Assembly (NCBI GenBank): GCA_902799985.1
Contig: CADCCR010000007.1
Coordinates: forward strand, 1-42,446
Origin: an uncultured Bacteroidales bacterium
GTDB lineage: Bacteria; Bacteroidota; Bacteroidia; Bacteroidales; Bacteroidaceae
Reading direction: 5' to 3'
Length of the DNA: 42,446 bases
Below the pieces are notes generated by a model. That model was not told where the DNA came from. It searched no databases and saw only the letters and a program-made list of their open reading frames with translations. Each line of letters starts with the position of its first letter. The stretch's first letter is position 1. The position numbers and the translations under genes are program-made. This document shows, piece after piece, positions 1 to 42,446 of the stretch.

Positions 1-1
1 C

Positions 2-394
2 GCGCTGCGGCGCGGCGTGCAGAATTTCCTGCTCGACACGGGGCGTGGGCGCCACGCACGCTATTTCGACGTGCGCCTGGCCCGGATGGACGACCTGTTC
101 TCGCTCGCCATCGTGCGCGATGTCACGGAATACACGCAGGAACATGCCCGCCGTCTGGCCGCGGAGACGCGCCTCTCGCACGCGCGCAAACAGGAGTCGC
201 TCACGCTGCTCGCGGGCTCGATCGCGCATGACATGAACAACGTGCTCGCCGCCATCAACAACACCGTCGAGATCACGTGGCTGGAGGAGGAGGATCCGCT
301 GATCGTCGATGCGATCAACACGATCCGCGACGCCGTCCTGCATGGCACGGCCATGACGCGCGAACTCATGACGTTTGCCGGCGACATGGCCGAC
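2..394 (+). CDS. Histidine kinase fragment (PAS end plus HisKA), open at the left edge
   Basis: The frame is open from base 2 with no start in view; a GTG at 17 is only an internal possibility. The text reads like the last strand of a PAS domain (RDVTEYT) followed by a HisKA dimerisation helix with the H-box IAHDMNNVLAAI, where the His is the phospho-acceptor (about residue 71 counted from base 17). An HDMNN-type H-box belongs to hybrid sensor kinases of other phyla; Bacteroidota kinases usually show SHEIRTPL. No ATPase domain follows. From about base 370-420 the same frame continues as an unrelated secreted protein, so the 3' border given here is approximate. I take this to be a foreign fragment joined during assembly, although a real fusion cannot be excluded from sequence alone. 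Confidence 0.6.
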
Positions 395-2272
395 GGCATC
401 GAGCCCGGACAGATGCAGGACGACATGCTGAAGGTCTACGAAGAGCTCTCGGCCATCGTCGTCGACGGCACCCTCACCGACCAGGAGGCCGAGCAGAAGA
501 TAGCCTCCCTGATGACCCATCCCGCCATCGGCGGCGTAGTCTACGTGCAGGGCGACCTCTACGACGAGAACAGCGAGAACGGCGAATGGAACTACGGCCA
601 GATGTGCGCGCTCTATCCCCTCACGCTCAATGCTGAAGGCAAGTTCGAGGGAACCGTCACCCTGCAGGACCGCAGCCAGCGCGCCAACGGCTACCAGCGC
701 GCCGGACTCTTCTTCCGTCGCATCAACACCATCTACAAGAGCGCCAACACCAACCGCAGCTTCATCACTCCCGGACGGCAGCACTTCGACGTGCAGGAAG
801 GCGGCAGCGACTTCCAGGCCCTCAACGGCACCTATCACGTCGTGCTCGACCTCGACAACATGACCGTCGACTTCGCCCTCCAGGACGACTACCGATGGCC
901 CAATGCCGTCTTCGTTACCGGCACGCTCAACAACCGCCAGGGCAACCTCATGCGCTGGAAGAACGACGAGCAAGTGCCCCTGCAGCACCTCGGCAACGGT
1001 AAGTACGCAGGCGTCGTCGACCTCGTGAACGACAACGCCAACCCCTTCTGCTCCTTCGGCATCATGGCATGCCGCAGCACAGAGGACATGGTGAACTACA
1101 GCCAGACCGTCCGCTCCAACTGGACCTCCGCCCGCTACGGCAGCGAAGAACAGTATCTCGAGATTACGAGCGGACAGGAAGTCGGCGACCTCGTACGCGA
1201 CCTCGACCGCACCTGGCGCATCTCGCCTGCCGGCAAGTACCTCATCGAGTTCGACATGGACAAGGCATCCATGCGCGCCACATTGCTCGAGACGAAGGGA
1301 GCAGGCACAGAGGCCAACCCCTTGCAGATAGCCAACAAGTACGACCTGCAGAGCCTGCGCGACCGCATGACCAGCGGCAACACGCTCTATGCCCGTCTCA
1401 CCTCCGACATCGACATGCAGGGCGAGGGCTGGTGGCCCTTGAACAGCACCTTCTGCGCCAACAGCTACGACGAGGGTTACGGCAAGGCCATCTCGCTGGA
1501 CGGCGCGGGCCACGTCATCAAGAACCTGACCGTGACGCCCGATGACTACGAGACCGGCTTCTTCGGAGCCCTTGTCGGCGAGGTGAAGAACCTCGGCTTC
1601 TACAATGCCACCGTCCACGGAGGCGAGGCACAGAGCGCAGGCATCCTGGCCGGTCGCATCGGCGATGTGAATGCCGAGACGGACCAGAACACCGTCAGCG
1701 GCGTGTACGTCAACGGCAAGGTGACGGGAACAGGTTTCATAGGCGGACTCGTCGGCGAGGTGGACCGCTATGCCCTGATAGAGGACTGCTACACCAACGC
1801 AGCCGTTTCCGGCTCGTCCGACATGATAGGCAGCGTCCTCTCCGGCTTCACCATGCAGCAGAGCTACTCCGCCGGCAAGGTGAACGGCAGCCAGGCCTAC
1901 GTGCTCACCGACTGGCCGACGTCCATCACAGGACCTCATCCCACGTTGACCGACGTCCTCTTCTACGACGGCACGAACCAGCAGGATATCTGTCAGAAGG
2001 CTTGTCAGTGGGAAGGCTGGCACGAGGACGGCACCATCGGCTACGGCTGGCCTCTGCTCAAGTGGCAGGTGGAGCGCGGCGACTATCTCCAGCTCTGCGG
2101 CTTCGGCATACCGGGCGACCTCAACAGCGACGGCAAAGTGGACATCGCCGATGCCGTGACAGTCCTCGACTACATGGCCGAAGGCAGCAACGACGCCACC
2201 GCCGACATCAATGGCGACGGCAAAGTGGACATCGCCGACTTCGTCAGCATCCTGAACATCATGGCGCAGTAA
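395..2272 (+). CDS. Secreted GLUG/dockerin-type surface protein, 5' part missing
   Basis: About 625 residues that would normally follow a signal peptide, which is absent because the frame is fused to a kinase fragment. The middle holds GLUG-type repeats of the kind seen in large adhesins and M26 peptidases (residues about 440-620 from base 17; for example GFIGGLVGEV followed by IEDCYTNAAVSG). The end carries two dockerin-like calcium loops, DLNSDGKVDIAD and DINGDGKVDIAD, spaced as in a type I dockerin, and then stops at MAQ. Such C-terminal dockerin pairs are common on secreted Prevotella-like proteins. The role is probably cell-surface binding or attachment; no catalytic domain is recognisable. 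The true start lies outside this assembly path. Confidence 0.65.
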   Translation, partial: GIEPGQMQDDMLKVYEELSAIVVDGTLTDQEAEQKIASLMTHPAIGGVVYVQGDLYDENSENGEWNYGQMCALYPLTLNAEGKFEGTVTLQDRSQRANGYQRAGLFFRRINTIYKSANTNRSFITPGRQHFDVQEGGSDFQALNGTYHVVLDLDNMTVDFALQDDYRWPNAVFVTGTLNNRQGNLMRWKNDEQVPLQHLGNGKYAGVVDLVNDNANPFCSFGIMACRSTEDMVNYSQTVRSNWTSARYGSEEQYLEITSGQEVGDLVRDLDRTWRISPAGKYLIEFDMDKASMRATLLETKGAGTEANPLQIANKYDLQSLRDRMTSGNTLYARLTSDIDMQGEGWWPLNSTFCANSYDEGYGKAISLDGAGHVIKNLTVTPDDYETGFFGALVGEVKNLGFYNATVHGGEAQSAGILAGRIGDVNAETDQNTVSGVYVNGKVTGTGFIGGLVGEVDRYALIEDCYTNAAVSGSSDMIGSVLSGFTMQQSYSAGKVNGSQAYVLTDWPTSITGPHPTLTDVLFYDGTNQQDICQKACQWEGWHEDGTIGYGWPLLKWQVERGDYLQLCGFGIPGDLNSDGKVDIADAVTVLDYMAEGSNDATADINGDGKVDIADFVSILNIMAQ

Positions 2273-2653
2273 GCCGCAGCAAACCGGCACCGCCGCCACT
2301 TCCCTTTGGCGCCTCCGCCATTCCCCTTTGGCGCCATTCCCATCCCCCTCCGGACCCTTCCCCACGGCTCCGGATGGGGATTTTCGCTTCCTTGCTCCTT
2401 GCCCCTTCGCACAGATAACACTTAATATTGCTTTCTGGGGGAAAGCACAAAAGGTGCGAAAGACCACAGACGGGGTTTTCTTTCGTCTCTTCGAGACTTT
2501 TGGCAAGGCCCCAATGAGCTGCTACTCGTCAGAAACAACGATGGGAAAGGACATAAAAGGAAGAGGGAGAATTTTCCCCCGGACAGCAACAAAAACCTTT
2601 TCCTCGCTGAGACAAATCCGAGGCTCCACAGACATAAACTTTTTCAGTGGCAC

Positions 2654-2725
2654 GGAAATATATTTCAAAGGCTTGGAAATATATTTTAAAGCCTCTGAAA
2701 TATATTTCCAAGCCTTTGAAATAGT
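2654..2725. repeat. 21-bp tandem array with palindromic GAAATATATTTC core
   Basis: Three full units begin at 2654, 2675 and 2696, with a partial one at 2717. Each has the 12-base palindrome GAAATATATTTC (one unit varies to TTTTA), separated by AAGGCTT or AAGCCTC/T. Units 1 and 3 face each other, so 2661-2686 and 2698-2723 form perfect 26-base inverted arms around an 11-base spacer. It would fold as a cruciform or an RNA hairpin. There is no T-run, so it is not a standard terminator. Confidence 0.85.
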
Positions 2726-2813
2726 TTTTATCCGAGCAGCGAGGAAATTGTTACTGCGGGGAAGACGATTTGCCTCCGCAGAAAGAGTTAATTGCCTCAA
2801 AGAGAAGAGACAA

Positions 2814-2853
2814 TTGTCCCCGAGGGAAGATGATTTCATTCCCTCGGGGACAA
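2814..2853. terminator. Strong hairpin downstream of the flotillin gene
   Basis: Perfect 15-base arms (TTGTCCCCGAGGGAA and its complement) with a 10-base loop. It sits 30 bases beyond the flotillin stop codon. There is no T-tract on either strand, so it may act in mRNA 3'-end protection or as a weak terminator rather than as a classic intrinsic terminator. Confidence 0.5.
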
Positions 2854-2882
2854 GTTCGGGTCCATATGGGGCGAAGGGGGTT

Positions 2883-4268
2883 TTACTCGGCGGGAGCTTC
2901 AGGAGCAGCGGGAGCTTCGGGGGTCTCGTCCTTCTTCTTGGCGAGATACTCGGGGAGCGACATGCCAGCCTGGTCGAAGAGTTCGGCCAGGGGAGGCACG
3001 CTCTTCATCAGTCCGGAGAGGAAGCCGGCCGTCGATGTCTTGCCGTCGGAGGAGCCGGTGCCACCGTCCCAGACAGTCACCTTGTCGATGTTGATGCCCT
3101 TGATGGCCTCGACCTGTGTCTTGACGAGTTCGGGGAGTTTCTCGAGGAGGAGCAGGGTGTAGGCCTTTGTGGCGTCGCCGCCGGCAGCCTGTATCATCTT
3201 GTCGTAGCCCTCGGCCTGCTTGGTGAGTATCTGGAACAAGCCCTTTGCTTCGGCCTCCATCTTGGCGTAGATGGCATCAGCCTCGCCCTTGGCATTGACG
3301 CGCTTCTGCTCTGCCTCTGCCTCTGCCTCGATGACGACGCGCTGCTTCTCAATCTCCTGTGCCACGATGACGTTGGCCTGCTGACTGGCACGCTCGCGGT
3401 CGGCACGGGCATTCTCGGCTTTCTGCTCGGCGGCATAGGCCTCTTCGAGTGCCTGGGCCTGGGCCACCTTCTCGGCGGCAACGGCTTTGCGCTGGGCCTC
3501 GGCCTCGCGTTCGCGTCGGGTGGCATCGGAGTTGGCGATGGCTATCTTGGCCTCGTTCTCGCCCTGCACAGCCTGTGCGTTGGCTTCTGCTGTGCGGATA
3601 CGGGTCTCGCGGACGGCTTCGGCCTTGCCTATCTCGCCGTTCCGTTCCTGCTCAGCCACACGCACCTTAGCCTCGTTGATGGCCTTGGCGGCAGCTTCCT
3701 GTCCGAGGGCTTCGATGTAGCCGCTCTCGTCGTTGATGTCGGTGACGTTGACGTTGATGAGGCGCAGTCCTATCTTCTTGAGCTCGACCTCGACGTTCGA
3801 TGTGATGGCCTCGAGGAACTTGTCGCGGTCGGAGTTCAGCTCTTCGATGCTCATGGTGGCGATGACGAGACGCAGCTGTCCGAAGAGTATGTCTCGGGCC
3901 AGTTCCTGTATCTGCTGCGCCGAGAGGCCAAGCAGTCGTTCGGCTGCGGCAAGCATGCTCTCGGGCTCGGTGCTGATGCCGACGGTGAAGCGGCAGGGCA
4001 CGTCGACGCGTATGTTCTGGCGCGACAGGGCATTGGTCAGGTTGGCATCGATGCCGATGGGCGTCAGCGAGAGGTAGGCGTAGTCCTGGATGACGGGCCA
4101 CACGAATGTGCCACCGCCATGCACGCACTTGGCACTCTTGCTCGAGCGGGATGTGCCATAGACAACCAGAATCTTGTCGGAAGGACAACGGCGATAGCGG
4201 TTGAGCAGTGCCATGATGAGCAGCAAGCCCACGACTATGCCAATCAGAGGTAAATAGAACAGTTCCAT
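2883..4268 (-). CDS. Flotillin-like SPFH-domain membrane protein
   Basis: 461 residues. An N-terminal membrane segment (residues about 4-22) is followed by an SPFH/band 7 domain (about 25-200). A long Ala/Glu-rich coiled coil (about 200-370) carries the repeated AEAQR / AEAEA pattern of flotillins. The tail is Pro/Ala/Glu-rich and ends in PEAPAAPEAPAE. Length and order match bacterial flotillins (FloA/FloT/YuaG type), which form oligomers in membrane microdomains. The gene upstream on the same strand encodes an NfeD-family protein, the usual flotillin partner, which strengthens the call. An element with inverted GAAGATAG-type repeats separates the two genes. The start ATG at 4268 leads straight into the membrane segment. 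Confidence 0.92.
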   Translation of the reverse strand: MELFYLPLIGIVVGLLLIMALLNRYRRCPSDKILVVYGTSRSSKSAKCVHGGGTFVWPVIQDYAYLSLTPIGIDANLTNALSRQNIRVDVPCRFTVGISTEPESMLAAAERLLGLSAQQIQELARDILFGQLRLVIATMSIEELNSDRDKFLEAITSNVEVELKKIGLRLINVNVTDINDESGYIEALGQEAAAKAINEAKVRVAEQERNGEIGKAEAVRETRIRTAEANAQAVQGENEAKIAIANSDATRREREAEAQRKAVAAEKVAQAQALEEAYAAEQKAENARADRERASQQANVIVAQEIEKQRVVIEAEAEAEQKRVNAKGEADAIYAKMEAEAKGLFQILTKQAEGYDKMIQAAGGDATKAYTLLLLEKLPELVKTQVEAIKGINIDKVTVWDGGTGSSDGKTSTAGFLSGLMKSVPPLAELFDQAGMSLPEYLAKKKDETPEAPAAPEAPAE

Positions 4269-4302
4269 AATTATTATTTATTTTAAAAAGTTTCTCTTGT
4301 GT

Positions 4303-4468
4303 TGAAGATGGGAGGAGTTAGAAGGAGATAGAGGAAGATAGAAGTAGAAAGAGGACGATACCAAAGCAGATAGCTGATTTTTCACCTTTCACACATATGT
4401 CTTCTATCCTCCTCTATCTTCTTTTATCTTCTTTCATCTCCATTTCTATCTCCTTCTATTCTTTCTCC
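4303..4468. repeat. Element with inverted clusters of GAAGATAG-like short repeats
   Basis: The left cluster (about 4303-4352) reads as iterations of GGAGATAG, GGAAGATAG and GAAGTAG. The right cluster (about 4400-4468) carries the complementary text (CTTCTATC, CTCTATCTTC, TATCTCC). About 45 bases of unrelated core lie between. The right edge overlaps the last codons of the NfeD-like gene. The design (short tandem repeats inverted around a core) is the same as in the AATTCAT elements elsewhere in the window, but the sequence is different. Confidence 0.7.
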
Positions 4469-5052
4469 ACGAGCAGGGTGTGGTCGCCGATAATCTGCAC
4501 GACCCGCACCTTTGCTCCGCTGGGAATCGCCTCGCCATCTGTGACGGCTGGCAGCTCCTGCACCGAGCCCTGGAAGGAGTACTGTATGCGTCCCTCGCCA
4601 CTTCGGCCTGCCGGGATGCGCAGATAGACGTCGGCCACCTGGCCCATGCACTCTTCGATGCGGAATGCTCCGTCGTGCTCGAGGTGGCGCATCTGCTTGT
4701 AGACGAAGGCGAAGACTGCGACGAAGAGGCAGCCGACAAGCAGAGCTACGGCGGCCAGCAGGAAGGGATTCCCGATGAATGGAGCGAAGCAGACGCCGCC
4801 CCACCCTGCACCGAGCAGGAAATTGATGATGTTGCGCACGGAGAAGAGCTGGAGGGTGCCGCCGGCATCGAGCGTGCCACCATCGGCATCGGCGTCCAGG
4901 TCGAAGTCCATGTCCACGCCATCGGCATCGCCAATGCCGACGAACGTCATCACCATCTGAATGAGAAACACCACGGAGGCCACAATGGCCACTACCCAAT
5001 AAGGGCGAATCGACGGGTCGAGCTGAGCGAACCAATCTGTCAGGATATTCAT
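4456..5052 (-). CDS. NfeD-family membrane protein, flotillin partner
   Basis: 198 residues. It has a membrane helix at about 18-40, an acidic stretch with alternating Asp (DADGVDMDFDLDADADGG), then two closely spaced helices (about 75-120). The C-terminal domain of about 75 residues (from EECMGQVADVYLRIPAGRSG onward) fits the OB-fold of NfeD proteins and ends at LLVEKE. NfeD proteins pair with SPFH proteins in membrane domains, and the flotillin gene follows on the same strand. An AT-rich promoter with TAACTTTG sits just upstream. The exact NfeD subfamily is not certain. Confidence 0.8.
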   Translation of the reverse strand: MNILTDWFAQLDPSIRPYWVVAIVASVVFLIQMVMTFVGIGDADGVDMDFDLDADADGGTLDAGGTLQLFSVRNIINFLLGAGWGGVCFAPFIGNPFLLAAVALLVGCLFVAVFAFVYKQMRHLEHDGAFRIEECMGQVADVYLRIPAGRSGEGRIQYSFQGSVQELPAVTDGEAIPSGAKVRVVQIIGDHTLLVEKE

Positions 5053-5086
5053 GTTCTTGTTGTTTATTTCACGTACTATTCACCTA

Positions 5087-5120
5087 CAAAGTTAGACTTT
5101 TTTTCGCAACGAACGAACAA
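5087..5120 (-). promoter_or_regulatory. Promoter of the NfeD-flotillin operon
   Basis: On the minus strand TAACTTTG (5087-5094) matches the Bacteroidota -7 box. A TTTTG about 23 bases upstream may be the -33 box. The start codon is 35 bases downstream. It is divergent from the NUDIX promoter. Confidence 0.6.
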
Positions 5121-5133
5121 AAACGGCAATAAG

Positions 5134-5166
5134 GTTGCATTTTCTATACCTTTTTTATATGTTTGC
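5134..5166 (+). promoter_or_regulatory. Promoter of the NUDIX gene
   Basis: A -33-like GTTGC at 5134 is separated by about 20 bases from TATGTTTGC (5158-5166), a good Bacteroidota -7 box. The ATG at 5195 follows at a normal leader distance. This argues against the upstream in-frame ATG at 5135, which would lie inside the promoter. Confidence 0.7.
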
Positions 5167-5194
5167 ACATCGAATTTTACAAAAACAAACAAAT

Positions 5195-5755
5195 ATGGCA
5201 CAGCACCCATTGGAAAAGTTCCGCTTTTGCCCCCTGTGCGGGTCGGCAAGATTTGTGGTAAACAACGTGAAGAGCAAACGATGCGAGGACTGCGGCTTCG
5301 TCTACTACTTCAACCCGAGCGCCTCCACCGTGGCCGTTATCGTGAACGACCGCGACGAGCTGCTTGTGGTGCGGAGGGCGAAGGAACCGGCTTGCGGCAC
5401 GCTCGACCTGCCCGGCGGCTTCTGCGACTGCTACGAGACGAGCGAGGAGGGTGTGGCACGAGAGGTGAAGGAAGAGACGGGGCTCGAGGTGGAGGGCACC
5501 CTGTTCCTCTTCACCATCCCCAACATCTATCCGTTCGGCGGACTGGACATCCACACCATCGACCAGTTCTTCCTCTGCCATGCGAAGGAGACAGGAGGCG
5601 CTGTGGCGGCCGACGATGCTGCGGAGATTCTGTGGCTGCCCTGGGCGGAGGTCAGGCCCGAGCTCTTCGGTCTGAAGTCCATCAGCCGAGGCGTGGCACG
5701 TCTGTTGCAGTTGCATGCTTCGGGTCGGATAGCGGCCCTCGGCAAACAGCATTAG
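5195..5755 (+). CDS. NUDIX hydrolase with zinc ribbon
   Basis: 186 residues from the ATG at 5195 (MAQHPLEKF). A zinc ribbon with CPLCGS and CEDCGF (residues about 10-36) is followed by a NUDIX domain. The box reads GGFCDCYETSEEGVAREVKE then ETGLEV, with the full G-x5-E-x7-RE-x-x-EE-x-G pattern and the Mg-binding REVKEE. The family hydrolyses nucleoside diphosphates linked to another group; the ribbon recalls NudC-like NADH pyrophosphatases, but the protein is shorter and the substrate cannot be named. It is the first gene of a plus-strand run that continues with an acyltransferase and glycan-decoration genes. Confidence 0.88.
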   Translation: MAQHPLEKFRFCPLCGSARFVVNNVKSKRCEDCGFVYYFNPSASTVAVIVNDRDELLVVRRAKEPACGTLDLPGGFCDCYETSEEGVAREVKEETGLEVEGTLFLFTIPNIYPFGGLDIHTIDQFFLCHAKETGGAVAADDAAEILWLPWAEVRPELFGLKSISRGVARLLQLHASGRIAALGKQH

Positions 5756-5797
5756 CAGATTTTCGGCTTTTCGCTTCATACTTTATACTTTTTTTTG

Positions 5798-5806
5798 TAC
5801 TTTTGC
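5798..5806 (+). promoter_or_regulatory. -7 box of the acyltransferase gene
   Basis: TACTTTTGC fits TAnnTTTG with one extra T. It lies only three bases before the chosen GTG start at 5810, so the transcript would have almost no leader if this box is used. Confidence 0.4.
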
Positions 5807-5809
5807 AGA

Positions 5810-6862
5810 GTGAAAGAACGAAATCATGTGTTCGACTTCCTGTGCGGCCTTTGCATCATTCGCATGATCAGCCTGCACATCATGAACTTCTGCGGCTTGG
5901 GAGAGGTTGAATGGTGGACGCATGTCATGGAGTGGAGTTTCTACTTCATGTCCTTTTTCTTCTTCAAGGCGGGCTACTTCAACAAGGGTTTGAAAGGCAA
6001 GGGCACGATGGACTACATCGCGGACCGCACCCGACGCATCTTCATCCCCTACCTCTCTGCCGGTCTGATTGGAATGGCCATCTACTTTGCCTTCCTGCCC
6101 TTCCTGCTCGACAGATACCATAAGCCCATTGAGCCCTTGGCCTGGGAACACATCTGGCAGACCAGCAGCTTCTACGGCAACCGGCCCACATGGTTCCTGT
6201 TCTCGTTCTTCGTCACCTACCTCGCTGTCTATTTCATCGAGAAGGTACGTGGGCTGCATTGGGCGGTGGTGCTCTTCCCCCTGACGGCCTACGGGCTTTT
6301 CCTCGAGGGCAATCCCCTATGGATGGACGTCAACAATGTCTTCATGGGCATCTTTTTCTTCTACCTCGGAATGCTGTGGAGGCACGCGATGAACCGCTTC
6401 CCGCGGGGCACGATGCTTTGGATTTCCGTCGGCATGATAGCGTTGTTCATCATTCTGAACACAGCTTTCCACGGCGAATACACGATGTCGACCAACACCT
6501 TCAGCGGCAACTTTGCCACAACTATGCTCAGCATGATGCTGGCCATCTGCGGCCTAGCAGGCCTGTTGACGAGCCTGAACCTGCCTCGAGTGCCCGGCAT
6601 CTGCTACATCGGCGAGCACAGCATGGTCTATTTCATCTCGCACTATCCTATGCTCTACTACTATAAGTTCATGCATCTCAGCTTCGGTCGCAGCATCTGG
6701 AACAAGCCGGACGATGTGCTCATCCTCGTGCCCGTCATCTTCGGCCTCTGCACATGGATGGTGCCCTTCGTGGAGAGGGTGCCGTGGCTGAGCGGGAGAA
6801 GGAAAAGCCTCACCCCCGACCCCTCTCCGAGGAGAGGGGAGAAAAATGGAAATGGTAAATAA
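5810..6862 (+). CDS. Membrane acyltransferase (acyltransferase 3 family)
   Basis: 350 residues from a GTG at 5810 (VKERNHVFDFLCGL), which places the family's N-terminal R-x-x-x-x-D-x-L-x-G and the first helix (IIRMISLHI) correctly; an upstream TTG at 5795 would overlap the -7 box. About ten hydrophobic segments follow. The motifs THVMEWSFYFMSFFFFKAGY and FYGNRPTWFLFSFF, and the histidine in IGEHSMVYFISHYP, fit the family of integral O-acyltransferases that acetylate sugars or lipids. The last ~20 residues (SLTPDPSPRRGEKNGNGK) are encoded by a G/C-rich palindrome (arms 6820-6828 and 6831-6839) of the type that recurs between genes here. The neighbours suggest a surface glycan as substrate. Confidence 0.8.
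   Translation: MKERNHVFDFLCGLCIIRMISLHIMNFCGLGEVEWWTHVMEWSFYFMSFFFFKAGYFNKGLKGKGTMDYIADRTRRIFIPYLSAGLIGMAIYFAFLPFLLDRYHKPIEPLAWEHIWQTSSFYGNRPTWFLFSFFVTYLAVYFIEKVRGLHWAVVLFPLTAYGLFLEGNPLWMDVNNVFMGIFFFYLGMLWRHAMNRFPRGTMLWISVGMIALFIILNTAFHGEYTMSTNTFSGNFATTMLSMMLAICGLAGLLTSLNLPRVPGICYIGEHSMVYFISHYPMLYYYKFMHLSFGRSIWNKPDDVLILVPVIFGLCTWMVPFVERVPWLSGRRKSLTPDPSPRRGEKNGNGK
6811..6850. repeat. G/C-rich palindromic repeat forming the acyltransferase C-terminus
   Basis: CCCCTCTCC-GA-GGAGAGGGG, perfect 9-base arms, preceded by CACCCCCGA. It encodes LTPDPSPRRGE at the end of the acyltransferase. Related palindromes occur at 27036, 27256, 32043, 32573, 33741 and 36746. Confidence 0.75.
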
Positions 6863-6878
6863 CTAAACAATAATAACT

Positions 6879-7316
6879 ATGGTAATTGGATATACTGCAG
6901 GGGTGTTTGACCTCTTCCACATTGGGCATCTCACTTTGCTGAAGAATGCCAAGGCGCTTTGCGACAAACTGATTGTCGGCGTGACAGTGGATGAGCTGGT
7001 GCTCTACAAAGGGAAACATGCCATGATTCCCTTCTCGGACAGAATAGAGATTGTGCGCAACATCAAGTGCGTGGACGCGGCCGTACCGCAGTACGACATG
7101 GACAAGCTGACCATGTGCAAGAAGCTCGGGGCCACCATGCTGTTCGTCGGCGACGACTGGTACGGGACGGAGAAATGGAAGGAATACGAGAAGGCCTTCA
7201 CCGAGGCCGGCATCAAGATTGTCTATTTCCCGTACACCCACGGCATCTCCTCGACAAAGATAACCGAAGCGCTCAAAGCCGCGAGAGGCTGGGTGGAAGA
7301 CAAAAACAAAGACTGA
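6879..7316 (+). CDS. Glycerol-3-phosphate cytidylyltransferase-like nucleotidyltransferase
   Basis: 145 residues, the normal size for TagD-type enzymes. The HxGH motif (FHIGHLTLL, residues about 13-21) and the C-terminal ISSTKI motif both bind CTP; GDDWYG is the usual loop between them. TagD enzymes make CDP-glycerol from CTP and glycerol 3-phosphate; relatives use phosphoethanolamine or other phospho-alcohols, so the alcohol is not certain. The gene begins 16 bases after the acyltransferase and precedes an asparagine-synthase-like gene and licD. The product is a plausible CDP-activated donor for the LicD transferase. Confidence 0.85.
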   Translation: MVIGYTAGVFDLFHIGHLTLLKNAKALCDKLIVGVTVDELVLYKGKHAMIPFSDRIEIVRNIKCVDAAVPQYDMDKLTMCKKLGATMLFVGDDWYGTEKWKEYEKAFTEAGIKIVYFPYTHGISSTKITEALKAARGWVEDKNKD

Positions 7317-7323
7317 ACCGAAC

Positions 7324-7351
7324 CCTCTGACTTCATCAAGGGAATCAGAGG
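7324..7351 (+). terminator. Small hairpin between the cytidylyltransferase and the next gene
   Basis: CCTCTGA and TCAGAGG arms around a 14-base loop, followed by CTCTTTAATT. It is a weak intrinsic terminator or attenuator inside the probable operon. Confidence 0.4.
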
Positions 7352-7371
7352 CTCTTTAATTACATACCACT

Positions 7372-8418
7372 ATGGCAGACAACAAGGATTTCTGTTTAAG
7401 CTCCTATATGGCGTTCCGCTATATATGGAAGGACGGCATGGACTTCTACAAAGGATTCCATCACAAGAACTATTGCGCCATCCCCGATGCTGAGCGCATC
7501 CCCGTGAAGACTTCGGAGGACATCGACAGGCAGATACAGCTGCAGATAGACGCTCTGTACAGCCGCTACGACAGCATCGGCATCCTCCTCTCGGGAGGCA
7601 TGGACAGCGCCAACATCGCCGCTTACCTCAAGCCTGGCAGCCACGCCTACACCTTCGTCTCCGATACCGGCGTCTTCGACAAAGACCTGGAGCGTGCCAA
7701 GACCTACTGCAAGAAGCTGGGACTGGTGCATCACCTCGTGGAGATTACGATGGACGACTACAGGAAGTACACCTCCATCGTCATGGCTGCGAAGGCTGCT
7801 CCCGTGCATAGCATCGAGCCGCAAATCTACAAGGCTGCCATCATGGCAAAGAAGGACGGCGTGCAGATGATACTTGTGGGCGAGAGCGCCGACCTCATCT
7901 TCGGCGGCATGGACAAGCTGATTTCGCCGCAATGGACCTTCGACGGCTTCGTGAAGCGCTACACCTTCCTCGAGCCATCGCTCGTGCTGAAGAATGCCGT
8001 GCCGCAGGACGAGCTCTACGAACGCTATCGCATCGATGCCGACCACATCGACTACATGCGCTTCATGGACGAAGTGTTTGCCATCGAGAGCAGCAGCTCC
8101 TACCTGAATGCCTTCGGCGTGGCCGGCCTGCCCTACTATGACCCCTACGCCAAGCTGGTGATGGCAGAGCCGCTCGACATGGAGCGCGTAAGGAACGGCG
8201 AGCCGAAGTACCTGGTGCGCGGACTGTATGCCATCAAGTATCCCGACCTGGAGATACCCTTCAAGATTCCCATGCCGAGGCCCGTGGATGCCGTCTTCAA
8301 GGACTGGGAAGGTCCGAAGCGCCCCGAGTTCCGCACAGACATCCCCATGGACACGCTCACCGGCAACCAGAAGTGGCAGCTGTGGTGCGCTGAGCAGTTC
8401 CTCAATCTCTACGACTGA
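7372..8418 (+). CDS. Asparagine-synthase-like ATP-pyrophosphatase protein
   Basis: 348 residues. The PP-loop LLSGGMDSANIA (about residues 71-82) and the second nucleotide motif GESADLIFGGMD (about 168-179) mark the synthetase domain of asparagine synthase. The N-terminal glutaminase domain with its catalytic Cys2 is absent, so ammonia or another amine must come from elsewhere. Such stand-alone domains occur in sugar-amidation and peptide-modifying enzymes. The gene ends two bases before licD, so the two are almost surely co-translated. An amide-forming role in surface-polymer decoration is inferred from context; the substrate is unknown. Confidence 0.8.
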   Translation: MADNKDFCLSSYMAFRYIWKDGMDFYKGFHHKNYCAIPDAERIPVKTSEDIDRQIQLQIDALYSRYDSIGILLSGGMDSANIAAYLKPGSHAYTFVSDTGVFDKDLERAKTYCKKLGLVHHLVEITMDDYRKYTSIVMAAKAAPVHSIEPQIYKAAIMAKKDGVQMILVGESADLIFGGMDKLISPQWTFDGFVKRYTFLEPSLVLKNAVPQDELYERYRIDADHIDYMRFMDEVFAIESSSSYLNAFGVAGLPYYDPYAKLVMAEPLDMERVRNGEPKYLVRGLYAIKYPDLEIPFKIPMPRPVDAVFKDWEGPKRPEFRTDIPMDTLTGNQKWQLWCAEQFLNLYD

Positions 8419-8420
8419 AC

Positions 8421-9242
8421 ATGAATACCGACTCGAAAGCACAGAAGGCGCGGCTGCTGGAAGTGTTCAGCTTCGCTAAGGATTTCTTCCGGCAGCACGG
8501 CTTCCGCTACATCGGCTGCGGCGGGACGGTGCTGGGTGCTGTCCGTCACAATGGTTTCATCCCCTGGGACGACGATATCGACCTCTACATGCCGCGACGC
8601 GACTACGAGCGTCTGCTGAGCCTGAAAGATGAGTTCCAAGGCACGGGCTACGAGCTGCTGAGCTGGGAGACAACGCCCGGCTACTACATCCCCTTTGCCA
8701 AGATATCGGACCTCCGGAGCACCGTCTGGGAGTTCAAGCACCATCCCTTCCTGTTCGGGGTCAGCATCGACATCTTCCCCCTCGACGAGTTCGACGAGCC
8801 GGACGACGTGATTACCGCCCGCCAGTACCGAAGCCACTACTACTTCGACAAATACATGAATGCCGTGAGCCACTACACCTTCGGCGACATGATGCACTCC
8901 CTCTGCAAGGGCGACGTGCATCGGCTCGGCGTTCAGGTGCTGAGCAAGTGGCGCGGACGCAATCCACAGAAGTATCTGGAAGCGTTCCGAAAGTTCGAGG
9001 AAACCTACAAGCATAACGGCGAAGGCCCCAAATGCGTCTGCGTGACGCAATGGGAAGGCCGCATCTTCCAGTCAGAATGGTTCAAGGATGTCATTGAAGT
9101 GCCGTTCGAGGACACCACGCTCATCATTCCACGCGCCTACGATGCCTACCTCCGACTGCTCTACGGCGACTACATGCAGCTGCCTCCCGAAGAGAAGCGC
9201 CTCAGCCATCCGCACTACTTCATTTCAATTCATAATTCATAA
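8421..9242 (+). CDS. LicD-family phosphotransferase
   Basis: 273 residues. The LicD signature is clear near the start: GCGGTVLGAVRHNGFIPWDD followed by DIDLYMPRRDY, with the metal-binding DDDID. LicD proteins move phosphocholine or other phospho-alcohols from CDP-linked donors to cell-surface glycans. The cytidylyltransferase two genes upstream could make such a donor. The last residues (FISIHNS) and the stop codon are encoded by an AATTCAT repeat element, so the natural C-terminus has probably been replaced or extended by the element. Confidence 0.88.
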   Translation: MNTDSKAQKARLLEVFSFAKDFFRQHGFRYIGCGGTVLGAVRHNGFIPWDDDIDLYMPRRDYERLLSLKDEFQGTGYELLSWETTPGYYIPFAKISDLRSTVWEFKHHPFLFGVSIDIFPLDEFDEPDDVITARQYRSHYYFDKYMNAVSHYTFGDMMHSLCKGDVHRLGVQVLSKWRGRNPQKYLEAFRKFEETYKHNGEGPKCVCVTQWEGRIFQSEWFKDVIEVPFEDTTLIIPRAYDAYLRLLYGDYMQLPPEEKRLSHPHYFISIHNS

Positions 9243-9315
9243 TTCATAATTCACAGTTATTTCATCTGTGAAGACTTAGGGCGTAGCCTAATTATGAATT
9301 ATGAATTATGAATTG
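9228..9315. repeat. AATTCAT element with inverted 7-bp repeat clusters
   Basis: Left cluster of about four AATTCAT-type units (9232-9253), a core of about 36 bases, and a right cluster of complementary ATGAATT units (about 9291-9315). The core end AGGGCGTAGCCTAATTATG recurs as AGGGCGCAGCCTAATTATG at about 20541-20559. Both convergent neighbours stop inside it: licD on the left and the YhaM-like gene on the right. Confidence 0.85.
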
Positions 9316-10175
9316 ATAGGTGCCACTTTCTTTGTTCCCAAGGCATTCACGTACTCCATGTCGCCGGCGCCTTCCAGGGTGTCGGTCTTGGCACTGAGGT
9401 TGTCGATGTGGTTCACGACGATGGCTTCCTGTGTGCATGGCACGACGGGACTGCCCCACTCGCGTGTGCCGTGATGCGCCAGGACGCAATGCACGATGCG
9501 CTTCGTCTCCTCCTTGTCGATGCCCTTGCTCTCGAGGATGTTCTGCAGCCAATGCGCCCCGATGTAGATGTGGCCGAGCAGGTACATGTCGGGCTGACTC
9601 TCGCCCGTCTTGCTGTACTCGTTCATCTTGCCGCAGTCGTGGAAGAGGATGGCCAGGATGCAATGTTCCACCTTCACCTCGTAGGGTAGGCAGGGATAGA
9701 GCCCCTCGAGCATCTTGAGCATCTGATGCGTGTGGTTCAGCAGTCCGCCGGGGAAAGCATGATGCATAGAAGTTGCAGCCGGATAGAGGCTGAACGGCTC
9801 GAAGAAACGCCCGGCAAATTCCTCGATGATGCTCATCAAGGCCTTGTCCGAGCAGTAGCTGAGCAGCTTCTTTATCGTGTCGTCCCACACGTCGCGACGA
9901 ATAGGTCGCGGCAACAGGTTGTAGAGGGGATGGTCGAGCAACGGCTCGCCACAGGCCTTGAGGTCGCGGAAGTCGCACGACTTCTTGCCGTCGTTGTCCT
10001 TGATGTTGTAGAAGACGACCAGGCCGCCCACCTGCGGTCCGGCAGTAGGCGGCATGTCCCAGACTGCCACATTGATGGTTTCGGTGAGCGTAGCCACCTT
10101 GAGCGAGGCATACGGTGCACCAGTGCGTGTCGTGCCGTTGCTACGGCTTATGACGAGGTATTCCTTGTTGTTCAT
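9306..10175 (-). CDS. YhaM-like OB-fold/HD-domain exoribonuclease
   Basis: 289 residues from the ATG at 10175 (MNNKEYLVIS); the frame stays open further upstream but only through repeat DNA. Residues about 1-90 resemble an OB-fold nucleic-acid-binding domain (APYASLKVATLTETINVAVW). An HD domain follows with HHAFPGGLLNHT, the metal ligands in LFHDCGK, and HHGTREWGSP. This order is that of Bacillus YhaM, a 3'-5' exoribonuclease with DNase activity. The last residues (APINS) come from the AATTCAT element at 9228-9315. The nuclease role is known for the family and inferred here. Confidence 0.8.
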   Translation of the reverse strand: MNNKEYLVISRSNGTTRTGAPYASLKVATLTETINVAVWDMPPTAGPQVGGLVVFYNIKDNDGKKSCDFRDLKACGEPLLDHPLYNLLPRPIRRDVWDDTIKKLLSYCSDKALMSIIEEFAGRFFEPFSLYPAATSMHHAFPGGLLNHTHQMLKMLEGLYPCLPYEVKVEHCILAILFHDCGKMNEYSKTGESQPDMYLLGHIYIGAHWLQNILESKGIDKEETKRIVHCVLAHHGTREWGSPVVPCTQEAIVVNHIDNLSAKTDTLEGAGDMEYVNALGTKKVAPINS

Positions 10176-10200
10176 CTTGTCCGCTGGTTTGTTTGTGAAG

Positions 10201-10209
10201 GCAAAGTTA
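10201..10209 (-). promoter_or_regulatory. -7 box of the YhaM-like gene
   Basis: TAACTTTGC on the minus strand, 26 bases before the ATG at 10175. It supports that start over the longer open frame. Confidence 0.65.
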
Positions 10210-10261
10210 AGCATTATTTCCCACATATCGGCAAAAAACGGCAAAAATATTGCGCCGCAAG

Positions 10262-10393
10262 GCCCAATCTTCCGTGCCGCGATGCCCAATCTTCCATGCC
10301 GTGAGGCCCAAACCTCCGTGCCGTGAGGCCCAATCTTCCGTGCCGCGATGCCCAATCTTCCGTGCCGTGAGGCCCAAACCTCCGTGCCTCAGG
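10262..10393. repeat. 22-bp tandem array A
   Basis: Six units starting at 10262, 10284, 10306, 10328, 10350 and 10372. Each begins GCCCAATCTTCCGTGCC (or GCCCAAACCTCC...) and ends CGCGAT or GTGAG. No unique spacers lie between units. The two unit types alternate in a higher-order pattern, suggesting duplication of blocks. Confidence 0.9.
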
Positions 10394-10399
10394 TCCGGG

Positions 10400-10597
10400 A
10401 AGCGCCAGGGGCTTCCAAAATAAGCGCCCTGCGCTTCGGCGATAAGCGCGAGGCGCTTCCGAAATAAGCACGAGGCGCTTCCGAAATAAGCACGGGGCGC
10501 TTCCGGAATAAGCACGGGGAGCTTCCGAGATAAGCACGAGGCGCTTCCGGAATAAGCACGGGGCGCTTCGGGAACAAGCACAGGGCGATTACGGTAA
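10400..10597. repeat. 22-bp tandem array B
   Basis: Eight recognisable units from 10422 on (10422, 10444, 10466, 10488, 10510, 10532, 10554, 10576) plus a degenerate start. The unit is AAGCACGAGGCGCTTCC followed by GAAAT, GGAAT or GAGAT. GCGCTTCC is the most constant part. The same family lies at 15867, 26907, 35918 and, inverted, at 41063. Confidence 0.92.
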
Positions 10598-10598
10598 T

Positions 10599-10714
10599 GT
10601 TCTGTCGGATTTGCAATCCGACAGCATTGAATATAAGCATTTGTAATGCGATAAAAGAATTTCGGGATTACAAATCCCTATATTCAAACGTGCGGATTAC
10701 AAATCCGCACGAAC
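10599..10714. repeat. Four-hairpin palindromic element, copy D1
   Basis: Four short inverted repeats in a row: GTCGGATTTGCAATCCGAC (10604-10622), GCATTTGTAATGC (10637-10649), GGGATTACAAATCCC (10664-10678) and a 21-base one around CGGATTACAAATCCG (10690-10710). The whole aligns with 27119-27237, including the linkers AGCAT-GAATAT and TATATTC. In both places a B-type unit lies directly to the left. It resembles REP-type palindromes, but no RAYT transposase is in the window. Confidence 0.85.
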
Positions 10715-10717
10715 GTC

Positions 10718-10915
10718 GCTGCTACTCCACACAAGCGCCACTGCTACTCCACACAAACACCGATGCTACTCCACACAAACGTCGCTGCTACTCCACACAA
10801 GCGTCGCTGCCACTCCACACGAACGTCGCTGCTACTCCACACAAACACCGATGCTACTCCACACGAACGTCGATGCTACTCCACACAAGCGCCACTGCCA
10901 CTCCACACGAACACC
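10718..10915. repeat. 22-bp tandem array C
   Basis: Nine gap-free units of exactly 22 bases (10718 to 10915). The constant part is TGCTACTCCACACAA (or TGCCACTCCACACGA), followed by a variable ACGTC, GCGTC, GCGCC or ACACC and a G/A first base. The last bases of element D1 (CACGAACGTC) already match the end of a unit, so the array seems to have grown out of that border. Confidence 0.93.
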
Positions 10916-10936
10916 TTTTCAGCCAGAAGGGTACAT

Positions 10937-10977
10937 AAAAAAACAATTCCCAGCCCATCGCTATGTGCCAGGAATTG
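10937..10977 (-). terminator. Intrinsic terminator of the candidate sRNA
   Basis: On the minus strand CAATTCC (10977-10971) pairs with GGAATTG (10950-10944), followed by seven T (10943-10937). It is the best intrinsic terminator in the window, and no coding gene ends near it. Confidence 0.75.
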
Positions 10978-11172
10978 AAAAAAAGAGATAAGTGAAAACA
11001 GAGTATTTTATGATTTTTGCGTATTCCGGTGTTTTTCTGTTAACTTCATTTTTCACCTTCCGAAAGTCGGTTGACATCTGACACAAATCAGAACACCAGC
11101 ACCAGACTGCACCGACTGTAGAAGATATCTGTGAAAAGTGTTTTTCTTCGGTATTCGGTTGAGATTTTAATT
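10937..11172 (-). ncRNA. Candidate small RNA, about 236 nt
   Basis: A minus-strand promoter (TTTG, 22 bases, TAACTTTGC at 11188-11180) and an intrinsic terminator with a T7 tract bracket about 236 bases with no credible gene. The longest ATG frame inside is about 43 codons. The body can fold: AGTCGGT (11065-11071) pairs with ACCGACT (11111-11117), and inside this TCTGA (11077-11081) pairs with TCAGA (11088-11092). A GTGAAAAGTG-type palindrome lies near the 5' end. I do not recognise RNase P, SRP, tmRNA or a riboswitch; 6S-Flavo-like RNA is one possibility I cannot test here. Confidence 0.5.
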
Positions 11173-11179
11173 TCCGAGT

Positions 11180-11214
11180 GCAAAGTTATATGCTTTTCTG
11201 CAAAGCACGCCAAA
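11180..11214 (-). promoter_or_regulatory. Promoter of the candidate sRNA
   Basis: TAACTTTGC (11188-11180 on the minus strand) with TTTG at 11214-11211, spacing 22. The next minus-strand gene starts 1 kb away, beyond a strong terminator, so this promoter must serve something between. Confidence 0.65.
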
Positions 11215-11275
11215 CAAAACGGACGGAAAAGTTTGCAAAACCTCTTTTTGTATGATTTATTTCAAAATAATACGC

Positions 11276-11284
11276 TAATTTTGC
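11276..11284 (+). promoter_or_regulatory. -7 box and Shine-Dalgarno of the AraC gene
   Basis: TAATTTTGC fits the Bacteroidota -7 box. AGGAG lies eight bases before the ATG at 11307, an uncommon Shine-Dalgarno for this phylum. Confidence 0.55.
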
Positions 11285-11306
11285 AAAAAGAATAGGAGAA
11301 AATACC

Positions 11307-12179
11307 ATGACAAAGAAAGAAATTCTCAAGGCCGTAGAACTTCACAGCAAGATTTTGGAGGAAGAAGGCATCCTGGTGCTCGACAAGATAACCAGACTGC
11401 CGGAACAGGGCGAACCGTTCATCTCGCACAACCTTGTCATAGGCCTCAACACTGGGGGCTCGGCCAAGGTGGAATACGACACACAGCCCATCGACTTCCT
11501 TCCCAACGACATGTTCGTGCTCATGCCCAAGCATACAATCAACATCCTGAACATCTCCGACGACTTCCATCTGATGGCCATTGTCGTCTCACCAGAAAAA
11601 TTCGACCGCATGAAGCACGACTACCCCGTCGGCTACCAGGAGAACCTGCGCTACCACCAGCAGGCTCACATCCACCTCACCAAGGACCAGGCAGAGAACA
11701 TGCAGGCGCTGATGAAGGTGTTGCACTCGGTCTGCTGGTCGAACAGCACGCGGAAGCTCCGGCATTACCACCACCTCTTGGAGGCAATGTTCACGCTGCT
11801 GCAGGACTATTACCAGGCCAGCGGCGCCATTATGCACAAGCCTTCGCCCCACGAGATGATACTGGCCCACTTCATCGACGCCGTCATGGAGCACTACGCC
11901 GAGTCGCGCGAAGTACGTTTCTACGCCAACCTCTTCTGCCTCTCGCCAAAACACTTCTCAGCCATCATCAAGCAGCAGTCGGGCAAGAACGCCAGCGACT
12001 GGATTTCGAGCTACGTCATCGCACAGTCCAAAAACATGCTGTGCTACCAGCACCAGCTCTCCATCCAGCAGATATCCCTGCGCCTCGGATTCCCCGACCA
12101 AGCTGCCTTCGCACGCTACTTCAAGACCTATACCGGCATGTCGGCACGCGAATTCAGAGACAAACGCCAGCCGCTGTAA
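11307..12179 (+). CDS. AraC-family transcription regulator
   Basis: 290 residues. The N-terminal half (about 20-160) looks like a cupin-type sensing domain (LNTGGSAKVEYDTQPIDFLP). The C-terminal ~100 residues carry two helix-turn-helix motifs: FYANLFCLSPKHFSAIIKQQ with SGKNASDWI, and LSIQQISLRLGFPDQAAFAR with YFKTYTGMSAREFR, the standard AraC signature. The ligand and targets are unknown. It stands alone with its own promoter and converges on pnp with a shared terminator. Confidence 0.92.
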   Translation: MTKKEILKAVELHSKILEEEGILVLDKITRLPEQGEPFISHNLVIGLNTGGSAKVEYDTQPIDFLPNDMFVLMPKHTINILNISDDFHLMAIVVSPEKFDRMKHDYPVGYQENLRYHQQAHIHLTKDQAENMQALMKVLHSVCWSNSTRKLRHYHHLLEAMFTLLQDYYQASGAIMHKPSPHEMILAHFIDAVMEHYAESREVRFYANLFCLSPKHFSAIIKQQSGKNASDWISSYVIAQSKNMLCYQHQLSIQQISLRLGFPDQAAFARYFKTYTGMSAREFRDKRQPL

Positions 12180-12210
12180 CCGCGCCGACGCTGCCGCCAC
12201 GAAACGAAGA

Positions 12211-12242
12211 AAGGGATGTGCCTTGACAAAGACACATCCCTT
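12211..12242. terminator. Shared terminator between the AraC gene and pnp
   Basis: AAGGGATGTG and CACATCCCTT, perfect 10-base arms with a 12-base loop. Both convergent genes end within 45 bases. T-rich text follows on both strands but without a long tract. Confidence 0.7.
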
Positions 12243-12283
12243 ACATTATTTATATATACGTGCGCGAGGCACGCTATCGGGTC

Positions 12284-14518
12284 TTACTCCTCGGTGGGAG
12301 CATTGTTGCCACGTTCGGGACGCGGACGACGCTCGCGACGTTCACCGCGCTCGGGACGCGGACGGCGTTCACGCTCCACATAGCCCTCGGGCTTCTCCAT
12401 CAAGGCACGGCGGCTCAGCTTGAACTTGCCCGTCTTGGGGTCTATCTCAAGCAGCTTCACCTGCACCTTGTCGCCTTCCTTGAGGCCCGACTCTTCGACG
12501 GTCTCGAGGCGCTTCCAGTCAATCTCGCTGATGTGCAGCAAGCCGTCCTTGCCAGGCATGAACTCCACGAAGCAGCCGTAGGGCATGATGCTGCGCACCG
12601 TTCCCTCGTAGACTTCGCCCACCTCGGGCACGGCCACGATGGCCTTTATCTTCGCCATTGCAGCGTCGATGCACTCCTTGTTGGGACCGCTCACCTGTAT
12701 CTTGCCCACGCCATCCTCTTCGTCGATGGTGATGGTGGCGCCGGTCTCCTCCTGCATGCCCTGGATGATCTTTCCGCCCGGGCCAATGACGGCACCGATG
12801 AATTCCTTCGGGATAATCATCTGCTCGATGCGAGGAACGTGCGGCTTCAACTCCGGACGCGGTGCATCGAGCGTCTTCATCATCTCGCCCAGGATGTGCT
12901 CGCGACCGGCCTTGGCCTGCATCAGAGCCTTCTCCAGAATTTCGTAGCTGAGGCCGTCGCACTTGATGTCCATCTGTGTGGCGGTCAGTCCGTTCGGTGT
13001 ACCAGTGGTCTTGAAGTCCATATCGCCCAGGTGGTCCTCGTCACCGAGAATGTCGCTGAGCACGGCATACTTGTCCTCTCCGGGGTTCTTGATGAGTCCC
13101 ATGGCAATGCCGCTCACGGGGGACTTGATGGGAACGCCTGCGTCCATGAGCGCCAGACAGCCTGCACAGGTGCTGGCCATCGAGCTGGAACCGTTGCTCT
13201 CCAGTATGTCGCTCACCACACGAATGGTGTAAGGGAAGTCCTTCGGCAGCTGGCCCTTGAGTCCGCGCCATGCCAGATGGCCGTGACCAATCTCGCGACG
13301 GCCGACGCCACGCTGTGCCTTTGCCTCGCCAGTGGAGAAGGGCGGGAAGTTGTAGTGCAGCAGGAAACGCTGGTATTCGCGCACGAGTACGTCGTCGACA
13401 AGCTTCTCGTCGAGCTTAGTGCCGAGGGTACATGTGGCCAGCGACTGCGTCTCGCCACGGGTGAAGATAGCGCTTCCGTGAGGTCCGGGCAGGGGGCTTA
13501 CCTCGCACCAGATGGGACGGATGTCGGTTGTCTTGCGGCCGTCGAGGCGGATGCCCTCGTCCAGGATGCAGCGGCGCATGGCGTCACGCTCCACATCGTG
13601 GTAGTAGCGGTCGATAAGTGTGTTCTTCTCCTCCAGCTCCTCGGGGGCCATGTCGGCATGAGCCTCGGCGTATGCTGCCTTGAACTCCTCGCGGATAGCC
13701 TCGAAAGCGTCAGCGCGTTCGTGCTTCTCGAGGCCCTGCTTCGTCACGTCGTAAGCCTTCTGGTAGCAGGCCTGCTTGACGGCTTCGCGCAGTTCTTCGT
13801 CGTTCACCTCGTGGCAGTACTCGCGCTTCACGTCCTTGCCGAGCTCCTTGCTCAGCTCCTTCTGCAGGCGGCACATGGGCTTGATGGCCTCGTGAGCGGC
13901 CTTGAGGGCAGCCAGCAGGTCGGTCTCCTGCACTTCCTTCATCTCGCCTTCCACCATCATGATGTTCTCCTCGGTGGCGCCGACCATGAGGTCCATGTCG
14001 GCCTCTTCGAGCTGCTGGAAGGTGGGATTGATGACGAACTCGCCGTTAATGCGAGCCACACGGACCTCAGAGATGGGTCCCTCGAAGGGGATATCGCTGC
14101 AGGCCAGGGCTGCGGAGGCTGCAAAGCCAGCCAGAGCATCGGGCATATCCACACCATCGGCAGAGAAGAGGATTACGTTCACATACACTTCAGCATGGTA
14201 GTTGCTGGGGAAAAGTGGACGCAGTGCGCGGTCCACCAGACGGCAAGTCAGTATCTCGTCGTCGTTTGCCTTACCTTCGCGCTTCGTGAAGCCACCGGGA
14301 AAACGTCCGGCTGCAAAATACTTCTCTCTGTACTCAACCTGTAAGGGCATGAAATCTGTTCCGGGAACGGCATCTTTGGCTGCGCAAACAGTGGCCAGGA
14401 GCATGGTGTTGTTCATACGCAACATAACAGCTCCATCGGCTTGCTTGGCAAGTTTCCCGGTCTCGATGCTGATGGTTCTTCCATCAGGCAACTCGACTGT
14501 CTTTGTAATTACGTTCAT
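12284..14518 (-). CDS. pnp: Polyribonucleotide nucleotidyltransferase (PNPase)
   Basis: 744 residues from the ATG at 14518 ([10 protein letters not shown]); upstream open frame is leader. Two RNase PH domains ([20 protein letters not shown] with GFTKREG; later [30 protein letters not shown]), a KH domain ([17 protein letters not shown]) and an S1 domain ([20 protein letters not shown]) follow in the order of bacterial PNPase. It degrades RNA 3'-5' with phosphate and works in mRNA decay. The tail repeats [10 protein letters not shown] twice and is basic, probably RNA-binding and disordered. A promoter (TACCTTTGTG) lies 45 bases upstream. Confidence 0.97.
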
Positions 14519-14562
14519 CTTGATTAAATTAAACTTATTGTTTCGTCTTGTATAAAAAATCG

Positions 14563-14572
14563 CACAAAGGTA
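14563..14572 (-). promoter_or_regulatory. -7 box of pnp
   Basis: TACCTTTGTG on the minus strand matches TAnnTTTG. It lies 45 bases before the pnp ATG. Confidence 0.55.
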
Positions 14573-14581
14573 CGACTTTTT

Positions 14582-14612
14582 ATTCATAATTCATAATTCA
14601 TAATACATAATT
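14582..14612. repeat. AATTCAT 7-bp repeats between pnp and the TlpA-like gene
   Basis: Four ATTCATA-type units in tandem directly behind the pnp promoter. No opposite cluster is seen, so this is half of the element type at 9228 and 20445, or a remnant. Confidence 0.75.
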
Positions 14613-14634
14613 TTCCGTTTTGGACAAAAGTTCG

Positions 14635-14643
14635 TAACTTTGC
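14635..14643 (+). promoter_or_regulatory. -7 box of the TlpA-like lipoprotein gene
   Basis: TAACTTTGC, 23 bases before the ATG at 14667. The -33 box is not clear; ATTTT lies about 20 bases upstream. Confidence 0.6.
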
Positions 14644-14666
14644 GCCCGATTACACATGCTGATAAG

Positions 14667-15812
14667 ATGAAAAATACTCTGATTATACTCTTTTCGCTTG
14701 CCACGCTGTGCTGCTGCCGCGAGCAAGGCAAGTTCTGCATCGAGGGCAACATCACTGGCGCTGCCGACACGATGCTCTATCTGGAACACCTGACGCTGGA
14801 CCGCGGAGCTGTGCCCGTGGACAGCATACGCCTCGGGGAGGACGGCGCCTTCCGCTTCCGTCGCGAGCCGGCCGGCAACCCGGAGTTCTACCGGCTGCGC
14901 ATCGGCGGACAGGCCATCAACCTGGGGATTGACAGCACGGAGACGGTGAGGGTGACGGCCGACATCAAGGACATGTCGTTCGGCTACCGCACCGAGGGCA
15001 GCGGCACCTGCGACACGATGCGACTGCTCTGCCTGCGACTGGCCGACATGGAGCGGCAGGCACGCAGCATATCGACCGACCGCAACTACACGATGCAGGA
15101 GCGCGACTCGATGATCGACGCACTCATCAGCCAGTACAAGTCGGGGGTGAAGATGGACTTCATGCACCACCATTACGATGCTGCCTACAGCTATTTCGCC
15201 TGCTTCCAGACGATAGGCGGACGACTCATCTTCAATCCGATGCTGGACCGCAGCGACCTGCCGTGGATGCGTGCCGTGGCCAACGCGTGGACGGAGCACT
15301 ATCCGGGATGCCCGCGCACGGAGAACATCTGCAACATCGTGGAGGAGTGCCGGCGCAGCCTGCGCGGACCGAAGGAGATTGTGCTGGACCTGGACAGCGA
15401 CAAGGTGCGCGAGCTGGGCATCATCGACATGACCTTCCCCGACATCAACGGGCAGGAAAGGACGCTGAGCGACCTGCGCGGACAGGTTGTCCTGCTCGAC
15501 TTCATGGCATTCACGATGGAGGGCAGCACAGAGCGCACACTGCTGCTGCGCGAACTCTACAACAAATATCACGACCGCGGACTGGAGATTTATCAGGTGA
15601 GCCTCGACCCGAGCCAGCACCTCTGGAAGCAGCGTTGCGAGGCACTGCCCTGGGTGAGCGTCTACTGCGAGGAGGGACTGGAGAGCGACATGCTGAAGCT
15701 CTACAACGTCAGCCACCTGCCATGCTTCTTCCTGATAGACCGCAATTGCGACCTTCAGGCACGCTGGGAGAACATCCCCGACCTGGAGCAGGCCATCGAG
15801 AAGCTCCTGTAA
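14667..15812 (+). CDS. DUF4369/TlpA-like lipoprotein without redox cysteines
   Basis: 381 residues from the ATG at 14667; an in-frame ATG at 14640 would fall inside the promoter. A short hydrophobic signal ending LATLCC fits a lipoprotein signal. Residues about 22-120 resemble DUF4369 (FCIEGNITGAADTMLYLEHL). A thioredoxin-like domain follows (MTFPDINGQERTLSDLRGQV then VLLDFMAF; SHLPCFFLIDRN). Where TlpA proteins carry WCxxC after LLDF, this one reads MAFTMEGS, so it cannot be a normal disulfide reductase. Related CxxC-free paralogues exist in Bacteroidales. It probably sits in the periplasm, attached to a membrane. Confidence 0.85.
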   Translation: MKNTLIILFSLATLCCCREQGKFCIEGNITGAADTMLYLEHLTLDRGAVPVDSIRLGEDGAFRFRREPAGNPEFYRLRIGGQAINLGIDSTETVRVTADIKDMSFGYRTEGSGTCDTMRLLCLRLADMERQARSISTDRNYTMQERDSMIDALISQYKSGVKMDFMHHHYDAAYSYFACFQTIGGRLIFNPMLDRSDLPWMRAVANAWTEHYPGCPRTENICNIVEECRRSLRGPKEIVLDLDSDKVRELGIIDMTFPDINGQERTLSDLRGQVVLLDFMAFTMEGSTERTLLLRELYNKYHDRGLEIYQVSLDPSQHLWKQRCEALPWVSVYCEEGLESDMLKLYNVSHLPCFFLIDRNCDLQARWENIPDLEQAIEKLL

Positions 15813-15866
15813 AACGACTTGTTTCTGTGGAATGCCGCAGCACACGCCCCGCGGCTCAATAAAAAA

Positions 15867-15965
15867 CTCCCTGCGCTTCTGGGATAAGCGCCTCGTACTT
15901 CCGAAATAAGCGCCTCGTGCTTCCGAGATAAGCGCCCTGCGCTTCCGGATTAAGCGCGTGCGGCG
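15867..15965. repeat. 22-bp repeat family B, second locus
   Basis: Three full units at 15886, 15908 and 15930 with partial units on both sides: AAGCGCCTCGTACTTCC, AAGCGCCTCGTGCTTCC, AAGCGCCCTGCGCTTCC. It lies between the ends of two convergent genes. Confidence 0.9.
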
Positions 15966-15977
15966 TTGACCGGAAGC

Positions 15978-16472
15978 CTACGCCATGATGCGCTCACGAC
16001 GCTTCTCGCCCGTAGAAGTGTCCGTGCCGAAGACGTCCACATACTCGCATCTGGGGTATATCGACTGCTTCATCTGGGCAAACATCTTACTGAGAATCAT
16101 CTCGTGTCCGTTCACATTGACGATTCCCACCCACTTGCCTTTGTGCTTGCAGATGCGGATGACCAGGTCCTTGTAGGCCGTCATATGCACCTTAGCCTCG
16201 TTCTCGTTCGAGCTGATCACCTTAATGCCAAACGCCACTTTGCGCTCGAAGAAGGTCACCTCCGACATCCTCGTCCCTTCATCCACCACCCAATAGGAGT
16301 TGAGGGGAGTTTTCTGGCAAAGCTTGCCATCCTGAAGGTTGATATCGTAGCAGACATAATTGGAGTTCGTGCTGCGCTCGAACTTGAAGACATGTTCCTT
16401 CGGTATCGTGACAGCCTGCAAAGTGAGGCAGGAAAAGATGCATAGCAGCAAACTGATGAGGGTGTGTTTCAT
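15978..16472 (-). CDS. Small exported protein, DUF4833-like
   Basis: 164 residues with a clear signal peptide (MKHTLISLLLCIFSCLTLQA). The mature part contains FKFERSTNSNYVCYDINLQD, NSYWVVDEG and VNVNGHEMILSKMFAQMK, which I associate with DUF4833, a family without known activity; the assignment is from memory. The gene follows the DUF5686 gene by 18 bases and is the last gene of the proposed lipid operon. Its stop lies next to 22-bp repeats. Confidence 0.65.
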   Translation of the reverse strand: MKHTLISLLLCIFSCLTLQAVTIPKEHVFKFERSTNSNYVCYDINLQDGKLCQKTPLNSYWVVDEGTRMSEVTFFERKVAFGIKVISSNENEAKVHMTAYKDLVIRICKHKGKWVGIVNVNGHEMILSKMFAQMKQSIYPRCEYVDVFGTDTSTGEKRRERIMA

Positions 16473-16490
16473 CGTATCTATGTATTTGTA

Positions 16491-19022
16491 TTAGAAGGAC
16501 ATCGTCAGGTTGAAGCGGACGCCGTTCTTCTTTGCTCCATGTTCGTGGTAATTGAGGCGGCGCACATAGTCCACGCCGAAGACCTTGAAGATGTTGCGGA
16601 CGCCCACTGCCATCTCCATGTACGGCGTGTGGCCCATCAGGGGGTACGAGCCTTCGGGGAACTGATAGAGCATGTGCTCCGACGGATTCATGGCGGGATT
16701 GTTCTTGTCCGTGAGCGTACCCCAGACGCCGCGGAAGGCGATGTATTCGCGCAGCTTGAGTTTCTTGAAGAGGGGGATGCGGTTGAATATCTTGCCGTTC
16801 ATGTTCCATGCCACCGACCAGAAGACGCGGCGGTCCATGAAGAACTCCATGTTGTGGAGCATGTTGAACGTACCTTCCTGCTCGATGTAAGAGATACACG
16901 TCGGGGGCGTGATGAGCAACGGGAACGGCACCTGGTTCCACTGAATAGCTCCCGAGGCGTAGAGGTCAACGCGGCCCCAGCTGCCCAGCCATTGACGCTT
17001 GAAGATGCGCACCTCCGTCGTGTTGTAGTTATATTCGCCGCCCAGGATGCCCTTGAAGCCTACGGAATGGCGGATGGTGAACTCCGGACGGTCCTTGTTG
17101 ATGGGCCAGCGGTCCTGCTTCGTGTTGATGTACGTCTGTCCCGGGCAGAAACGCACCTCGGCTTTCCACTCCGTGGTGCGCATCATATGCTCCTCCGGCG
17201 AGCCGTCGACAGGCAGGAAGCGCAAGTCGCCGCACACCTCGTTGCTCTCTGCCACCAGGTGCGTGTTGAAGTTCAGACCGTAGTCCGTCTCCCAGACGAA
17301 GCCCAAGTCCTGACGATTGTTCTTGTAGAGCATCTTCACATTCTCGGTCTTGAAGTTGACGAAGAGGTTATCCTTGCTGTTCTTCAGGAACTTGTCGGAT
17401 ACGGACCGTACGTCGTAGGAGCTCTCGAAGGTTATCATGCGTTGCGGAAACTCGAACGAGCTGTTCTTCTTCTTGTTGAAGCTGTAGTTGAGTGTCACGC
17501 CGTAGTAATTGCCATGCGACTTGAAGCCGTGGGTGTAGTAGCCCTCGGCAAAGAGGTGTTTGTTGAGGTTCGCCGTCGTCTTGCCGCCGATGCGGGCACG
17601 GAAGCCGTCCACGAAGTTGTTCGAGAAGGTGCTGGTGACGGGGCCGAAGTCGAACTTGCTGGGCTTGCCGGCCTTCGACGTCTCGATGTAGTTCTCGAAG
17701 AGCGTCTTGATGACGAGCAGGGGGATGCGCATGTTCTTCGACTTCGACATGGCTGTCATGAAGTCGCTCAGGCCGCCCTCCTTCTGCGTCAGCTCTACGG
17801 CACGGTACTGGTCCCAGAACTCCTCGTCCTGGTTGCGCGAGTCGGCCATGTGCTTCACCTTGGCCACACCCTTGAAGAGGTTCTTGTGGAGCGGCTCGAA
17901 GCTGTAGTCGGAGATGCGTGTGTTGCGCACCACGAGGACGCTCTTCCCGAGCAACGTCATCTCGGCCCACATGTCGTCGGTGGTCAGCGCCCACTCCTGA
18001 TTGGGCAGCTGGCTGTATATCTGGTCAATGTGGAGCGAGCTGACAAAGTTGACGTCGCTGTTTGGCGGAATGCTCAGATGGCACTTCTTGACGTGGAGGG
18101 TGGAGTCCTTCAGGATATAGATGTCGCCGTTGAAGCCGATGTCCTGCGGATTGTTCGGCGTGAACTGCAGATGGTAGCAGGAGTCGCGCTCCACCTGCAC
18201 GGTATCGACGATATAGTAGCGATAGAACGCCGTGGCACCGGAAGCGATGGGGCTCATGAAGGGGAACTTCAGCAGGTGCACATTGTTGTCGTAGATGTCC
18301 ACGTCCTTGAAGACGTCCTTGAGCGTCGTGTTCAGCATGTCGCCCGTGGCAAAGAGCTGGTTCAGGCCCGAGCTCTGTTCGCCCGTAATGATGTCCTTCT
18401 CCGAGCGCGGCTCCTTGCGATAGACATGCTGTGTGACCGTCTCGTCCAGCGAGATGGGCACCACCATCTTCCCGTTGTAGGGACTCAGCTCGGCTTGCTG
18501 CGTGAACTTCACCTTGCCGACGTCAGTACTGTCCAGCTCCTTGACCTTGAAGTCGTTCAGCGCCATCGAGAGCTTCTGGTACTTGTTGTACATGTAATAG
18601 TCGTGGTTCTCGAGCCTGGTGTCCTTCTTGGCTTCTATCACACGCTTCATGAGTTCGACGGCAGGATTGTCCTTCCTGACGTATCGCTTCCTTTCGGCCT
18701 TGACGACAACCTCCTTCAGGTCCTTCGTGTCGGGCTTGAGCTTGATGGTGAGGCGGCTGGGCGTTGCCTTCGTGATGTTCACCGTCTCCTCCCTGTATCC
18801 CATGCAGGAGAATGTGAGCGTCGCGCCGTTGATACGTGCAATGGTGAAGATGCCATCCAGGTCGGCTATAGTGGTCACCTTGCGATCCTTGTATGTGACG
18901 CCGGCCAGGGAAAGGCTGTCGCCGGTGGAAGCATCGAGGATGACACCGGTTATCTTCTGTCCCAGGACATTCACGGCGAACGTCAGAAGCAGTGCAAGGG
19001 TTGCAAAGAGTTTTCTTGTCAT
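16491..19022 (-). CDS. Outer-membrane DUF5686 protein with carboxypeptidase-like regulatory domain
   Basis: 843 residues. A signal peptide (MTRKLFATLALLLTFAVNVLG) is followed by a CarboxypepD_reg-like beta domain (ITGVILDASTGDSLSLAGVT, residues about 24-110) with the GYREETV turn. The rest is a long DUF5686-type region rich in aromatic strand patterns, ending in RFNLTMSF with a terminal Phe, as in outer-membrane beta barrels. The biochemical role of DUF5686 proteins is unknown. It is 30 bases downstream of the FAD oxidoreductase gene and 18 bases before the DUF4833-like gene, so it may handle or export a product of that operon. Confidence 0.85.
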   Translation of the reverse strand: MTRKLFATLALLLTFAVNVLGQKITGVILDASTGDSLSLAGVTYKDRKVTTIADLDGIFTIARINGATLTFSCMGYREETVNITKATPSRLTIKLKPDTKDLKEVVVKAERKRYVRKDNPAVELMKRVIEAKKDTRLENHDYYMYNKYQKLSMALNDFKVKELDSTDVGKVKFTQQAELSPYNGKMVVPISLDETVTQHVYRKEPRSEKDIITGEQSSGLNQLFATGDMLNTTLKDVFKDVDIYDNNVHLLKFPFMSPIASGATAFYRYYIVDTVQVERDSCYHLQFTPNNPQDIGFNGDIYILKDSTLHVKKCHLSIPPNSDVNFVSSLHIDQIYSQLPNQEWALTTDDMWAEMTLLGKSVLVVRNTRISDYSFEPLHKNLFKGVAKVKHMADSRNQDEEFWDQYRAVELTQKEGGLSDFMTAMSKSKNMRIPLLVIKTLFENYIETSKAGKPSKFDFGPVTSTFSNNFVDGFRARIGGKTTANLNKHLFAEGYYTHGFKSHGNYYGVTLNYSFNKKKNSSFEFPQRMITFESSYDVRSVSDKFLKNSKDNLFVNFKTENVKMLYKNNRQDLGFVWETDYGLNFNTHLVAESNEVCGDLRFLPVDGSPEEHMMRTTEWKAEVRFCPGQTYINTKQDRWPINKDRPEFTIRHSVGFKGILGGEYNYNTTEVRIFKRQWLGSWGRVDLYASGAIQWNQVPFPLLITPPTCISYIEQEGTFNMLHNMEFFMDRRVFWSVAWNMNGKIFNRIPLFKKLKLREYIAFRGVWGTLTDKNNPAMNPSEHMLYQFPEGSYPLMGHTPYMEMAVGVRNIFKVFGVDYVRRLNYHEHGAKKNGVRFNLTMSF

Positions 19023-19052
19023 GTCTGTGTATTGGAAGTTATCGCACTTCGG

Positions 19053-20444
19053 TTATTTTGTTATTTTGCTGCACGTCTCGAAAGCCGTCATGGTGACGCC
19101 CTCGATGCCCGGCAGGATGATGCTTCCGCCCGTGAGAAGCAGATTGGCGAGCGGCGTGCTCACCGAATGGAAGGTGAGCATGGCTGCACGGCAGTCCTTG
19201 CGCATGCCGAAGGCACTGCCCTCGGGGCTTCCCAGATAATCGCGGTAGGTGAGAGGCGAGCTCGTGTAGCATTGCTCCACCATGTCCCGCAGTCCGGGGA
19301 TGTACTGCTCGGCCAGTGTCAGACACTGTGCTGCCTTCTCGCGGCAGAACGCCTTGTATTCGTCGCCCCGTCGCCCGACCCGTGTATCGGCCCAGGCTTC
19401 GCATTCGTGCCAAGGCATCGGCGTCAGGAGGTCTATTTGCCTCAGGCTATCCGAGCCGTCCTCCGGGGCACGGGCACTTATCATGACGCCCTTCACGGGG
19501 TCGTTCTCTTCGGTCATCGTCCAGACGTTCGGTTTGTCATAGACGAAGACGTTGTGTGCGAAATAGCGCAACGCACCGGGCTTGATGCTGAACTGCGCCG
19601 TGAACATTCCGCACGTGTTCTCTGCCGTCTCCATCCTCCGACGGAAAGACTTCCTCACCGAGGGACATCCCTCGAGCAGAGAGCAGAGCGTGGCAGGATG
19701 GATGTCGGAGATGAAATGTCCGGCCTCGTAGGTCTCGCCATTGGCACAAACGGCGCTTGTGATGCGTCCGTCGGTCTCTGAAAGGCGAACCACCCGTCGT
19801 CCGGTGAGCACCTCCCCGCCTGCCTCGCGGATGGTGCCGATGAGTTTCCCCACCAGCAGGTTGCCATCGCCCTGAAGCCGCCAGCTGCTTTCGATGTAGC
19901 TGGAGCAGGTGTGGGCGAAATTGAAGAGGGGCAGCGACTCGCGCCGGAGCTCTGTCTTCATGGCAGCGGCGCTGACCACGTTCAGCAGCAGCTCGTCGGA
20001 GAACGTCTGCCGCAGGTAGTCGTAGGCCGACACATCCATGTCGGATGCCGTGATGTGCTGCAACCGCTGCACATAGCTCTGCAGCGCTTCGCGTTGATGC
20101 GGGAAGTCTTTTGCCAGTCCCTCTGCGAATGCCTCGTACCCCTGGCGGAAGGTGAAGTGCCGGCCTGCGATGATGACGTGGTCGAAGTCTTCGTCCATCC
20201 GCTGCCAAGGCAAGTCCAGCAGTCCGAGCTCGGCAAAGGCCTTGTGCATGGCCTGCCCGGGAGCTAACCCTCCCACATAGTGAAGTCCTGTGTCATAGTC
20301 AAGCCCTGCCCTACGGAAGCTCTGCATGCAGCCGCCCGGCTGCTGCGAGCCTTCCAGTATGAGCACCCTGAGCCCCCGTCGTGCAAGCAATGCGCCGCAC
20401 TCCAGTCCGCCCAGTCCGCTGCCAATGATCAGGACATCGTTCAT
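19053..20444 (-). CDS. NAD(P)/FAD oxidoreductase of the phytoene desaturase/CrtISO type
   Basis: 463 residues. The N-terminal dinucleotide-binding motif IIGSGLGGLECGALLARRGL and the following EGSQQPGGCMQSF fit the amino-oxidase/carotenoid desaturase-isomerase class. The C-terminus has the FAD motif LLTGGSIILPGIEGVTMTA. Such enzymes desaturate, saturate or isomerise long lipid chains. Carotenoid enzymes are not present nearby; instead the gene follows an acyl carrier protein and a FabB-type ketosynthase, so an acyl or polyene substrate is more likely here. The start codon lies directly at the border of an AATTCAT element. Confidence 0.82.
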   Translation of the reverse strand: MNDVLIIGSGLGGLECGALLARRGLRVLILEGSQQPGGCMQSFRRAGLDYDTGLHYVGGLAPGQAMHKAFAELGLLDLPWQRMDEDFDHVIIAGRHFTFRQGYEAFAEGLAKDFPHQREALQSYVQRLQHITASDMDVSAYDYLRQTFSDELLLNVVSAAAMKTELRRESLPLFNFAHTCSSYIESSWRLQGDGNLLVGKLIGTIREAGGEVLTGRRVVRLSETDGRITSAVCANGETYEAGHFISDIHPATLCSLLEGCPSVRKSFRRRMETAENTCGMFTAQFSIKPGALRYFAHNVFVYDKPNVWTMTEENDPVKGVMISARAPEDGSDSLRQIDLLTPMPWHECEAWADTRVGRRGDEYKAFCREKAAQCLTLAEQYIPGLRDMVEQCYTSSPLTYRDYLGSPEGSAFGMRKDCRAAMLTFHSVSTPLANLLLTGGSIILPGIEGVTMTAFETCSKITK

Positions 20445-20601
20445 TTAATTCATAATTATTAATTCATAATTCATAATCGTTACTTCGCATCTCTCTAAGT
20501 TATGTCTCCGTTGTGAACTTTTTTGTCTGCATAGTTGCAGGGCGCAGCCTAATTATGAATTGTGAATTGTGAATTATGAATTGTGAATTATGAATTCCCT
20601 G
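20445..20601. repeat. AATTCAT element between the oxidoreductase and ACP genes
   Basis: Left cluster (20447-20476) with three AATTCATAATT-type units, a core of about 75 bases, right cluster (about 20551-20596) with five ATGAATT/GTGAATT units. AGGGCGCAGCCTAATTATG matches the core end of the element at 9228. It separates two genes of one proposed operon by 157 bases. Confidence 0.85.
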
Positions 20602-20844
20602 TTACTTCTGGTGCTGCTCGATGTAATCGTAGAGCTGGGCAAAGGTCTTGATGGTGGGAAGCTCAGCCTTCGAAATGAGCACACCGTACTTGGTCTGTAC
20701 TATACCAATGAGGTCAACGAGGCTCAGGCTGTCGAGCTCAAGGGTCTGGTAGATGGGGGCATCGGGAGTGATGGTAGCCTCATCGATTTCAAACTCCTCT
20801 GCCAGTTCGGCGTTAATCTCTGCAATGATTTCTTCTCTTGTCAT
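20602..20844 (-). CDS. Acyl carrier protein
   Basis: 80 residues, acidic, from the ATG at 20844 (MTREEIIAEI). The phosphopantetheine site is LELDSLSLVDLIG with Ser in the DSL motif; the helix pattern fits a stand-alone ACP. It differs from the house-keeping AcpP, where the site is usually LGADSLDTVEL. It lies 59 bases downstream of the FabB-like gene. The pair would build a special acyl chain rather than bulk fatty acids. Confidence 0.88.
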   Translation of the reverse strand: MTREEIIAEINAELAEEFEIDEATITPDAPIYQTLELDSLSLVDLIGIVQTKYGVLISKAELPTIKTFAQLYDYIEQHQK

Positions 20845-20903
20845 ATTCTTACGTTTTAATATATATAATATAATATAATGTGTAAAATGCGTCGTGCGAG
20901 TGT

Positions 20904-22124
20904 TCAGACGTTCTTCACGATGATGGTTGAGTTGGTGCCTCCAAAGCCGAAGCTGTTGGAGAGGAACATGTCGAAGTGCTGCTGCTTGGTCTCTGGCAGC
21001 ACGTTGAGGCAAGCGGTCACCTCGTCGGGCTTCTCGAAGTTGATGTTGCCGGCGATGAAATCGTTCTTCATCATCAGGATGGAATAGATGATTTCGCTGG
21101 CACCTGCCATCCACATCTCGTGTCCCGTCTGGCTCTTTGTCGAGGTGACGGGCACGGTGCGCTCGCCGAAGAGCTGTGCAATGGCTGTTGCTTCGCGCTG
21201 GTCGCCAATGATGGTGCTGGTGGCATGGGCGTTGATGTAGCCAATCTGCTTGGGGTCTACGCCGCCATTGCGGAGGCAGAGTTCGAGGGAACGGGCCGGA
21301 CCTGCCACGTTAGGTGTGGAGATATGGTCGCCGTTGCCCGAGAAGCCCCAGCCTACAATCTCGGCGATGATGTTGGCACCACGCTTGACGGCATGCTCGT
21401 AGCTCTCGAGGATAACCGTTGCACCGCCGCCGCTGGGCACGAGCCCGTCGCGGCCTGCATCGAAGGGACGGCTGGCTTTTTCGGGAGCATCTTCGCGGAT
21501 AGAGAAGGCCTGAATGCCGTCGAAGGATGCGATGCCGTACATATTGTTCTCCTCAGCGCCGCCGCATACCACACAATCCTGCAGGCCCTGTGCGATGAGC
21601 AGAGCGCCCAGTCCAATGCTCTGCGAGCCGGAGGCACAGGCTGCCGATGCTGTGAGGTTGATGCCACGCAGCTTGAAGAGGCATGCCAGGTTCATGGTGA
21701 TGTTGGAGTTCATGCTCTGGAAGATGGCTCCGCTGCCACAGGCCACGGAGCTGCCCGCCTGACGGAACTTGTCGAGGCTGTTCATGGTTGCCTCTGCCAC
21801 AGAGTCGTTGCCATAGATGATGCCCACTTCGTGCGAAGCGATGTAGTCTTCGTCGAGGCCGGCATTTTCGAGTGCCTGCCTGGTGGCAATGTAGCCGTAC
21901 TGTGCCTCTTCGGGCATGAAGTTGCGGAGACTGCGCGGGACGTATGCCTTGATGTCCACTTGGGGCACGTTGCCAACGAGTGCCGAGCGGAAACCAGCGT
22001 CCTTGCGTTCCTGACTAAAGATGATGCCACTCTTGCCCTGATAGAGTGCGTCGCGCACTTCATCGAGGCTTGTTCCGATGCAGGACCATATGCCCATGCC
22101 TGTTATAACTACTCTTCTTGCCAT
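20904..22124 (-). CDS. FabB-type beta-ketoacyl-ACP synthase
   Basis: 406 residues. The start VVITGMGIWSCIG and GIIFSQERKDAGFRSALVGN follow KAS I (FabB) more closely than FabF. The catalytic Cys is in TASAACASGSQSIG; His residues are in INAHATSTIIGD and TKSQTGHEMWMAGASE; the end has NSFGFGGTN. All catalytic residues are present, so the enzyme should be active in decarboxylative chain extension. The next gene is its probable ACP partner. No -7 box is clear in the 111 bases upstream, so it may be transcribed from the GNAT promoter. Confidence 0.92.
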   Translation of the reverse strand: MARRVVITGMGIWSCIGTSLDEVRDALYQGKSGIIFSQERKDAGFRSALVGNVPQVDIKAYVPRSLRNFMPEEAQYGYIATRQALENAGLDEDYIASHEVGIIYGNDSVAEATMNSLDKFRQAGSSVACGSGAIFQSMNSNITMNLACLFKLRGINLTASAACASGSQSIGLGALLIAQGLQDCVVCGGAEENNMYGIASFDGIQAFSIREDAPEKASRPFDAGRDGLVPSGGGATVILESYEHAVKRGANIIAEIVGWGFSGNGDHISTPNVAGPARSLELCLRNGGVDPKQIGYINAHATSTIIGDQREATAIAQLFGERTVPVTSTKSQTGHEMWMAGASEIIYSILMMKNDFIAGNINFEKPDEVTACLNVLPETKQQHFDMFLSNSFGFGGTNSTIIVKNV

Positions 22125-22235
22125 TATCTTTTTATGTTTTTATTCCTTTGTTTGTTTTGTTTTCGTTTGTTTCTTCTGTGCTTTTAGCATTTGTCTGACC
22201 TTTGTCCCACCCTCATTCGGGGCGATGCAGACGGG

Positions 22236-23369
22236 CTATATCTCCTTGCTGAAGCAGCGCCGGCGCTTGTATATTGTGGGATTGAGCGCTTTCCACTGCG
22301 TGAGCACCTTCATGTTGTTCTCGAGCATGGGACCCGTCTCTGCCCATCGGTATCCCAACTTGTTGAGTGTGGGAATCAGGTCGGCGAATATCAGGGCGTT
22401 GATGCCCAGGGCTTGCCATTCGGGGTGGACGGCGATGAGCATCAGCTCGGCCTTGTCCTCGTGCTTCCATTTGAGTGCCCGCAGCAGGTGGTACCATCCG
22501 AAGGGCAGCAGTTTTCCGCCCGACTTCTGCAGAGCCTTGGAGAGGCTGGGCATGGTGATGCTGCTGGCGATGAGGTTGCCTTCTCCGTCCTCTATCATAG
22601 GCAGGAGGCGCAAGTCGAGCAGTGGAACGTACTGTCCCACGAATGCATCGGCCTCTTCCTCGGTGTGCTGTGTGTAGCCGAAGAGTTCGCTGTACGACTC
22701 GTTGAGGAGCCGGAACAGCTTGCGTCCGTAGCCGCCCTGGTAGATTTCCTTCCTGGTGAGCTTCCTCACCTTCAGGTCGTACATGTCGCACACCAGTTTC
22801 TTTGCACGTGCAAAGCGTTCGGGCACCTGCTGAGGAATCTGCACTTTCACCTGCACCCAATCGACTTCCTTCCCGAAGCCGTGCTTCTCCATGTGCTCAG
22901 GATAGTAGGGCGGGTTGTAGATGGTGATGGCAGAGCCTGTCTGGTCGAAGTCTTCGACGAGCATGCCTTCCTTGTCGAAGTCGGAGATGCCCAGCGGACC
23001 TTGTATGGAATCCATGCCCTTGCTCCGCCCCCAGTCAGCGACGGCTTTGAGCAAGGCGTAGGACACGTCGGTGTCATCGACGAACTCTATCCATCCGAAG
23101 CGCACGCAGCTTCCCTTCCACACCTCGTTGGCCTTGCGGTTGATGATGCCGGCAATGCGTCCCACGGGCTTCCCTTCTTCGTCGTAGGCCACGAAGGGAA
23201 TCACGTCGCAATGCTGGAGGCCTGGGTTATGTTTGGGCTCGAACCATCGGCGCACGTCCATTTCCATGTCGGGCACGTAGTAGGGATTGCCTTCGTAGAT
23301 CTTCCGGGGAAGACCCACAAAGTCATCCATCTGCTGCTTCGTCTGAACGGTTTTTATCGTGCACTTCAT
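22236..23369 (-). CDS. GNAT-fold acyltransferase, large type (possible ceramide-synthase relative)
   Basis: 377 residues. The N-terminus (MDDFVGLPRKIYEGNPYYVP then DMEMDVRRWFEPKHNPGLQH) and GRIAGIINRKANEVW, RFGWIEFVDD and GPLGISDFDKEGMLVEDFD are typical of a large GNAT-like family. I recall this family as including the bacterial ceramide synthase described in Caulobacter; the link is from memory and no serine palmitoyltransferase is in the window. It heads the minus-strand run with the KAS, ACP, oxidoreductase and DUF5686 genes. A lipid acyl-transfer role is therefore a reasonable inference, while the plain label GNAT N-acetyltransferase is the safe one. Confidence 0.65.
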   Translation of the reverse strand: MKCTIKTVQTKQQMDDFVGLPRKIYEGNPYYVPDMEMDVRRWFEPKHNPGLQHCDVIPFVAYDEEGKPVGRIAGIINRKANEVWKGSCVRFGWIEFVDDTDVSYALLKAVADWGRSKGMDSIQGPLGISDFDKEGMLVEDFDQTGSAITIYNPPYYPEHMEKHGFGKEVDWVQVKVQIPQQVPERFARAKKLVCDMYDLKVRKLTRKEIYQGGYGRKLFRLLNESYSELFGYTQHTEEEADAFVGQYVPLLDLRLLPMIEDGEGNLIASSITMPSLSKALQKSGGKLLPFGWYHLLRALKWKHEDKAELMLIAVHPEWQALGINALIFADLIPTLNKLGYRWAETGPMLENNMKVLTQWKALNPTIYKRRRCFSKEI

Positions 23370-23415
23370 GCTCGGTTTCCTTTATATATGCGCGCATAGT
23401 GCGCACTAATCGGCT

Positions 23416-23424
23416 GCAAAGATA
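23416..23424 (-). promoter_or_regulatory. -7 box of the GNAT/KAS/ACP operon
   Basis: TATCTTTGC on the minus strand, 47 bases before the GNAT ATG at 23369. The -33 region is AT-rich without a clear TTTG. Confidence 0.6.
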
Positions 23425-23532
23425 CGAATAATTACTCTAATTATCATCATTTATGCCGTGAAAAGTGCTAAATAGTTTCATTTTTGAAACTGAAAGAGAG
23501 TTTTAGGATAGAGCCGGAAGGGTTCGAGGGCA

Positions 23533-23570
23533 GAAAAAAAAGGAGGAATACCGTTTTTGCATCCCTCCCT
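23533..23570 (-). terminator. Intrinsic terminator of the DUF349 gene
   Basis: On the minus strand GGAGGGAT pairs with ATTCCTCC across a 10-12 base loop, followed by eight T. It lies about 42 bases past the DUF349 stop and isolates that gene from the GNAT promoter. Confidence 0.75.
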
Positions 23571-23611
23571 TTTGTTGTTTTTCAGTTGTGCTTTCTCCTG
23601 GGTTTTTCTCC

Positions 23612-25624
23612 TTACTGTTCGGGGTTGGCAGGAGCTTCGTTCTGCTCGGGAGCAGACGGAGAAGCAATCTCTTCGTCGACGGCCTTGATCTTTTGTGCCA
23701 GGAGATTGAGTTCCTCGCGGAGTTTCTCCATTTTCTTGTTCATGGCGTCGACCAGAGAATTGCCCTTTTTGCTGCTGGCGGTGAGGAAGCCTATGTTGTT
23801 CTCATAGGTCTTGATTTCGCTCAGCATGCGCTCGTAGGCACGCTGCATGCGCTGGCGCTCATTGTCGAGCGAGCCTGCTTCCTTCTCGATTCTTTGCTGC
23901 AGTCCTGCACGGAAATTATTGAGGCGACGTCTGGTCTGACTTGCGCCGTAGGCTTCATAGAGCTTGTCGCAGATGGCACGATATTCGCGGTAGAGCGTCT
24001 CTTTGTCGCGGAAGGGGACGTGTCCCACCTCGTTCCATCGCTGCTGGAGTTCCTTGACCTGTGCGATGACGTTCTCGCCTTCCTTTTCGGCAAGTGCCTT
24101 GAGCTGAGCGATGATGTCGAGTTTCTGTTCCTTGTTGGCCTTCTCCTCGTTGCGACTCTCGGCAGTGGCTGCCTGTCGAGCCTCGAAGAAGCGGTCGCAT
24201 GCGGCGGTGAAGCGTTTCCACAGTTCGTCGCTGTACTTGCGTGGAACGGCTCCAATCTCTTTCCATTGCTTCTGCAGGTTGATGAGGATGTCGCCTGTGG
24301 AGCGCCATTCGGTGCTCTCCATGAGTGCTTCGGCTTTCTCCACGAGTTCCTTCTTCTTGGCGAGGTTTGCGCCAAGCTCTTCCTTGACGGTACGGAAGAA
24401 GGTGGTCTTCTTTTCGAAGAAAGCGTCGCAGGCCTGACGGAAACGCTCGAAGATGGCTGTGTTCATCTTCTGCGGGGCGAAGCCGATGGTTTTCCACTCT
24501 GCCTGCAGTTCCTTTATCTTCTGTGTGACGGTTTCCCAGTCGGCGAAGGTGCGGAGTCCGTCTGTCTCGATGGCTTCGAGCTGTTCGCAGAGTGCGGTCT
24601 TCTTGGCGAGGTTCTCCTCTTCGCGGGCCTTGATGGCCTCGAAGTGTGCCTGGTGCTTCTTGTTGATGACGGTGGATGCCTCCTTGAACTTGGCCCATAC
24701 GGTCTCGCGAATCTCTTTGGCTACGGGTCCGGTCTCCTTCCATTCCTGGTGGAGTGCCTGCAGCTGGTTGAAGGCTTGCAGCACGTCGGGGTTCTCGGCC
24801 AGGGCTTCTGCCTGTTCGATGAGGCGTGTCTTTATCTCGAGGTTCTTGCGGAAGTCGTAGTCGCGCAGTTCGTGTCCGAGTTTGAGGAGGTCGTAGTACT
24901 GTTCCACGTAGAGCTGGTAGTTCTTCCAGAGCTCGGTGGCACGTTCGGCTGGAACGGCCTTTATCTCTTTCCATTCGGCCTGGAGTGCCTTGAACTCGTC
25001 GAAGTTCTGGTTGGCTTCTTCGGGAGTGGATGCCAGTTGCTGTATGCGTTCGATGATTTGCAGCTTGCGCTGGAGGTTCTCCTGCTTCTGCTTTTCGATG
25101 CTCTCCTGCATGGCGGCCCGTCGGTCGCGAATGAGTTGCATTGCCTCGCGGAAGGCGGGTTCGGCGGGGTCTATCTGTGGCACGAACTTGTCCGCTTCGC
25201 CGCCTGCGTCGATGAAGGCTTGGTAGGCTTCCTGCATTTCGGCGTTGTGGAACTTGTAGAAGAGTTGCTTGAGGAGGGCGAGTTCCTGTTTGTCGCCCAC
25301 GTCGTCGCTGTTTGCGATTTCCTGCACACGGGCCACTACCTCTTCCTTCGTTCGGAAGGCTTGCTGCACGATGGCTTCCTCGGCCTCCGATGCCTCGGCT
25401 TCCGGCGATGCGGGTTCTTCGGCGGGGGCGGGTTCCTCGGCGGGTGCGGGTTCCTCGGCGGATGCTGGTTCCTCGGCGGGAACGGGTTCCTCGGCGGGTG
25501 CGGGCTCCTCTGCTACTGTTTCGTTGTTTACTGTGGTTGCTGTCTCGGGAGTCTGCTCTGCGGCAGTGTTCTCAGAAGGCTGCTCTACGGCAGCGGTTTC
25601 TTTAGTCTCTAAAGAGTCCATCAT
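23612..25624 (-). CDS. DUF349 coiled-coil repeat protein
   Basis: About 670 residues from the ATG pair at 25624/25621 (MMDSLETKE). The first ~90 residues are acidic and repetitive, with EEPAPAEEP units in tandem, probably disordered. The rest holds at least five DUF349 helical repeats, each with a W-K-E-I or W-N-E-V centre (LQAEWKEIKAVP, LHQEWKETGPV, LQAEWKTIGFAP, LQKQWKEIGAVP, LQQRWNEVGHVP). The family is common in Bacteroidota; its function is unknown. The end is Pro/Ala/Glu-rich. The number of EEPAPA units is likely to vary between strains. Confidence 0.9.
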   Translation of the reverse strand: MMDSLETKETAAVEQPSENTAAEQTPETATTVNNETVAEEPAPAEEPVPAEEPASAEEPAPAEEPAPAEEPASPEAEASEAEEAIVQQAFRTKEEVVARVQEIANSDDVGDKQELALLKQLFYKFHNAEMQEAYQAFIDAGGEADKFVPQIDPAEPAFREAMQLIRDRRAAMQESIEKQKQENLQRKLQIIERIQQLASTPEEANQNFDEFKALQAEWKEIKAVPAERATELWKNYQLYVEQYYDLLKLGHELRDYDFRKNLEIKTRLIEQAEALAENPDVLQAFNQLQALHQEWKETGPVAKEIRETVWAKFKEASTVINKKHQAHFEAIKAREEENLAKKTALCEQLEAIETDGLRTFADWETVTQKIKELQAEWKTIGFAPQKMNTAIFERFRQACDAFFEKKTTFFRTVKEELGANLAKKKELVEKAEALMESTEWRSTGDILINLQKQWKEIGAVPRKYSDELWKRFTAACDRFFEARQAATAESRNEEKANKEQKLDIIAQLKALAEKEGENVIAQVKELQQRWNEVGHVPFRDKETLYREYRAICDKLYEAYGASQTRRRLNNFRAGLQQRIEKEAGSLDNERQRMQRAYERMLSEIKTYENNIGFLTASSKKGNSLVDAMNKKMEKLREELNLLAQKIKAVDEEIASPSAPEQNEAPANPEQ

Positions 25625-25649
25625 AGTATATGTTTTGTGAATGGTGAGC

Positions 25650-25658
25650 GCAAAGTTA
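25650..25658 (-). promoter_or_regulatory. -7 box of the DUF349 gene
   Basis: TAACTTTGC on the minus strand, 26 bases before the start, with a TTGC about 20 bases upstream of it. Confidence 0.6.
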
Positions 25659-25714
25659 AGCAAAAAAAGCCGTTACGTGCAAGCAAAGAGGACGATTTTT
25701 TTGCTATTAGGGGA

Positions 25715-26641
25715 TTAAATCCATGTTTTACGCTTGAAATACCACATAAAGAGGACGGTAACGCCTACAGAAAGTGCCATTGCAAGCGGGAATCCCCATG
25801 CCACTTGTTCCATGCCGTTGATGAGGTTCATGCCGAAGAGGCTCGCGATGAGTGTGGGGAACATCAGTATGATGCTGATGCTGGTGAGCATCTTCATGAC
25901 GGAGCTCATATTGTTGTTGATGATGTTGGCATAGGTATCCATCGTGGAATCGAGGATGTTGGCGAAGATGTTGGTGGTCTCTCGGGCCTGGCTCATCTCG
26001 ATGCCCACGTCTTCTATCATGTCGGCGTCGAGCTCGTCGATGGGCAGCTTGAACTTGAGCTTGGAGAGGAGGTTTTCGTTGCCGCGGATGGAGGTGACGA
26101 AGTATGTGAGGCTGTCCTGCAGGCGGCTCAGGGCGATGAGGTCGGCGTTGCTCACGTTGCGGTCCAGGCTTTGCTTGGCTTTGTCGATGAGCAGGCTGAT
26201 TTGCTTGAGTCGCTTCAGGTACCAGACGGCGCAGCAGAGGAAGAGGCGGAATATCATGTCGACGGAATCGACGAAGCCCAGTCCGCGCTTCTGCTGGTAG
26301 GAGACGAAGTCGATCATCATGTCTGTCTCGAAGTTGCAGACGGTGATGAGCACATCGCCCTTCAGGATGATACCCAGCGGGATGGTGGTGTAGGGCGTAC
26401 GGCTCTTTGTCTCCTTGACATAGGGTATACGCAGGATGATGAGCACCCAGCCTTCGTCGATGTCGTAGCGGGCACGTTCGTCGGTATCGGCGATGTCGCT
26501 GATGTAATAGTCGGGGATGTGGAGAGTGGTTTCCAGGAAATCTATGTCTTCCTCGGTGGGGCAAGTCACCTGCACCCAGCAGCCGGGCTGCCATTCTTTG
26601 ATGGTACGCAGACCATTCGTCGTGTTCCAGTAAGTTCGCAT
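25715..26641 (-). CDS. corA: CorA-family magnesium transporter
   Basis: 308 residues from the ATG at 26641 (MRTYWNTTNG); 14 further codons are open upstream but add nothing conserved. The cytoplasmic N-terminal domain is followed by a long helix and two C-terminal membrane segments, with the pore signature GMN in SLFGMNLINGMEQ. The tail KRKTWI is basic and cytoplasmic. The family forms pentameric Mg2+/Co2+ channels in the inner membrane. A promoter lies about 165 bases upstream, leaving a long leader in which I recognise no known Mg sensor. Confidence 0.9.
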   Translation of the reverse strand: MRTYWNTTNGLRTIKEWQPGCWVQVTCPTEEDIDFLETTLHIPDYYISDIADTDERARYDIDEGWVLIILRIPYVKETKSRTPYTTIPLGIILKGDVLITVCNFETDMMIDFVSYQQKRGLGFVDSVDMIFRLFLCCAVWYLKRLKQISLLIDKAKQSLDRNVSNADLIALSRLQDSLTYFVTSIRGNENLLSKLKFKLPIDELDADMIEDVGIEMSQARETTNIFANILDSTMDTYANIINNNMSSVMKMLTSISIILMFPTLIASLFGMNLINGMEQVAWGFPLAMALSVGVTVLFMWYFKRKTWI

Positions 26642-26804
26642 CGTTTCGTTCCTCCTCTTTTCTTGGGGTAGATGTACATACAATCAAGCTCCTTGTCGGA
26701 GCGTACATGCCGATGCAAGCTCCGGAGCGCTAAGAATTGTTATTATCCGCGTGATAGTCGTCCATTTGTGTTACAGAATAGCTTTGTTTTTGTAGTTTTC
26801 GGCT

Positions 26805-26813
26805 GCAAAGGTA
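26805..26813 (-). promoter_or_regulatory. -7 box of corA
   Basis: TACCTTTGC on the minus strand. The leader to the ATG at 26641 would be about 160 bases. Confidence 0.55.
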
Positions 26814-26906
26814 CGAAAAAAAGTTGAACGGCAATGCCTCGCAGGGTAGTTTTTTGCAAAACGGAAGGTATTTTTCCCGAAAAGCAAGCGAAGTGCCGCC
26901 AAACAC

Positions 26907-27008
26907 GGCACGCGCTTCGGCAAGAAGCGGCGGGCGCTTCCGAAATAAGCGCGAGGCGCTTCCGAAATAAGCACGGGGCGCTTCCGGAATAAGCACGGGG
27001 CGCTTCCC
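26907..27008. repeat. 22-bp repeat family B, third locus
   Basis: Units at 26925, 26947, 26969 and 26991 with GCGCTTCCGAAAT or GCGCTTCCGGAAT, same orientation as at 10422. A further diverged unit (CGCGAGACGCTTCCC) lies at about 27098-27119, directly before element D2. Confidence 0.9.
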
Positions 27009-27035
27009 AAAGCGACCCCCCTCCGTCTCCCCCGA

Positions 27036-27093
27036 GGGGGAGTGGATGTCGCGGCAAAGGAAGCCTCCCCTTGGGGAGGTTTGGAGGGGGTCT
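27036..27093. repeat. 58-bp direct repeat E, copy 1
   Basis: It starts GGGGGAGTGGATGTCGCGGC and contains the palindrome CCTCCCC-TT-GGGGAGG. Copy 2 lies exactly 220 bases downstream and differs at two positions. Confidence 0.9.
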
Positions 27094-27118
27094 CCGAAAT
27101 AACCGCGAGACGCTTCCC

Positions 27119-27237
27119 GTTCTGGCGGATTTGAATCCGCCAGCATGGAATATCAGCATTTGAAATGCGAAACAACGATTATTGCGGGATTGCAAATCCT
27201 TATATTCTATACGGCCGGATTGCAAATCCGTCCGAAC
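27119..27237. repeat. Four-hairpin palindromic element, copy D2
   Basis: It aligns end to end with 10599-10714: GGCGGATTTGAATCCGCC, GCATTTGAAATGC, GGGATTGCAAATCC and CGGATTGCAAATCCG. Paired changes keep arms complementary in the first hairpin (TCGGA/TCCGA in D1, GCGGA/TCCGC here). It lies between the two copies of repeat E. Confidence 0.85.
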
Positions 27238-27255
27238 AAGCGGTCAAATCCGTCC

Positions 27256-27313
27256 GGGGGAGTGGATGTCGCGGCGAAGGAAGCCTCCCCTCGGGGAGGT
27301 TTGGAGGGGGTCT
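27256..27313. repeat. 58-bp direct repeat E, copy 2
   Basis: Same 58 bases as 27036-27093 with changes A to G and T to C. The palindrome centre becomes CCTCCCC-TC-GGGGAGG. Confidence 0.9.
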
Positions 27314-27356
27314 TGGGAAGCTTTGGCGGAGGCTTCGGGATTATTTTACAATAATG

Positions 27357-27389
27357 TTTGCGTACATCGTTTGTTTTTCGTAACTTTGC
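27357..27389 (+). promoter_or_regulatory. Promoter of cysE
   Basis: TTTG (27357-27360), 20 bases, TAACTTTGC (27381-27389): the clearest Bacteroidota promoter in the window. The ATG at 27418 follows after 28 bases. Confidence 0.8.
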
Positions 27390-27417
27390 GCCCGTATTTT
27401 GCAAAACAGACAATACA

Positions 27418-28350
27418 ATGTGCCCATACAAACAAAGTGAGGTGCTCGGACAGACCGTCAGCCGCCTCTCCGACCCCGACTCCCTGCACGGACTCTTCCG
27501 CGAAGTCAACGAGGGATATCCACTGCCCTCGGCACCAGCTCTGGCGGAAATCATCGACCTCTGCCGAGCCATCATCTTCCCTGGCTTCTACGGCAAGTCG
27601 TTCCTCAGCCGCGAGACACTCCCCTACCACATCGGCGTCAGTCTGGAGCGACTCTGCCATCTCCTCACAGAACAAGTGCAGGCCGGACTCTGTCTACAAC
27701 GGGCAGGACTCGACGACGACCAGCGTCTCTCACCGGAACGGGTGCAGGACATCGTCACGGAGTTCATCCAATGGCTGCCCGAGCTCCGCAGCATCCTCGC
27801 CACCGACATCGAGGCTACCTACAACGGCGACCCCGCTGCCGACTCCTACGGCGAAATCATCTGCTGCTACCCCGTCGTCAAGGCCATCACATGCTACCGC
27901 ATCGCACACAAGCTCCTGCAGCTCGGCGTGCCACTCATCCCACGCATCATCACCGAGATGGCACACAGCGAGACCGGCATCGACATACATCCGGGCGCAC
28001 AGATAGGCCACCACTTCACCATCGACCACGGCACAGGCGTCGTCATCGGCGCAACATGCATCATCGGCAACAACGTGAAGCTCTACCAAGGCGTCACCCT
28101 CGGCGCACGCAGCTTCGCACTCGACGAGAACGGCAACCCCATCAAGGGCATCGCACGACACCCCATCCTCGAGGACGACGTCATCGTCTACAGCAACGCC
28201 ACCGTGCTGGGACGCATCACGCTGGCTCGCGGCACCGTCATCGGCGGCAACGTCTGGGTGACGGAAAGCACCAAGCCGGGAGAACAAGTGATACAGGCCA
28301 AGAAACGCAAGAGCCAAGTCGTCAGACCCGAAGACTGGGGATGCCTGTAA
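27418..28350 (+). CDS. cysE: Serine O-acetyltransferase
   Basis: 310 residues from the ATG at 27418 (MCPYKQSEVL), placed correctly behind the promoter; the frame upstream is promoter DNA. The N-terminal helical domain (about 1-160) leads into a left-handed beta helix with hexapeptide repeats (GIDIHPGAQIGHHFTIDHGT, GVVIGATCIIGNNVKLYQGV, TLGAR). The catalytic His/Asp pair lies in FTIDHGTGVVIG. The enzyme makes O-acetylserine from serine and acetyl-CoA, the first step of cysteine synthesis. It is a single gene, with a repeat element in the space before the methyltransferase gene. Confidence 0.93.
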   Translation: MCPYKQSEVLGQTVSRLSDPDSLHGLFREVNEGYPLPSAPALAEIIDLCRAIIFPGFYGKSFLSRETLPYHIGVSLERLCHLLTEQVQAGLCLQRAGLDDDQRLSPERVQDIVTEFIQWLPELRSILATDIEATYNGDPAADSYGEIICCYPVVKAITCYRIAHKLLQLGVPLIPRIITEMAHSETGIDIHPGAQIGHHFTIDHGTGVVIGATCIIGNNVKLYQGVTLGARSFALDENGNPIKGIARHPILEDDVIVYSNATVLGRITLARGTVIGGNVWVTESTKPGEQVIQAKKRKSQVVRPEDWGCL

Positions 28351-28390
28351 GGACAACCGAAAACCTAAAGTTGAAAATCGAGAGGTCAGG

Positions 28391-28470
28391 GGGTAGAGGT
28401 TAGAGAATACCATCTGTCCTTTACCTGCAAAAACAATCCTCTAACCACTAACCTCTAACCACTAACCACT
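28391..28470. repeat. Element with inverted CTAACCT/AGAGGTTAG repeats
   Basis: Left cluster GGGTAGAGGTTAGAG (28391-28405), a 31-base core, and right cluster of CTCTAACCACTAACC-type units (28437-28467). It has the same design as the AATTCAT and GAAGATAG elements with another repeat sequence. It lies between cysE and the methyltransferase gene. Confidence 0.7.
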
Positions 28471-28479
28471 ATACAAACA

Positions 28480-30036
28480 ATGGAAAATCCACAATGGAAA
28501 ACTCCCGCCACCAGGCAGGGAGAAGAGTTTGAAATGATTGCCAAGACCTTCCAGGGCTTGGAGACTGTGCTTGCCACCGAGCTCATCGACCTTGGCGCAA
28601 ACAACATACAGATAGGCCGACGCATGGTCTCCTTCACGGGAGACAAGCAGCTGCTCTACCGAGCTAACTTCCAGCTCCGCACAGCTCTGCGCATTCTCAT
28701 GCCCATCAAGCACTTCCGCGCCACATCGGCCGACGAGGTCTACACCGCCATACAGGAGATCGACTGGACCGACTACCTGACCAACGACACCACCTTCGCC
28801 GTGGACAGCGTCGTCAACAGCCAGGAGTTCCGACACTCGAAGTTCGTGGCATACAAGGTGAAGGACGCCATCGTAGACCAGATGCGCGAACGCACCGGCA
28901 ACCGACCCAACATCCGCGTCACCAACCCCGACCTGCAGCTACACATACACATCGCTGAGTACGACTGCACCCTCTCGCTCGACACCAGCGGCGAGAGCCT
29001 GCACCGTCGCGGCTATCGGCAGGAGACGGTGGAGGCACCGCTGAACGAAGTGCTGGCCGCCGGCATCATCATGCTCACCGGATGGAAGGGACAATGCGAC
29101 CTCATCGACCCCATGTGCGGCAGCGGCACCATTCCCATCGAGGCCGCACTCATCGCCCGCGGCATCGCTCCCGGCGTCTATCGCAAGGAATATGCCTTCG
29201 AGAAGTGGCCCGACTTCGACCAGGATCTCTTCGACAGCATCTACGAGGATGAGTCGAAGGAGCACGACTTCGAACACCACATCTACGGCTACGACATCAA
29301 CCGCAACGCTGTTGCCATCGCCACAACGAACGTCAAGGCAGCCGGACTGAGCAAGGAAATCACCATCCAGCAGCAAGACTTCGCCGACTTCACACAGCCC
29401 GCTGAGCAAGCCGTCATCATCACCAATCCGCCCTACGGCGAACGCATCTCCGCACCAGACCTCCTCGGTCTCTACAAGATGATTGGCTCCAAACTCAAAC
29501 ATCAGTTCGTCGGAGGCGATGCATGGGTGCTCAGCTACCGCGAAGAGTGCTTCGACCAAATCGGACTCAAGCCGTCGCTACGCACACCGCTCTACAACGG
29601 AAGTCTCGAATGCGAGCTCCGCAAATACCAGATGTTCGACGGCAAATTCAACGACTTGCGTGCCGGAGGCGGCGACATCAAGACGGCTCAGGAGCGACGC
29701 ATGATGGCCGACCGCAAGCGATTCAAGCAACACCGCGACTTCAAGGCCGGCCTCGAGGACGACCCGCGCGACCGCTTTACGAGCAGAAAGGAAGAGCGCG
29801 ACGACCGCCGACGCGACTTCCGGCACCGCGAGGACCGCAAAGAGTTCCGCCGCGAGGACCGCAGAGAATTCCGACACGACGACCGGCACGACGACTTCAA
29901 GCGAGGAAACGACCGACGTGGCCCGCGACGCGACGACCGGCGCGACTTCAAGCGGAATGACGACCGACGCAAACCATTCGACAGAAACAAGGGTAACAAC
30001 AAATATGGCAAAAACCGATTCGACGATGAAGAATAG
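28480..30036 (+). CDS. THUMP-domain class I RNA methyltransferase
   Basis: 518 residues. A THUMP domain (about 50-165) precedes a Rossmann methyltransferase with DPMCGSGTIPIEAA (SAM loop) and NPPYGERI (catalytic NPPY of N-methyltransferases). This corresponds to the RlmL half of E. coli RlmKL, which makes m2G2445 in 23S rRNA. The last ~130 residues are a basic/acidic low-complexity tail of DRRDF, REDRREF and HDDRHDDF units, probably RNA-binding. The 3' end overlaps the start of the DPP4 gene by 11 bases. A start at 28534 (MIAKTFQGLE) is also possible. Confidence 0.9.
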   Translation: MENPQWKTPATRQGEEFEMIAKTFQGLETVLATELIDLGANNIQIGRRMVSFTGDKQLLYRANFQLRTALRILMPIKHFRATSADEVYTAIQEIDWTDYLTNDTTFAVDSVVNSQEFRHSKFVAYKVKDAIVDQMRERTGNRPNIRVTNPDLQLHIHIAEYDCTLSLDTSGESLHRRGYRQETVEAPLNEVLAAGIIMLTGWKGQCDLIDPMCGSGTIPIEAALIARGIAPGVYRKEYAFEKWPDFDQDLFDSIYEDESKEHDFEHHIYGYDINRNAVAIATTNVKAAGLSKEITIQQQDFADFTQPAEQAVIITNPPYGERISAPDLLGLYKMIGSKLKHQFVGGDAWVLSYREECFDQIGLKPSLRTPLYNGSLECELRKYQMFDGKFNDLRAGGGDIKTAQERRMMADRKRFKQHRDFKAGLEDDPRDRFTSRKEERDDRRRDFRHREDRKEFRREDRREFRHDDRHDDFKRGNDRRGPRRDDRRDFKRNDDRRKPFDRNKGNNKYGKNRFDDEE

Positions 30037-32060
30037 ACTACAGCTCATCACACTCCTCGCTATCATGGCAACAGGTCAACTCATGGCACAGAAGCTCTTC
30101 ACGCTCGAAGAGCTGAACTTCGGCGGAAAGAATGCCGCACAGTTCTACCCCGAGCGATGGAAGTTGCGCTGGGAAGGCGACAAACTCGTCGATGCTGACA
30201 AGAAGCCGGCCAGCGTCATAGACTGCAAGACGGGCAACGTCGTCGAAGGCGAAACGGTGGACCTCGACGCCAACAAGCGCAACCGTCACGAAGGCGAACT
30301 GGAGTATTGCAAGGCCTCCGGTGCCGTCGCCTTCCTGCGCGACAACAACCTCTATGTCGCAACGGCCGACGGCACGGAGCACAGGCTGTCGTCCGACGGC
30401 TCACGCGAAATCGTTTATGGACAAAGCGTGCACCGCGATGAGTTCGGCATCTACAAGGGAACCTTCTGGAGCCCCGACGGACAGCAGCTCGCCTTCTACC
30501 GCATGGACCAAAGCATGGTGGCGGACTATCCGCAGGTCAACACGTTTGAGCGGGAGGCAACACTGGCTCCGGACAAGTACCCCATGGCTGGCATGACGTC
30601 GCACAAAGTGACGGTCGGCATCTTCTCCCTGCAAAGGGCAAGGAGCCAGGAGCCAGGGGCAGGATGCATCTACCTCGACCTGGGCGACCCCACCGACCGC
30701 TACTTCACGAACATCGCCTGGGCACCGGATGGCAAGACGCTCTATCTCTACGAACTCAACCGCGACCAGAACCATACGACGCTCGATGCCTACGACACCA
30801 CGACGGGCCGCAAGATAAAGACCCTCCGCGAGGAACGCTCCGACAAGTACGTCGAACCGCTTCATCCCATTACTTTCCTGCCGTGGGACGACACAAAGTT
30901 CATCTACTGGAGCCGCAAGGATGGCTACCGGCACCTCTACCTCATGGACACGGACGGCAAGGAGCTCGGACAGCTCACCAGCGGCAAGTGGGAGGTGAAG
31001 GAGCTCGTGGGCTTCTGTCCCGCCACGAAGAGCGCCATCATCATCACTAAGGAAGCAGGCGACCTGCAACGCAACATCTACCGCCTCGACCTGAAGACCA
31101 GGAAGCGCATCCTGCTCGATAACGGTCGCGGCTGCCACTCTGCACAGCTCTCCGCCGACGGGCGTTACCTCATCGACACTTGGCAGGAACCCGATGTGCC
31201 ACGTGCCTGCGCCGTGACCGACACGAAGACGGGCAAGCAATCGCTGCAAAGAACAGCCAAAGACCCGTGGGACGGCTGGTATCAACCCATCTTCGAGCAG
31301 GGCACCGTCCTCGCTGCAGACGGTCAGACGACACTCTACTGGCGCATGGTCAAGCCGATGGATTTCGACCCGAGCCGCAAGTATCCGACCGTCATCTACG
31401 TCTATGGCGGCCCGCACGCCCATAATGTGGAGGCTTCATGGCACTGGGGCTCGCGCTCCTGGGAAACGTACATGGCACAGAAAGGCTACATCCTCTTCAT
31501 CCTCGACAACCGCGGCAGCGAAGACCGTGGCCGTGAATTCGAACAGGCAACCTTCAGACATCTGGGTCAAGAGGAGATGAAAGACCAGATGCAGGGCGTG
31601 GCGTACCTCAAGACGCTGCCCTACGTGGATGCCGACAGGCTTGGCGTTCACGGCTGGAGCTTCGGCGGCTTCATGACGACATCGCTGATGACGAGACGCG
31701 TTCAAAGTGGGCGTGGCAGGCGGCCCGGTCATCGACTGGAAGTGGTATGAAGTGATGTACGGCGAACGCTACATGGACACACCGCAGCAGAACCCCGAAG
31801 GCTACGAGCAGACAAGCTGCATCAATAAAGCCAAGAACCTGAAGGGCAAACTGCAGATCATCATCGGCATGAACGACCCAACGTGCGTTCCTCAGCACAG
31901 CCTGCAGTTCCTCAATGCTTGTGCCGAAGCCGGCACACAGCCCGATTTCTTCGTCTATCCGGGCGAAGGCCACAACATGGCCGGCCATAAGAGCGTCCAC
32001 CTCCACGAGAGGATTACGCAGTACTTCGAGGACTATCTAAAGCCCCTCTCCAACCCCTAA
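30026..32060 (+). pseudogene. Dipeptidyl peptidase IV-family (S9B) gene, frameshifted
   Basis: Starting at ATG 30026 there is a signal peptide (MKNRLQLITLLAIMATGQLM), then a DPP4 beta-propeller region and the start of the alpha/beta hydrolase domain with the catalytic Ser in GWSFGG. At 31697-31700 the frame is lost; the first frame ends at 31750. The family text resumes at 31701 in another frame (FKVGVAGGPVIDWKWYEVMY) and holds the other catalytic residues: Asp in GMNDPTCVPQHS and His in GEGHNM. About 8 bases seem to be missing compared with the family. The end (KPLSNP) is made by a C/T-rich repeat, and residues in SLQRARSQEPGAGC look inserted. It may be a real pseudogene or a sequence error. 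Confidence 0.85.
30632..30663. repeat. G-rich repeat fragment inside the DPP4 gene
   Basis: GGGCAAGGAGCCAGGAGCC followed by AGGGGCAGG, in frame, encoding RARSQEPGAG. The same motif lies inside purD (33441-33472) and, inverted, at 2390-2404. Confidence 0.6.
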
Positions 32061-32100
32061 CCCCTCCTCCCCCAAAGGGGAGGCGGGGAACCGCCGCGGA
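32043..32100. repeat. C/T-rich palindromic repeat at the DPP4 3' end
   Basis: CCCCTCTCCAACCCCTAACC is followed by CTCCTCCCCCAAAGGGGAGG. It supplies the last codons (PLSNP) and the stop of the DPP4 frame, and belongs with the palindromes at 6811, 27036, 32573 and 33741. Confidence 0.7.
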
Positions 32101-32152
32101 GTGCATTGACATAGGAAATTTGATTTGCCATGACACGCCTAAATACAAGGAT

Positions 32153-32533
32153 ATGGACGACTTTCACCGAGCGAACCCGGACTGGTATCCTCTTCTGAAG
32201 GAACACGCCCGCAGAATGAGAAACAACCCGACGGAAGCTGAGGCGTTCCTATGGAAACAACTCAAAGGTAAAGGGCTCGGCACCGACTTCAAACGACAAT
32301 GCATCATACTGGACTTCATAGCAGACTTCTATTCCCCGTCGGCAAACCTTATCATCGAAGTTGATGGAGAATATCATCAGGCAGAGGAACAGCAGCGGCT
32401 CGACAAGGAAAGAGAGGAAAGGCTTCAGGCAAAGGGGTACAACATTCTTCGCTTCACCAACGAACAAGTCCTGTTTGATATAGACAAAGTATTAAAAGAC
32501 ATAACAAAGTTTTTATCGATATACATATCATAA
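32153..32533 (+). CDS. DUF559 endonuclease-like protein
   Basis: 126 residues from the ATG at 32153 (MDDFHRANPDW); a TTG at 32120 would add 11 residues. The core RRMRNNPTEAEAFLWKQL, FKRQCIILDFIADFY and LIIEVDGEYHQAEEQQRLD fits DUF559, a Vsr/restriction-endonuclease-like fold with D and E-x-D metal residues; GYNILRFTNEQVL ends the domain. The family is often found alone, and its DNA substrate is unknown. It is AT-richer than its neighbours, which may point to transfer. It sits between the broken DPP4 gene and purD. Confidence 0.8.
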   Translation: MDDFHRANPDWYPLLKEHARRMRNNPTEAEAFLWKQLKGKGLGTDFKRQCIILDFIADFYSPSANLIIEVDGEYHQAEEQQRLDKEREERLQAKGYNILRFTNEQVLFDIDKVLKDITKFLSIYIS

Positions 32534-32551
32534 TTAAAAGATATAACAGCA

Positions 32552-33916
32552 ATGACAAACGGAAAGGGAACTCCCTCCCCTTTGGGGGAGGGCCGGGGAG
32601 AGGGGCGTATCCTTCTTTTAGGCAGCGGCGGGCGCGAACATGCGCTGGCCTGGAAAATAAGTCAAAGCGACAAGTGTGAGAAACTGTATATTGCTCCGGG
32701 CAATGCAGGCACGGCCGCAGTGGGCGAAAACGTCAACATAAAGGTTAATGACTTCGAAGCCATCAAGATGTTTGCGTTGAGGAACAGGATACAAATGGTC
32801 GTGGTCGGTCCCGAAGACCCTTTGGTGAACGGCATCAGCGACTACTTCAAGAACGATCCCGAACTGAAGGACATCCCTGTCATCGGGCCGTCGAAGCAGG
32901 GCGCTGTGCTCGAGGGAAGCAAGGACTTCGCCAAGGGATTCATGCAGCGTCACGGCATTCCCACGGCAGCCTACCGCACCTTTACGCGCGAGACGCTGGC
33001 CGAGGGCAAAGCCTTCCTGCGCACCTTGCAGCCTCCCTATGTGCTGAAGGCCGACGGTCTGTGCGCAGGCAAGGGCGTCCTCATCCTGCCCACGCTGGAG
33101 GAAGCCGAGAGGGAACTGGAGGAGATGCTGGGCGGCATGTTCGGCGGAGCCAGCAGCCGCGTGGTCATCGAGGAGTTCCTGGACGGCATCGAGTGCAGCG
33201 TCTTCGTCCTGACCGACGGCAAGAGCTACAAGATTCTGCCCGAGGCGAAGGACTACAAACGCATCGGCGAGGGCGACACCGGCCTCAACACCGGCGGCAT
33301 GGGCAGCGTCTCTCCTGTGCCATTCGCCACGAAGGAATGGATGCAGAAGGTGGAGGACCGCATCATACGCCCCACCGTGGAAGGCCTCAAGGCTGAGGGC
33401 ATCGACTACAAGGGCTTCATCTTCTTCGGCCTCATCAATACAGGGGCAGGGGGCAAGGAGCAAGGAGCAGGCGAACCGAAGGTCATCGAGTACAACGTCC
33501 GCATGGGCGACCCGGAGACGGAGACCGTGATGCTGCGACTGAAGAGCGACATCGTGGACCTCTTCGAGGGCGTTGCCACAGGGACACTTGCCGAGCGGAA
33601 GGTGGAGTTCGACGAAAGGGCTGCCGTCTGCGTGATGCTTGTCAGCGGCGGCTACCCCGGCCACTACGAGAAAGGCTTCCCCATTACGGGCGTTGAAGAC
33701 GTCTGGGGCAGCATCGTCTTCCACGCCGGCACAGCGTTTGCCCCTCCTTTGGAGGGGACAGGGGAGGCTCAGCTTGTGACCAACGGCGGCCGCGTCATCG
33801 CCGTCAGCAGCTACGGAAAGGACAAGGAAGAGGCTTTGCAGAAGAGCTTTGCCAACGCCAAGCTGATACAGTTCCAAGGCAAGAACTTCCGCCGAGACAT
33901 CGGCGCCGACCTGTGA
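32552..33916 (+). CDS. purD: Phosphoribosylamine-glycine ligase, with three in-frame repeat insertions
   Basis: 454 residues. GARS hallmarks: [14 protein letters not shown] at the N-terminus, [54 protein letters not shown] and [17 protein letters not shown]. The enzyme joins glycine to phosphoribosylamine with ATP in purine synthesis. Three segments do not belong to the family and are encoded by repeat [16 protein letters not shown] before the first strand, [11 protein letters not shown] before EPKVIEYN, and [11 protein letters not shown] before QLVTNGGRV. All keep the frame and lie at the terminus or in loops, so the enzyme may still work. No other purine gene is in the window. Confidence 0.95.
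32571..32608. repeat. G/C-rich palindrome inside the purD N-terminus
   Basis: CCCTCCCC-TTT-GGGGGAGGG is followed by CCGGGGAGAGGGG. Encodes [12 protein letters not shown] between the start codon and the first beta strand of PurD. Confidence 0.8.
33441..33472. repeat. G-rich repeat fragment inside purD
   Basis: CAGGGGCAGGGGGCAAGGAG then CAAGGAGCAGG, in frame, encoding [11 protein letters not shown] in the ATP-grasp domain between FIFFGLIN and EPKVIEYN. Confidence 0.7.
33738..33772. repeat. Third in-frame palindrome inside purD
   Basis: CCCCTCC-TTT-GGAGGGG, then ACAGGGGAGG. Encodes [11 protein letters not shown] in the C-terminal domain, where homologues usually have a short turn between HAGT and LVTNGGRV. 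Confidence 0.75.
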
Positions 33917-33929
33917 ACAGTCCATAGTT

Positions 33930-34035
33930 CGTAGTTCATAGTTTATGGTTCTACGCTAAGCTCGAACGCCGGCCTCGCCCTAAAGTCCAGCGAAGAAGAT
34001 AATTATGAATTATGAATTGTGAATTATGAATTAAA
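33930..34035. repeat. Short-repeat element between purD and the membrane-protein gene
   Basis: Left cluster ATAGTTCGTAGTTCATAGTT, a core of about 55 bases, right cluster ATTATGAATTATGAATTGTG then AATTATG. The arms are complementary if G-U pairs are allowed (AGTTCAT with ATGAATT), so the element may work or be maintained as RNA. Confidence 0.65.
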
Positions 34036-34046
34036 CCAAGATTAAC

Positions 34047-35027
34047 GTGAGGCAAAACAGACTCCAGAACAAGATAGCGAGGAGCGAGGCGACGCTCCCT
34101 GTCTGCATAGCTACAGCCGCCCTTCTGTGGTGGCTGCCGCGACGCGACTTCTACCTGCCCGACGTGCTGGGGTTCGGACTTTGCCTGCTGACGGCCTACA
34201 TCATCATGGAGACCAATGCCCGGCAGCACCTGATTCGCATCCGCACACGGCTGATGACGTGCGTCTGGCTTGTGCTCTCGGCCTGCTTTGCCTTCATGCA
34301 TCCTGTGGGCAAGCCGATGGCCGTGGCCTTCCTGCTTGCGGCGGCCTACATGCTGCTCTTCCGTTGCTACCAGCGGAAGCGGCCCGAGGCCTTCGTCTTC
34401 CATTCCTTTCTCATGCTGGGCATAGGCAGTTTCGTGGCACACTTCATGCTGCTGATAGCCGTCTTCTTCTTCTTTTACCTGGGCATCTTCCTGCGGTCGC
34501 TGACGTGGAAAGGTTTCTGGGCCGGCATCCTGGGACTCGTGGTTCCCTTCTGGGGATTTGCTGCCTGGTGCTTCCTGACGGGAAACACCGAGCTACTGAC
34601 TCCGCGGCTTCCAGGCGAAGTGAACCGCGACCTGTTCATCAACTACCTGCAGACCTCTCCCCTTTGGGCGCAGCCGGGCGGAGGGCTGTCCTTTGCCGAA
34701 CAGTTCTCTGCTGCATTCATCGTCCTGCTCAGCCTCGTCGGCATCGTGCACTTTCTGCGCACCAACTTCGACGACAAGATACGCGTGCGCATGATGTTAT
34801 ATATATATGTAGCACAGATTTTCCTGCTGACGGCTTTCCTGATACTGCACCCCGGCAGCTACGAAACCACGATGGCTCTCCTCGTGGTAAGCGCCTGTCC
34901 GCTCATCGCCCACCTCTTCTCGCTCTCCGGCAGCCTGCCCACCACCATCTTCTTCCTGCTCACATTGTTACTCACGGCAGCAATGTCGGTACTGAACCTA
35001 TGGATGACGTCATTCAGCATCTTTTAA
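34047..35027 (+). CDS. Polytopic membrane protein, DUF6427-like
   Basis: 326 residues from a GTG at 34047 (VRQNRLQNKI), the first start after the repeat element. About eight to ten hydrophobic segments, among them CIATAALLWWLP, VLGFGLCLLTAYIIM, MLLIAVFFFFYLGIFL and WAGILGLVVPFWGFAAWCFL. This resembles a Bacteroidota membrane family (DUF6427) of unknown role; the assignment is from memory. Its 3' end overlaps the yqaA-like gene by 28 bases, so the two are co-translated. Confidence 0.7.
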   Translation: MRQNRLQNKIARSEATLPVCIATAALLWWLPRRDFYLPDVLGFGLCLLTAYIIMETNARQHLIRIRTRLMTCVWLVLSACFAFMHPVGKPMAVAFLLAAAYMLLFRCYQRKRPEAFVFHSFLMLGIGSFVAHFMLLIAVFFFFYLGIFLRSLTWKGFWAGILGLVVPFWGFAAWCFLTGNTELLTPRLPGEVNRDLFINYLQTSPLWAQPGGGLSFAEQFSAAFIVLLSLVGIVHFLRTNFDDKIRVRMMLYIYVAQIFLLTAFLILHPGSYETTMALLVVSACPLIAHLFSLSGSLPTTIFFLLTLLLTAAMSVLNLWMTSFSIF

Positions 35028-35449
35028 CCTATGGCTACACGGGCATGGGCGTGGCGGCTTTCGTGGCAGGCAGCGTGCTACCCTTCAGCAGCGAGACACT
35101 CATGGTAGGCCTGTTGCTGGCCGGTCTGCAGCCGTGGCCGCTCTTCCTCAGCGCCACGGTGGGCAACGTGGCAGGCAGCATGTTCAACTACTGGATAGGC
35201 ACCTTCGGCCGCTTGGAGTGGATAGAGCATTACCTGCATGTGAAGCGCGAGAAGATAGAACGCACGCAGCACTGGCTGCAAGGGCACGGCGCCTGGATGG
35301 GCTTCCTGTGCTTCCTGCCAGTCGTGGGCAGCGCCCTGAGCGTCACACTCGGCTATATGCGTGCCAACCCCTACCTCTCGTTCCTGAGCATCTTCCTGGG
35401 CAAGGCGCTACGCTACGCCATTCTCATCTGGGCCGTCACACAGGTGTAA
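35000..35449 (+). CDS. YqaA/DedA-like inner-membrane protein
   Basis: 149 residues from the ATG at 35000 (MDDVIQHLLTYGYTG). Two hairpin-type hydrophobic stretches with FVAGSVLPFSSETLMVGLLL, ATVGNVAGSMFNYWIGTFGR and LCFLPVVGSALSVTLGYMRA fit the YqaA branch of DedA/SNARE-associated proteins, which act in membrane homeostasis, possibly lipid flipping. A 440-codon open frame runs through here, but the part before 35000 is an antiphase shadow of the previous gene. It precedes tadA by 32 bases. Confidence 0.85.
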   Translation: MDDVIQHLLTYGYTGMGVAAFVAGSVLPFSSETLMVGLLLAGLQPWPLFLSATVGNVAGSMFNYWIGTFGRLEWIEHYLHVKREKIERTQHWLQGHGAWMGFLCFLPVVGSALSVTLGYMRANPYLSFLSIFLGKALRYAILIWAVTQV

Positions 35450-35481
35450 AACATTCACACTCAAAGAAAACCAGAACAACC

Positions 35482-35916
35482 ATGACCGACGACAACATCT
35501 ACATGAAGCAGGCTTTGGCCGAGGCAGAAGCAGCCTATCGGCAGGGAGAGATACCGATTGGAGCCGTAGTGGTGTGCCGCGACAAGATTATCGCACGCAG
35601 TCACAACCTGACCGAACTGCTGCACGACGTCACAGCCCATGCCGAGATGCAGGCCATCACCTCCGCGGCAGAGCACCTGGGCGGCAAGTACCTCAACGAC
35701 TGCACGCTCTACGTCACGGTGGAGCCTTGCGTGATGTGTGCCGGAGCCCTCGGATGGTCGCAAATCAGCCGCATCGTCTACGGCGCACCCGATGAGAAGC
35801 GCGGCTACTGTCGCTTTGCTCCCCAAGCCCTTCATCCGCGCACACAGGTCACCGGCGGCGTCATGGCCGACGAATGTGCCGAGCTGATGCAGCGATTCTT
35901 CAAGGAGAAACGGTAG
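35482..35916 (+). CDS. tadA: tRNA-specific adenosine deaminase
   Basis: 144 residues from the ATG at 35482 (MTDDNIYMKQAL). The zinc site is TAHAEMQAI (HAE, with the proton-shuttling Glu) and EPCVMCAGA (PCxxC). Length and motif order match TadA, which converts A34 to inosine in tRNA-Arg(ACG). The ending ADECAELMQRFFKEKR is typical. It is the last gene of a short plus-strand set and converges on the M20 peptidase gene with 22-bp repeats between. Confidence 0.93.
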   Translation: MTDDNIYMKQALAEAEAAYRQGEIPIGAVVVCRDKIIARSHNLTELLHDVTAHAEMQAITSAAEHLGGKYLNDCTLYVTVEPCVMCAGALGWSQISRIVYGAPDEKRGYCRFAPQALHPRTQVTGGVMADECAELMQRFFKEKR

Positions 35917-35917
35917 C

Positions 35918-36013
35918 AGCCGCGTGCGCTTCCAAAATAAGCGCAAGGCGCTTCGGCGATAAGCGCGAGGCGCTTCCAAAATAAGCACGAGGCGCTTCCG
36001 AGATAAGCGCGAG
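35918..36013. repeat. 22-bp repeat family B, fourth locus
   Basis: Four units with GCGCTTCC (AAGCGCAAGGCGCTTCGG, AAGCGCGAGGCGCTTCC, AAGCACGAGGCGCTTCC) fill the space between the tadA and M20 stop codons, same orientation as at 10422. Confidence 0.9.
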
Positions 36014-36018
36014 GGGGT

Positions 36019-37140
36019 TTATGCCGAGAGCAACGCCATGTAGGTCTCTATGGCCTGACGTATTTCATCAATCTCCACGTATTCGTCGGCGGAATGGCTG
36101 CGGCTGCTCTGGCCCGGACCCATCTTCAGACTGGGGAACGGCATGAGGGCCTGGTCGCTGAGAGTGGGCGAACCGAACGGCTTGCCGCCGAGCCCGATGA
36201 TGCGCTGCACGAGGGGATGACTCGCGTCGATGCCCGAGGAGCCGAGACGGAAACTGCGGGCCTTGACTTCCGAACGGACGTGCTGACAGATGATGTCGTA
36301 GAGTTCGCGGTTCGTGTAACACTCGTTCGAACGCACATCCACGGTGAAGGTGCAGACGTCGGGCACCACATTGTGCTGCGTGCCGGCATTGACGATGGTC
36401 ACCGACATCTTCACCGGTCCCAACAGGGGCGATACTTTCTCCCACTGATACTGGCGGAACCACTGGATGTCGTCGATGGCATGGTAGATGGCATTGTCGC
36501 CTTCGTTGCGTGCCGCGTGTCCCGCCTTGCCGTGAGCCGTCACGTCGAGCACCATCAGTCCCTTCTCGGCGATGGCCGGCTGCATGCCCGTCGGCTCGCC
36601 AACCAGCGCCACATCAATCCATTTGCCATTTGACAATTTACTGTTTACCATTTTTTGGAGCAGCGGCAGGACGCTCTCTATGCCGTTCTTCCCGCTCACT
36701 TCCTCTTCCGCACTCGCCAAAAAGACAAGATTGTAAGGCCCCGTTCCCTCTTTGGGGGAGTGCTCCTGTCTCTGGGCATCCGTTGTCAGGGCAGCAAAGA
36801 CGTGAAGCAATGTCACCAGGCTGGCACCATCATCATTCGCACCGAGCCCGTAGATGCGGCTGCCTTCGCGTGTTGCCTTGAACGGGTCCCGCTGCCAGCC
36901 AGCCACGGGTTTCACGGTGTCGATGTGGGCATTCAGCAGGAGTGTCGGCTTCGCGGCGTCGACGTTCGGCTGGACCGACCAGAGGTTATTGCCGTCGCGC
37001 CACACCTCAAGCCCCAGCTCATCCTGCATATACGCCTGCAGCAAATCGGCGGCTGCCGTTTCTTCCCTGCTCACGCGCGGCACCTCGATGAGTCGGCACA
37101 GCAGCTCCACCGCCTTCTCATTGATTAATTCATAATTCAT
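36019..37140 (-). CDS. M20-family amidohydrolase (ArgE/DapE type)
   Basis: 373 residues. Metal ligands: LNAHIDTVKP (H and D), GANDDGAS (bridging D), ASAEEEVSG (catalytic E and ligand E), VALVGEPTG, and the last His in SRSHSADEY. This matches ArgE/DapE-type deacylases; in Bacteroidota a relative removes the N-succinyl group in arginine synthesis, but the substrate is not certain here. The first codons (MNYELINE) come from an AATTCAT element. Two stretches look inserted: RQEHSPKEGTG, made by a G/C palindrome (36746-36776), and MVNSKLSNGK, made by AT-rich repeat-like DNA (36621-36655). Confidence 0.85.
   Translation of the reverse strand: MNYELINEKAVELLCRLIEVPRVSREETAAADLLQAYMQDELGLEVWRDGNNLWSVQPNVDAAKPTLLLNAHIDTVKPVAGWQRDPFKATREGSRIYGLGANDDGASLVTLLHVFAALTTDAQRQEHSPKEGTGPYNLVFLASAEEEVSGKNGIESVLPLLQKMVNSKLSNGKWIDVALVGEPTGMQPAIAEKGLMVLDVTAHGKAGHAARNEGDNAIYHAIDDIQWFRQYQWEKVSPLLGPVKMSVTIVNAGTQHNVVPDVCTFTVDVRSNECYTNRELYDIICQHVRSEVKARSFRLGSSGIDASHPLVQRIIGLGGKPFGSPTLSDQALMPFPSLKMGPGQSSRSHSADEYVEIDEIRQAIETYMALLSA
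36746..36776. repeat. G/C-rich palindrome inside the M20 gene
   Basis: CCCTCTTTGGGGGAG, in frame on the minus strand, encoding about HSPKEGTG just before the conserved strand NLVFLASAEEE. Confidence 0.6.
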
Positions 37141-37160
37141 AATTCACAATTCATAATTTC
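37124..37160. repeat. AATTCAT repeats providing the M20 start codon
   Basis: Four AATTCATAATT-type units. On the minus strand they read ATGAATTATGAATTAAT, so the first codons of the M20 frame are repeat DNA. An opposite cluster (ATTATGAATTATGAATTAAT) lies at 37269-37299, so 37124-37299 may be one longer element. Confidence 0.8.
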
Positions 37161-37169
37161 TAATTAAAG

Positions 37170-37178
37170 GCAAAGATA
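37170..37178 (-). promoter_or_regulatory. -7 box of the M20 gene
   Basis: TATCTTTGC on the minus strand, 30 bases before the ATG at 37140. Confidence 0.55.
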
Positions 37179-37253
37179 AGCAAAAATAAAGAATGAAGAA
37201 TGAAGAATGAAGAATTTTTTCTCGTTTCGCTCCTTTCTTTTCACATTTTTTCG

Positions 37254-37261
37254 TATCTTTG
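37254..37261 (+). promoter_or_regulatory. -7 box of the acyl-CoA ligase gene
   Basis: TATCTTTG, about 46 bases before the ATG at 37307. A T-rich tract lies at the -33 position. ATGAATT repeats fill the leader. Confidence 0.55.
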
Positions 37262-37268
37262 TCCTGCG

Positions 37269-37299
37269 ATTATGAATTATGAATTAATAATTATGAATT
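37269..37299. repeat. ATGAATT repeats in the acyl-CoA ligase leader
   Basis: ATTATGAATTATGAATTAAT followed by AATTATGAATT. Complementary to the cluster at 37124-37160 across about 110 bases that hold both promoters. Confidence 0.75.
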
Positions 37300-37306
37300 A
37301 TCGATA

Positions 37307-39115
37307 ATGCAGAACCCCAGTCCACTCCCCTCGCTCATCCAAAGTCAAGCCGAGAAATACGGCAAACGTGCAGCCATGCTCTATCGCGACGATAACCTCC
37401 AGACGTGGAAGGAAATCTCGTGGGAAAGCTATGCCCAGACCGTGAACCGCGTCTCGGCATCGCTGCTGGAACTGGGTGTTGACGTGCAGGAGAACATCGC
37501 CGTCTTCTCGCAGAACATGCCGGAGTGCATGTATGTCGACTTCGGAGCCTACGGCATCCGCGCCATCACCATTCCCTTCTATGCCACAAGCAGCGAGATG
37601 CAGGTGAAGTACATGGTCTCGGATGCCAAGATACACTACATCTTCGTGGGCGAACAGTACCAGTACGATACGGCCTACCGCGTGCTCAAGATAGAGCACT
37701 GCATGCGGCGCCTCATCATCTTCGACCACTCCGTGGAGAAGGACCCGCAGGACAACGTGAGCCTCTACTTCGATGAGTTCCTGGCACTCTCCGACGGGAA
37801 AGACCACTCCGCAGAGGTGAGCAAACGCATGGCCGACGCAGAGGAGGACGACTTGGCCAACATCCTCTACACCAGCGGAACGACGGGCATCAGCAAGGGC
37901 GTCATGCTCACCCACCGCATGTACAACGCCGCTTTCCGCGGACATGTGGGCGCCTTGCCCCTCTCCGACAAGGACCTGGTGATGAACTTCCTGCCCTTCA
38001 CACACGTCTTCGAGCGCGGATGGTCCTACCTCTGCATCAAGACCGGCTGCACACTGGCCGTCAACCGTCGCCCCCAGGACATCCTGCAGAGCCTGCGCGA
38101 AGTGCATCCCACCTGCATGTGCGCCGTGCCGCGCTTCTGGGAGAAGGTCTATGCCGGCGTACAGGAGAAGATAAACACCTCCAGCCCCATTCAGCGACGC
38201 ATACTGGAGGACGCGCTTCGGGTGGGCAAGGAGTACAACGTGAAGTTCAAGATGCGTGGCCTTACGCCGCCACTGGCACTGAAGATGCAGTATCACTTCT
38301 ACGAGAAGACCGTCATAGCCCTTTTGCTCAAGACGCTCGGACTGGAGCGCGGCAACTTCTTCCCCACAGCCGGAGCAGCCGTGCCGCCCGTCATCGAGGA
38401 GTTCGTGCGCTCCGCAGGCATCATGATGATAACGGGCTACGGACTGACGGAGAGCACCGCCACCGTCTCCTGCGACCGCTGGAACAAGCCCATCACCCTG
38501 GGCTCTATCGGCCGTCCGCTGGAGGGCGTACAGGTGAAGTTCGGGCCGAACAACGAGATTCTCCTCAAGGGCGACACCATCACCAAAGGCTATTACCGCA
38601 AAGCCGAAATAACGGCCATGGCCATCGACGAGGAAGGATGGTTCCACACGGGCGACGCCGGCTACATGCAGAACGGCGAGCTCTTCATGACGGAGCGCAT
38701 CAAGGACCTCTTCAAGACGAGCAACGGCAAGTACATCGCCCCGCAGATGCTCGAGTCGAAGTTCTGCGTGGACCGCTACATCGACCAGATCGTCATCATC
38801 GCCGACCAGCGCAAGTTCGTCTCGGCACTCGTCATCCCCGAATACAAACTGCTTGAAGAGCTGGCTGCCAAACGGCACATCAGCTATGCGACGCGCTCGG
38901 AACTCTGTGCCAACCCCGACATCGTGGAGTTCGTCATGGAACGTATCGAGACCATTCAGCAGGACCTTGCCTCCTACGAGCAAATCAAACGCATCACCCT
39001 CCTGCCGGAGCCCTTCAGCATGGAACGCGGCGAACTGACCAACACGCTCAAGGTGAAGCGCACGGTCCTCAACCAGCTTTACAAGGAACAGATAGACAAG
39101 ATGTACGAAGAATAA
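37307..39115 (+). CDS. Long-chain fatty acid-CoA ligase (AMP-binding)
   Basis: 602 residues. The P-loop-like A3 motif ILYTSGTTGISKGVMLTH (about 188-205), ITGYGLTEST (A5), WFHTGDAGYMQNGE (A7/A8) and ERIKDLFKTSNGKYIAPQ (A8/A10) follow in the order of FadD15-type long-chain acyl-CoA synthetases. It activates fatty acids with ATP and CoA at the inner membrane. The gene is one base away from prfB (stop 39115, next start 39117), a tight pair often seen only by chance. A link to the acyl carrier operon at 16-23 kb is possible but not shown. Confidence 0.92.
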   Translation: MQNPSPLPSLIQSQAEKYGKRAAMLYRDDNLQTWKEISWESYAQTVNRVSASLLELGVDVQENIAVFSQNMPECMYVDFGAYGIRAITIPFYATSSEMQVKYMVSDAKIHYIFVGEQYQYDTAYRVLKIEHCMRRLIIFDHSVEKDPQDNVSLYFDEFLALSDGKDHSAEVSKRMADAEEDDLANILYTSGTTGISKGVMLTHRMYNAAFRGHVGALPLSDKDLVMNFLPFTHVFERGWSYLCIKTGCTLAVNRRPQDILQSLREVHPTCMCAVPRFWEKVYAGVQEKINTSSPIQRRILEDALRVGKEYNVKFKMRGLTPPLALKMQYHFYEKTVIALLLKTLGLERGNFFPTAGAAVPPVIEEFVRSAGIMMITGYGLTESTATVSCDRWNKPITLGSIGRPLEGVQVKFGPNNEILLKGDTITKGYYRKAEITAMAIDEEGWFHTGDAGYMQNGELFMTERIKDLFKTSNGKYIAPQMLESKFCVDRYIDQIVIIADQRKFVSALVIPEYKLLEELAAKRHISYATRSELCANPDIVEFVMERIETIQQDLASYEQIKRITLLPEPFSMERGELTNTLKVKRTVLNQLYKEQIDKMYEE

Positions 39116-39116
39116 C

Positions 39117-40229
39117 ATGATTACCCAAGACCAACTCAAGGAAGTCAAGGAGCGCACCGAACAACTGAACCGCTACCTCGACATCGACACGAAGAAGATA
39201 CAGTACGAAGAGGAACAGCTCCGCACACAGGCCCCGGGCTTCTGGGACGACCAGAAACGCGCCGAGGCACAGATGAAGCTCGTCAAGGGACTGGAGAAGT
39301 GGCTCAAAGGCTATGCCGAAGTCAAGACGCTCTGCGATGAATTGGAGACGGCCTTCGAGTTCTATCGCGAAGAGCTCGTCACCGAGGACGAGGTAGATGC
39401 CATCTATGCCCGGGCCACCGCCGCAATCGAAGAGCTGGAGCTCAAGAACATGTTGCGCCGCGAGGAAGACGCCATGGACGCCGTGCTCAAGATAAACTCG
39501 GGCGCAGGAGGCACCGAGGCACAGGACTGGGCACAGATGCTCATGCGAATGTACATGCGCTATGCCGAGACGCACGGCTACAAATGTGTGGTCAGCAACC
39601 TCCTCGACGGCGACGACGCAGGCATCAAGTCCTGCACCCTCGAGATTCAGGGAGAGTTTGCCTACGGCTACCTCAAGAGCGAGAACGGCGTGCACCGCCT
39701 GGTCCGCGTCTCGCCCTACAACGCACAGGGCAAACGCATGACCAGCTTCGCCAGCGTCTTCGTCACACCACTCGTGGACGACACCATCGAGGTGAACATC
39801 GAACAGGCACGCATCTCGTGGGACACCTTCCGCAGCTCCGGTGCCGGCGGACAGAACGTCAACAAGGTGGAGTCGGGCGTCCGCCTGCGCTACCAGTACA
39901 AGGACCCCTACACGGGCGAGGAAGAGGAAATCCTCATCGAGAACACCGAGACGCGCGACCAGCCCAAGAACAAGGAGAATGCCATGCGACTGCTCCGCTC
40001 CATCCTCTACGACAAAGAGTTGCAGCACCGCATGGCCGAGCAGGCGAAGGTGGAAGCCGGCAAGAAGAAGATTGAATGGGGCAGCCAGATCCGCAGCTAT
40101 GTCTTCGACGACCGCCGCGTCAAGGACCACCGCACCGGCTACCAGACCAGCGACGTGGGCGGCGTGATGGACGGCAAAATCGACGCTTTCATCAAGGCCT
40201 ACCTCATGGAATTCGGCGCAGAAGGATAA
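39117..40229 (+). CDS. prfB: Peptide chain release factor 2, without programmed frameshift
   Basis: 370 residues in one open frame. The peptidyl-tRNA hydrolysis motif is SSGAGGQNVNKVES; the stop-codon reading loop is RVSPYNAQGKRMTSF, with SPY where E. coli has SPF. The N-terminus MITQDQLKEVKERTEQLNRY leads into LDIDTKK without the CTTTGA slippery site and in-frame stop that control RF2 in many bacteria. RF2 terminates at UAA and UGA. ThuA follows after 15 bases. Confidence 0.95.
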   Translation: MITQDQLKEVKERTEQLNRYLDIDTKKIQYEEEQLRTQAPGFWDDQKRAEAQMKLVKGLEKWLKGYAEVKTLCDELETAFEFYREELVTEDEVDAIYARATAAIEELELKNMLRREEDAMDAVLKINSGAGGTEAQDWAQMLMRMYMRYAETHGYKCVVSNLLDGDDAGIKSCTLEIQGEFAYGYLKSENGVHRLVRVSPYNAQGKRMTSFASVFVTPLVDDTIEVNIEQARISWDTFRSSGAGGQNVNKVESGVRLRYQYKDPYTGEEEEILIENTETRDQPKNKENAMRLLRSILYDKELQHRMAEQAKVEAGKKKIEWGSQIRSYVFDDRRVKDHRTGYQTSDVGGVMDGKIDAFIKAYLMEFGAEG

Positions 40230-40244
40230 AAAACAGACCGCCCT

Positions 40245-41054
40245 ATGAAGCACATCTTACTGACATTCCTCTTTCTGGCAGCATTGTTCTCCCTGCCCAT
40301 CCAGGCCCAGGAGAACGGCGAATACCCCGCCAACTATGCCCGCGCCCCGCGCTTCAAGGCCCTCGTCCTTTGGGAACCGAGTGCCGAGGAAGCACATGTG
40401 CAGTTCGACAAGCAGGCCATCAGCTTCTTCCACAAACTGACCTATGGTGAAGGCTGGACGATGGACGTCACCACGTCGCTCGCCGACTATCCCTACGAGC
40501 GGCTGACGGACTACAGCATCATCATTTGCCTCAATGCCATGCCGGGCGGCAAACAGCGCGAAGCCTTCGAGAAATACATGGAGAACGGCGGCGGATGGAT
40601 GGGATTCCACGCCTCGGCCTACAACGACCGCAACACCCACTGGCCCTGGCTGAACCAGTTCCTTGGCTGCGGACAGTTCTACTGCAACAACTGGCCCCCG
40701 CAGCCGGCCCTCGTGGAGTGCGACACCCTTTCGCATCCCGTCACACAGACGTTGCCCGCATCCTTCGTGGCGCCCGCCAGCGAGTTCTACCAGTGGCAGC
40801 CCAGTCCGCGCCTGAATCCCGACGTGCAGGTCCTCCTCTCCATCTCGCAGAAGATGTACCCCTTCGGACTCAAGGACGTGGTCAAGTTCGGCGATTTCCC
40901 CATCGTCTGGACCAACACACGCTACCGCATGGTCTACCTCAACATGGGGCACGGCGACGAAGGGTTCATCGATGCCACACAGAATCTGCTTTTCGTCAAC
41001 GCCTTCCGCTGGGTGGTCAGTCGCGACCCGAAGGGCGACCCGTTCAAAAAGTAA
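40245..41054 (+). CDS. Secreted ThuA-domain protein
   Basis: 269 residues with a signal peptide (MKHILLTFLFLAALFSLPIQ, then AQ). The ThuA fold shows ALVLWEPSAEEAHVQFDKQA, DYSIIICLNAMPGG, GGGWMGFHASAYNDR, SHPVTQTLP, FPIVWTNTRYRMVYLNMGHG and NAFRWVV. ThuA domains are glutamine-amidotransferase-like and linked to sugar (trehalose, keto-sugar) use; the catalytic role is not established. It is probably periplasmic. Confidence 0.87.
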   Translation: MKHILLTFLFLAALFSLPIQAQENGEYPANYARAPRFKALVLWEPSAEEAHVQFDKQAISFFHKLTYGEGWTMDVTTSLADYPYERLTDYSIIICLNAMPGGKQREAFEKYMENGGGWMGFHASAYNDRNTHWPWLNQFLGCGQFYCNNWPPQPALVECDTLSHPVTQTLPASFVAPASEFYQWQPSPRLNPDVQVLLSISQKMYPFGLKDVVKFGDFPIVWTNTRYRMVYLNMGHGDEGFIDATQNLLFVNAFRWVVSRDPKGDPFKK

Positions 41055-41062
41055 CGGAGATA

Positions 41063-41175
41063 GCGCCGAAGCGCCTCGTGCTTATTTCGGAAGCGCCTCG
41101 TGCTTATTTCAGAAGCGCCTCGTGCTTATTTCGGAAGCGCCCTGCGCTTATCTCGGAAGCGCACGGACTTATTTC
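41063..41175. repeat. 22-bp repeat family B, fifth locus, inverted
   Basis: Five units read GAAGCGCCTCGTGCTTATTT on the plus strand, the reverse of the other four loci. It lies between two co-directional genes, ThuA and CYTH. Confidence 0.9.
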
Positions 41176-41221
41176 TTCCACGACAGACAGAATTGAAAGA
41201 AACCCTTACCCCTACCCCAAC

Positions 41222-41710
41222 ATGAACCTCACAGAAATAGAAAGAAAGTTCCTCGTCTGCGGCGACTTCAAAAGCCTGGCCGTCAGCTCAACCCGCATCA
41301 GTCAGGGCTACATCGCCTCCGGCAACGGTCGCACCGTCCGTGTCCGCATCCGTGGCGACAAGGGCTACCTCACCATCAAGGGCCCATCTGGCCGTGCAGG
41401 CCTCTCGCGCTTCGAGTGGGAACGGGAGATACCGGTCGGCGAAGCGGAAGCCCTGATGACCATCTGCGAGCCGGGCATCATCGAGAAGACACGCTGGCTC
41501 GTGCCCGCCGCCGACGGCCGCCACACCTGGGAGGTCGACGAGTTCTGGGGCGAGAACGAGGGTCTCGTCATGGCAGAGATTGAGCTGGAGAGCGAGGACG
41601 ACACCTTCGACAAGCCCGCATTCATCGGGCGCGAAGTGACAGGCGACCGTCGCTACTACAACAGCCACATGCGCCGCTACCCCTTCCGCATGTGGAAGGA
41701 CGACATCTGA
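41222..41710 (+). CDS. CYTH-domain protein
   Basis: 162 residues from the ATG at 41222 (MNLTEIERKFLV). The signature EIERKF at the N-terminus is followed by alternating charged strands (RTVRVRIRGDKGYLTIKGP, FEWEREIPVGEA, EKTRWLVP, WEVDEFWGENEGLVMAEIEL) that line the triphosphate tunnel of the CYTH fold. Bacterial members are mostly inorganic triphosphatases or bind polyphosphate; adenylate cyclase activity is rarer. The upstream open frame is a shadow through ThuA and the repeats. Confidence 0.9.
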   Translation: MNLTEIERKFLVCGDFKSLAVSSTRISQGYIASGNGRTVRVRIRGDKGYLTIKGPSGRAGLSRFEWEREIPVGEAEALMTICEPGIIEKTRWLVPAADGRHTWEVDEFWGENEGLVMAEIELESEDDTFDKPAFIGREVTGDRRYYNSHMRRYPFRMWKDDI

Positions 41711-41719
41711 GACGAATCA

Positions 41720-41753
41720 TTGCAAAACTCACTTTCCTGCACAATAATTTTGC
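41720..41753 (+). promoter_or_regulatory. Promoter of the small secreted protein gene
   Basis: TTGC (41720-41723), 21 bases, TAATTTTGC (41745-41753). The ATG at 41801 follows after 47 bases. Confidence 0.6.
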
Positions 41754-41800
41754 CTCGGCTGTCGTTATATGTTTAGTATTCACTCAAAAACCTTATCTTT

Positions 41801-42340
41801 ATGAACTGCCGAATTGTTGTCATCTTGTTTGCTTTGCTGATGAGCGTTCAAATCCATGCACAAGGCAGTGCACCGAAAATTCTTTCCATTGACGATGAGA
41901 CTGTCATCGACAATGGCTACGCCACACTCTACGACTACAGTTTCACCGTCTCCTACGTCGGAGCATCGTCCGTCGCCGTCGGTGTGGAGCAGGAATACAG
42001 CTCTTACTATGAGATTCATCATGTGAACGAGCCGTCCCCGGCGCACGTCATCCTCAAGTACCTGAGCCGTGGCAACAAGGTGTGGGTTGACGTGAGCGTG
42101 AAGAACGAGTTTGGCGAGGACAAGCGCACTATCGAGATCCCTGTCCAGTCGCCGGATGCGATAGGCAACGCACCGGCAGCAGAGGCTGACCACATAGATG
42201 TCTATACCATGAGCGGCACTTTGCTGGGGCATGTGAAGAGCCTATCTGAACTCTCTGCCTTTCGCGCCCGCACCCTACTGCTCCGCTATATCGACAAAGA
42301 CGGGCAGCAAATGCAAACCAGAAAGATGCTTATGAGATAA
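41801..42340 (+). CDS. Small secreted protein of unknown function
   Basis: 179 residues with a signal peptide (MNCRIVVILFALLMSVQIHA). The mature part looks like a fibronectin- or Ig-like beta sandwich (YDYSFTVSYVGASSVAVGVE, NKVWVDVSVKNEFGEDKRTI). The end, IDVYTMSGTLLGHVKSLSEL to RKMLMR, recalls the C-terminal sorting domain of type IX secretion cargo (V-x-V-Y-x-x-x-G and a basic end), though GxY is replaced. I do not recognise the family. Its stop is directly next to the stop of the next, convergent gene. Confidence 0.65.
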   Translation: MNCRIVVILFALLMSVQIHAQGSAPKILSIDDETVIDNGYATLYDYSFTVSYVGASSVAVGVEQEYSSYYEIHHVNEPSPAHVILKYLSRGNKVWVDVSVKNEFGEDKRTIEIPVQSPDAIGNAPAAEADHIDVYTMSGTLLGHVKSLSELSAFRARTLLLRYIDKDGQQMQTRKMLMR

Positions 42341-42446
42341 CTATCCCACCTGGCTGCCGCCCTTCACCTCCTCGAGGGTGGTGGTGACGCTGAGGTCGCC
42401 GTTGTAGTTGACGGCCGAGAGAATCATGCCCTGACTCTCCTCGCCC
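42341..42446 (-). CDS. metG: 3' end of a methionyl-tRNA synthetase gene, partial
   Basis: Read on the minus strand, the last 34 codons before the stop at 42341-42343 give EESQGMILSAVNYNGDLSV followed by TTTLEEVKGGSQVG. The ES-x-GM-(I/L)-L-x-A pattern and the closing G-S/A-x-V fit the C-terminal tRNA-binding (EMAP/Trbp111-like) domain of MetG. The call rests on this short stretch only. The rest of the gene lies outside the window. The stop codon abuts the stop of the small secreted protein with no base between. Confidence 0.6.
   Translation of the reverse strand, partial: GEESQGMILSAVNYNGDLSVTTTLEEVKGGSQVG

Follow-up and report, generated by a model that had tools for sequence, protein, structure and literature searches.

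Why should three tandem arrays with different sequences, located in one and the same intergenic region, all be built from units of 22 bp? This question is raised by a site in the window, i.e. the whole 42,446-bp stretch of DNA analysed here, which is contig 7 of a 3.05-Mb draft genome (215 contigs, 79% complete; G000 in the following). By PNPase, the nearest named loci stem from Prevotellaceae, Bacteroidaceae or Bacteroidales, and many of them are of ruminant origin. The first-pass annotation had proposed a shared constraint, be it two DNA turns per unit, a protein array or a copying mechanism with a fixed step, and had considered the site the strongest candidate for an undescribed system in the window.

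Three unrelated arrays with one period

Arrays A, B and C reside between divergent genes for an HD-domain protein and an AraC-type regulator (Table 1). Their reported make-up of six, eight and nine units of 22 bases without spacers is exact in the raw letters. Units start at 10259, 10281, 10303, 10325, 10347 and 10369 in A, at eight positions from 10408 to 10562 in B and at nine positions from 10708 to 10884 in C, and each of the 5 (A), 7 (B) and 8 (C) spacings amounts to exactly 22. TRF assigns period 22 to positions 10254-10388 (A), 10411-10587 (B) and 10704-10912 (C) and also finds a higher-order period, which is 66 bp for A and B and 88 bp for C; units 4-6 of array A nearly repeat units 1-3 (66 bp). 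Over positions 10250-10920, identity at lag 22 is 68%, compared to a maximum of 33% at any lag in 300 shuffles.

The sequences of the three arrays do indeed differ. Unit similarities of 0.41 (A-B), 0.45 (A-C) and 0.45 (B-C) equal those of shuffled pairs (median 0.45, 95th percentile 0.55), and the units are thus unrelated. One DNA-binding protein reading all arrays by their sequence is thereby ruled out. The suggested protein array becomes unlikely insofar as a single sequence-reading protein is meant, since units differ among loci, and may still apply in the form of a protein that reads shape or hairpins. A comparison of the region with its own genome returned 61 matches including itself, and the other 60 fall on array B and/or the adjacent hairpin block or their immediate edges, indicating that B is dispersed through the genome while A and C are local. 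A CRISPR array can be dismissed because the units of A, B and C abut and unique spacers are lacking. Intrinsic terminators in the arrays were likewise rejected: positions 10150-11350 contain two terminator-like sites, neither of them inside the arrays, at a shuffle mean of 2.0. Rfam yielded two matches up to an E-value of 1, both far under the gathering scores.

Table 1. Positions of tandem arrays, hairpin block and flanking genes in the window
Feature	Position	Strand	Description
22-bp array	2286..2335	no strand	unit GGCGCCGCCGCCACTCCCCTTT; 2.3 copies; TRF
21-bp array	2654..2723	no strand	unit GGAAATATATTTCAAAGCCTT; 3.3 copies; dispersed, nearly self-complementary family
HD-domain protein gene	9306..10226	-	own gene call; true start probably ~10175; diverges from arrays
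Array A	10259..10390	no strand	6 units x 22 bp; consensus GAGGCCCAATCTTCCGTGCCG+1; TRF, raw-letter spacing
Array B	10408..10587	no strand	8 units x 22 bp; GGCGCTTCCGAAATAAGCACG+1; dominant dispersed 22-bp family of the genome
REP-type hairpin block	10593..10715 (about)	no strand	CTGTCGGATTTGCAATCCGACAG, GCATTTGTAATGC, GGGATTACAAATCCC, GTGCGGATTACAAATCCGCAC; between B and C
Array C	10704..10912	no strand	9 units x 22 bp (TRF 9.5)
AraC-type regulator gene	11307..12179	+	on the far side of the arrays from the HD-domain gene
B-family 22-bp array	15869..15957	no strand	between convergent genes; TRF
B-family 22-bp array	26912..27011	no strand	between divergent genes; TRF
B-family 22-bp array	35926..36014	no strand	fills convergent gap; 9 and 4 bp to the two stop codons
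B-family 22-bp array	41068..41162	no strand	stop codon 13 bp before it

The window harbours further repeats. Arrays of period 7 with varying units (AATTATG, ATTCATA, CTAACCA and others) are present at 9227-9314, 14582-14612, 20446-20596, 28438-28471, 33919-34033 and 37126-37301. A GC-rich 18-bp repeat, the period being a multiple of three, occurs in six copies at 25403-25510 near the start of a minus-strand gene. The 21-bp family of GGAAATATATTTCAAAGCCTT is also found at L009 15165, L013 16048, L015 11076, L017 4481, L018 5562 and L020 7319 with 3.2 to 3.5 copies per place; most of these arrays are nearly self-complementary, and similar ones exist in genomes G240 and G224.

The period is common to the family, the sequence is not

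Our sample of the own genome comprised 269 kb, made up of the window and 12 stretches that were not chosen by sequence matches. Among its intergenic TRF arrays with a period of at least 10, 24 of 50 have period 22 and 8 of 50 period 21. The corresponding numbers are 26 and 7 of 49 for the genus (31 stretches, three of them match-chosen), 8 and 2 of 10 for other genera of the family (13 stretches) and 27 and 18 of 121 for 80 named loci around the PNPase gene. Outside the family, intergenic 22-bp arrays were absent from our samples of the order (0/7 arrays, 15 stretches), the class (0/2, 11 stretches) and the phylum (0/4, 9 stretches), and a single stretch from E. coli contained no intergenic array at all; as these samples are small and hold few arrays, the limit to the family is provisional.

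To count each unit family only once, we grouped units with periods of 15-30, leaving out the three match-chosen stretches. Period 22 then accounts for 11 of 18 clusters in the own genome, for 14 of 19 in the genus and for 29 of 58 when other genera and named loci are taken together, and period 21 for another 2 of 18, 3 of 19 and 12 of 58, respectively. Binomial values for these counts presuppose evenly spread periods and serve as a rough guide. A broad spread of periods, which would have spoken against the first-pass annotation, is not observed. The shared constraint that it proposed is real, given that 21-22 bp dominates among intergenic periods of at least 15 in the own genome, in its genus and in further family members; period 7 is also very common (36 of 92 intergenic arrays in the own 269-kb sample). 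Joining units at a similarity of 0.65 leaves many separate clusters, the maximum for shuffled pairs (n=1500) being just under this value. Hence, the sampled genera of the family possess intergenic minisatellites that have a length in common, 22 bp and less often 21 bp, and not a sequence. The peak is already apparent below 2.6 copies, where period 22 applies to 18 of 41 clusters and period 21 to 8, counts that refer to standing arrays and not to dated events.

A TRF-free lag scan for short intergenic duplications (periods 10-60, 90% identity) bears out this census in part. In the own genome and the genus, including the three match-chosen stretches, 16 of 62 duplications are at 22, two at 21, one each at 20, 18 and 16, and most others at 10-15. 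Of these 16, 14 belong to longer arrays, and the remaining two lie in L012 and L068. For named loci and other genera, the scan gave 7 of 94 at 22 and 8 at 21, and outside the family 0 of 17 at 22 with one each at 21 and 20. It is hardly credible that the common period results from chance, bias of the repeat finder or misassembly. The genome is admittedly a draft, 79% complete and in 215 contigs, but the spacing is exact in raw letters, the lag scan does without TRF, and 22-bp intergenic arrays occur in many separate assemblies, including those of named isolates such as Mediterranea massiliensis, and were absent from the samples outside the family.

Coding arrays do not share the single peak. 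Their 34 clusters are distributed over periods 15 (6), 16 (1), 18 (3), 21 (8), 22 (6), 24 (7) and 30 (3), with some of those at 21 and 22 perhaps situated at gene-call borders, and any claim of a fixed step is therefore not genome-wide. By our own simple gene caller, 80 of the 82 period-22 arrays in 41 stretches of the own genome are not called genic (nine of them at stretch ends) and two are genic.

A common period that shared sequence cannot explain and that already exists in two-copy arrays favours a duplication process measuring two helical turns. We give roughly even chances to an explanation in which local tandem duplication with a two-turn step, a mutational step that would have to be postulated, occurs recurrently, after which arrays grow in register and are selectively retained.

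Array B, gene ends and inverted repeats

Selection for spacing competes with this explanation and is best judged from the B family. In 41 stretches of the own genome, 28 of which are match-chosen, the B cluster makes up 54 of 90 intergenic arrays of period 15-30, a number into which chaining draws D-type units; a direct count of motifs gave 48 B-type arrays among 72 intergenic ones of period 22. The relatives G240 and G224 contain 70 and 45 matches to the window region, many of them over B. The similarity between B and D units (0.68) exceeds the shuffle maximum of 0.64, showing that both are related and that the period is inherited in some arrays. At L040 4493-4720, a D-type 22-bp array (GCACGTGTCGTTGGCCAACTAA) runs in register into a B-type array, which suggests replacement of units without loss of phase.

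We analysed the placement of B arrays that have genes called on both sides, mostly in match-chosen stretches. Where these genes are codirectional, 19 of 25 arrays are nearer to the stop codon of the preceding gene. Convergent genes flank 14 of 43 B arrays, compared to 44 of 296 among all intergenic regions of at least 60 bp. B is an old dispersed family that often resides just after stop codons. Its units lack a strand preference (13 versus 12), arguing against a signal in RNA of one strand.

An internal inverted repeat at p<0.05 was detected in 36 of 116 intergenic arrays of 20-23 bp and in 6 of 101 control arrays, members of the same family not being independent in this comparison. The arrays concerned come from the own genome (9/32), the genus (12/29), other genera (1/8) and named loci (14/47). 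Stem length exceeds that of permuted arrays (4.74 versus 3.61, sd 0.10), and stem columns vary less between units, the difference amounting to 0.148 at a null value of 0.016 (sd 0.017) in the 70 arrays with enough copies and to 0.128 at a null value of 0.017 (sd 0.021) in 44 arrays from other genomes. As the permutation keeps columns and not their order, effects of neighbouring columns remain in these differences. Among units of other species, several are self-complementary, as is the 21-bp family. In three hand-picked palindromic arrays of other species, folding z values range from -5.7 to -7.8, while those of B are -2.2 and -2.5. The idea that every unit is fully self-complementary was rejected, with A, B and C all scoring under their shuffle means.

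The better conserved inverted repeats imply that selection contributes, and it could itself set the spacing. Repeats of many lengths would then arise and only those with inverted repeats two turns apart be kept, because the latter lie on the same face of the DNA or form fitting hairpins that serve as transcription stops, in mRNA 3' ends or for the docking of proteins at gene ends. The enrichment, length and conservation of the stems, the position of B near stop codons and between convergent genes and the strong folding of the palindromic arrays from other species all agree with this idea. Nevertheless, we regard it as rather unlikely that selection determines the period: arrays A and C depart from the gene-end pattern, being free of dyads and located between divergent genes, they fold no better than shuffles (z -0.64 and 0.59 for A, 0.26 and 1.85 for C), and the 21-22 peak is present in two-copy arrays already.

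The REP-type hairpin block and a RAYT transposase

The earlier description of the arrays as lying side by side needs correction for B and C, which are separated by a REP-type hairpin block whose 3' end (CACGAAC) is contained in the first unit of C. The block is repeated in its own genome, in G240 and in G320, and folds with z values of -6.6 and -9.1 for the two strands relative to shuffles. Loci with Y1 transposase matches were checked for neighbouring hairpins at L218, L280, L281 and L285, leaving out L219, L282, L283, L284 and L286. Similar hairpins occur beside RAYT genes in L218, L281 and L285, the last two being genes of relatives; none were found near L280 (G013), which has a stronger Y1 match. 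The product of a gene adjoining such hairpins reaches 98.4 bits with NF047646 (REP-associated tyrosine transposase), the cut-off being 80, and carries the motifs NHLH, FWQ and YIHQNP. These match the published motif table for REP/RAYT subclass 2.6, which lists NH[LIV]H, WQ and YIH[QN]NP (PMC6006769). The likeness covers the block at 10593-10715 only and does not extend to the 22-bp arrays (PMC6006769). As is characteristic of REP/RAYT systems, the block is a dispersed palindromic repeat and also adjoins a gene for a REP-type Y1 transposase. Judging from its sequence, it is a putative REP element belonging to a RAYT, by which it may be cleaved or mobilised. In relatives, whole REP hairpin blocks are tandemly repeated at L275 8788-9306 (175 bp), L266 11168-11547 (198 bp) and L267 10783-11270 (154 bp).

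It is conceivable, if most improbable, that the 22-bp arrays travel with the REP element as cargo, or arise as by-products of it and its RAYT transposase, in the way of a minisatellite inside a MITE. BrickBuilt provides a precedent, combining a 23-nt minisatellite with a MITE (PMC4596501). Some hairpin blocks do adjoin B arrays, and hairpins of the same kind accompany RAYT genes. In the own stretches, 17 of the 72 intergenic arrays of period 22 have a block no more than 250 bp away, namely 10 of the 48 B-type arrays and 7 of the remaining 24. Yet 55 of the 72 have no block within this distance, and in stretches that were not match-chosen, only 4 of 22 period-22 arrays do, indicating that a block is no prerequisite for the arrays. 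Furthermore, G320 has 83 matches to the region, none of which covers array B among the matches listed, and G224 bears a B array without any block at the window site.

Histories of arrays A and C

None of the loci L057-L216 carries both neighbours of the window site, and the orthologous site was sought via the AraC gene instead. For A, B and C, respectively, it contains 6, 8 and 9 copies in G000, 1, 0 and 0 in G240 and 1, 8 and 0 in G224, where the eight B units are of a variant specific to that genome. With one A-like unit present in both relatives, array A most simply grew in this lineage from one pre-existing copy, the presumed ancestral state judging from these two relatives. Array C has no copy at the orthologous site of either relative. 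Arrays of 22 bp starting at the end of the hairpin block exist at four loci (window C, L024, L025 and L028) with units that mix block and flank, those of L025 and L028 being alike. At such junctions, spacing is 44 bp in L040 and L041 and 21 bp in L037, and numerous further copies of the block end without an array. A 44-bp array, exactly twice 22, is present in seven copies at L268 6142-6448 in G240. Two DNA turns per unit and fixed-step copying, both suggested by the first-pass annotation, are viable in the light of the single-copy origin of A and of block junctions that step by 22 with different local sequence.

Two further candidates were set aside. The array at L024 9304 is absent from both relatives but resembles stretches elsewhere in them and may thus have arrived whole, so that it is not counted as a birth. 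The array at L022 9256 was not used, the site in G224 holding other DNA and the right-hand anchor not being found in G240.

Alternatively, most arrays might descend from one ancient 22-bp satellite that passes on its length, whereas concerted evolution rapidly alters the sequence of its unit. In L039, five matches at a spacing of exactly 22 occur in G240 and a related unit is present twice in G224, and the period persists in G240 and G000 in spite of strongly different units; the site can reflect either one old array or separate births. Common descent would also fit the relatedness of B and D units and their meeting in register in L040 as well as the G224-specific variant of B at the window site. 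All the same, we consider it improbable, as two relatives possess the A unit just once, the junction arrays are built from ends of the hairpin block and local flank, and units fall into many separate clusters at 0.65 similarity.

Relation to known repeats and a possible mechanism

Heptamer and other short tandem repeats are intergenic and diverse in sequence, with units in the range expected of simple slippage. Repeats of period 7 are seen here too and have a shorter unit than the 22-bp arrays. Tandem duplications are normally thought to be broad in length and set by local microhomology. The nearest published object that we found is BrickBuilt, which is described as a 23-nt intergenic minisatellite in a MITE of Porphyromonas gingivalis with predicted stem loops, a repeat number that varies among strains and dispersed copies (PMC4596501). 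It has one unit sequence in one species, a leader, a tail and small inverted-repeat ends, and the article reports no BLAST matches outside P. gingivalis (PMC4596501). As in BrickBuilt, the intergenic arrays are tandem and spacerless with a unit near two helical turns, and predicted stem loops, dispersed copies and a repeat number that varies among strains are further points of agreement; unlike in BrickBuilt, where there is one unit of 23 nt, the length is 22 (or 21) and many unrelated units are spread across genera (PMC4596501). A detailed comparison of one site (G224 versus G240) showed neither MITE ends nor a BrickBuilt-like leader or tail, and the B array joins local flank. The arrays are not a system confined to this locus, and a related intergenic minisatellite has already been published (PMC4596501). 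Among the papers listed in searches of open-licence literature, we found no report of a family-wide period of 21-22 bp or of a length rule for unrelated units across genera.

Returning to recurrent two-turn duplication, an array would start when about 22 bp of intergenic DNA, whatever their sequence, are duplicated in tandem. Candidate processes that measure two turns would be staggered breakage with fill-in and slippage along a duplex held by protein. Arrays would then grow and homogenise in register through slippage or unequal recombination, as is suggested by the higher-order repeats of 66 and 88 bp. Where units contain inverted repeats near gene ends, they would preferentially be retained and sometimes disperse, as in the case of B. 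Insertion of the RAYT-linked REP hairpin element would have been a separate event that provided the boundary from which C grew. Somewhat more tentatively, we propose that members of the family have a process by which intergenic DNA is duplicated two turns at a time irrespective of its sequence, so that new 22-bp satellites are continuously made from arbitrary sequence. Selection for spacing and inheritance from one ancient satellite are live rivals, and all three may act together.

If lengths peak sharply at two helical turns irrespective of sequence, some physical ruler would be implied, either in the duplication process or in the function of the arrays. In these samples, the peak is seen in one bacterial family only and mainly in intergenic DNA. 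The question of a ruler is testable in genetically tractable laboratory Bacteroides, and the arrays may serve as strain-typing loci in abundant gut bacteria.
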